DNA of 35,496 nucleotides, from the IMG/VR virus record IMGVR_UViG_3300044846_002198, positions 1 through 35,496 of that record. The stretch is one strand, 5' to 3'. Source of the DNA: a virus. A program made the translations under genes and the position numbers. Below the pieces are notes generated by a model that was not told the origin of the DNA, did no database searches, and saw only the letters and a list, made by a program, of their open reading frames with translations. The first letter of the stretch is position 1. Every line of letters starts with the position of its first letter. Positions 1 through 35,496 of the stretch are shown here, in pieces.

Positions 1-12
1 GGTATTGCAACC
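1..12. repeat. Terminal direct repeat, left copy (possible cos end)
   Basis: The 12 bases GGTATTGCAACC that open the window are identical to its last 12 bases. Either the contig is circular with a 12-base overlap, or these are the filled-in ends of a linear virion genome with 12-nucleotide cohesive ends, the same length as lambda cos. The repeat contains the palindrome TTGCAA. On the coding strand the right copy lies about 960 bases before the terminase small subunit, where cos sits in lambda-like phages. The identity is seen directly; the cos role is inferred. Confidence 0.6.
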
Positions 13-90
13 GGCGGACCCCGTTCCGGTGTAAAAGATTCCTTACTCCCCCGCCCCCCCGTGTCAGGAAATCCGACGTTTGGCCCTGCG

Positions 91-534
91 TCACTCGTCG
101 CCCTCCTGCTGCCGCATCGCCTCACGCAGCCCATCCGCGCTGCTCATCGCATCCTCGCGATGCTTGATGGTCTCGCGCAACTCGACGAGCACGGCGGCAA
201 CCTCGGGAAAAACCATCCGTATGCGCCGCACGTCTTCCTGCCATTCCCAGTGTAACGCTTGGCGCGTCTTGCCCCGGTCCACCGCCTGCTGCTCAAACGA
301 CGCGAGGATCGAGCCCGTGTCGCCCGAGCCTGCGCGCAGCACCAGGCGGAAGGCCGAGGGCGATAGGTCGGCCAAGGTAGCCAACCTACGCACTAGGTTG
401 GCAGCGCTGTCGTGCTTCAGCGTGTCGAGCTCGAGCAAGCGCTCGAACATCTCGCAGCTAACCTTAGCCGCCTCGCTCGCCCCGTCGTAGCGCAGCCTAT
501 GGACCGGCTGGCGGTTGAGCGTGTAGGTGACCAC
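91..534 (-). CDS. Hypothetical protein (147 aa), last gene before the genome end
   Basis: GTG start. A GGAGGGG stretch about 9 bases upstream, inside the end of the preceding gene, is a good ribosome binding site and decides the start. The protein is mostly helical by appearance: a leucine-rich stretch around residues 25-60, then a charged region ending in Q-Q-E-G-D-E. It has no signal peptide, membrane span or cysteine cluster, and I do not recognise the family. It follows the 83-residue coiled-coil gene after 3 bases and is the last gene of the early transcript. A small replication or host-takeover protein is possible, but nothing in the sequence shows it. Confidence 0.65.
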   Translation of the reverse strand: MVTYTLNRQPVHRLRYDGASEAAKVSCEMFERLLELDTLKHDSAANLVRRLATLADLSPSAFRLVLRAGSGDTGSILASFEQQAVDRGKTRQALHWEWQEDVRRIRMVFPEVAAVLVELRETIKHREDAMSSADGLREAMRQQEGDE

Positions 535-537
535 GGC

Positions 538-789
538 TCACAGCCCCTCCAGCGGGTTATGCACCAGCGAGGCCGCACTCTCGCTCAAGACCACCGCATC
601 CTCGAGCCCTAACGTGCCGAGCTGGTCGCGCTGCTGGATGCTCTCGATAATCTGCCGCAGGCGCTTTATGCGCTCGGCGTGCTCTTTGACCAGGCTCTTC
701 CGATGACTCTCCAGCTGCGCGATAGACCGCGCCGCCCGATTCGCGAGGCGTAACGCCTCAAGTTCCAGTCTGTCTGCGTCCTGCTTCAA
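538..789 (-). CDS. Small coiled-coil protein (83 aa), TTG start
   Basis: Starts with TTG, four bases after a strong GGAGG ribosome binding site; no in-frame ATG gives a comparable start. Residues 5-55 are a charged, leucine-rich helix likely to form a coiled coil, followed by a short hydrophobic and acidic tail ending L-E-G-L. Family not recognised. It lies between two other small hypothetical genes in the terminal early cluster. A DNA-binding or protein-bridging helix is possible but unproven. Confidence 0.65.
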   Translation of the reverse strand: MKQDADRLELEALRLANRAARSIAQLESHRKSLVKEHAERIKRLRQIIESIQQRDQLGTLGLEDAVVLSESAASLVHNPLEGL

Positions 790-880
790 TGTGCCTCCGT
801 TTCGCGCCGCCGAGCTTTGCCGTCAGCTTCTGATGCTTTGCCCAGGCGTGCGCCGTTATGTTTTTAGGTTTCCGTGCCAC
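758..880 (-). CDS. Possible small basic protein (40 aa)
   Basis: A GTG-started frame of 40 residues, rich in lysine, arginine and histidine, fills the 126-base gap between the 81- and 83-residue genes and overlaps the latter by 32 bases. It begins V-A-R-K-P-K-N-I-T. No convincing ribosome binding site is visible. Such short basic proteins are common in phage early regions, but this could equally be a chance open frame. Confidence 0.3.
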   Translation of the reverse strand: MARKPKNITAHAWAKHQKLTAKLGGAKRRHIEAGRRQTGT

Positions 881-915
881 TCTGCCCGAAATTGGCGTGT
901 CTGCTCGCCGCTCCG

Positions 916-1161
916 TCAAGCGGAAACGGCCATTGCGTGCGTTTTCTGACTGTCCGATTGCCCGGTGAAGGTCTGGGTAGCCATCGGATGCCGATCGCCC
1001 CGCAAATCGCGTTCTTTGGCGAGGAGCTCTTCGATGTGCTTGAGGCGCGCCATCACCTCCTCTTGCCGCTCCTTGCAATGGCGGATGACGCGGGAGAGGG
1101 TCGCGTGCTCGGTTAGGAGGTGCATTGCGGTGTTGTCGAGGCGTTGGATCGTGTCGTTCAT
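916..1161 (-). CDS. Small coiled-coil hypothetical protein (81 aa)
   Basis: ATG start at the edge of the GGAGACT repeat array; the nearest repeat (1164-1170) ends up 3 bases before the start codon, where a ribosome binding site would normally be. Residues 1-55 look like a charged amphipathic helix with a heptad-like pattern, and the C-terminal 25 residues are polar and probably disordered. Family not recognised. The repeat next to its start codon suggests that whatever binds the array could also control this gene. Confidence 0.6.
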   Translation of the reverse strand: MNDTIQRLDNTAMHLLTEHATLSRVIRHCKERQEEVMARLKHIEELLAKERDLRGDRHPMATQTFTGQSDSQKTHAMAVSA

Positions 1162-1163
1162 TG

Positions 1164-1292
1164 GGAGACTAGGTTGAGGTTTCTTTCGCGGGATGTGTCT
1201 CCTATTCCCCCCCTATATATATAGGGGGGGATGGAGACTTGGAGATATAGTCGCAGGGAGACTTAAAGGAGACTACTGGGAGACTGGAGACT
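1164..1292. repeat. GGAGACT iteron-like array, candidate origin or operator
   Basis: Six exact copies of GGAGACT in the same orientation on the + strand start at 1164, 1233, 1257, 1268, 1279 and 1286. A degenerate copy (GGAGATA) lies at 1241 and an inverted near-copy at 1196-1202. Copies at 1257, 1268 and 1279 are spaced exactly 11 bp, about one helical turn. The array surrounds a perfect 26-bp palindrome and runs into the 3' end of the primase-helicase gene. Replication origins with iterons next to the replication protein gene are established in plasmids and phages; here that role is inferred. Confidence 0.6.
1206..1231. repeat. Perfect 26-bp palindrome, T-C7-(TA)5-G7-A
   Basis: Every base pairs with its partner across the centre: seven C, ten alternating T/A, seven G, flanked by a T/A pair. 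The GC arms and easily melted AT core could form a cruciform in DNA or a strong hairpin in RNA. No U-tract follows on either strand, so it is not a classical intrinsic terminator. It sits in the only sizeable gap of the early region, inside the GGAGACT array. Confidence 0.7.
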
Positions 1293-3297
1293 TAGCCAAA
1301 GAATAAGCCCCAAACTCGCGGTTGATGATGCCTTTCCTTTGCATCTCGGTAATCCATTTGCCGACCGTACCGCGGACTGGAACGTGCCCCGGCGTGCTGC
1401 GGGCCTCGGTGATCTCGTTGTGCAGCTGCCGCCAGTCCTTCCGCTCGCCTGGCCGAAGGACCGACTCGGCAAGCTCGCGAAACTCCGCGGTCTTGCGGTC
1501 CTCCTGCGCTACGTTGGCGACGGTGACGTGCATCCGAGCATCGTCCGACCAGCGGAACCGCGGGCCGTTCTTCTTCTCAATCGGCGCGCGGCGCTGCTTG
1601 TTCGACCAGACAACCGTGATGTCGTCCTCCTTGTCGAGCGATAGGTTCGTTTCGGCCTTGCGCTCAATCTGGCTGCCGAGGTGGCCGCGCACCTTGTCGG
1701 TGCCTGGGTTCTTGTGAATAACGCAGAGGATCGCGCACTCGTAGCGAATCGCGAGCGCGTGAAGCTCGGCGACTAACTGATTGCACTCCTCGGAATCGTT
1801 AACGTCGAGCGTTAAGTCCGCGACGCCGTCTATGATGACCGAGTGCAGGCCGCCGTGGCTTTCGGCAGCGTCAGCCATTGCAACAGCCAGCACGCGCTTG
1901 CCTACGTGAGCGGGAAGGTCGGCGATGCTTGCGGCGTGCAGCCAAGGCGGAATCTCCTCGATCCGCGCGCGGCGCTTGGCGCGGTTGACCGCGTGCCAGA
2001 AGTCATCCGGCGATTGCTCGGTGTCGACGTAAAGCAGTCCCTTGCCGTGCTCATTGAAGCCGCGAGCGGTCAGCGTGTCGGCGTCCTCGTAGTCGCGCAC
2101 CATCGCAGACGCGACGAACGCCGAGACCAGCGCCGACTTGCCGACCTTGGCTTGCGCCGTGATGGCGGTGAGGTTCCCGGGAGTGCAAATGGTGACGCCT
2201 CCGAGCTCGTAAATCGTCCTGAGCGGCGGCGGCTCCTTGGTCGGGTCGAACGTGCGCGCTTTCCAGAGCCGGCGGAGCTTGTCGGTCTCCGTCTCGGTGG
2301 TGGGCGCGGCCTGCATCGGATCCTTGCCCTGCGGCGTGGCCTGCGCCGTCGTGAGCATCGTGCTGGCCTTGATCGCCCGCCGGCCGAAGCCCTGCTTCTG
2401 AAGCTCACGCGCGGCCGCGGAGAAATCTCCGTTGCACTCAAGCAGCGCATAAACGTGCCACGGCTTATAAACCCGCTCCGACTCAAAGCGGGTCGAGGTC
2501 GAGAAGACAAAGAAGCGCCCAGGGATCTGGTCCCAGCTGGCCGAGATGCCCGAGTCTTTGCCCGGTCGCGTCCAGTAACGCGCCGCGTCACCAATCGACT
2601 TCCACCCGTGACGGCGCAAGAGGCTCGGCAAGTCCGCGCGGGCATCGTAGTCGTCTCCCGGCGAGACGTCGAAGCCCTGCGGCGGCTTGGCCGCGATCTG
2701 CGGCACCTCCACCTCGCGCGGGCGCACCTCTTGGAACGAGCGAGCGAGATTTAGGAGCGCCTCGCGATCATCCGCGGAGATCAGTGGGATCGACGTCCAG
2801 TCGCCCTGCTCCAGCGTGTAGCCGGCAGAAGGCGCGATGACGAAGTAGCCTCCGGCGCCGCGCGTCTCGATCATCACAAACTCCTGCACGTCTGAGTTCG
2901 CGGCCTTCTCGGCGTCAGTCGGCGGGCGCGAGGCGAGCTTCTCGTTGCCGAGCGGCGGGCCGTCGCAGCGGAAGACAAGGTGAAAGCCGCCGTTCTTGGT
3001 GCGCTGGCGAACGACGTCGCCTAGGATAAAGTCGAGCCCGAGCTCCTCAGCGCGCTTGGCAAAGCGGCTCAGGATGCCCTGCGCGTACTTCTCGTCGAAG
3101 TCGATGGCTTGAATCGAGCCGGCCACGAGCGCCAGCGCGGAGTCGGTCTTGCCGAACCACGACGCAAGCTCCTGCTCGGTCGGAAGCTCGGTCATAAAGC
3201 GCTTCCAAGGGACCAGCGGGCGCTTGTCCTCCTTGACCGGGATCGTGGCGATGCCCTGCGCGCGGAGCGCCTTGGCGAGCGTAAGTTGCGTGGTCAT
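1273..3297 (-). CDS. Primase-polymerase / RecA-type helicase fusion (674 aa)
   Basis: Probable replication initiator and helicase. Residues 1-200 look like a bifunctional primase-polymerase (archaeo-eukaryotic primase) domain, with acidic motif I-D-F-D at 65-68 (D66, D68), catalytic-type G-F-H-L at 104-107 and conserved G-G-Y-F-V-I-A-P-S at 149-157. Residues 360-570 are a RecA-like ATPase of the RepA/AAA_25 type, with Walker A A-K-V-G-K-S (383-388) and Walker B V-I-I-D (487-490). Residues about 595-665 look like a winged helix, probably DNA-binding. The ATG overlaps the HNH gene stop as ATGA. The stop lies inside the GGAGACT array. The fusion would let one protein bind, unwind and prime the origin; that role is inferred from domains and position. 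Confidence 0.9.
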   Translation of the reverse strand: MTTQLTLAKALRAQGIATIPVKEDKRPLVPWKRFMTELPTEQELASWFGKTDSALALVAGSIQAIDFDEKYAQGILSRFAKRAEELGLDFILGDVVRQRTKNGGFHLVFRCDGPPLGNEKLASRPPTDAEKAANSDVQEFVMIETRGAGGYFVIAPSAGYTLEQGDWTSIPLISADDREALLNLARSFQEVRPREVEVPQIAAKPPQGFDVSPGDDYDARADLPSLLRRHGWKSIGDAARYWTRPGKDSGISASWDQIPGRFFVFSTSTRFESERVYKPWHVYALLECNGDFSAAARELQKQGFGRRAIKASTMLTTAQATPQGKDPMQAAPTTETETDKLRRLWKARTFDPTKEPPPLRTIYELGGVTICTPGNLTAITAQAKVGKSALVSAFVASAMVRDYEDADTLTARGFNEHGKGLLYVDTEQSPDDFWHAVNRAKRRARIEEIPPWLHAASIADLPAHVGKRVLAVAMADAAESHGGLHSVIIDGVADLTLDVNDSEECNQLVAELHALAIRYECAILCVIHKNPGTDKVRGHLGSQIERKAETNLSLDKEDDITVVWSNKQRRAPIEKKNGPRFRWSDDARMHVTVANVAQEDRKTAEFRELAESVLRPGERKDWRQLHNEITEARSTPGHVPVRGTVGKWITEMQRKGIINREFGAYSLAKSPVSQ

Positions 3298-3695
3298 TGG
3301 CTGGCGCGCATTGCGTGGTTAATCTTGCCGTGCCAGTCGCGGTGACAGGTAACGCAAAGGTAGTCCTTCGGCCAATGCTCCGCTTCCTCCTCGCCGAAGA
3401 TTTCCTTTGGTGCCCAATGGTGCAGTTCGGCACCGCGTTGACCGCAGCGCTCGCAGCGGGGCGCGTCGTTGATGTGGTGGATTGGGATCTGCTCCAGCGC
3501 AGCCTCGTCCGGCAGGTGTTCCATCAGTACGGCCTTGGGAATGTAAATGCCACCGCTCTTGGCGATCTGAGGTCGGTCGCACTCGGCGCAGAACCACGAG
3601 AAGACCGTGGTGCGTGAGGCGGTGATTGTCCTGCCGACGTCCTGCGTGGTCTCAACCTTGCAGACGGAACACGGCGATTGGCGTGTAAAGGTCAC
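3294..3695 (-). CDS. HNH endonuclease-like zinc protein (about 134 aa)
   Basis: The N-terminal half has a CxxC pair (C-S-V-C) and a second pair (C-A-E-C), resembling a zinc ribbon. The C-terminal half has C-E-R-C-G, then H-H-W-A-P and C-V-T-C-H-R-D-W-H, a pattern typical of HNH/McrA-type nucleases with a structural zinc. The ORF stays open upstream, so a TTG at 3740 is an alternative start. I prefer GTG at 3695 because it makes a GTGA overlap with a short upstream frame, as is common here. It overlaps the primase gene by ATGA. It might process replication intermediates or act at cos, but it lies far from the terminase. Confidence 0.75.
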   Translation of the reverse strand: MTFTRQSPCSVCKVETTQDVGRTITASRTTVFSWFCAECDRPQIAKSGGIYIPKAVLMEHLPDEAALEQIPIHHINDAPRCERCGQRGAELHHWAPKEIFGEEEAEHWPKDYLCVTCHRDWHGKINHAMRASQ

Positions 3696-3787
3696 GGTAA
3701 AAGAAAAACTCGGCCGGCCGCACGGGTGAAACTGGCGCAACGACTCGCCACCGCACGACCGACCGAGTGAAATCTCTTTGTTGTCAT
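3692..3787 (-). CDS. Possible 31-aa leader or small protein upstream of the HNH gene
   Basis: An ATG-started frame begins M-T-T-K-R-F-H-S and ends with TGA overlapping the proposed GTG start of the HNH gene. It fills the only gap in the operon between 3741 and 3819. Codon use does not look strongly coding and no clear ribosome binding site is visible. It may be a translational coupling leader or a chance frame. Confidence 0.25.
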   Translation of the reverse strand: MTTKRFHSVGRAVASRCASFTRAAGRVFLLP

Positions 3788-3819
3788 TGCTTGAGGGCGT
3801 TTCACGGCCCGAATGTCAG

Positions 3820-4287
3820 TCACTCCACGCCTGCGTTGCGCTCCCGCAAGCCGAAAATCTCGCGCAGCATCTCAAACGTGCCGAACGATACCAGCTTGTC
3901 CGGCGTAACGCGAAGCAAGCGCCAGCCAAGGACGGCCGCGCGGTTGTATTTCTCGACGTCCTTGAGGAACCCCGCGCCGCGCGTGTGCCGGCCTCCGGTC
4001 CAGACGCCGCCCTCGACTTCGAGCGCGACCATCCTTTCCGGCCAGGCGTAGTCGAAGCGCCATCGCCGCTTCGCCTCGAACTTCCACTCGCGCTCGGGCC
4101 GCGGCAGGCCGCGCACCTCCAGCGCGCGCAGGAAGACCTCCGCGCGGTCGAAGGCCCGCTTGACCTTGGGTTCGGGCGCAGGATCCGGCTCGCGTGCAAT
4201 CGTCTTCGGCCGCTGCGCCTGCGCCAGCTGCCGCGCGATCTGGACCCGATAGCGCTCCGGTAGGTCGGCGATGGTCGGCTTGCTCAC
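3820..4287 (-). CDS. Vsr/DUF559-like PD-(D/E)XK nuclease (155 aa)
   Basis: GTG start in a GTGA overlap with the upstream gene. Residues 65-130 carry the signature W-R-F-D-Y-A-W-P (D79), A-L-E-V-E-G-G (E90, E92), a G-G-R-H-T-R-G loop and W-R-L-L-R-V-T-P. This matches the small Vsr-like endonuclease fold common in phage replication modules. The first 60 residues are helical and charged. In phages such enzymes are thought to act as structure-specific or nicking endonucleases in recombination; the substrate here is unknown. Its position between RecT/exonuclease and primase fits a Holliday-junction resolvase-like role, but that is inference. Confidence 0.8.
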   Translation of the reverse strand: MSKPTIADLPERYRVQIARQLAQAQRPKTIAREPDPAPEPKVKRAFDRAEVFLRALEVRGLPRPEREWKFEAKRRWRFDYAWPERMVALEVEGGVWTGGRHTRGAGFLKDVEKYNRAAVLGWRLLRVTPDKLVSFGTFEMLREIFGLRERNAGVE

Positions 4288-4496
4288 GCGACGAGCCTCC
4301 GGTTTAGCCCGCGGCGTTCGGCAATAGCGTAGCGTTCGGCCTCGGTAGCCCAGATCAGCTTGAGCCCTAGCGTGCGTCGCTGGCGTTTAATAGCAGGCCA
4401 GCCGCAGCGGAGGTCTGCGATGATCTCCTTCACCATCTGCATTTGCATCAGGCGGCGCTGGATTTCGTCGGCCTGCGGATGTCGAGGATAGCTCAC
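4284..4496 (-). CDS. Hypothetical basic protein (70 aa)
   Basis: GTG start in a GTGA overlap with the previous gene, and its own stop overlaps the nuclease start by GTGA. It begins V-S-Y-P-R-H-P-Q-A-D-E-I. The middle is helical, and a short segment (I-I-A-D-L-R-C-G-W-P-A-I-K-R) resembles a helix-turn-helix, followed by an arginine-rich tail. It could be a small DNA-binding protein. Family not recognised. Confidence 0.6.
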   Translation of the reverse strand: MSYPRHPQADEIQRRLMQMQMVKEIIADLRCGWPAIKRQRRTLGLKLIWATEAERYAIAERRGLNRRLVA

Positions 4497-4729
4497 GGCT
4501 GCTCCTTTCGTGCGGCGTTGATTGCGGCCCGCAGCGCGGCGTTCTCGCGCTCCAGTTGTTTCACTTTTCCCACTAAGGGAGGCACACACGTGCAATGTTG
4601 CTCTTCGGACCGATTATCTCGGGCGTGCAATACCGCATTTTCCCAGTCGTCTATTTGTTCACGCAATGCGGCGTTCTCGCGCTCCAGATCGGCGATGCGT
4701 CGATAAGGCGCTGTCTCTCGATCGCTCAT
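4493..4729 (-). CDS. Leucine-zipper-like coiled-coil protein with a duplicated helix (78 aa)
   Basis: The motif L-E-R-E-N-A-A-L-R occurs twice, at about residues 14-22 and 59-67. Each copy begins a heptad-patterned helix, and a C-T-C-V-P-P turn separates the two. The protein could form an antiparallel hairpin or a dimerising zipper. It overlaps both neighbours by 4 bases. The function is not recognisable; phage proteins of this kind often act as small adaptors. Confidence 0.65.
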   Translation of the reverse strand: MSDRETAPYRRIADLERENAALREQIDDWENAVLHARDNRSEEQHCTCVPPLVGKVKQLERENAALRAAINAARKEQP

Positions 4730-4926
4730 AGCTTCACCCCCCTGCGCCGCAGCAGATGCGCGCGCTCCTCGTGCGTGATGTATTCGCGTCGGTAGCCTCG
4801 GTTGTAGATGCGCTGCCGAACGGCGGCCTGCTGCATCCGCACTACGGCCAAGATTTCCTTGAACGGAGCGAAGCGCGCGACCATCTCGTCGATCACCTCG
4901 GACTTTGGATTGGGTCGGGCGCTCAT
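4726..4926 (-). CDS. Hypothetical basic protein (66 aa)
   Basis: The ATG overlaps the upstream stop as ATGA, which decides this start over the longer frame. It begins M-S-A-R-P-N-P-K-S-E-V. The rest is helical and strongly basic (R-I-Y-N-R-G-Y-R-R-E-Y, H-L-L-R-R-R-G-V-K-L), so nucleic acid binding is plausible. Family not recognised. Part of the tightly coupled early operon. Confidence 0.6.
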   Translation of the reverse strand: MSARPNPKSEVIDEMVARFAPFKEILAVVRMQQAAVRQRIYNRGYRREYITHEERAHLLRRRGVKL

Positions 4927-5111
4927 CGTTTCTTGAACCTCCCCGCCTTGTCGCGGCGCTCTGCGTCCCGCTTGATCGAGCGGAAGAACGAGTCCATCCA
5001 CTCGCGGTCCCGGCCGATGCGCTCGCCCTGGCGCAAGCCCCAGAAGAAGCCGGCGCCGATGCCGGCCGAGAGCATAATCGAGCAGATGGCGATGATCTCA
5101 GCGGCTTTCAT
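4923..5111 (-). CDS. Small single-span membrane protein (62 aa)
   Basis: Residues 5-25 (I-I-A-I-C-S-I-M-L-S-A-G-I-G-A-G-F-F-W-G) form one hydrophobic span with glycine spacing. The remaining 37 residues are highly charged and likely cytoplasmic. ATG in an ATGA overlap with the preceding membrane-protein gene. It lies inside the recombination/replication operon, not in a lysis cassette. A membrane anchor or an anti-host factor are both possible; no family recognised. Confidence 0.65.
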   Translation of the reverse strand: MKAAEIIAICSIMLSAGIGAGFFWGLRQGERIGRDREWMDSFFRSIKRDAERRDKAGRFKKR

Positions 5112-5206
5112 TCGTCCCCTCCTTTACCATCCTGAGCGGTGAGCAGCGCATAAGCGACGACGGCGATCAGGAGCACGGTGACCCAAGCTAGGGTGCTGAG
5201 AGTCAT
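5108..5206 (-). CDS. Very small membrane protein (32 aa)
   Basis: The ATG overlaps the exonuclease stop as ATGA, and a GAAGGAG ribosome binding site lies upstream in the exonuclease gene. Residues 5-24 (T-L-A-W-V-T-V-L-L-I-A-V-V-A-Y-A-L-L-T) are a single membrane span, followed by a short charged tail. It is immediately followed by another single-span protein with the same kind of overlap, suggesting they act together. Function unknown. Confidence 0.6.
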   Translation of the reverse strand: MTLSTLAWVTVLLIAVVAYALLTAQDGKGGDE

Positions 5207-6042
5207 AGCCAAGTCTCCTTGTACCACGTCGGCAGATCGATCTCTTGCACGTCGTCTGGCATATTTGGCCAGCGATTGCTTTCGATGCAGCCCTTGAGCC
5301 GCGTAAGGTCGCGCAGCGTTTCCTCCTGGCCGCGTTGCAAGGCCGCGTTGCTGACCTTGTAGACCGCGACTCCGTATGGCTCGCACTTCTCGACGGCCAC
5401 GAAAAAGAAGTCGGTGCAGGCGATGCCGCAGTCGTACAACAAAGGCAGGTAGAAGCCCGCTTGCCGGTGGTAGCCGAGGCTGACGAAAGCCTTTTCGAAG
5501 TTGCGGAAGGCGCCGTCGTCGAGACTCTCGACGGTCTTGAGATCAACGACGTAGGGCCGCGGGCAAAGCGCGCAGCCGTTGCCGTTAAACCAGTCCGTCC
5601 GCGCCTGCACGCGCAATGTGGCGAATGTCTTGCGCCAGACGAGCTCCGCCTCGCCGGCGCGGAACAACTCCGAGGCCGCAGGATGCGCCATCACGGCATC
5701 GCGCATCTGATCGACGAGCGAGAAGTCCTCAGCGTCGAGGATCGTCTTGCCGGCGTTGGCCTGGGCGAACTGCTCCCACGCCGCCTTGCCCTCCTTCGTG
5801 CGCCGGTCAATGCCGTCCGGCCGGCGAGCGTAGAGCGTGCCGTAGGTCTGCGGCTCAAGGACCGCGGCGTGCGTCGCGCGGCCGATGGCGAACGCGGAGG
5901 AGTCCGCGTCAGGCACGACCTTGAGCACGTACTTGCGGTGGTAAAGCGCCGGCCGCCGGCGGAAGACCTCCAGCTTCGAGTGGCTGATGGCGTCGGTCGC
6001 GTGATAAACCTCGGACGGCTCGCCTCGGATCGCGGCGTTCAT
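5203..6042 (-). CDS. RecE/YqaJ-like PD-(D/E)XK exonuclease (279 aa)
   Basis: Double-strand exonuclease partner of the RecT-like annealase two genes upstream. Motifs in order: G-R-A-T-H-A (54-59, H58), Q-A-R-T-D-W-F (146-152, D150), V-V-D-L-K-T-V (165-171, D167 and K169) and G-Y-H-R-Q-A-G-F-Y (190-198). This order fits the PD-(D/E)XK exonucleases related to RecE and YqaJ, which degrade one strand of DNA ends to leave single strands for annealing. GGAGG seven bases before the ATG decides the start over a longer frame. It overlaps the preceding 98-residue gene by 4 bases. Confidence 0.85.
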   Translation of the reverse strand: MNAAIRGEPSEVYHATDAISHSKLEVFRRRPALYHRKYVLKVVPDADSSAFAIGRATHAAVLEPQTYGTLYARRPDGIDRRTKEGKAAWEQFAQANAGKTILDAEDFSLVDQMRDAVMAHPAASELFRAGEAELVWRKTFATLRVQARTDWFNGNGCALCPRPYVVDLKTVESLDDGAFRNFEKAFVSLGYHRQAGFYLPLLYDCGIACTDFFFVAVEKCEPYGVAVYKVSNAALQRGQEETLRDLTRLKGCIESNRWPNMPDDVQEIDLPTWYKETWL

Positions 6043-6335
6043 TCGGCACCTCCGATGTCGAGCTTGGCCTGGAGCGGATCGACGACGGCTTCGGACTCGT
6101 CCTTGAAGCGGACGCTCCAGCCGACCTTGACCGTGACCGTGGGCGCCATCGCAAGCGCGTCCCACTCGATGGTGAAGGAAGCCTTAGCCTTCGGCTCGGC
6201 CTGCGTGTCGTCGTCGACGAAGGATTCTTCCGCGGCTTTCCGCATCGCGTCGTAGTGCGTCTCAAGGAGAGCGCGGACTTGTTCGCTGGCAGCGGCGATG
6301 ACCGCGGCCTTCTTGATTTCGTTGGTATCGTTCAT
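6039..6335 (-). CDS. Hypothetical protein in the recombination module (98 aa)
   Basis: ATG in an ACAATG context. Residues 1-40 are an acidic/charged helix and residues 50-85 look like beta strands (A-S-F-T-I-E-W-D-A-L, T-V-T-V-K-V-G-W-S-V). It lies exactly between RecT and the exonuclease. Small proteins at this position are common in phages, but I do not recognise a function. A link to recombination is inferred from position only. Confidence 0.65.
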   Translation of the reverse strand: MNDTNEIKKAAVIAAASEQVRALLETHYDAMRKAAEESFVDDDTQAEPKAKASFTIEWDALAMAPTVTVKVGWSVRFKDESEAVVDPLQAKLDIGGAE

Positions 6336-6347
6336 TGTAGGTAGTGC

Positions 6348-6983
6348 TTAGAGGTTGTCGCCGAGGCCGCGCGGAGTGACGTTGACCGGCTCGGCCGGGA
6401 TGTCTCGCGCCTCCTCCACGGTGCGGAGACCCTTGAGGACGTCCCCGAACAAGTCGCGCAGCACGTAGCCGCGAGCGCGGAAACGCAGCATTCGCTTTGG
6501 GTAGTCGGTCCAGGGACCAGCCTTTGCCCAGAGCTTCGCCCTCTTGGCGTCTGCGACGGTGAAGGTCTCGACGGTGGTTGCATCGCCGCGGGCGGCGGTC
6601 ACGCGGTAACCGTGCGCGTCGGTGTTGGGATCGCCGATCTCCTCCTCCTTGTAGCTCGTCAGCAGGCCCGAGGCGCGGACCAGCGCGAGTGCGGCGTCTC
6701 CGTAAATGGCGGGCCGGCCGTTGATGACCGCGGTATTTTGCAAGGCAGCCATCGGCGTGAGGCCGAGCTCGGCGCCCAGCTGAATCGCGACGAGGACTGA
6801 CTCCGGCTTTTCCATCCCCTTGGGCGCGAAGCCCGAGGCGACGATGGCGTTGGCGAACCTGTACGCATCTTCCAGCGAGGCGAGCTGCACGCCCTGGGCG
6901 CCGAAGGTGACGGGCGCCTTGTTGATCTTGGCCGCGGGACTGGCCGCGAGTTGGGTATCCTCTTTGACGGTTTCGTTACTCAT
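6348..6983 (-). CDS. recT: RecT family single-strand annealing protein (211 aa)
   Basis: Anneals complementary single-stranded DNA during phage recombination. The core (residues 35-195) has the family pattern: an A-F/A-N-A-I-V-A-S segment, A-I-Q-L-G-A-E-L-G-L-T-P-M-A-A-L-Q, I-N-G-R-P-A-I-Y-G-D-A-A, then P-K-R-M-L-R-F-R-A-R-G and F-G-D-V-L-K-G-L. AGGAG lies 8 bases before the ATG. It is slightly shorter than E. coli RecT. The exonuclease downstream completes a RecE/RecT-type pair. Confidence 0.9.
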   Translation of the reverse strand: MSNETVKEDTQLAASPAAKINKAPVTFGAQGVQLASLEDAYRFANAIVASGFAPKGMEKPESVLVAIQLGAELGLTPMAALQNTAVINGRPAIYGDAALALVRASGLLTSYKEEEIGDPNTDAHGYRVTAARGDATTVETFTVADAKRAKLWAKAGPWTDYPKRMLRFRARGYVLRDLFGDVLKGLRTVEEARDIPAEPVNVTPRGLGDNL

Positions 6984-7020
6984 TGTCTGGCTCCTGTTGT
7001 TGTGTTTTGCTTCTGGGTTG

Positions 7021-7048
7021 AGCCCGGTCGGGAAGTCTCGGCCGGGCT
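7021..7048 (+). terminator. Hairpin between the ExoX-C-like gene and recT
   Basis: AGCCCGG at 7021-7027 pairs with CCGGGCT at 7042-7048 around a 14-base loop. On the + strand it is followed by a weak T-rich stretch (TTTAAGTTT); on the coding (minus) strand no U-run follows. It could block antisense transcription or act as an RNA processing or pausing element ahead of recT. No + strand gene lies nearby to need a terminator. Confidence 0.35.
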
Positions 7049-7054
7049 TTAAGT

Positions 7055-7465
7055 TTAGAACGGCACCTCTTCAGTCATCGTCTCGGTGACGAGCGTGACC
7101 TTGCTGCCAGCGGCGAGCGTGCCGCGGTTGCCGTGGACGATCTGGCGCGCGGCGTTCCTCAAGCGGACGTCCTCGGCCCGTGGCGGGAACGGCTTGCCGT
7201 TGTTGCCGATGCGCGGCTCCGGCTCCTGGGCGTACCACTCCACCGACTTGGCGCCGAGCGAGCGCAGCGCCGTGCCCTTGTTTTTCCCGAAGTGGACCTC
7301 GACCGAGCCTGGGTCGGCCACGATCTCGCTGGGCTGCGGGATGTCCTTCGGAGCACCAGCCGGAGCCGGCGCGGAAGCTGCGGCCGGAGCCGTTGGCTTG
7401 GTAGCGAGCAGCGCGCGGATGGCGCGGAGCTCGGCGATGATCTGTTCTGCGTGTTGATCGGTCAT
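7055..7465 (-). CDS. Protein with ExoX C-terminal-like domain (136 aa)
   Basis: Residues 1-25 are a charged helix and 25-45 an alanine/proline linker. Residues 55-85 contain V-H-F-G-K-N-K-G-T-A-L and the following W-Y-A-Q, the pattern of the small domain at the C-terminus of exodeoxyribonuclease X and in DUF3820 proteins (F-G-K-x-K-G). The ATG overlaps the upstream stop as ATGA. It precedes recT with one hairpin in between. A DNA-binding accessory role in recombination is likely, but it has no nuclease core of its own. Confidence 0.7.
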   Translation of the reverse strand: MTDQHAEQIIAELRAIRALLATKPTAPAAASAPAPAGAPKDIPQPSEIVADPGSVEVHFGKNKGTALRSLGAKSVEWYAQEPEPRIGNNGKPFPPRAEDVRLRNAARQIVHGNRGTLAAGSKVTLVTETMTEEVPF

Positions 7466-7692
7466 TGTGTTTTGATTTTCCTAAGTCCTAAAGCCTGGCG
7501 CATCTGCCAGTCGCGGAAGGCCGCGTCGAACTGATCGTAGATCTCCCGCCACGAGACCCAGCCCTCGCCGGGGATGAAGCAGTAGTGAGCCGAGCGTTCA
7601 ACGTGCCCGTGCGTCCCGGTGTATCGCGCCGCGGAGTGTCCGCCGCCGGTCAAATTCTTGATTGGCTGAGTGCGGTTGAAGTTATTTTGCAT
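7462..7692 (-). CDS. Hypothetical protein (76 aa)
   Basis: The ATG overlaps the end of the 64-residue gene by 11 bases. It begins M-Q-N-N-F-N-R-T-Q. The middle holds several histidines, and W-V-S-W-R-E-I-Y-D-Q-F-D lies near residue 50. No membrane span and no known motif. It is coupled to the ExoX-C-like gene by an ATGA overlap. Function unknown. Confidence 0.6.
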   Translation of the reverse strand: MQNNFNRTQPIKNLTGGGHSAARYTGTHGHVERSAHYCFIPGEGWVSWREIYDQFDAAFRDWQMRQALGLRKIKTQ

Positions 7693-7876
7693 AGCGGAGC
7701 CAGCGTACCTCCCGTGCGTAAGCGAGCGCCTGATCGCGCATCGACTGGCGCAGGAGCCGCTTATTGAGCGAGCTATGCTGCCGCTTGGATTGATCGCGAA
7801 AAACTACTGCCTTGCCTAGCGCGTAGTGCGAGTAGGCGATCCCCGAAGCAAACAGCGCCTTCGTCGCGCGGTTCAT
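7682..7876 (-). CDS. Small basic hypothetical protein (64 aa)
   Basis: The ATG overlaps the lysozyme stop as ATGA, which decides it over the longer frame. It begins M-N-R-A-T-K-A-L-F-A-S-G. It is helical and arginine/lysine-rich through the second half, with no clear membrane segment. It could be a nucleic-acid-binding or lysis-accessory protein; the sequence does not say which. Confidence 0.6.
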   Translation of the reverse strand: MNRATKALFASGIAYSHYALGKAVVFRDQSKRQHSSLNKRLLRQSMRDQALAYAREVRWLRYAK

Positions 7877-8253
7877 CGGCTGGCCCTCCGCACCTTGTCG
7901 GCGTAGCCCAGCGTCGCCGCCTTGCGGTGTCCAGTAGGACCGCCATTGTGTATCCGCGCCAGCGTCTCGACATCGCCCTGCGCCCACGCCTGCGGCGCGT
8001 AACGCTTGAGGTAGGCGGTCGCGACGCGGCGCGCGTAGGCGAGGTCGGTCACCTGCTCGTAGCTTCCGGCGACGCGCGAGTCGGCGTGATAGGCGCGGCT
8101 GATCTGGAGCGGGCCAAGGCTCTTGCCGTTGTCGCCGAGGATCGCGCCGTGGCGCCCCGAGGTCTCGACTTGGTGCAAGGCCCGCCAGAAGCTTTCCGGC
8201 GGCGCGGCGTAGCTGGCAGAGGCCAGCGCGAGGAGCGCAAGGATGCGCTTCAC
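7873..8253 (-). CDS. Exported i-type (destabilase-like) lysozyme, candidate endolysin (126 aa)
   Basis: Residues 1-16 form a classical signal peptide (basic M-K-R, a hydrophobic L/A core, A-S-Y-A before the likely cut). The mature part has H-Q-V-E-T-S (E30), G-D-N-G-K-S-L-G-P-L-Q-I (D41 onward), a tyrosine-containing middle and A-R-I-H-N-G-G-P-T-G. The last motif and the E/D arrangement fit invertebrate-type lysozyme/destabilase, which cleaves peptidoglycan glycan strands. It overlaps neighbours by 4 bases on both sides. A Sec signal means it can leave the cytoplasm without a large-hole holin. The family assignment comes from motif pattern; a transglycosylase-like fold is the alternative. Confidence 0.8.
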   Translation of the reverse strand: MKRILALLALASASYAAPPESFWRALHQVETSGRHGAILGDNGKSLGPLQISRAYHADSRVAGSYEQVTDLAYARRVATAYLKRYAPQAWAQGDVETLARIHNGGPTGHRKAATLGYADKVRRASR

Positions 8254-8486
8254 GGCGTCACCTCCACATTCACAGCGGTGAAAGACGGGTGCGCGCAGTA
8301 CGCGGCCAGCGCAAAGTCGAAGGTCTCCTTGTCCTGCTGCACGATCGTGTTGCTGATCGTGTCGCCATTGAGGGCGATCAACTCAATGCCGATCTTCTGG
8401 TCCGAGAAAAACGTGACTTCGGCGAAGTGCTTAGAAAGACACTCCGAGGTAAAGCGTGCGATTGGCGTGCTGGTCGTTGTGGTCAT
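8250..8486 (-). CDS. Hypothetical protein (78 aa), first gene of the early/lysis block
   Basis: ATG start; an inverted repeat lies directly upstream at 8487-8533. It begins M-T-T-T-T-S-T-P-I-A-R, with alternating strand-like and helical segments (K-I-G-I-E-L-I-A-L-N, F-D-F-A-L-A-A-Y). No membrane span or known motif is visible. Overlaps the lysozyme start by ATGA. As first gene after a gap it is probably the first product of a promoter there. Confidence 0.6.
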   Translation of the reverse strand: MTTTTSTPIARFTSECLSKHFAEVTFFSDQKIGIELIALNGDTISNTIVQQDKETFDFALAAYCAHPSFTAVNVEVTP

Positions 8487-8533
8487 TTGTCGTTGTTGCG
8501 CCGGGGCGTGATTGCCTCCGACACCAACGACAA
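8487..8533. promoter_or_regulatory. Inverted repeat upstream of the early block, possible operator or leader hairpin
   Basis: TTGTCGTTG at 8487-8495 is the exact reverse complement of CAACGACAA at 8525-8533, 29 bases apart. The left arm touches the start codon of the 78-residue gene. The surrounding 109-base gap (8487-8595) is one of the two largest in the window and separates tail genes from lysis/recombination genes. A TTGACC in the same gap on the coding strand could be a -35 box, but I see no convincing -10. Promoter and operator roles are inferred. Confidence 0.4.
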
Positions 8534-8595
8534 TTCAGACCCGCCCGCCGCGGTCAACTCTTTTTCTCAAAATTCTATCCGGCGGAATCGGACAG

Positions 8596-8889
8596 TCAGA
8601 TGCGGATCTGGTTCAAAGCCTCTCTTCGTTTCTTGCAGCCACCGCATTCCGCGACTCGCGTGCCAGCCACGGCGTCGATGCCGCGCGCAATCGGCTGCGC
8701 CACGGCTGCGACCAGGTCGCCGAGGCCGTAGGTGGTGCAGCGGCCGTATGGTCCCCATCGGCGCGGCGTGATCGGACACGAGGCGCACGGGTCGTTGTGC
8801 TGGATTGAGTCGCGCTCCGCGCAAGGCGTCGGGCACTTGCGGCAGAGGCCGACGCGAACCGAGACGACGGCGGAGGGAATCGGCTTCAC
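8596..8889 (-). CDS. Cysteine-rich tail-region protein (97 aa)
   Basis: Eight cysteines in spaced pairs: C16-x2-C19, C23, C35-x2-C38, C51 and C82-x2-C85. The spacing resembles an iron-sulphur or zinc site. A helical segment (D-L-V-A-A-V-A-Q-P-I-A-R-G-I-D-A-V-A-G) joins the last two groups. The ATG overlaps the previous stop as ATGA. It is the last gene of the tail block, where lambda-like phages place tail-tip proteins, one of which (gpL) is known to carry an Fe-S cluster. That parallel is inference only. Confidence 0.7.
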   Translation of the reverse strand: MKPIPSAVVSVRVGLCRKCPTPCAERDSIQHNDPCASCPITPRRWGPYGRCTTYGLGDLVAAVAQPIARGIDAVAGTRVAECGGCKKRREALNQIRI

Positions 8890-9767
8890 GAGCAGGCGCA
8901 GGATGTGGTGATCGACGTCACGACCGTCGTTCCTTGATACGTTGGCACGTCAATGGTGTAAACCGGAGTCTCGGTATCGGTTCCGTTCCATTGATAGCTT
9001 TTTGAGGTCGTGACGACCGAGCCGGATTCTGGAGTGAAGACCTCGGCCCATTCGATCTTGTAGCAGGAATAGAGCGAGGCGGTTAGTGAGATCGGCCAGG
9101 TGAACTTGTATTGGATCTTCCGCTTGGTGATCGTCAGTTCGTCGCTCGTGATGTCGTAGATCGCCGCTTCGCACGGAGTGCCGAAGTCTCCAGAGAAATC
9201 GGGCAACTCGGAATCCACATCGTCCAAAAGGTCAGCCGTGGTGTATTCGTTGGACAGCACATTTTCGGCGCTGCCGTGATAGTATGCCTCTTGAGCCGTT
9301 CCGCTATCGACGCATCCAGTTCCGGTAACGCTGTGAATTGTGGAAGTGTAGGAGTCGGTGAAAAAACTGAGGCTTACGTCCGTTGCTTGCGAACTGCTTG
9401 AGCTACTGAGCGTGCTGCAATCTGGCGAATAGTTATCAACCGCAACAGTCCTACCGTCTCCATAGCTGCACGAAATCCTCTGGTAGCTCGCACTACCAGA
9501 GTAGTTGTAAACAATCCTCGTCTCGCAAGTCTGGCAATTGTTGTCCGTGTTTTCGGCGTAGAGTGTTCCCGCTAGCGTGCTAGTTAGATAGATTTTGGGC
9601 GGCGTGCTCTCATAGCCCGGCCATTCCTCAAAGCCGCATTTGGTCAGGCTTGCCTCTGCACTTCGGCAAGCGAGCACAGCCTCCCACGGGGTGCCGCACG
9701 GCTCATCGTTGCGACAGCCGCAGCATCGCGTAAACGTAGCCCCGGTGCCAACTATCATTATCGCCAT
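8886..9767 (-). CDS. Cysteine-rich distal tail protein candidate (293 aa)
   Basis: It has fifteen cysteines, six of them in the first 44 residues (C15, C16, C18, C24, C34, C44), then scattered pairs such as N-C-Q-T-C-E and a C-terminal T-S-C-A-C-S. The body is rich in serine, threonine and tyrosine with alternating beta-strand patterns, typical of exposed fibre or tip proteins. No enzyme motif is visible. Base composition is noticeably more AT-rich than in neighbouring genes, suggesting recent exchange. It lies after the beta-solenoid protein and is coupled to the small cysteine-rich gene. Disulfide or metal stabilisation of a tail tip is my inference. Confidence 0.65.
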   Translation of the reverse strand: MAIMIVGTGATFTRCCGCRNDEPCGTPWEAVLACRSAEASLTKCGFEEWPGYESTPPKIYLTSTLAGTLYAENTDNNCQTCETRIVYNYSGSASYQRISCSYGDGRTVAVDNYSPDCSTLSSSSSSQATDVSLSFFTDSYTSTIHSVTGTGCVDSGTAQEAYYHGSAENVLSNEYTTADLLDDVDSELPDFSGDFGTPCEAAIYDITSDELTITKRKIQYKFTWPISLTASLYSCYKIEWAEVFTPESGSVVTTSKSYQWNGTDTETPVYTIDVPTYQGTTVVTSITTSCACS

Positions 9768-9772
9768 CGGAA

Positions 9773-11089
9773 TCAGTAGGGTTCGCTGGCGAGGATCATC
9801 ATCTTCTTCGCAACTCCATTCTCGCAGATGTCGATTTCCCTAAGAGTAAGTGCGCGAGTGATCGCATCGAACGGTATCGAGATAGCCGTCCCTGAGTAGG
9901 ACATCAGGAATCCCGTCGAGCTGACCTGGAAGTAATTGGTCGAGGCGTCGTTGACGGCCAAGCCGCCTTGGCCGGCTTTTACGAATAGCGACGCATCCGA
10001 GAAATAGTAGCCGGTCGAGCTAATCCGCCACGCATCGGTCGTGTCGGTCCACTTAATCTCGGTCGCGCTAAACTCTGCGGCGTCGCTGCCATCGGTGAAG
10101 CTGACTTTGTCGACGCCGTAGGTAGCCGAAAGTGTGGTAGAGGCGACGTAGATGAATCCGGCCCCGACGGCGCCGGTCGCGCTGCCGTTGGTGAACGTGA
10201 AGCCGTCGAGGTCGATGTATGCCTTGTTCGTCGAATCCTCCCACACGAGCCCGTTCTCGCCGACCGTGATCGAGCCCAAGAGGCCGTCGATGAAAAGCTC
10301 GGTGTCGCCCAGATACTGATCCGCGTTCGGACCAGAGTAGAAGAAGCCGGTTGCGCTGATCTGCGTCGTCTCGTCAGCGTCCGCGATGCGCGCCACGGTG
10401 ATGCCGTAGGTCGCGACGTTGGTGCCGTCGGTCAGATTGAGCGCGGTGGGACCGAGGGAGGCCGTCGCACTCGCATCGATGATGCGATAGCCGTCCTGAT
10501 CGATATCGAGCCGCGATCCGCCAGTCGAGATGACGATTCCTGCGCCATCGATCCAGCTGTAGCCCGAGGAATCAGAGAACGTAACGCCGGCGCCAGCCAC
10601 GCGGAAGGTTGCCGAGCCGTTTGCCCAGGTCACGCCGCGGTATCCAATGCCGGCCTCGATTGAGCCGGAGGAGTAGTCGAAGCCGTAGTCGTTGACGTGG
10701 TACGTGTCGGTGCCGTTCGTGTACGTGATGCCGGTGTCGTAGATCTCGAAGTCGACGGTCCCGTTGTTGAACAGGAACCCGTCGAGCGACATCGACATCG
10801 TGACGCTACCGCTGCGGATCTCGAGCCGCTGCGGATAGGCGGTCGGACTGGCCCAGGTCGAGTGCTTGACGACCGCGTTGAGCTTGCCGTCGCTGCCGAC
10901 CACGTCCACAGGATCGCCAGAGGCCGTGCCAGTCGTGCTCGACCCGCGAATGATCACGTTCGCATCCGAGGCGACGACGGTGATGCCGTTCTCGCCCTTC
11001 ATCGTCTTAACGACGTCGACGAGCGCGTTGTGCTTCGCGCCGAGATTCTCGAATGCGGCCGGAATCTGCGTGAGCTTTAGGCTGCTCAT
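9773..11089 (-). CDS. Repeat-rich tail fibre or tip protein, probable beta-solenoid (438 aa)
   Basis: After a helical N-terminus (residues 1-35, S-S-L-K-L-T-Q-I-P-A-A-F onward), residues 80-400 consist of degenerate repeats of about 18-22 residues built on strand-turn units like G-I-T-Y-T-N-G-T, G-V-T-F-S-D-S-S-G, G-F-T-F-T-N-G-S and G-Y-Y-F-S-D-A-S. This periodicity fits a beta-helix or stacked-sandwich fibre. The C-terminus (I-D-I-C-E-N-G-V-A-K-K-M-M-I-L-A) differs and may cap or trimerise. Six bases lie between it and the next gene. It is likely a receptor-binding or tip protein at the distal end of the tail. Family not recognised. Confidence 0.7.
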   Translation of the reverse strand: MSSLKLTQIPAAFENLGAKHNALVDVVKTMKGENGITVVASDANVIIRGSSTTGTASGDPVDVVGSDGKLNAVVKHSTWASPTAYPQRLEIRSGSVTMSMSLDGFLFNNGTVDFEIYDTGITYTNGTDTYHVNDYGFDYSSGSIEAGIGYRGVTWANGSATFRVAGAGVTFSDSSGYSWIDGAGIVISTGGSRLDIDQDGYRIIDASATASLGPTALNLTDGTNVATYGITVARIADADETTQISATGFFYSGPNADQYLGDTELFIDGLLGSITVGENGLVWEDSTNKAYIDLDGFTFTNGSATGAVGAGFIYVASTTLSATYGVDKVSFTDGSDAAEFSATEIKWTDTTDAWRISSTGYYFSDASLFVKAGQGGLAVNDASTNYFQVSSTGFLMSYSGTAISIPFDAITRALTLREIDICENGVAKKMMILASEPY

Positions 11090-11092
11090 AGA

Positions 11093-11992
11093 TTAGCGGG
11101 CAGGAACGTAGCGCGTGACACGCTCGAAGATGTTGCCGTAGAAGCGCGAGCGCGTCGACGAGGCGCCGACGATGAGCACCTGATTCTTGACCATCGTCGC
11201 ATAGCCAGAGGCCGTCGGCTTCGTCGATGTGTTGAGTGATTCAGTCGCGGCTCCGGTGGCATCGACCGGCGCGAACTCCGAGATGATCGGAAGGTTCGCA
11301 TCGATTCCAGTCACGCTCGATAAGGCATAATCGTGAACCAGTTGGCTCGGCACAAGTTCGGTCTTCGTCGTCGCGCGGAATGGCACCTCCGTCGTCACGT
11401 TGCCTGCGACCGACGAGAAGGTTCCGGTGCCAGGGAAGATCGCAGGAACGAGCACGCTGCTTCCACTCGTTCCGCCAGCGGCCTTGGTGTATTGCCCGAC
11501 GTAGTAGCTCACCGAGTCGCGGACGTAGCTGACCGAGACAAAGACCGAGTCTCCGGTCGTAAAGCTCATCCCAGAAGAGATCGTGTAATACGTGCCCGAA
11601 TCCGAGATTGAGGTGATCGTCGAATCAGCAGCGGCTGATACTGTGGCGATGTAGGCTGGGAACGTGTAACTGAACTCCTCGCCATCCGACCACGAAGTCG
11701 GAACCTTCGCGTAGACGCGCTCCCATTGCAGCATTCCGCCAGACTGGTCCGCGAAGTTCTCCTCGCCGACTAGGTAGTAAGTCGCTCCGGTAGGCACGCC
11801 ATACGAGCCGGCAGCGGTGTAGGCCGTATCGAGCGGCAGCGGAGAATAGCTCGCAGCCAGCTGCATAAACGACTGGCGAAACAGCACCTTGTCGTTCTGA
11901 GCTGGGATGACGACGTCCCAGACCGGAAGCCCGACCGTGACTGCGGAGGTGAACGCCGGCTGCGAGCTCGACTTGTAGTAGGTGACGCTCAT
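11093..11992 (-). CDS. Distal tail structural protein candidate (299 aa)
   Basis: Directly follows the tape measure gene, with a 4-base overlap, which is the slot of distal tail or hub proteins in siphophages. It begins M-S-V-T-Y-Y-K-S-S. Most of the protein is strand-rich and serine/threonine-rich, with no enzymatic motif. It ends R-F-Y-G-N-I-F-E-R-V-T-R-Y-V-P-A-R. A distal tail role is inferred from gene order only. Confidence 0.6.
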   Translation of the reverse strand: MSVTYYKSSSQPAFTSAVTVGLPVWDVVIPAQNDKVLFRQSFMQLAASYSPLPLDTAYTAAGSYGVPTGATYYLVGEENFADQSGGMLQWERVYAKVPTSWSDGEEFSYTFPAYIATVSAAADSTITSISDSGTYYTISSGMSFTTGDSVFVSVSYVRDSVSYYVGQYTKAAGGTSGSSVLVPAIFPGTGTFSSVAGNVTTEVPFRATTKTELVPSQLVHDYALSSVTGIDANLPIISEFAPVDATGAATESLNTSTKPTASGYATMVKNQVLIVGASSTRSRFYGNIFERVTRYVPAR

Positions 11993-13155
11993 CGGGTTTG
12001 AGTGGGAAGCAGGCTGCTTTGTATGGCCTTCAACGAGTCAACCGCAGCCTTGATGTCGCCTCCGATGATGTTGGCAGTCTCGGGAGAAATGCCAGCGGCG
12101 GCCCGCGCCTGCATAGAGCCGGCGCGAATGAAGTCAGCAGCCGCGGCGTTTGCCCTGCTGCCGGCTCGCGTGACGTCGCCCTTCGCCAGCGCGTCCTGAG
12201 TTGCCGCAAGATTGAGCGCAGCGCGATCTGCGATCCGCTCCGACTCAGTCCTCCCTCTAGGCCGCAAGCCAGCAGCGCGACCACCGCCAGCGCCGATGGG
12301 TCGTCCGGTCATTCCTTGGCCCAGAGCGGCAGCATCAGCCAGAGCGCTTTGGCGCGCCGCGGCCTCCTCCTTTGTGCGGATTCGTCCTAGCGTGGTGATC
12401 CGATCCAGCAGCTGACTCTGTTCCTCAAGCAAAGCGTTGGTCTCGCTGGTCGAAATTGAGCCCTTCTTGCGTTCCGCAGCCAGCGACTCCGAGACCTGAA
12501 ATAGTCGCAATTCGGATCTTTGGATTTCCTTGATCGTCTCGCTCTCTTCGTTGAGCAGATCGAGCTCAAGCTTCCGCATCTGCTCACGCTGAAGGGATGC
12601 AGCAGCCCATTCGTCGGTGCGCCGATTGGTCAGCGCGATCTCGGTCTTGACTTGAGCATCCGCTTTGGCCGCCTCGATCCGCAGGCGCGAGAGCTCGTCC
12701 TTGGCCTCCTTGAGTTTCGTCCTAGCGTCTTCGCTGATTAGAATAAGGGGATCATCATTCAATTCAGAAACTACGCGCTCTTGAATTTTGATGTCCTGAT
12801 TTAGCTCGGAGACTTTTTTCTTGAGAATGTCGAACCTCTGCGCCTGCCCAGCTAGCGCCAGCTGCTGCTGCCGGAAAACATCTAACATCGCAGCAGACTC
12901 ATTCGCCATTCGTTCGGCATCTTCAGCGCCACGGCGGAATGGCGCCGTTACGGTGTCGATGATCGCCTGCACCGATCCAATGCCGATGCCCTGGAGGAGC
13001 CCCTTGAAGAGATCGCCTGCGCCGAAGGAGCGCTGGAGCTTCTTCCCCATATCCTGCGCCGCCCGCCCGACGTCGGCCTGCGTCTTCGTCAGCGCGCGCG
13101 AAAACGGCGTGGTATCGAGGCCCAGACGAGCGCGGATTTCAGAGACGAATGCCAT
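11989..13155 (-). CDS. Short tail tape measure protein (388 aa)
   Basis: Sets tail length and is ejected during infection. The start (M-A-F-V-S-E-I-R-A-R-L-G-L-D-T-T-P-F) is typical of tape measure proteins. Residues 40-75 contain a hydrophobic glycine-rich segment (G-L-L-Q-G-I-G-I-G-S-V-Q-A-I), and residues 85-250 a long heptad coiled coil (S-E-L-N-Q-D-I-K-I-Q). Alanine/glycine-rich linkers follow. It comes after the assembly chaperone in the usual order. At roughly 0.15 nm per residue the tail would be about 58 nm, much shorter than lambda. I see no lytic domain. Confidence 0.75.
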   Translation of the reverse strand: MAFVSEIRARLGLDTTPFSRALTKTQADVGRAAQDMGKKLQRSFGAGDLFKGLLQGIGIGSVQAIIDTVTAPFRRGAEDAERMANESAAMLDVFRQQQLALAGQAQRFDILKKKVSELNQDIKIQERVVSELNDDPLILISEDARTKLKEAKDELSRLRIEAAKADAQVKTEIALTNRRTDEWAAASLQREQMRKLELDLLNEESETIKEIQRSELRLFQVSESLAAERKKGSISTSETNALLEEQSQLLDRITTLGRIRTKEEAAARQSALADAAALGQGMTGRPIGAGGGRAAGLRPRGRTESERIADRAALNLAATQDALAKGDVTRAGSRANAAAADFIRAGSMQARAAAGISPETANIIGGDIKAAVDSLKAIQSSLLPTQTR

Positions 13156-13158
13156 AGG

Positions 13159-13779
13159 TCACGCGGTTTTCTGGTTGAGCTCGTTTAGGAACTCAGAGGT
13201 GAGCCGGTCGCTCGGGGAGAAGTCCACGAAATCCTTGCCCTGCGTGCGCGCCCGCATCGCCTTCTGGTACTGGAACAGCCGCGGAAGCGGCGTGCTCAGG
13301 ATCTCGTGCTGAGACCACCCAGTCTCGAGCGCGAGGTTCATCACGAGCGGCGCAAGGAAGCAGGTGCCCAGCGGCCGCTTCTCGGAGATCTCGCCCGAAG
13401 GCGTGCCGGCGTCCTGGAAGATCTCGTCCACGTAGTCGCGTCCGTCCTTGATTAACGCATCGTAGTTCTGCGGCGCCAGCCGGCGGACCAGCTTCTCACG
13501 CCTGCGCCGAGCGAACCAGCCATCCGAGCCGTCGTTCTCCGAGTGCAGAACCCAGAAGAACATCGCGATGCCCTCCGGCGTCGGGTCGACTGGGCAAACG
13601 AAGCAGGACTCGATTCCGTTGAGCGTCAGCAGATCAAGCGGAGTCATCGCCCGCAGCGGCTCGCCGGCGACGATGATGGGAAGATTAAGGAAAGCCTGCT
13701 CGCGCTTGGCTTCCTCAAGCGCACGCTCCTCGGCGTGCTTTTGGGCATACTTCGATGCCCAGAGTTGTTCTGGGCTCAT
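13159..13779 (-). CDS. Tail assembly chaperone candidate (206 aa)
   Basis: It lies between the tail tube and tape measure genes, the standard slot for the assembly chaperone that coats the tape measure. The N-terminus (M-S-P-E-Q-L-W-A-S-K-Y) is helical and charged. A small central region (M-T-P-L-D-L-L-T-L-N-G-I, then F-C/P-rich) resembles chaperones that start with a tail-protein-like fold. No membrane span or enzyme motif. I could not find a second, frameshifted partner frame downstream, so this phage may make only one chaperone form. Assignment rests on order and overall look. Confidence 0.6.
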   Translation of the reverse strand: MSPEQLWASKYAQKHAEERALEEAKREQAFLNLPIIVAGEPLRAMTPLDLLTLNGIESCFVCPVDPTPEGIAMFFWVLHSENDGSDGWFARRRREKLVRRLAPQNYDALIKDGRDYVDEIFQDAGTPSGEISEKRPLGTCFLAPLVMNLALETGWSQHEILSTPLPRLFQYQKAMRARTQGKDFVDFSPSDRLTSEFLNELNQKTA

Positions 13780-13790
13780 AGTCGCCTAGT

Positions 13791-14159
13791 TTAGACCTCC
13801 TCGCGCAGCGTCAGATTCTGCTTCTTCGCCTCGCGGTTGGCCTCGGGATAGCCGGCCTCCGTGACGACGAAGGTGATCGAGGTTCCGTTCTTGATGCTGA
13901 TCAAGGCCGTATCACCGCGGGAGATGTAGGTCGACGACGTGGTCGCCAGCTGGGCGGTCGCGGTGCCGGTGCGCGGTTCGGCGATCAGCACGAAGCCGTT
14001 GGGAGCGCCGAGCTCGTTCTGCCGATTGATCTCGGTCGTAGGCTCGGTGATCTCGATCGACTCCAGAATGGCAGAGCCCGTGCCGCCGCCAGCGAAGTTG
14101 AACGTGACGACGCGGGAGCCGTAGGGAAAGCTGGTCGGGTAAAGGTACGGAATAGGCAT
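13791..14159 (-). CDS. Major tail tube protein candidate (122 aa)
   Basis: Small strand-rich protein with F-N-F-A-G-G-G-T-G-S near residue 25, I-E-I-T-E-P-T-T-E-I in the middle and V-V-T-E-A-G-Y near the end. It sits after the gpU-like terminator protein and before the chaperone, the lambda gpV slot. At 122 residues it is half the size of gpV and has no Ig-like extra domain. A tail tube identity is inferred from position and beta content. Confidence 0.6.
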   Translation of the reverse strand: MPIPYLYPTSFPYGSRVVTFNFAGGGTGSAILESIEITEPTTEINRQNELGAPNGFVLIAEPRTGTATAQLATTSSTYISRGDTALISIKNGTSITFVVTEAGYPEANREAKKQNLTLREEV

Positions 14160-14190
14160 AACGGTAGATGTCTAAAGAAAGCGGGAATCG

Positions 14191-14679
14191 TCAAACGGTG
14201 GGCACCGCGGACGGGAGGATGCCGTACTCGATGCGATGTCGGAAGCTGGTCACGTCCTCGCGGTCGCCCTCTGGGTCGCGCACATTGACAGCTGACCCTA
14301 GTTCCTCGATGTCGAGCAGCACGTAATTGGTCACGGCCGGCGAGACGAATCGCTGCGCCTCGCGGGAAAGCAGGTAGCGCACGCGGCCGCGGATCGTGCC
14401 GTGGTTCTGCGGGATCGGCGCCGTGCGGTTCGTGACGATGTCCGTCTGGATCAGCGCGGAGCGGTGCGAGTAATACCACTCGTTGTTCGCGTAAGCCATC
14501 TGCTCGGAGGCACGCGCCACCTCCTGCACCTGCACCTCGATCCGCGGAGACGAGAAGAAGCTGACCGACTGTGCCGGCAGGATGTTCGCGGTGGGCACGC
14601 CGGTGCCACCGGCGGCGAGCACGCTCACGACTGTCCCGGTCCAGTTCGCTTCTTCGTTCCAGAAGGTTGCAAGGCTCAT
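14191..14679 (-). CDS. Tail terminator (gpU-like) candidate (162 aa)
   Basis: Lies between the gpZ-like protein and the tail tube, as lambda gpU does. Begins M-S-L-A-T-F-W-N-E-E-A-N-W. The central part (R-I-E-V-Q-V-Q-E-V, W-Y-Y-S-H-R-S-A-L) alternates strands and helices. The size is close to gpU-like proteins. A function in ending tail growth and joining the head is inferred from order; no diagnostic motif is visible. Confidence 0.6.
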   Translation of the reverse strand: MSLATFWNEEANWTGTVVSVLAAGGTGVPTANILPAQSVSFFSSPRIEVQVQEVARASEQMAYANNEWYYSHRSALIQTDIVTNRTAPIPQNHGTIRGRVRYLLSREAQRFVSPAVTNYVLLDIEELGSAVNVRDPEGDREDVTSFRHRIEYGILPSAVPTV

Positions 14680-14684
14680 AAGGA

Positions 14685-15431
14685 TTAGCCGCTGGCGGTT
14701 CCAGCCAGAGATCCGCGGCGCGATTTGCCGCCGGCCAGAAGCCGCTTCAGCTCGGACTCGATGGACATCGCGCGCGAGCGGACGGCCGAGGAAACGACCC
14801 GCTGCTCATAATTTGGGATCTTGGTCGAGCGGTTGATCGCCTCGATCACGAGACGATTCTGCGTTGGCGCAACGTAGCCGCCTCCGGCTGCGCCACCAAG
14901 TCGCGTCACCCAAGACGGCATCGATAGCCCCACCGCTCGCGCCGCAGTAATCCAGCCGGCCTTCGCAAACCCGACGCGTGATTGCACCTCGCGCGTGTAG
15001 CGGTTCCAGATGGCGACCATAGCCATATTGCGCCTGTCCGAGCGCACGCGGCCGTAGCGATTGCGGTTCCTGCGATGCTCGTCTGCGATCTGCGAGGTCG
15101 AGGTCAGCAGTTTGCGCCCCTGCCAAAACCCCTTTTTCACGCTATCGGTAAGCTTCTGGATTCCGTCGAGGTCGCGCTTACGCACTAGCTCGGCGAGGCG
15201 CGGCCACTTGATCTTGGAATGATCCAGCGGTGCGGCGTTCTTGACCAAGTCCTTGCCGACTGCCGCGCGCCCTTGTGCGTAAGTCTTCGGAGGCGTGAAG
15301 CGCACGACCTCGCGCAGCAGGAGCCGCATCTCCTCCTTGAGCAGCAGCTGCGCGTCCGCGCCGAGGCGGTTGACGAACTGGTTCAGCCCATCGCGGTAGC
15401 GCGCCTGATCGATTTGAAGGAGCGGCGTCAC
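14685..15431 (-). CDS. gpZ-like tail completion protein (248 aa)
   Basis: GTG start in a GTGA overlap with the upstream connector gene, preferred over the longer frame. Basic, helical protein with P-L-L-Q-I-D-Q-A-R-Y at the start and repeated K-D-L/S-V-K-K basic clusters. A P-S-W-V-T-R-L-G-G-A-A-G-G-G-Y segment lies near residue 180. Position between head-tail connector and gpU-like protein matches tail-completion proteins such as lambda gpZ or HK97 gp10 types. It would act at the top of the tail. Confidence 0.6.
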   Translation of the reverse strand: MTPLLQIDQARYRDGLNQFVNRLGADAQLLLKEEMRLLLREVVRFTPPKTYAQGRAAVGKDLVKNAAPLDHSKIKWPRLAELVRKRDLDGIQKLTDSVKKGFWQGRKLLTSTSQIADEHRRNRNRYGRVRSDRRNMAMVAIWNRYTREVQSRVGFAKAGWITAARAVGLSMPSWVTRLGGAAGGGYVAPTQNRLVIEAINRSTKIPNYEQRVVSSAVRSRAMSIESELKRLLAGGKSRRGSLAGTASG

Positions 15432-15757
15432 GGGAACTGGCGGCGCAGCACGTACTCGTGCCATTGCTCGTCGGTGTTCGGCTTGACTACTTGCCAAGTT
15501 GTCGAGTCGAAGATCCGGTAAAGGAAGGCGTTCGCCGGGATGCCAGCCGTGATCGAGACGCGCGGGATGCAGAGCGTGATTTGACGCTCATCCGCGAAGC
15601 CAGCGGCCTCCATCATCACGTCGCGATCGGTCTCGTTGAACACGCCGTAGTAGGTCGCGCCCGAGTAGGTGAAGGCTTCGCTCGCCTGCCCGTCCGGTCC
15701 GCCGATGGCGAGCGCATCGGCCGCCAGCTGGGAGATGTCAAAGTCCTTGAGCGCCAT
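15428..15757 (-). CDS. Head-tail connector or head-closure candidate (109 aa)
   Basis: Small protein with helical N-terminus (M-A-L-K-D-F-D-I-S-Q-L-A-A-D-A-L) then strands (F-T-Y-S-G-A-T-Y-Y-G-V-F, Q-I-T-L-C-I-P-R). It is the first tail-side gene after the glycosylation genes; its start lies 2 bases after the GT9-like stop. The A-I-G-G-P-D-G-Q and V-V-K-P-N-T-D-E-Q stretches recall head-closure proteins that use strands to plug the connector. Assignment is by position and size. Confidence 0.6.
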   Translation of the reverse strand: MALKDFDISQLAADALAIGGPDGQASEAFTYSGATYYGVFNETDRDVMMEAAGFADERQITLCIPRVSITAGIPANAFLYRIFDSTTWQVVKPNTDEQWHEYVLRRQFP

Positions 15758-15759
15758 AC

Positions 15760-16473
15760 TTAATCGCCAACTGTCACAACGCGCGAGGCCGGCGAGAAGG
15801 CGTCGTCCTGCGCGACGCCAGACGAGACGTGCCAGAACTCCTTCCGCACGGCCCCGGCGATGATGCACGGCGACGAGTTGATCGTGAACATCTCCTCCGC
15901 GTCACGGATGATCCGCGGCAAGTGCGCCGGCGACTTGGCCCGCAGGATCATCGATTGCGGCACGCGCCAGGTCAGGAGCTTCGCTTCTTGTGCCTCGTCA
16001 GCAAGGAACACGATCGGCCGCTTGGCGACCCGCCGGCAGGTCTCCATCAGTTTGCCCGCGTGGTGCTGCTTTCCTTGAGAGTAGCCGAACGGCGCAAGAA
16101 GGCAGATCTCCCGGCTGAATCCGTACTCCTCAAGCGGCGGCTGCTCGTCGATCAGGTCGAACTCCGGCCGCTGGTTTAGCTGGGCGAACTCGGGGAACAG
16201 CCCGAAGACGAAGTCGCCCCACGGCCTGCCGCTCGCGCGGTACTCGTCGTAGCGGTGCGGCCAGATCTCGAGCTCGAGCACGCGGCCAAAGCGCATCTCG
16301 TGGCGCTGCTTGGGGTCAGACGGCCGCGCATAGCTGACGCAGCCGAATAGCCCCCAGTATTGCGGGAAGCACTCGACGTAGACCGAGTGGCCCTGGCTCG
16401 CGAGATGCCGTGCGATCGGCAGGATGCGGATGATGTCGCCGAGGCGCTGGTGATAGACGATGCAGATTCTCAC
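15760..16473 (-). CDS. GT9-like glycosyltransferase (237 aa)
   Basis: N-terminus M-R-I-C-I-V-Y-H-Q-R-L-G-D-I-I-R-I-L-P shows the conserved G-D-I-I motif of heptosyltransferase-type (GT9, GT-B fold) enzymes. Near residue 195, M-F-T-I-N-S-S-P and I-I-A-G-A are the position of the nucleotide-sugar-binding loop (family: D-S-G-P-x-H-x-A). It is shorter than true WaaC/F (about 320) and lacks part of the N-terminal domain. Overlaps the methyltransferase gene. It probably adds a sugar to a virion or host glycan; donor and acceptor are unknown. Confidence 0.7.
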   Translation of the reverse strand: MRICIVYHQRLGDIIRILPIARHLASQGHSVYVECFPQYWGLFGCVSYARPSDPKQRHEMRFGRVLELEIWPHRYDEYRASGRPWGDFVFGLFPEFAQLNQRPEFDLIDEQPPLEEYGFSREICLLAPFGYSQGKQHHAGKLMETCRRVAKRPIVFLADEAQEAKLLTWRVPQSMILRAKSPAHLPRIIRDAEEMFTINSSPCIIAGAVRKEFWHVSSGVAQDDAFSPASRVVTVGD

Positions 16474-17102
16474 GCCTTAAAGACCATCGTCAGGATGTTC
16501 GGCCAGTCACCATCATTCTTGCGTACCGCGTCCTCCGGCGAGCCGATGAAGACCGGCCGGAGCCCGTTGAGCGCCATCGCGTTCGACAGCGTTTCCGGCG
16601 TGAAGTGCCATAAATGCTCGCCTGGGCGCCGGTGCTTCCAGTTGTAGAACCAGTCGAGGCCGAACTGCGGATGATACCACGGGACCGAGACGATCGCGCC
16701 CTCTGCCTCGAACTTCGGCAGCTGATCAAAGTGCTCAAGCGAGTCGAAGAACGTCAGCACCGGCCAGCGCGTCAGCTGCCACTCGGGATCCACGCGCACA
16801 AACGACGGCGCGGGATATGGGGAAACGTCGTAGCCCCAGCAATGGACCCAAGGACTGCGATCGTTGACCGCCCGCAGGAACGCGCCGGTTCCGTAGCCGA
16901 TGTCGCAGACGATAAACGCCTCTGGAAAGAAGCGACGGAACAGCGCAGCGCGGATCTCTGAGAGCTCGCGCTCGGGGTACTTCTCGTAGCGCGCGACGTA
17001 GGCGTGGTCGTACTGCGCGCGGATGATGCGGTCGCGGGATGTAAGCGCGCCGGTCGCCGCATCGACGACATACTCCGACTCAAACTTTAAGGCGTGGTCC
17101 AT
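16470..17102 (-). CDS. SAM-dependent methyltransferase (210 aa)
   Basis: Class I methyltransferase. Motif I at 64-73 reads I-V-C-D-I-G-Y-G-T-G (D67, glycines 69, 71, 73). L-T-F-F-D-S-L-E-H-F-D (116-126) is the post-motif often seen in glycan or small-molecule methyltransferases. H-L-W-H-F-T-P-E-T-L follows near the C-terminal half. ATG at 17102 was chosen because it starts the conserved fold; it overlaps the GT2 gene by 16 bases. Between two glycosyltransferases it most likely methylates a sugar. DNA methylation is unlikely since no DPPY/NPPF-type motif is present. Confidence 0.8.
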   Translation of the reverse strand: MDHALKFESEYVVDAATGALTSRDRIIRAQYDHAYVARYEKYPERELSEIRAALFRRFFPEAFIVCDIGYGTGAFLRAVNDRSPWVHCWGYDVSPYPAPSFVRVDPEWQLTRWPVLTFFDSLEHFDQLPKFEAEGAIVSVPWYHPQFGLDWFYNWKHRRPGEHLWHFTPETLSNAMALNGLRPVFIGSPEDAVRKNDGDWPNILTMVFKA

Positions 17103-18793
17103 TTTGAATCGGCGTCGGGGTTGCGCTGCTTGAAGAGCTCGAGGCCGGCGTCGTAACGCTCCTTCGTGTTGTTGTGCTTGTAGGTCGCGTCCCATTGGCC
17201 CTTCGAGAATAGCGGATGCCGATGATGGAACATCACCCGAGTGCGCGCATCGATCACGATTCCGTCGCGCCAGGCTCGGTGGCTGAACTCATTATCGCTG
17301 AAGACCGACTGGTAACCCTCGTGAAAGAGCTCGCCTCCCTGCCTGTCGAGACGCCCGCGCGTCAGGATCGCCATACACAGCAGCTGGTCACCACGGCTGC
17401 CGTCGTGAATCGCGATGGCCGCCTCGTCCGCGAGCCCCTTGCCGGCGCGCGCGATCTCGCCGAGCAGCATCTCGTCCCAGTTCGGGCACGCGATCCAGTC
17501 GTCCGACAGCTGCACGAGCAGATCGCCCTCCGCGACCTTGGCCGCCATATTCCAGGCCGCCACGCAAGATTGCTTAGTCGAGATCACCGACTGGAACTGG
17601 CGCGACATCTTCACGCTCTCGGAGTCGTCAGCGTCCACGGCGAAGATGTGCTCGATCTGTTCGGGGTTCTTCGCGAGGTTGAGCCAATGGCTGCGCGTCG
17701 CGTTGGCCTGCGCGGCCCGCCCGCGGGTAGCGTGCAGGAGCGAGATGACCGGCTTGCCCTCGCGCCGCTGCACGGCCTTGGCGTCCGTCATCCGGCCGGC
17801 GAGCCGCAGGCAGCGAGCGAGGATGTCGTTGCCGGCCCAGCCGTACCACTTCGGCTCGTGCGTCCACGGACGCTTTTCCGGCGGCGGAAGCGGCGTTTCG
17901 TCCATCTGCTGCGCGAAGTGCAGCGCGCGCTCAAATGCGCCGCGGTCGATCAGCGTCAGCGCCAGCATCGCCTTAGCCTCGCGGCACCACGGCAGCACGG
18001 CGAACGCCTCGAGCGCGTAGGCAAGCGCCTCCTGGTTGTCGCTGGAGAGCTTGCAAAGGTTGAGGTTCGTCTCGTAGCGGAACGACGGGTCGAGGTCTGG
18101 GCACGCCAGCGCGAGCTTGCCGAACTTGATCGCGTTGAACTTGTTCCCCTCGCAGGTCCATTCCTGGTGGACATAGAAGTAGTTTGTCGACGCGTTCGCG
18201 AGCGCCTTGGAAAGAATGGCGCGATTGCGCTTCCGGTTCGTGACCGAGATCATCTTCGGCTGGTGGATCCAGACCGGCGCCTCGAGGTCGGAGATCGTCG
18301 TCCCGCGGACCACGCGCAGATTCTCGTGGACCGGAAAGCGCCAGCGGTTCTTCGAGTTGAATGCATCGCGGCGGATCGCCCGCTCGCGCATCGGCCGCTT
18401 TCCTGTTCCGACTACGTCGTAAGGGAAGCGAACCAGCTGCGCGTTTGCCGCCTCCAGCGCGGCCCGCAGACCGGCGGCATTGTCGATGATATCGTCGCAG
18501 TCGCACCAGATCAGCCAGTCGCCGTCGCCCTTCTCAAACGCCAGATTGCGCGCCGCGGCGAAGTCGTCGACGTGCTCGAACGGGAAGTCGGGATCGTTCT
18601 CGTAAATGGTAAAGACGTAGTCCTTGCCGTTTGCGGCGCACCACGCGGCCGCCTTGTCCGCGGTGGCATCCGGCGCCGTTGTCCCTATGGCGCGCACCAG
18701 CGAGAGTTGGTCGAAGGCACCAGCGAAGGATGTCAGCATCCGCTCGATGATAGCCTCCTCGTTCCCGCAGATGACGCAAAGTGAGACGCGCAT
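17087..18793 (-). CDS. Double-domain GT2 glycosyltransferase (568 aa)
   Basis: Residues 1-200 are a GT-A (family 2) domain of the WaaE/SPBc2 type: V-S-L-C-V-I-C-G-N-E-E near the start and a D-C-D-D metal-binding motif at 98-101. Residues 200-345 look like TPR-like helices (A-L-A-Y-A-L-E-A-F-A-V-L). Residues 347-540 are a second GT2-like domain with P-V-I-S-L-L-H-A-T-R-G-R, A-V-D-A-D-D-S (385-391) and L-S-D-D-W-I (429-433). This first gene after the capsid terminator starts a three-gene sugar cluster. Two catalytic sites in one protein could build a disaccharide. Substrate is unknown; virion protein glycosylation is my favoured inference. Confidence 0.85.
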   Translation of the reverse strand: MRVSLCVICGNEEAIIERMLTSFAGAFDQLSLVRAIGTTAPDATADKAAAWCAANGKDYVFTIYENDPDFPFEHVDDFAAARNLAFEKGDGDWLIWCDCDDIIDNAAGLRAALEAANAQLVRFPYDVVGTGKRPMRERAIRRDAFNSKNRWRFPVHENLRVVRGTTISDLEAPVWIHQPKMISVTNRKRNRAILSKALANASTNYFYVHQEWTCEGNKFNAIKFGKLALACPDLDPSFRYETNLNLCKLSSDNQEALAYALEAFAVLPWCREAKAMLALTLIDRGAFERALHFAQQMDETPLPPPEKRPWTHEPKWYGWAGNDILARCLRLAGRMTDAKAVQRREGKPVISLLHATRGRAAQANATRSHWLNLAKNPEQIEHIFAVDADDSESVKMSRQFQSVISTKQSCVAAWNMAAKVAEGDLLVQLSDDWIACPNWDEMLLGEIARAGKGLADEAAIAIHDGSRGDQLLCMAILTRGRLDRQGGELFHEGYQSVFSDNEFSHRAWRDGIVIDARTRVMFHHRHPLFSKGQWDATYKHNNTKERYDAGLELFKQRNPDADSKWTTP

Positions 18794-18810
18794 TGCGCTG
18801 TCGGTCGCGT

Positions 18811-18846
18811 CAAAAAGAAACCCGCGCCCCAGTTAAGGAGCGCGGG
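18811..18846 (-). terminator. Intrinsic terminator after the major capsid gene
   Basis: On the coding strand, CCCGCGCTCC pairs with GGGGCGCGGG (10 base pairs with one G-U) around the 6-base loop TTAACT, followed by TTTCTTTTT. It lies in the 88-base gap between the capsid and glycosyltransferase genes. It would raise capsid output relative to the genes downstream, which must be reached by read-through or a separate promoter; none is obvious. Confidence 0.85.
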
Positions 18847-18881
18847 CGGCATCGGGATACCCGTCAGCCTTTAATCTTTGC

Positions 18882-19847
18882 TTAGCTGTACTGCGTCGCG
18901 ATCAGCTGGCCGGCGTTGGTGTTGACCACCTTCTCCGACACGTAGTGCGAAGCGCGCACGATGTTGGACTTGATCGACTCGTCGCGGTAGGTGAACACGC
19001 CGACCGCGGGACCGTACTCGGACCAGTTGAGCGTGAAGCCCGCGCCGCCGCCGAAGTAGCCGGCGCCGGACTCGGTCACGGAACCGACCCAGATGTAGGT
19101 GTTGGCCCAGATGTTGGCGCTCGAGAACGCCACGCCTTCAGCCGCGGAGTCATAGGCCGCGCGACCGATCAGCACCTCGCTCACGCCAAAGACCTCGGCC
19201 GCCGCCTGGGTGGAGGCGTTGAGGATCGTGTCGCTCGAAATGCCAGCGCCGCGGAGGCGGTTTTGGAACTTCGTCGAGGCGCGGATGCGGGTCCACACCG
19301 GATACGGGATGACCACGCGCAGGTTGCTCGTGGACTCGCCGTTGGCGAGCAGGCGGTCAATGGCCTCCTGCACGTCCTGGCCGGCGTCGAACGTCGCCAG
19401 ATTGGCGGTCGTGTAGGCGGTGCCGGAGTTGGTGCTGGTGAAGTTGCCCGTGCTGAAGATCTGCGCGGCCACGCGGAGTTCGTGAGCGAGCAGGAGCTTG
19501 CGGCGGGACAGCTTGGCGGCGACGACCTCGGCGTCGAAGAAGCGCGAGACGTCGGCCGTGACGGTGTCATCCACGGCCTGCTCGTACCCGTACTCGAGCG
19601 CGAGGTAGGTTTCCTGCGTGAAGGAATTGGTGCCACGCGGGAAGGTGGAGTACGGGTCGCGCACCTTGACGTCCGACTTGAGCAGCTGGCCCTCCTTCAG
19701 CTTAAAGGCGGGATACTGACCAGCGCGGACGGGAACGTTGAGGATCGGCATCACGCGCGTGCCGATCAGACCAGTCTCCCAGTCTTTGGCTTGCTCGAGG
19801 ACGCCGGCGATGTCGCCACGGAAAACGGCGGCAGAATTGGTGTACAT
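18882..19847 (-). CDS. Major capsid protein (321 aa)
   Basis: Shell protein, following the protease and decoration genes. Begins M-Y-T-N-S-A-A-V-F-R-G-D-I-A and has the usual mix of helix (L-S-R-R-K-L-L-L-A-H-E-L-R-V-A-A-Q-I) and strands, with a P-P/P-Y-P-V-W-T-R-I-R loop and a C-terminal I-K-S-N-I-V-R-A-S-H-Y. The length is close to lambda gpE (341). AAAGGA upstream serves as ribosome binding site. A strong terminator follows. The identity rests on position and overall features; a fold of the HK97 type is assumed from known tailed phages. Confidence 0.85.
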   Translation of the reverse strand: MYTNSAAVFRGDIAGVLEQAKDWETGLIGTRVMPILNVPVRAGQYPAFKLKEGQLLKSDVKVRDPYSTFPRGTNSFTQETYLALEYGYEQAVDDTVTADVSRFFDAEVVAAKLSRRKLLLAHELRVAAQIFSTGNFTSTNSGTAYTTANLATFDAGQDVQEAIDRLLANGESTSNLRVVIPYPVWTRIRASTKFQNRLRGAGISSDTILNASTQAAAEVFGVSEVLIGRAAYDSAAEGVAFSSANIWANTYIWVGSVTESGAGYFGGGAGFTLNWSEYGPAVGVFTYRDESIKSNIVRASHYVSEKVVNTNAGQLIATQYS

Positions 19848-19871
19848 TGTAGAAGATCCTTTTGTTAGAGG

Positions 19872-20228
19872 TTAGAGGTTCTTCGGGATGAACTCGATCA
19901 CCGCGGAGCCGTTGCCGCTGGCCTGAGTCGAAAGACTCTTGCCCACGGTCACGGTGCCGGTGGTGGAGACGAGGCCCGAAGCGGCGAGGTAGAGGTTGTC
20001 GCCCACGGTCACGGGAGTGCCGGTGACGACGGCCTTCAGCGTGCCGGTCGAGTGGAGGAAGCGGACGGTGACGTAATCACCGGAGGCCGCATCGATCTGC
20101 GCGATGCCGTCGCACGCGGTCGACGTCGAGAGGCCGACGCCGCGGTTGTTCGAAATCACGACGCCCTGGAAGGCGGTGATGGTGGTGTTGGCAAGGAACG
20201 TGCCGTTGCCGAGGTATTGGGTAGCCAT
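19872..20228 (-). CDS. Head decoration protein candidate (118 aa)
   Basis: Short glycine- and threonine-rich beta protein (V-V-I-S-N-N-R-G-V-G, V-T-G-T-P-V-T-V-G-D-N-L-Y-L-A-A-S-G) between protease and major capsid, the slot of lambda gpD. The V-G-D-N-L-Y-L-A motif resembles DUF2190-type decoration proteins. It would bind the outside of the expanded capsid and stabilise it. ATG is in an ACAATG context. Confidence 0.8.
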   Translation of the reverse strand: MATQYLGNGTFLANTTITAFQGVVISNNRGVGLSTSTACDGIAQIDAASGDYVTVRFLHSTGTLKAVVTGTPVTVGDNLYLAASGLVSTTGTVTVGKSLSTQASGNGSAVIEFIPKNL

Positions 20229-20241
20229 TGTAGGTTACTGG

Positions 20242-21201
20242 TTAGAGTTTGACGACCTCGCCAGCAGCGACGCGGGAGCGGTACTGCTGGTATTCGGCCG
20301 CGTGATTCTTGATGGCGAACGCGATCGCGTCGCCCTTGTTGCCCTTGAGCTCGGAGGTCTTCGCGGCCACGATGGCCTCGAAGCTCTTCGCCTCGCTCTT
20401 GGCGGCGGGAGCCGCAACCTCAGCGGAGGCCGCGGGAGCCGCGGGCGCGCCGATGGTCTTGGCGAACTCCTTCAGCGCAGCCTCGGCGGCCTGCTTGGCA
20501 GCCAGCTGCACCTCATCGTTCTTGGCCGACATAGCGGCCGGCTTGTCTTCGGGCTTAGGCATACCGGCCTCCAGCTTGGAGAGCCGCTCGCCCATCGCCA
20601 TCATCGCGGATTCGATCATCCCCGCGATCTCCTTTTTCACATCGTCATTCATAGGAATAGTGATTTCAATTTCAGGTTTCTCCTCCTCGGGCGTGGTGCC
20701 GGATTCGGTCTGAAAAGCTTTCATTCGGCGCTCGAACAAACCTGTTTTGTTCGCGGCAGGTTCTGAAACGAGGTCAACCGAATAGATCTCCGAGCAGCGC
20801 TGGAGCATCGTCTTCTTGTCGCCCGACATCTCGACGGGACCGGAGAACGCAATCGACAGCCCGAATGTGTCAGGGATCTTCTCGGCGATCTCCAGCACGT
20901 ACCCGCGGTGCGGCGAGTTTTGCAGCAGGTTGAGATCGCCCAGGAGCTTCTTGCCCTCGATCCGCAGCGCGTCGACGTAGCCAATGATGTCGCCGGCGCC
21001 GGAGTTGTGGTCGAGCTTCACCTTGAGCCCGCCCTCGTATTGCTCCGCGGCGGCCTTGACCTGCTGGAGCGTGCGCGCGTCGACCATCACGCCGTGGCCC
21101 AGCGCCGGCCCCTCGGAGATCAGCGAGACGCCGCGTATCACGCCAGCTTCGGCGTCGATCTTCCCGGCAGCTACGGCAAAGGTAATGGTGGGCGCGGCCA
21201 T
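20242..21201 (-). CDS. Prohead protease with scaffold-like C-terminus (319 aa)
   Basis: Residues about 10-160 form the serine protease part: K-L-D-H-N-S-G (candidate catalytic His), F-G-L-S-I-A-F (candidate Ser) and E-I-Y-S-V-D-L-V-S-E-P, the family order of S14/U35-like prohead proteases. Residues 160-319 are acidic, alanine-rich coiled coil, probably the internal scaffold (delta-domain) cut out during maturation. ATG at 21201 lies in a TTTACAATG context and is preferred over a TTG frame opening. It directly precedes the decoration and capsid genes. Confidence 0.85.
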   Translation of the reverse strand: MAAPTITFAVAAGKIDAEAGVIRGVSLISEGPALGHGVMVDARTLQQVKAAAEQYEGGLKVKLDHNSGAGDIIGYVDALRIEGKKLLGDLNLLQNSPHRGYVLEIAEKIPDTFGLSIAFSGPVEMSGDKKTMLQRCSEIYSVDLVSEPAANKTGLFERRMKAFQTESGTTPEEEKPEIEITIPMNDDVKKEIAGMIESAMMAMGERLSKLEAGMPKPEDKPAAMSAKNDEVQLAAKQAAEAALKEFAKTIGAPAAPAASAEVAAPAAKSEAKSFEAIVAAKTSELKGNKGDAIAFAIKNHAAEYQQYRSRVAAGEVVKL

Positions 21202-21223
21202 TGTAAAAGCCGCCGCCGTCAAA

Positions 21224-21478
21224 TCATCCTTTGCTTTTAACGTCTAAAGTAGTGCGGCGCTTGTATGCAGTAACGCGGACCACCTTCTTCGTAATCTCAT
21301 CCCAGACCGGGAATTGCGCGACCTCGACGGTCTTCGCGCGGATCGCCGGCCCGAGGAGAACGCGGACGTTGTCGACGCTGCACTCCAGCTGCTCGGCCAC
21401 CTTGTCGCGCGAATCCCAGCCGGCAGGCAGCACGTAGGTCTTCCGGTTCTGCGCTTCGACTAGGGATTTCCAGTTCAC
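21224..21478 (-). CDS. Small winged-helix-like protein (84 aa)
   Basis: GTG start in a GTGA overlap with the metallophosphoesterase gene. The middle (W-D-S-R-D-K-V-A-E-Q-L-E-C-S-V-D-N-V) looks like a helix-turn-helix, followed by a wing (V-A-Q-F-P-V-W-D-E-I) and a basic end. Related small proteins commonly sit beside phage metallophosphoesterases as far as I recall. A transcription-related role is possible, unproven. Confidence 0.6.
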   Translation of the reverse strand: MNWKSLVEAQNRKTYVLPAGWDSRDKVAEQLECSVDNVRVLLGPAIRAKTVEVAQFPVWDEITKKVVRVTAYKRRTTLDVKSKG

Positions 21479-22425
21479 AGCTTTAGGAGCGCCGCGAAGT
21501 GCGATTCGCCCTCGATGATGGGAATGTTGAGATGAAGGAACGCGCCGCTCGTTGCGACCAGCTGCACAGCGTAGCCGTGCGACCAATCGGTCGGAGCGGT
21601 GTGCTGCCAGAGCGGCTGAAGCTGGCAGAGGCAGCCTGGGTTCCACGCGCCGATGATGCCGCTCGAGATGCGGCGCACGATGTTGGATTGCGCGCGGTGC
21701 GTGTGTCCAAAGACGCAGTTGCCGGCGATCTTGTCGACCGTCGCGCCAACCGCGTTCTTGGCCGTGCTGACGCCGTGAAAGAAAAAGCACTTGCCGCGCT
21801 TGATGACGCCGGGGACCGGGAGGCCGTCGTAGAACTCGCCCTGGCGGTAATACGCAATCTCGCGCTCCTTGAGCTTTAGTCGGAACTCGGGAGCCAGCAG
21901 GCGGCGCAGCCCTTCCGCGTCCTTCTTGTGGCGGAGGACTTGCGTCACGCACCACGTCTCGACGCGCCGCTCGTGATTGCCCTCGAGGTACTCGATCTTG
22001 GCGCGAGGCGCCGCGGCCCGCAGCTGGTCGAGGAAAAGCGCGGAGGCGGCGAGATCCTCCTCGTAAGTGTAATCCGTCTCGGCGACGTAGCCCATCACGT
22101 GGTGCTGCGCGAGGAATCCGCCGCAGTCTACGTGATCGCCTAGGAGGATGATCTCCTGCGGGTCGAGCGCTCGGATGTCGGCTAGCATCGCGGCGACGGC
22201 CTTGGGATCCACGAGCGAGCCGTGCGTGTCGGGGATGACGACGCGGACGATGTCGGATCCTGTGCGCTTACGCGGCGAGACGGACGGCGCCGGCTTGGCC
22301 TTGCGAGCTCTGGTCGCGTTCTCGAGCGAGGCCCGCGCGACCTCAAGCTCTTTCTTGAGGCCGGCGATCTCGGCCTCGTAGACCTTGCGCGCCTCGTCGC
22401 GCTGGACTGCTGACCAGTCAGTCAC
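21475..22425 (-). CDS. Calcineurin-like metallophosphoesterase (316 aa)
   Basis: GTG start overlapping the upstream small membrane gene by 8 bases. After a charged helical N-terminus (residues 1-55), the catalytic motifs appear in family order: P-D-T-H-G (65-69, D66 and H68), G-D-H-V-D-C-G-G (96-103), G-N-H-E (149-152), F-H-G (216-218) and G-H-T-H (240-243). Such enzymes use two metal ions to cleave phosphate mono- or diesters. It lies beside fibre, lysis and scaffold genes, not the replication cluster. The substrate cannot be read from sequence; nucleotide or nucleic-acid processing are options. Confidence 0.85.
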   Translation of the reverse strand: MTDWSAVQRDEARKVYEAEIAGLKKELEVARASLENATRARKAKPAPSVSPRKRTGSDIVRVVIPDTHGSLVDPKAVAAMLADIRALDPQEIILLGDHVDCGGFLAQHHVMGYVAETDYTYEEDLAASALFLDQLRAAAPRAKIEYLEGNHERRVETWCVTQVLRHKKDAEGLRRLLAPEFRLKLKEREIAYYRQGEFYDGLPVPGVIKRGKCFFFHGVSTAKNAVGATVDKIAGNCVFGHTHRAQSNIVRRISSGIIGAWNPGCLCQLQPLWQHTAPTDWSHGYAVQLVATSGAFLHLNIPIIEGESHFAALLKL

Positions 22426-22594
22426 GCTTCGCGTCCTCCAGCTTGGCGACGTGGTAGTCGCGGCGCCAGCGCCAGAGGAGGTAGCCGAGCGACACCACGC
22501 CGGTCACGAAACCGAGGTAAGCGTTGACCTGCGACATCGTGATGGTCGCAACGGGCGGCGTGACGGCCGCTATGGCATCGGCTGGCTTAATCAT
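22418..22594 (-). CDS. Small single-span membrane protein in the lysis-like cassette (58 aa)
   Basis: ATG overlaps the holin-like gene stop (ATGA) and its own end overlaps the phosphoesterase by 8 bases. Residues 1-22 are alanine/proline-rich, residues about 23-42 (V-N-A-Y-L-G-F-V-T-G-V-V-S-L-G-Y-L-L) form one membrane span, and the tail is basic (W-R-W-R-R-D-Y). A holin partner or accessory lysis protein is likely by position. Confidence 0.6.
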   Translation of the reverse strand: MIKPADAIAAVTPPVATITMSQVNAYLGFVTGVVSLGYLLWRWRRDYHVAKLEDAKRD

Positions 22595-22998
22595 TTGAGC
22601 TTGGCGCGGTAGGCGGCGCGATCACCGAACCACCAGCCGACGCAGTTGAACGCGGCGAACGTGACCTGCTCGGTCATCGACGCGCGGGAAGACTCGGCCG
22701 CGTAGAACCAGATGACGGTCGCGATCAGCACGAGCGAGATGGTGAGGAACGGACGAAACAGCGTCACGACGTCGGCGACCCAAGCGTGGACGTTGGCCGG
22801 CACCACGCCCGCCTGCTGGCTCGCCTCAAACGCTTTCCACGCCGCCTCGTCCTGGCGGATCGACGCGAGCACCTTCGCCTCTTCCAGCTTCCTCCCGTGC
22901 TCTCGGCCGGCGCGGAACTCCTCGAAGAATCCGTTGCCGATGCGGAGGATGACGCCGAGGGCGCCACCACCGAGAGCAGATGAGAGGAAGTCGAGCAT
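22591..22998 (-). CDS. Holin-like membrane protein (135 aa)
   Basis: ATG at 22998 overlaps the 49-residue gene by one base (TGATG). Hydrophobic stretches at residues about 3-22, 82-101 (F-L-T-I-S-L-V-L-I-A-T-V-I-W-F-Y-A) and 111-127 suggest up to three spans, with a charged helix (residues 28-62) between the first two, as in three-span phage holins. Holins form lesions or depolarise the membrane to trigger lysis. It lies far from the lysozyme, and the charged loop between spans is unusually long. Family assignment is by topology and context. Confidence 0.65.
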   Translation of the reverse strand: MLDFLSSALGGGALGVILRIGNGFFEEFRAGREHGRKLEEAKVLASIRQDEAAWKAFEASQQAGVVPANVHAWVADVVTLFRPFLTISLVLIATVIWFYAAESSRASMTEQVTFAAFNCVGWWFGDRAAYRAKLK

Positions 22999-23147
22999 CA
23001 CGCGGAAGGCTTCACCTTTATGACGTCCGCCAAAACTTGCACCGACTGGCGCAGGAGGTCGTGCTCCTGCGCAGTGCCTCGGTAAGCCGAGGCGACGTGC
23101 GCGAGATTCTGAAGGGCTTGCTCGGGCGATATGGTATTTGCGTCCAT
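22998..23147 (-). CDS. Small hypothetical protein (49 aa), typical phage fibre-region protein
   Basis: Short frame starting M-D-A-N-T-I-S-P-E-Q-A-L and running through A-Y-R-G-T-A-Q-E-H-D-L-L to V-Q-V-L-A-D-V-I-K-V-K-P-S-A. The stop overlaps the next ATG (TGATG). I recall similar short helical proteins next to fibre and holin genes in other phages. It looks like a two-helix protein; function not known. Confidence 0.6.
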   Translation of the reverse strand: MDANTISPEQALQNLAHVASAYRGTAQEHDLLRQSVQVLADVIKVKPSA

Positions 23148-23169
23148 AGCGTCAGAGCGGTCCGTCAAA

Positions 23170-23424
23170 TCACAGCGGCGTCAGCCCGGCGTTCTGCGCG
23201 AGCACCTCGTAGAAGCCGACGTCGTCGGTCCAGGCTGCGGTCTGCGCCTCGGTGGCGTTGACGAGCTGGGCGGCAACCTCCGCACCGGCAGCGTCAAGGA
23301 GCTGGCAGTCGGCAACGGCGGGACCGTTCACATAATTGACATAGCGAACCGCGAACTGCGTGGCGCTCTTGGTGCCAGCAGGGGTCCAGACGGAAACGGG
23401 CGAGATGGCGATGACGTTATTCAT
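23170..23424 (-). CDS. Small hypothetical protein in the fibre cluster (84 aa)
   Basis: Begins M-N-N-V-I-A-I-S-P-V-S-V-W. Strand-rich in the first half (Q-F-A-V-R-Y-V-N-Y-V) and helix-like in the second (W-T-D-D-V-G-F-Y-E-V-L). No membrane span or enzyme motif. Sits just after the second fibre gene. Possibly a fibre cap or assembly aid; that is a guess from position. Confidence 0.6.
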   Translation of the reverse strand: MNNVIAISPVSVWTPAGTKSATQFAVRYVNYVNGPAVADCQLLDAAGAEVAAQLVNATEAQTAAWTDDVGFYEVLAQNAGLTPL

Positions 23425-23433
23425 AGGGAAAGA

Positions 23434-25377
23434 TTAGGCGTTAGCGATGGTAGTGACGGTACCGCTGGAGCCCCGGTACTTGAGCGCACCGGACTCCACG
23501 TAGAGATAGCCACCGCCGGTCGGATTTGAGCCGGGGGCAGTTGCGTTTGCCAGCAACAGAACAGCGTCCGAACGAATGGTGAACTTCGTGCCAATGGTGG
23601 CGAAGTCCAACTGCATATCATCGCCAGTCGGGTTGTACCACGTCGTGCGATAGCCAGAGCCATCACGCGACTCGGCACCAAATCCAGCAGATGCACCACT
23701 CGAAAGCACAAGTCCGGTAAACGAGGCATTACCACCTCCGTTAATCGCCCCCGCCACCCCCACCCCCCCGCTCACCACCAGCGCACCGGAGGAGGTAGAG
23801 GTGGAGGCGGTGGTGCTGTTAACCGTCACGCTGCCGAGCACGCCCAAATTGCCGCCCGCCGAAATCGTAAGCAGATTGTTAGTCCTGCTTCCGGCTCCAT
23901 TCCAGTAGTCCAGAATGAAGCTCGCCGAGGCATCGACCCCTCGGAACTCCCATTGGCGTCCGGTTGTGTCGGAAACCATCAACTGCGGGAATCCAGACAC
24001 GCCGGTCCCGTTGATGTCTACGCGGGCCGACCCACCAGAAACCGCGCTGTAGCGGCCAACGCCAAGGCCGCCGTTGACGCTAATCATTCCCCCCACCCCC
24101 AGCCCGCCACTCGTCCCGTTGCCCACCACCAGCGCACCGGAGGAGGTGGAGGTGGAGGCGGTGGTGGCGTTAACCTTAACAGGGTTTCCGAACTCGATAG
24201 CAGTAGTGGAAGCCACCCCGCCAGCCACATTGCTGATGTTGACGACGTTTGGCGTGGCGGTGGTAGACCCAGAACGATAAATGCGAAAGTAGTTAGCGGA
24301 CCCCGCATCCTCAGTTAAGAACAGATTGGTCGTTCCGCCGGTGTTTTGATTGTCGACAGTTAGCGCGGTAATCGCCGCTTGATCGCGTCGGACAATAACT
24401 GATCCAGCAAACGTGCTGTTGCCCGTCCCGTTCACCGTCAGCGTCCCGCCCACCGTGGCGTTGCTCCCGCTCACCGTGACGGCGTTGCTCCAGGAGGCCG
24501 TCGTTCCGTTCGTCGTCAGCAAGCGACCGCTGTTGCTCGTCTGACTCGGTAGCCCCGCGACCGGCTGCGCGCCCCAGCTGACGGTGCCGCTGCCGTCGGT
24601 GAGCAGCATGTATTGCGTCGAGCCAGCCTGATCCGGCAGCAGCGCGTTCAGCGCCAAGGCCCGCGTCGTCTGGCCCGTGCCGCCTTGGTTGATCTGCGCC
24701 ACGCCGGCGAGCGAGCCGAAGTCGCCCACGCCTCCCGCACCGCCACCGCCTCGGCTGGCGAGCGTCTGCCATTGATTGCTGTTCTTGCTCGGCTTCTCGG
24801 TCACGCCGTCGACGGTCGCGATATAGCTGGAGCCCAGCCACGAGACGACGTCGAGGCGGTTGTACGTCTCGCCATCGATGAACGTCCCACGGGGATTCAG
24901 CGAGGCGCCCGCCGCGCCGGCCGGCCCAGGGATCAGCTGAAGCTTCTTCGCCTCCTCCTTCGCCGCGAACTCGACCCGCTCCAGCTGCTGGCCGAACTGC
25001 GTCACGAGCGATCCAAGCTGCGATTGCAGCGCCACGATCTCGGAGCGCAGCGCCTCCGCCTCCGCCCCCGCCTTGGCCGCGTTCGTATCGTCGGCCTTCT
25101 TGAGCTCAAGCGCAATCACGCCCACTTGCTCGTCGACCGCCTTCCGCATCTCCTCCACGCGAGCGGAGAGCGCGCCCAGGTTGTTATCGAGGACGTGAAA
25201 TTGCAGCGCCTTGATGCCGGACAGCGCCGCGGAGAGCGCGTTCGTCGCGGCTTCGAGCGGCTTCGCGTGCGTCGAGAACTCGCCCTCCAGCTTCTCGGTG
25301 CGCGTCTTCACCTCGCCGAGCGTCTCGGCAAGGAGGATCAGTTCGTCGGAGTAAATGCTTTCCAGTTGGCTGCTCAT
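23434..25377 (-). CDS. Second large tail fibre-like protein (647 aa)
   Basis: Residues 1-147 are a long coiled coil. Residues 150-158 (G-P-A-G-A-A-G-A-S) are a short collagen-like stretch, and 160-208 look like a carbohydrate-binding module (R-G-T-F, Y-N-R-L-D-V-V-S-W-L-G-S-S-Y). A glycine-rich hinge and a serine/threonine-rich beta region with internal repeats (T-T-A-S-T-S-T-S-S-G-A-L-V-V occurs twice) follow. This matches a trimeric fibre. The domain order resembles the 805-residue gene product, so the two are probably paralogous. It likely binds host surface glycans. Confidence 0.75.
   Translation of the reverse strand: MSSQLESIYSDELILLAETLGEVKTRTEKLEGEFSTHAKPLEAATNALSAALSGIKALQFHVLDNNLGALSARVEEMRKAVDEQVGVIALELKKADDTNAAKAGAEAEALRSEIVALQSQLGSLVTQFGQQLERVEFAAKEEAKKLQLIPGPAGAAGASLNPRGTFIDGETYNRLDVVSWLGSSYIATVDGVTEKPSKNSNQWQTLASRGGGGAGGVGDFGSLAGVAQINQGGTGQTTRALALNALLPDQAGSTQYMLLTDGSGTVSWGAQPVAGLPSQTSNSGRLLTTNGTTASWSNAVTVSGSNATVGGTLTVNGTGNSTFAGSVIVRRDQAAITALTVDNQNTGGTTNLFLTEDAGSANYFRIYRSGSTTATPNVVNISNVAGGVASTTAIEFGNPVKVNATTASTSTSSGALVVGNGTSGGLGVGGMISVNGGLGVGRYSAVSGGSARVDINGTGVSGFPQLMVSDTTGRQWEFRGVDASASFILDYWNGAGSRTNNLLTISAGGNLGVLGSVTVNSTTASTSTSSGALVVSGGVGVAGAINGGGNASFTGLVLSSGASAGFGAESRDGSGYRTTWYNPTGDDMQLDFATIGTKFTIRSDAVLLLANATAPGSNPTGGGYLYVESGALKYRGSSGTVTTIANA
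23773..23824. repeat. 52-bp intragenic repeat, copy 1
   Basis: Nearly identical to 24124-24175, differing at a single A/G and in a three-base stretch near the end (GCT/GGC). Both copies encode the T-T-A-S-T-S-T-S-S-G-A-L-V-V segment of the 647-residue fibre. They lie 351 bp apart (117 codons), so unequal recombination would keep the frame. Confidence 0.7.
24124..24175. repeat. 52-bp intragenic repeat, copy 2
   Basis: Second copy of the repeat inside the 647-residue fibre gene. Same orientation as the copy at 23773-23824. Confidence 0.7.
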
Positions 25378-25586
25378 TGGGAGAGTTTCTTTTCGATGGC
25401 GGCGATGCGAGCCTCTAGTGCGGCGGCGTCAAGAGAGCGTAAACCGTCAAGGCTCGCGGCGAGCGCCTTGTCGGCGGCGTTGAGCGAGATGGATTGCGTC
25501 GCGAACTGCTGCTCCATCCGGTCGAGCCGCGCGATCAGGTCGCCGGCCATTTGCGCGAGCGCGAGGAGTTGGTCGGTGGTGGTCAC
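25374..25586 (-). CDS. Small coiled-coil protein before the second fibre (70 aa)
   Basis: GTG start in a GTGA overlap with the upstream gene and a stop overlapping the fibre ATG. Entire length is a heptad-like helix (L-L-A-L-A-Q-M-A-G-D-L-I-A-R-L-D-R-M-E, then L-E-A-R-I-A-A-I-E-K-K-L). It resembles the coiled-coil N-terminus of the fibre that follows, so it could be a detached fibre stalk or a trimerisation partner. The longer frame was rejected because its first 36 codons overlap the 132-residue gene. Confidence 0.6.
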   Translation of the reverse strand: MTTTDQLLALAQMAGDLIARLDRMEQQFATQSISLNAADKALAASLDGLRSLDAAALEARIAAIEKKLSQ

Positions 25587-25981
25587 GTCAGGTAGGGGTC
25601 CGGCGCGAGGATGACCGCGGGGTCGAGGCCCAGCTGCTGGCACATCCCCACAATCGTCGGGTTCGTGTTCCAGAACCACGCGAAGTTGTTCCAAAGGTAA
25701 GCCTGATCCTCCGGCAGGCTGTCAGTCAGGGCGATCAGGTCGTTCAGCTTTCCGGCCGCCAGGATGCGGGAGACGATCGTATCCTTGCTTACCCGGTACG
25801 GCTGCGGAGGAGGCAACGGCTTGACCACCCAGCCGCAGTTTTCCCAAACGGGAGCCTGCTGCGTCGCGGGATCGTAGGACGGCGGCGGCGTGACGACCCA
25901 TCCCTTGCGCTCTAGGTTGGCGATGGTCTGCGGGTCGGTCTCCGTGCGGAGCTGGCAGTCGAGGACGAGATAGGTGGGCAT
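25583..25981 (-). CDS. Hypothetical protein in the fibre cluster (132 aa)
   Basis: Begins M-P-T-Y-L-V-L-D-C-Q-L. The first half is rich in proline and tryptophan, the second is a helical domain (V-S-K-D-T-I-V-S-R-I-L-A-A-G-K, then L-P-E-D-Q-A-Y-L-W-N-N-F). I recall similar C-terminal domains in fibre-adjacent phage proteins. It could be a fibre-assembly chaperone. Not recognised further. Confidence 0.6.
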   Translation of the reverse strand: MPTYLVLDCQLRTETDPQTIANLERKGWVVTPPPSYDPATQQAPVWENCGWVVKPLPPPQPYRVSKDTIVSRILAAGKLNDLIALTDSLPEDQAYLWNNFAWFWNTNPTIVGMCQQLGLDPAVILAPDPYLT

Positions 25982-25984
25982 AAA

Positions 25985-26686
25985 TTAAGCGCAGGGAAGC
26001 TTGAATGAAAACCCTACGTGTTGCTCCAGTCTTTTTACCAAAGGTAGCGAATATGTGATCGGGGCGGCAATGACATATCCAATGTCTCCATTCATAAACT
26101 CCCCAGCATAGGAAGCTCCCCCAAGTCGAAACTGTGTGTTGTTCGTGTTTAGGGTTGCTGCTGACGACTGCACCTCTGATCCGTTTTTTCGAGCCCTGAT
26201 GTTGCTCCCGTCGTATGCCCCAGAACCAATTTTCCAGAGGTTATCTGACGTGGCGTTTCCTGTGAAAACACTGAAGCAATTAATAAATGGATCACCGGCT
26301 GGCGCATTAGTCCGTGATTGCATTTTGAACCAAGTGAAGTTTGTGAAAGCACCGTCCGTTCCAGCAATTGAAGCCGTGTAACTTCCGCTACTGGTCTCCT
26401 TGTAGGCGACAATCAACACCCGTTGCGTGCCTCCGGTGTAAGGCGCGGTCGAGCAGTTCAAGCGATCCGAATTTGCCGAAACGAATCGCACCACCGGATT
26501 GCCTCCTTGTTCACCAGTCTCATAAGTTGGGTAATTCGATGCTGCCGTTGCATTGTTGGAATTACCGGAGCGATCCGACCACGAGGTCACATCATTGCCA
26601 TCGCTCAATCCCGTAATGTAACGCGAATCAAGTACTATGGCAGCACCCGCCGCCTTGGGGTTAAGATGTCGCTGCCGCGCTCTCAT
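25985..26686 (-). CDS. LamG-like lectin protein (233 aa)
   Basis: Residues about 15-225 carry a jelly-roll, concanavalin-A-like pattern: I-V-L-D-S-R-Y-I-T-G-L, D-V-T-S-W-S-D-R-S-G-N-S-N and V-V-R-F-V, typical of LamG/lectin domains in secreted or phage proteins. No catalytic motif was seen. Start ATG overlaps the fibre stop (TAATG). Base composition is visibly more AT-rich than in both neighbours, a hint of transfer. It probably binds host sugars, either on the virion or as a fibre partner. Confidence 0.7.
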   Translation of the reverse strand: MRARQRHLNPKAAGAAIVLDSRYITGLSDGNDVTSWSDRSGNSNNATAASNYPTYETGEQGGNPVVRFVSANSDRLNCSTAPYTGGTQRVLIVAYKETSSGSYTASIAGTDGAFTNFTWFKMQSRTNAPAGDPFINCFSVFTGNATSDNLWKIGSGAYDGSNIRARKNGSEVQSSAATLNTNNTQFRLGGASYAGEFMNGDIGYVIAAPITYSLPLVKRLEQHVGFSFKLPCA

Positions 26687-29103
26687 TAGCTTGCCGTGTA
26701 GCTGATCTCCACGCCCAGCAGCCGGGCGTCGTGCCCGTAGGTATCGCCCGCGTTTGCCGCGTCCCGGTAGACCTGAAGCAGCAGCGGCTTGTTGGCCGCC
26801 GGCGTTCCGCCCATCGTGGCAAACGTCGTCGCGGAGGAGATCATCATATCATTGATCGTGATCACCGTGTCCGCGACCGTGACTGCCGTGCCCATCGAGA
26901 CGCCCAGCGCGTCGTCATTCGCGACGGCCACGCCTTGGAATCCCCAGACGACGTCGTCGGTTGCGTCAAGCGCGCCGCTTCCGGTCCAGTAAAAGCGCGC
27001 GGTCAGCGTGCCGTTGTTGTAGTTGCTCGGCATCACGGCAAGCGCCTGCGCGAATTCCGCGGTGCCAGCGTCGAAGAGGAGCTCGTCGTAATTGTTCGTC
27101 GTGAGCTCGCGCGAATCAATGCCAGCGCCGGTCGTCGTGCGCGGGATCCATTGCGAGGCCGCTAGCCAGAGGTTGGTCGAGCCGCCTCCGCTTGCGCTGA
27201 CGGTCGCCCACGTCGGCGCCGCGCCCGCGCCCTGAGTCTTCAGATAGTTGCCCGAGGTGCCCGCCGGAAGACGCGCCCACGAGGTGGAGTCGCGGTAAAG
27301 GATGTCGCCGTAGGTCGCGCTCGCGATGTCCAGCTGGTCGAGCGTCGGCCGCGCGTGGACGTGATCGACGCGGGCCGCGGTGATCGAGACGCCAGCCGTG
27401 GCCGAGACGCCCAGCGCCGCAGGAGCGGTCGAGTCGAAAAGCTGCCGATTCCGCCAGACGGTGGTCGAGGAATCGTAGGAGAGAAAGTCCCGGTTCGCGA
27501 CCGTGGTCACGAGGACGTCGTGCAGTTCCTCGAGCTCAAAGCCGTTGAGGATGTCGACGTAGATGATCCCATCGGCGGTGCCCGCCTTCTTGATAACGTA
27601 CCCGATCCGCACCGAGTGATTCGGCTGCGTCGGCCGCGTGTTTACGAGTCCGCCGGGAGTCGTGGCCGAAAGCCAGAGCGTGTCGCCCTCGTTGAAGGCG
27701 TTGGTGTCGATGCCACGCAGGAGGCCGTTCGTGATGATGAAGCCGGACGAGTTGTTACCGATGGTCTGCGAGATGAGTCCGATCGTTGTCGCCGAATTAG
27801 CATCATCGGTGCCCAGCGCCAGCACCACCTTGAGCCGCGTGCCAGAGGAGCCATCCTGCCGCACGACCTGGCCCTTGGTGAAGGGCGAGCCGCTCTGGTT
27901 GTAGACTTGCACGTGCGCGTCGACGCCGAGCAGCGCATTGACGCTGGAGTTAAGGCCGACCTCGATGGCGCCCTCGGTCGCGTTCCAAACGGCCTTCGCC
28001 GTGGTCACGCTCGCCGTGCTCGACGTGTTGAGCGCGAAGTAGTCGACCTGCGTGATCGTGTTGGTCGCGCCAAAGACCGAATCCACCGGGAAGTCGATTG
28101 GGTCGCTGCCGCCCGTCTGATGCGTCGAAGCGTGCGCGGTCGGCGTGCGCGAGTCGGACAAGCGCGAGTCGTTCGCCTGCACGGCCTTCAGCGCGGCGCT
28201 TTCGCCCGAGGTCGCGAACGTGACGACGCCCGAGGCGCTCGTGCTCGCAGGCTGCTTGATGTTCGCGAAAGCAGCCGTGATCGACGCGACGTCGGTCAGG
28301 TTGTTTGCGCCCAGCATATCGCCGCCGCCGGGGATCGTTTCCCAGAGCGTGGACGTTCCGTCAGTCTTGAGGAACTTGCCCGCGTTGCCCGCCTGCGAAG
28401 GCAGCGAGTCACCGCCGCCCCCACCGCCGCCGCCTGCACCACGCGCCGCGATCACCGCCCACTTGGCGCCAGCGGTTGCGATGTTCTTCCGCCCCGGCGT
28501 GTCATTCGTGTCCTCGAGCGCGAGATAGGTGCTGCCGTACCACGAGAAGAGATCGCCGCGCTGCGCGACCATTCCCTCCTTCCATTGCCCGCGGTAAGAA
28601 TCGATCAGAGTCGGCGCAGCGGCCAGTTCCTGCTTCGGCAGCGCGGCGTTGACCGCGTGCTGGATTTCGATGACAAGCCCGCGCTCAAGCTTCGTGATGC
28701 GCTCCTTAGCGGCCTCAGTCAGCGTGCCCAGGATTCGCGACTCGATCTGCTCCGCGGTCAGCCCGATTTGCTTCTCGGCCTCGGTGAACTGCGTTTGAGC
28801 AAGACCAACGATCTCAGCGCGGACGGCTTCGAGCTTCGTCTGCGACTCGGTGAGCGCGGCGCGGCAGCGGCCTTCGAGGTCTTCCTTGTATTTGGCATAG
28901 GCGTCCGAGACGAGCCCAGGCACCGCCTCGGTCAGCTTGGACTCTAGCTCCTTGCGGATCTCGGGCACCGTCTTGCCTATGCGCTCGAGCAGTTCGTCGA
29001 GCGTCTTGTCGTGCTCGACCAGCAGCTGCGCGAACTCCTCAGCCCGCTGGCCCAGCTGCTCGTTGCTCGTGATGATGGCGTCGAGAACGCTATGCATTGT
29101 CAA
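26686..29103 (-). CDS. Large tail fibre-like protein (805 aa)
   Basis: Residues 1-160 are a long coiled coil. Residues 169-219 (S-Y-R-G-Q-W-K-E-G, L-F-S-W-Y-G-S-T-Y-L-A) resemble a carbohydrate-binding module, followed by a run of eight glycines (224-231). Residues 323-337 carry the fibre motif A-H-A-S-T-H-Q-T-G-G-S-D-P and residues 579-585 the V-D-H-V-H-A-R fibre motif. The rest is serine/threonine-rich beta. No enzyme motif. It directly follows the portal gene, an unusual place for a receptor-binding protein. Trimeric attachment fibre is the likely role. Confidence 0.75.
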   Translation of the reverse strand: MTMHSVLDAIITSNEQLGQRAEEFAQLLVEHDKTLDELLERIGKTVPEIRKELESKLTEAVPGLVSDAYAKYKEDLEGRCRAALTESQTKLEAVRAEIVGLAQTQFTEAEKQIGLTAEQIESRILGTLTEAAKERITKLERGLVIEIQHAVNAALPKQELAAAPTLIDSYRGQWKEGMVAQRGDLFSWYGSTYLALEDTNDTPGRKNIATAGAKWAVIAARGAGGGGGGGGDSLPSQAGNAGKFLKTDGTSTLWETIPGGGDMLGANNLTDVASITAAFANIKQPASTSASGVVTFATSGESAALKAVQANDSRLSDSRTPTAHASTHQTGGSDPIDFPVDSVFGATNTITQVDYFALNTSSTASVTTAKAVWNATEGAIEVGLNSSVNALLGVDAHVQVYNQSGSPFTKGQVVRQDGSSGTRLKVVLALGTDDANSATTIGLISQTIGNNSSGFIITNGLLRGIDTNAFNEGDTLWLSATTPGGLVNTRPTQPNHSVRIGYVIKKAGTADGIIYVDILNGFELEELHDVLVTTVANRDFLSYDSSTTVWRNRQLFDSTAPAALGVSATAGVSITAARVDHVHARPTLDQLDIASATYGDILYRDSTSWARLPAGTSGNYLKTQGAGAAPTWATVSASGGGSTNLWLAASQWIPRTTTGAGIDSRELTTNNYDELLFDAGTAEFAQALAVMPSNYNNGTLTARFYWTGSGALDATDDVVWGFQGVAVANDDALGVSMGTAVTVADTVITINDMMISSATTFATMGGTPAANKPLLLQVYRDAANAGDTYGHDARLLGVEISYTAS

Positions 29104-31403
29104 TGGGTGCGGAGGCTTTTGATCTTGGCGCGGCGATCAGTCACGCTCGCGAAGAGCGCGGTCAGCTTGTCCTCGGCGTCGGCCTTCTCGGCGAGCATCT
29201 TGCGCGCGTCGGAGAGCGTGACGATAGGAGCGGGAGGAGGCGGCGCCACGACCGGCTTCAGCGCGAATCCGAGCGGCTTCAGCGCCTGCTCTATCTGCGC
29301 CTCGCTCTTCGCGTTGTGGCCGAGCTTCTCGCGCACGGCTGCAAGCTTGGTCGCCTTGTCAGCCAGCCGCTCCAGCGGCCGCTTCGCGCGATTGCGCCCA
29401 GCCTCTAGCGCATCGGCGACGTTTGTCGGCCGATTCAGTTCCTCGCGTTTGAGCGCCTCGGATTTCGCACGCGCCCAGCTGGCGCCGGCGTCACCGCCCC
29501 AGAGCGCCCACGCGATCCGGCCGGCGGAAGGATAGCCGTCCTCGCCAGGAGAGAAGCCGGTGCCCTGCTTGTCCACCTCGTGCCGCGCGAAATACGAGAC
29601 CATCCGGCGCACGGTGTCGGGCGAGAGGTTGGACTTGTTGGAGATGTCGCGCGCACGAGCGACGCCGACGGCCGTGCCTCCGCGGTTGAACTTCTCGCGC
29701 CACTCAAGGCCGCGCTTGGCCTCCGCTGCCATCGCATCGGTCGGCGTCAGGTCGACCGCGGCGAAGCGCGCAAGCTCGGCCGGCGTCGGAGGCTGGTCCG
29801 GCGTTTCGTCCTCGGGCGCGGCAGTCGATTCCGCCTGCGCCTCCGCGGCAGCGCTCGCAACGTTGTCGCCCGTTGCGGCAGCAGCGGCCGGCGTGCTCGG
29901 CAGCGAGTTGGTCACGAGGCGGATCGCCGTCTCGGGGATCTCGTAGCGCTCGGAGAGCTCCTTGACGTAGCTCGCCTCCGCCGCGATCTGCTCGAGCCGC
30001 GTGAAGGCGTCGGTGCCCTGCTCGGCCGCGATCTCTTGGAGAGACTTCGCGCCTTGGCGGTTCTCGTTCATATTGGCCGCGGACTCGCGACCGACGTCGA
30101 TGGTGAGCTTAGGCGGGAAGCGCCACTCGCCGCGGGTCGCGCGCTTGAGCGCCTGCACCGGAGTCTCGCCGGCGCGAGCCGGAGGCGCCGGGATCTCGCC
30201 GCGGGCGATGGCGTCGAGGATGACCGCGTTCTTGATCGGATCTAGCACCTTGTCGACGAGCACGCCCTGATGCCGCGCGAACACGCGGTCGGCCGCGGCA
30301 AACTCCGCGCGGACGCTCGGGCCGGCGTAGTCCTGCGTGCCGAATAGCACGCCCTTCGGGATGCCGACGGCGATCGAAAGCTCGTGCATCAGATGCGCGA
30401 TGAATCCCGTGAAGGCGGTGCTCGGCCGCGCCGGCATCGTCTCGACGCGATCAGCCTGACCGAGATACTTAATCATCCCGACCTCGGAAAGCTCGTTCTT
30501 CTGCTGCTGGCCGCTGGGCAGCGTCGCACTCGGGGTCGGCGTAAAGAGGTTGCGCGCGTTGGCCGTGCCGCGGTCCGTGAAGACGAGCGCCGCCTGCTGC
30601 GAGGCGAAGCGCACGCCGGCCTTCTCCGCTTGCAAGATCTCGTGCAGCATCCGCGCAGTCTGGATCGCCGCGTGAAAGTCGGTGACGCCGCGGTACTGAT
30701 CGACGCGGAAGGGATCGAAGTAGTGGCAGAAGTTGCCGGCCGGAACGTCCTCGGCGCCGAAGTAAACGCCCTCGCGCGTCACGCGGTAAATGCGATACGC
30801 GACCGGAACGCCGAAGTCATTGGTGATAACGCCCTCGAAGTAATTCTCCGAGTCGAGGCCCATCTCGTTGGGGTTGCCGATGCGGGTCGCCGGCACCAGC
30901 TGGAGCTTGAGCCCGTCGCCCACGCGGCGGATGACGAAGCCGCAGTCGCCGTCAACCGGCCGATTCTCCGCGGCGAGCTGCACTAGCTTGCGGAAGCTAT
31001 TGCGGCCCGTCGCGTCGGCCTGCTTGCACCACGTATGGAACCAGTCGTTGACGGTCGCGTTGTAGTCGCGGTCTCCAGTCGTTGCCGAGTATTCGGTCGG
31101 CGTTAGGTAATTGCCGAACTTGCGCGAGACCTCCTTAACCTCGGGACAATTCTCAACCAGATTGCGCGCTTCCCACATCATCACGACCCGCTCGCGCACC
31201 GTCTGCGAGGACTCGCTCGGCTGGCCGTACTGCATCGGCGCGTAAAGCCGGTTTGTCTGCGCGGCGTTGTAGGAAAACAGCGCGGTCTCGACGCGAGCCT
31301 GGAGCCGGCGCAGCGCGGCCTGCGGAGCGATGGTCTCGAGCGCCCGCTCGAACCACGGCCGGTTGCGGATGACTTGGGTCGCGTCGAAGGTCTGCATAAT
31401 CAA
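29100..31403 (-). CDS. Portal protein with extra C-terminal domain (767 aa)
   Basis: Forms the ring through which DNA enters and leaves the capsid. Residues 1-500 match the lambda gpB-type portal, with strands and helices in family order and G-V-L-F-G-T-Q-D-Y-A at 351-360. Residues 501-545 are an alanine/proline linker. Residues 551-655 are a separate domain: R-G-L-E-W-R-E, G-G-T-A-V-G-V-A-R-A, M-V-S-Y-F-A-R-H-E-V-D-K, and A-W-A-L-W-G-G-D-A-G. This domain is found in other phage proteins as I recall and its function is unknown. The remainder is helical. At 767 residues it is longer than lambda gpB (533). ATGA overlap with the gpW gene. Confidence 0.9.
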   Translation of the reverse strand: MIMQTFDATQVIRNRPWFERALETIAPQAALRRLQARVETALFSYNAAQTNRLYAPMQYGQPSESSQTVRERVVMMWEARNLVENCPEVKEVSRKFGNYLTPTEYSATTGDRDYNATVNDWFHTWCKQADATGRNSFRKLVQLAAENRPVDGDCGFVIRRVGDGLKLQLVPATRIGNPNEMGLDSENYFEGVITNDFGVPVAYRIYRVTREGVYFGAEDVPAGNFCHYFDPFRVDQYRGVTDFHAAIQTARMLHEILQAEKAGVRFASQQAALVFTDRGTANARNLFTPTPSATLPSGQQQKNELSEVGMIKYLGQADRVETMPARPSTAFTGFIAHLMHELSIAVGIPKGVLFGTQDYAGPSVRAEFAAADRVFARHQGVLVDKVLDPIKNAVILDAIARGEIPAPPARAGETPVQALKRATRGEWRFPPKLTIDVGRESAANMNENRQGAKSLQEIAAEQGTDAFTRLEQIAAEASYVKELSERYEIPETAIRLVTNSLPSTPAAAAATGDNVASAAAEAQAESTAAPEDETPDQPPTPAELARFAAVDLTPTDAMAAEAKRGLEWREKFNRGGTAVGVARARDISNKSNLSPDTVRRMVSYFARHEVDKQGTGFSPGEDGYPSAGRIAWALWGGDAGASWARAKSEALKREELNRPTNVADALEAGRNRAKRPLERLADKATKLAAVREKLGHNAKSEAQIEQALKPLGFALKPVVAPPPPAPIVTLSDARKMLAEKADAEDKLTALFASVTDRRAKIKSLRTH

Positions 31404-31639
31404 TTGCCCGTGAAGCTGACGAACGTCGTGTCGGTCGTGTCGCCGTTCTGGTACTCAATTGCCGAGACGATGTCGCCTAGCATCTTGTTCAGCGTGTTAA
31501 GATCAGCGCGCGTGACGGACTTGCCGTTGAGCGAATAGCTCGTGTTGAGCAGGCAGGCCTGGATTGCGTCCAAGACCTTGGACTTGAGCGTTGTCAGCGT
31601 CGCAACGTCAATGTCGAGAAAGGGATTGTCTGCCGCCAT
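31400..31639 (-). CDS. gpW-like head-tail joining protein (79 aa)
   Basis: Small protein between terminase and portal, exactly where lambda gpW lies. The motif S-L-N-G-K-S-V-T-R-A-D-L-N-T-L and the preceding L-T-T-L-K-S-K-V-L-D-A-I are the usual gpW pattern. It would cap the portal and help join head and tail. Overlaps the portal start by ATGA. Confidence 0.85.
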   Translation of the reverse strand: MAADNPFLDIDVATLTTLKSKVLDAIQACLLNTSYSLNGKSVTRADLNTLNKMLGDIVSAIEYQNGDTTDTTFVSFTGN

Positions 31640-31663
31640 ATGCTAGCGCGGCCCGTAAAAATC

Positions 31664-32275
31664 TTACACCTCCGCCGTTTTGGGCGAAAACCAAAACCCA
31701 TCTGTCCGATAACAGTTCGGAAGATCAGCCTTCAACCGTGCTGATTTTCTGGAATTCAAGGAAAATGGAAGGACTTGCAAATTGCGGTGGCAATGCGATC
31801 CGCCTTTGCTGAGTGGGTAAATGTGATCGACGGCGTGCCGGATTCGAAGGCACCCGCTCACTCTTTCTGAGATTTCAAAAAACCCCAGCACAACAGATTC
31901 CCAAGAATCATTTGGGGTCTGTGCCAATTTCCTAGCCCTTCGCTGTTCCTCGACGTAGCAGCATCGCGCTTTATTGTCCTGCTTCCAGGCCTTCAATTTT
32001 GGCGCGATTCGTTTTCGATTTCTTTCCGACCAAAGTCGATTCCGCTCTCTGCATTTCTCTAATGAATTGAGTCTGTAAACCTTGGCCTCTTCTCTTACTT
32101 TTTCGTGATGCTTCTTTCTCCAACTTCTGAGCCTCTCGTTTTTCCTTTCCCTAAAAAGGTCAAACTTTTCCTTTGTAATCCAGTATTCAGAATTTCGTTT
32201 TTTGTCTCTCGCCCAAAAGACAAGCCCATCCGCTCTAATAGTCCCTTGCTTCAAGCTGGATGTTTCGTCAGTCAT
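31664..32275 (-). CDS. HNH homing-type endonuclease (203 aa)
   Basis: Residues 147-177 hold H-A-V-D-H-I-Y-P-L-S-K-G-G (H147, D150, H151) followed by H-R-N-L-Q-V-L (N165) and L-N-S-R-K-S (N174, K177), the HNH metal-finger nuclease motif. Residues 40-120 are highly basic and helical, probably DNA-binding. The gene is clearly more AT-rich than its neighbours and separates terminase from gpW, as homing endonucleases inserted in phage genomes often do. It overlaps the terminase stop by 8 bases. No intron is evident. Confidence 0.85.
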   Translation of the reverse strand: MTDETSSLKQGTIRADGLVFWARDKKRNSEYWITKEKFDLFRERKNERLRSWRKKHHEKVREEAKVYRLNSLEKCRERNRLWSERNRKRIAPKLKAWKQDNKARCCYVEEQRRARKLAQTPNDSWESVVLGFFEISERVSGCLRIRHAVDHIYPLSKGGSHCHRNLQVLPFSLNSRKSARLKADLPNCYRTDGFWFSPKTAEV

Positions 32276-34049
32276 TCTTGGGAGGATTGAATCGAATCAC
32301 GCCTGCGATAGTTGCCATACAAAGCAACATTGCCGACGTGTCTAGCCCGTGATTTGGAGCGTTGCTTCTTACTTCGACCCATTGCCAGACGCCCGTCCGC
32401 ACCTCGACCTTCGCCTCGCCCTTGAGGTGCTCAAGGTAGAGCGGGTTAACGTCGCTCGGCAGCTCCCAGCGAAGGTCGCCCTTGCCCTCAAGCGCAGTCG
32501 CCAGCGTGTCCTTGAAGTAGTCGCCGCTCCAATTGTAGAAGTAGACGTCGCCGCCGCGGTAATCGCTCACCTGCGGATCCGAGAACGGGAAGTTGACCAT
32601 CGTCCCCGTCGCCTCGTCGCGCATCGTCCAAGTCCGCCGGCCGTACCCGCGCATCGAGCGCCAGCCGAACTCGGCGCAATCGCGGTCCACGTCTGCCGGC
32701 CGGTAGCCGCGGTCCTGCGCGACGCACGCGCTTGATACCTTGAACCGCTCCTGGAGCGCACGCAGCTGGTCGCGCGTGTCGATCCGCCCGAACCATAGCT
32801 GACGGTAGCGCGGCCCTTGCGCCGTGCTGAACGCGCCAACCTCGCACCAAAAATGGTCCTGCTGGCGATCAATCGCGAGGAAGCGGATCGCCTCGTCGGG
32901 GATCGACTCGCCCTGCGCGTAGTCGGCCAGCTTGTAGCCGCTGTCCTTGAGCAGCACGTTCACCGCTTTCTTCTCGACGATCCACGGCAGCGCTTGCCGC
33001 TTGGTGCGGAACTCGATCTTCGCCTGCTCGTCGCCCGTGCGGACCAGCTGGTTTTCGGCCTGGAGGAACTCTTCCACGAGAAGACGCATCGGCCGAGTGA
33101 CGATTGACTCCAATCGGAACGAGCGCACCTCCCGAGGCGCCGCAGGATTCATCGCGACGAAGCGCCCAGTCTTCGCCCAGCCGGCGCGGGTCGCGTCGCT
33201 GTCCGCGGACTCGTGGCCGCAGGCGATGCAACGAAAACGGCACGTCTCGACCGCGCGCCCCACGTCCCACGTCTCGTCATCGCGCCGCGCCGCTCGGTCC
33301 CAGATCACGCCGCCGCGCTGCTCCTTGTGCAGCACCTCGAACGCGACCGGCAGGATCTTTCGGCAGCCTGGGCACTCCGCGTGCCACTCGCCCTGATCGC
33401 CTGAGCGGAAGCTCGTGTCCTCGACGTTGCCCGTCTCCGCGTCCATCACCGGCGCTTGACTCGCGTTGTAGATCTTCGAGCGGCCAACCTCCTCAAACTT
33501 ACTAACGCGCGCCACCGCGTGGCCGTAGATCTCCTGCCAGCGCGGAAGCCATAGCTCGTCGTTTATTTTGTAGCGGATCGACTGGCTCTGCTGCGTCGAT
33601 AGGTTCGCCGCGTTGAGAGTGACGAAGAAGCCGCCGAAGAAGATCTCGGTTGTCGTGCGGTGCGGCCCCGGCTTCGGCAGCATTGCGGCGACCGGCCGGC
33701 AGCGCTCAAGAAGCGGCCAGAGGCGCGTCTTCGCGTGCTTCTCGACCATCTCGTCCGTCTGCATCGTCCAGCTGATCGGGCCGGGATCGTTCGCGATGAT
33801 CCACGGCAGCCAGACGTCGGCGACCAGCGTGCCGCCGATCTGCACGGCCTTGCGAAAGTGAACGCGACGGACCAGCGGATTTTGCAGCGCGTCGAAGATC
33901 GGCACGAGCCAAGGCGAGAGCCGCACGTTGAACGGCCCCGGCGTCGCGTAGGATTCCGGCAGCTGCACGTGCCGGCGCGCCCAGTCGTAGATCGGCGAGC
34001 GGTCCGGCCGCGGGAGGCGAAAGCCGGCGAGGAGTTGCTCGGCGCTCAT
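32268..34049 (-). CDS. Terminase large subunit, lambda GpA type (593 aa)
   Basis: Motor that cuts concatemers and pumps DNA. Residues about 66-74 (R-K-A-V-Q-I-G-G-T) stand at the Walker A place and K-I-N-D-E-L-W (161-167; D164, E165) is Walker B. C226-x2-C229 and C274-x2-C277 give a zinc site often seen in the GpA family. The nuclease domain has candidate acidic residues D394, D446 and D570. Overlaps the small subunit by ATGA. The GpA family usually cuts at cos sites, matching the terminal repeat. Confidence 0.93.
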   Translation of the reverse strand: MSAEQLLAGFRLPRPDRSPIYDWARRHVQLPESYATPGPFNVRLSPWLVPIFDALQNPLVRRVHFRKAVQIGGTLVADVWLPWIIANDPGPISWTMQTDEMVEKHAKTRLWPLLERCRPVAAMLPKPGPHRTTTEIFFGGFFVTLNAANLSTQQSQSIRYKINDELWLPRWQEIYGHAVARVSKFEEVGRSKIYNASQAPVMDAETGNVEDTSFRSGDQGEWHAECPGCRKILPVAFEVLHKEQRGGVIWDRAARRDDETWDVGRAVETCRFRCIACGHESADSDATRAGWAKTGRFVAMNPAAPREVRSFRLESIVTRPMRLLVEEFLQAENQLVRTGDEQAKIEFRTKRQALPWIVEKKAVNVLLKDSGYKLADYAQGESIPDEAIRFLAIDRQQDHFWCEVGAFSTAQGPRYRQLWFGRIDTRDQLRALQERFKVSSACVAQDRGYRPADVDRDCAEFGWRSMRGYGRRTWTMRDEATGTMVNFPFSDPQVSDYRGGDVYFYNWSGDYFKDTLATALEGKGDLRWELPSDVNPLYLEHLKGEAKVEVRTGVWQWVEVRSNAPNHGLDTSAMLLCMATIAGVIRFNPPKND

Positions 34050-34525
34050 TCCTCGGTCGCGCTCTTCCGAATCGCCTCCGCCTCGAAGCGCGCCAAGTTG
34101 CCCGCGATCACCTCGCGAATTTCGTCCAGGATCAGCCCGCCTTCGACGTTGGCCTCCGCGGCTGACTTGCCGGCTACGCGCGGGCCGAGCTCGACCTCGA
34201 GCTTGAGCCGCAGGAGAAGGTCGAGCTTCTGGCTGAGCAGCTGGAGCATATCCTGCACGACCTCGCGCTCGACCACGTTCCCGCGTTCGCGGCCCAGCTT
34301 CAGATCACGAAGCTCGATGTCGCGACGCATTAGCTCGGCCTTCAGTTTTCCGAGACTGCCATCATTCAGCCTTCCAAGGTTGTTGGCCTCGGCCCACGCC
34401 TTGATCTCCTCGACCGTCGCGCCGTGCGGAAATCCATCCCGCTTGCGCCAATTCAAAAGCGTTCGGACATCAATCTTGAGCGCGTCGGCCAGCGCCTGAG
34501 TCTCGCCCTTTGAGAGCTTAAGCAT
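34046..34525 (-). CDS. Terminase small subunit, Nu1-like (159 aa)
   Basis: Binds the packaging site. Residues 1-50 show a helix-turn-helix start (L-S-K-G-E-T-Q-A-L-A-D-A-L-K-I-D-V-R-T-L), and the rest is a long helical part with R-D-I-E-L-R-D-L-K-L. ATG at 34525 was chosen because it lies after GAAAGG and in an 8-base overlap with the HNH gene; the upstream frame is the HNH gene's shadow. Overlaps the large subunit. Confidence 0.85.
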   Translation of the reverse strand: MLKLSKGETQALADALKIDVRTLLNWRKRDGFPHGATVEEIKAWAEANNLGRLNDGSLGKLKAELMRRDIELRDLKLGRERGNVVEREVVQDMLQLLSQKLDLLLRLKLEVELGPRVAGKSAAEANVEGGLILDEIREVIAGNLARFEAEAIRKSATEE

Positions 34526-35234
34526 ACTTGGCGCCTTTCGAGATGTTTTCCTTTGCCCAGAGCGGTTGAAGGTTCGACCAGTTGAAGCACTCGGCCAACT
34601 GCTGCGGATCGCGCAGATCAAAAGACGCGCAGGGTCGAATGTGGTCGACGTGCCACTCGCCGTAGTTTTCCCACGTCATCCCAGCTTGAAACTTGGATTC
34701 CAGATGAGCGCGCAGGTGCTCGGCCGAGCAGCCGACCGCAGCAAAGGTTCCAGTTGCGTTGACGGATTGGTTCTTCATCGCGATCCAGATCCTAACCATC
34801 AACCGCTTCTTAAGGCGCTGTCCTTGGTCGCGCATTCTGTTCTGATAGCTGAGTCTGCCGCGCGCCTTGTATTGCCCAACTTTTCGGGAAGGAACGTAAT
34901 TCCTGCGCGCACCAGTATCGACGCCAGATTCCACGAGCATCTTCCAAACGCCCGTTGAGCTAATCCCGAGATCAGCAGCGATGCGCTTCACTCCCAAGCC
35001 TTGATGATAGCGCGCTAGGATCAAAACGGAATGCGTCCAAGCCTGGGCGATTTTTTCCTTAAACTGCAGATCGGTTCTCTCATTTTTAGCGTGCTGCTTG
35101 AGCAGCCAATGCAAGCCGTCCCCTTCGATAGACCGACCGGCTGGCCCATCATAAACCCACGGATTGAGCGGCTGTCTCGGTGTGTCGTATGCTCGCCTTT
35201 TTGGAACGCAATTTAATCGCGCAAATGCGCTCAT
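34518..35234 (-). CDS. HNH endonuclease next to terminase (about 238 aa)
   Basis: The N-terminal half carries a helix-turn-helix (R-I-A-A-D-L-G-I-S-S-T-G-V-W-K-M-L). The last 46 residues are the HNH domain: H-V-D-H-I-R-P (H195, D197, H198), N-L-Q-P-L (N221) and E-N-I-S-K (N230). HNH proteins beside lambda/HK97-like terminases are known to be needed for cos cutting in some phages. The start is uncertain: ATG at 35234 is the best choice, and ATG at 35381 is also possible but overlaps the upstream gene heavily. Confidence 0.8.
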   Translation of the reverse strand: MSAFARLNCVPKRRAYDTPRQPLNPWVYDGPAGRSIEGDGLHWLLKQHAKNERTDLQFKEKIAQAWTHSVLILARYHQGLGVKRIAADLGISSTGVWKMLVESGVDTGARRNYVPSRKVGQYKARGRLSYQNRMRDQGQRLKKRLMVRIWIAMKNQSVNATGTFAAVGCSAEHLRAHLESKFQAGMTWENYGEWHVDHIRPCASFDLRDPQQLAECFNWSNLQPLWAKENISKGAKYA

Positions 35235-35442
35235 CGTCAGCCGGCAGGTTTCGTCCGTAAGCTTGTTTCGCCAGCGATGCAATTCGACCACGCGCGAGCT
35301 TTGCGTTGGCTTGGCACGCAAGCCGTTTCGCTTCGGTGCGCCGACTGCCGCCGATTCGGCCCATTGCGCGTGCTGCTTCATTTAGCAAAACGCTAGGCTG
35401 TGCTTTCGGACAGTCAACTTTTTCTTGTTCGGCGCTGCTCAT
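35149..35442 (-). CDS. Small basic protein at the genome end (97 aa)
   Basis: ATG at 35442, eleven bases after AGAAGG. The core (A-M-G-R-I-G-G-S-R-R-T-E-A-K-R-L, then A-N-A-K-L-A-R-G-R) resembles short A/G/K-rich basic proteins found in phages and plasmids. It probably binds nucleic acid. It overlaps the HNH gene by 86 bases in another frame, so the C-terminal part or the HNH start is uncertain. First gene after the terminal repeat on the coding strand. Confidence 0.6.
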   Translation of the reverse strand: MSSAEQEKVDCPKAQPSVLLNEAARAMGRIGGSRRTEAKRLACQANAKLARGRIASLAKQAYGRNLPADDERICAIKLRSKKASIRHTETAAQSVGL

Positions 35443-35484
35443 TCGGAAAAGTGCCTTCTGAACCAAAACTGGGTTTTGCTCGTA

Positions 35485-35496
35485 GGTATTGCAACC
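35485..35496. repeat. Terminal direct repeat, right copy (possible cos end)
   Basis: Second copy of the 12-base terminal repeat, identical to positions 1-12. A small inverted repeat, CAAAAC TGG GTTTTG (35464-35478), lies just inside it and could be part of a terminase recognition region. That last point is speculative. Confidence 0.6.

Follow-up and report, generated by a model that had tools for sequence, protein, structure and literature searches.

The origins of SaPIs and PICIs lie immediately 3′ of the Rep gene and consist of short iterons that flank an AT-rich core; recognition has been attributed to the C-terminal domain of the primase/helicase initiator (PMC6092414, PMC7581432). pRN1 requires a stem-loop 3′ of orf904, which encodes a Prim-Pol/SF3/winged-helix protein, and the same arrangement is present in phage BIP-1 (PMC4234260). 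In P4, a single protein, alpha, unites primase and helicase with a winged helix at its C terminus, which binds repeats of the origin (PMC4234260), and proteins in which an AEP primase is joined to a RepA-type ATPase and a winged helix are described in mobile elements (PMC5862659). Here we compare with these systems a block of repeats at positions 1164–1292 of a 35,496-base virus record (the whole stretch analyzed, hereafter the window). From comparison of the window with related loci, we judge, with a probability of about 0.85, that this block is a phage replication origin recognized by the protein whose gene precedes it.

The genes identified in the window all run leftward on the minus strand and include those for the portal and the large terminase; the window is thus not a SaPI/PICI element, that is, a satellite without structural genes of its own. 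Its first and last 12 bases (1–12 and 35485–35496) are identical (GGTATTGCAACC). The contig of a relative, L015, terminates at a matching GGTTGCAAGACC, and L009 continues across that junction (about 2315–2330) into terminase genes. The shared ends are likely a cos site with 12-base cohesive ends, and the window therefore looks like a complete linear genome.

The putative replication initiator gene (1273–3297, minus strand) encodes a 674-aa protein with an N-terminal Prim-Pol (AEP) domain, a RecA/SF4-type helicase, and a C-terminal winged helix. It matches Prim-Pol (4.9e-13) and AAA_25 (PF13481 ATPase; 1.7e-12) in Pfam and DNA polymerase/primase (1.5e-49) in PHROG; known phages offer just distant Prim-Pol or helicase matches, and PDB sequence searches found no relative. 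Structure comparison assigns the helicase half to the RecA fold, with DnaB nearest (Z 20.7), and its match to the RSF1010 RepA structure 1g8y (Z 18.8, rmsd 2.6, 214 residues) is a likeness at the level of fold only, because DnaB and RAD51 score alike. The last 80 residues (1276–1515, minus strand) are modeled by AlphaFold2 (pLDDT 85.9) as a winged helix (three helices, one beta hairpin) in which residues 48–60 of the model, RGTVGKWITEMQR, form the predicted recognition helix. Structure matches of this model (Foldseek, VIA) are generic winged-helix proteins only, including TubR at a generic level (Z 7.1); neither P4 alpha nor RepC is among the matches listed, which is silent on their relation to the domain.

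The block contains six exact copies of GGAGACT on the plus strand, starting at 1164, 1233, 1257, 1268, 1279, and 1286; in the direction of the gene the motif reads AGTCTCC. Followed in that direction, the block opens with four direct copies in steps of 7, 11, and 11 bp. The first two stand head to tail at 1279–1292, 7 bp apart, and double as the terminal codons of the initiator (C-terminus KSPVSQ), the third (1268–1274) overlaps its stop codon, and the fourth lies at 1257–1263. There follow a degenerate inverted copy (1249–1255, minus strand; AGTCGCA on the plus strand), with an inverted copy in the same place in L006, L117, and L126, then a degenerate direct copy, GGAGATA (1241–1247, plus strand), and an exact direct copy (1233–1239, plus strand) that adjoins a palindrome. 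Beyond the palindrome, an inverted copy (1196–1202, minus strand; TGTCTCC on the plus strand) pairs with 1233–1239, extending the hairpin, and is present at this position in all close relatives. One more direct GGAGACT (1164–1170, plus strand), a distal copy also found in L005, L006, L117, and L118, lies 2 bases upstream of the start codon of the next small open reading frame (916–1161, minus strand).

This anatomy confirms what a sequence-only reading had described: six exact copies with an inverted and a degenerate one around a 26-bp palindrome, reaching into the end of the primase-helicase gene. Its claim of helical phasing stands for the copies at 1257, 1268, and 1279, which are exactly 11 bp apart, but fails for the fourth clustered copy at 1286; since 1279 and 1286 are separated by 7 bp, phasing at roughly one turn of the helix is confined to three copies. 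The concentration of the motif in the block, on which that reading depended, is borne out by the whole record. Ranked by clustering, GGAGACT comes first among the 7-mers of the window. Counting both strands, it occurs 11 times, whereas dinucleotide shuffles predict 4.1 (11 was reached in 1 of 100); the five copies outside the block (5212, 9185, 11548, 12808, and 19773) are each isolated, so the motif is not spread over the genome. GC skew has no clear turn at the block and is uninformative.

The perfect 26-bp palindrome TCCCCCCCTATATATATAGGGGGGGA (1206–1231) reads T, seven C, five TA, seven G, A, and its core TATATATATA, held between the C and G runs, is predicted to act as an AT melting core or as a hairpin. 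Its arm of 13 bp compares with a maximum of 9 across 300 shuffles of the region; the longest arms measure 10–13 bp in 10 of 13 loci and 7–9 bp in L119, L120, and L126. As single-stranded DNA the window block folds with z = -4.55, the flanking inverted iterons lengthening the stem (the folding results leave out L126, where the segment cut the hairpin short, and L127, where it missed the hairpin). Across loci, the palindrome keeps its position among the iterons, while its stem varies in sequence and retains pairing: when eight loci are aligned on the palindrome centers, stem positions 1–5 are paired in all of them, and positions 1, 4, and 5 are found both as C-G and as G-C, a pattern of compensatory changes.

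Close relatives of the initiator were found at eight IMG/VR loci (74–99% identity), and in all eight the block follows directly on the 3′ side of the gene, with different DNA beyond it; the array is thus conserved alongside the same primase, as an origin beside its initiator would lead one to expect. In L007, the gene has already ended when the block begins: an extra partial array intervenes, the block is displaced by 131 bp, and none of it codes for the primase. Because this non-coding block is nonetheless more alike the window's (88% identical) than is the primase gene (71%), it is the DNA that is conserved and not a protein tail. The motif itself changes. AGTCTCA replaces AGTCTCC in the first four copies of L005, L006, L008, and L010; in L117, L118, and L119 (67–69% identity), which a search with the helicase/winged-helix half retrieved, the iteron is ACCCTCA, arranged in the same order at almost identical spacing, and the TATATATA palindrome that it surrounds has a different GC stem; and in the more distant viral locus L120 (41% identity) it is ACCCCGT, in fewer copies. 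A related Prim-Pol gene is present in an Opitutales MAG, and a search of 388 genomes from its phylum recovered initiator relatives in three: L126, which has ACCCCGA at exactly 7/11/11, inverted copies, and a GGCCCCTATATGTAGGGGCC palindrome, and L127 and L128, which have looser arrays of GGGGAA and GGGAAA, respectively. These relatives suggest, if indirectly, that phages carrying the SF4-type initiator probably infect Verrucomicrobiota. Among related primase/helicases in Bacteroidota plasmid records, the block was not found, which counts against the origin reading. Separately, L007 (6009–6103) and L119 (3981–4060) have a second, partial iteron array after the primase stop codon and ahead of the main array, which suggests that the block was duplicated.

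What persists under these changes is a layout: direct copies at 7/11/11, an inverted copy, a pair of copies, a GC-clamped TATATATA palindrome, and an inverted copy, occupied by AGTCTCC, AGTCTCA, ACCCTCA, or ACCCCGA, and by ACCCCGT or GGGGAA in the looser versions. When all 1000 triples of steps from 6 to 15 were scored over nine loci, 7/11/11 came out best (203; runner-up 182). Eight loci reach a perfect spacing score of 24/24, which none of 200 dinucleotide shuffles attained; L119 scores 23/24, and the fit is poorer in L117, L120, L127, and L128.

The winged helix and the iteron array vary jointly across relatives. The residues of the predicted recognition helix are TVGKWI with AGTCTCC, TVARWI or TTARWI with AGTCTCA, and TVERWI with ACCCTCA, and L004, whose array mixes C- and A-type copies, has AVGKWI. 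Between L004 and L005, identity is 96% in Prim-Pol, 94% in the helicase, and 96% in the small terminase, yet it falls to 47% in the winged helix; the L004 winged helix is nearer to that of the window (65%), and the L004 array is altered relative to that of L005. Independent iteron switches are few, and the winged helix and the array, being neighbors, could travel together by linkage alone.

AGTCTC arrays occur elsewhere in 73 viral stretches, against 14 for a reversed control motif. We rejected them as homologs of the block, since many belong to Clostridioides difficile phages or consist of simple tandem repeats of 11 bp that lack a palindrome, and likewise ACCCTCA arrays elsewhere, which are mostly simple repeats. 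With so many arrays lacking a palindrome, a phased array alone is not diagnostic; the combination of array, palindrome, and adjacent initiator is. Three similar-looking loci were set aside because no initiator relative was detected there. L051 (4862–4900) and L012 (10023–10050), both GC-rich viral contigs, have GTCTC arrays followed by a palindrome; in L050 (10285–10312), a phased AGTCTCA array begins 2 bases past the stop codon of a gene for a DUF5906 helicase-primase with no detected similarity to the initiator and is possibly another 3′ origin. In L014 (4655–5153) and L016 (5475–6102), phage loci without a detectable initiator relative, 43–47 copies of AGTCTCC, mostly in 10- to 11-bp steps, extend over 0.5–0.6 kb upstream of terminase-like genes. 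Finally, in C. difficile phages such as phiCD27 and phiCD418 (L020, 744–782; L033, 2659–2697; and other loci), four 11-bp-phased GAGACT copies directly follow a gene for a RinA-like activator and precede the terminase genes, making these arrays candidate binding sites for a late activator.

The C. difficile arrangement raises the possibility that the block serves as an operator array through which a transcription regulator controls the packaging operon downstream, and in relatives the block likewise precedes terminase genes. We nevertheless think this improbable: the C. difficile motif is oppositely oriented to the genes and has no palindrome, no promoter-like site was found near the block (although the promoters of the host may differ), the motif goes with the winged helix of the primase, and it is the pairing of the palindrome that is kept rather than its sequence. 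The same neighborhood could be taken to indicate a packaging site (cosB or pac type) to which the small terminase binds, given that roughly 1.2 kb separates the block from the end of the record that is likely a cos end, and that in relatives the block is upstream of terminase genes. Small terminases have HTH domains, which counts in favor of this idea. They do not track the motif, however: the arrays of L004 and L005 differ despite their nearly identical small terminases, whereas the window and L007 share a motif with presumed small terminases that are about 22% identical (that of the window being assigned by position only), and the block stays with the primase gene. A packaging site seems even less probable than an operator.

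Two further explanations look to the end of the primase gene and to the winged helix itself. The block lies at a gene end and its palindrome folds strongly, as would a transcription terminator or an RNA hairpin ending the primase transcript, yet neither a T-tract nor a terminator-like call was found at the palindrome, the block has no match in Rfam, and the conserved iteron layout and the copies beyond the hairpin would be left unexplained; we give such an element very little credence. Least probable of all is a partition centromere with TubR- or ParR-type sites in a plasmid-like prophage. Winged-helix proteins read iterons in partition systems too, and TubR is among the fold matches, if only at the generic level noted above, but here the reader is fused to a primase and a helicase, and the neighboring genes that were examined include no recognized partition ATPase or GTPase.

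The reading of the block as a replication origin, which the sequence-only reading had put forward as a candidate and which the relatives clearly favor, is preferred because the block is kept 3′ of the gene and because the motif changes as a set, within a constant layout, along with the winged helix. We posit that the C-terminal winged helix binds the 7-bp iterons and gathers several copies from either side of the palindrome, and that the AT core of the palindrome then melts or is extruded as a hairpin. The SF4 helicase domain would load onto the opened strands, and the Prim-Pol domain would synthesize the first primer. Such a mechanism would resemble that of the SaPI/PICI and pRN1 origins, which have experimental support, except that the helicase is of the SF4 type.

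A bolder proposal, to which we assign somewhat less than an even chance, is that the block represents a distinct class of origin, in which one Prim-Pol/SF4-helicase/winged-helix protein fires a hairpin-centered iteron origin and phages swap specificity through a cassette of winged helix plus array, with the 7/11/11 spacing fixed. If so, exchangeable cassettes would perhaps give rise to incompatibility groups. In the open-licence literature, where absence is weak evidence, we found no described SF4-type origin of such composition, no fixed geometry with exchangeable iterons, and no described origin for Verrucomicrobiota phages. The loci form a natural series of at least four 7-bp specificities in one geometry with co-varying winged helices, making initiator-origin recognition testable residue by base, and they would carry over to phages whose helicase is of the SF4 type the plan known from SaPIs and pRN1, an origin directly 3′ of a Prim-Pol initiator.

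As in SaPIs and PICIs, the block, in the window and in relatives, overlaps and follows the initiator stop codon, and its iterons flank an AT core, TATATATATA, if unequally, with several on one side and two on the other. However, the SaPI Rep helicase is of the DUF927 or D5/Primase_Cterm kind, whereas the helicase here matches only AAA_25 in Pfam and has a RecA/SF4 fold; the AT core here is a GC-clamped palindrome, and the carrier is a phage with structural genes rather than a satellite. With pRN1 and ORF904 the locus shares a Prim-Pol, a helicase, and a C-terminal winged helix, as well as a structure-conserved stem-loop 3′ of the gene, but there the helicase belongs to SF3, and the stem-loop is about 100 nt long with a large loop and no iterons, in contrast to the SF4-type fold and the compact palindrome amid iterons here. 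P4 alpha likewise unites primase, helicase, and C-terminal winged helix in one protein, although its primase is of the Toprim type and not a Prim-Pol (AEP). The mobile-element fusions surveyed in PMC5862659 have the same order of domain kinds as the initiator, in a survey that covers proteins rather than origin layout. RSF1010 oriV (IncQ) offers an AEP primase, a RepA-like hexameric-helicase fold, an iteron reader, and iterons with nearby hairpin priming sites (PMC4234260, PMC4538821); there, RepA, RepB′, and RepC are separate proteins acting with two ssi hairpins, whereas the window has one fused protein and one palindrome. As part of the tentative distinct-class proposal, and with the same slightly-below-even confidence, the initiator may in effect be RepB′, RepA, and RepC of RSF1010 in one chain.
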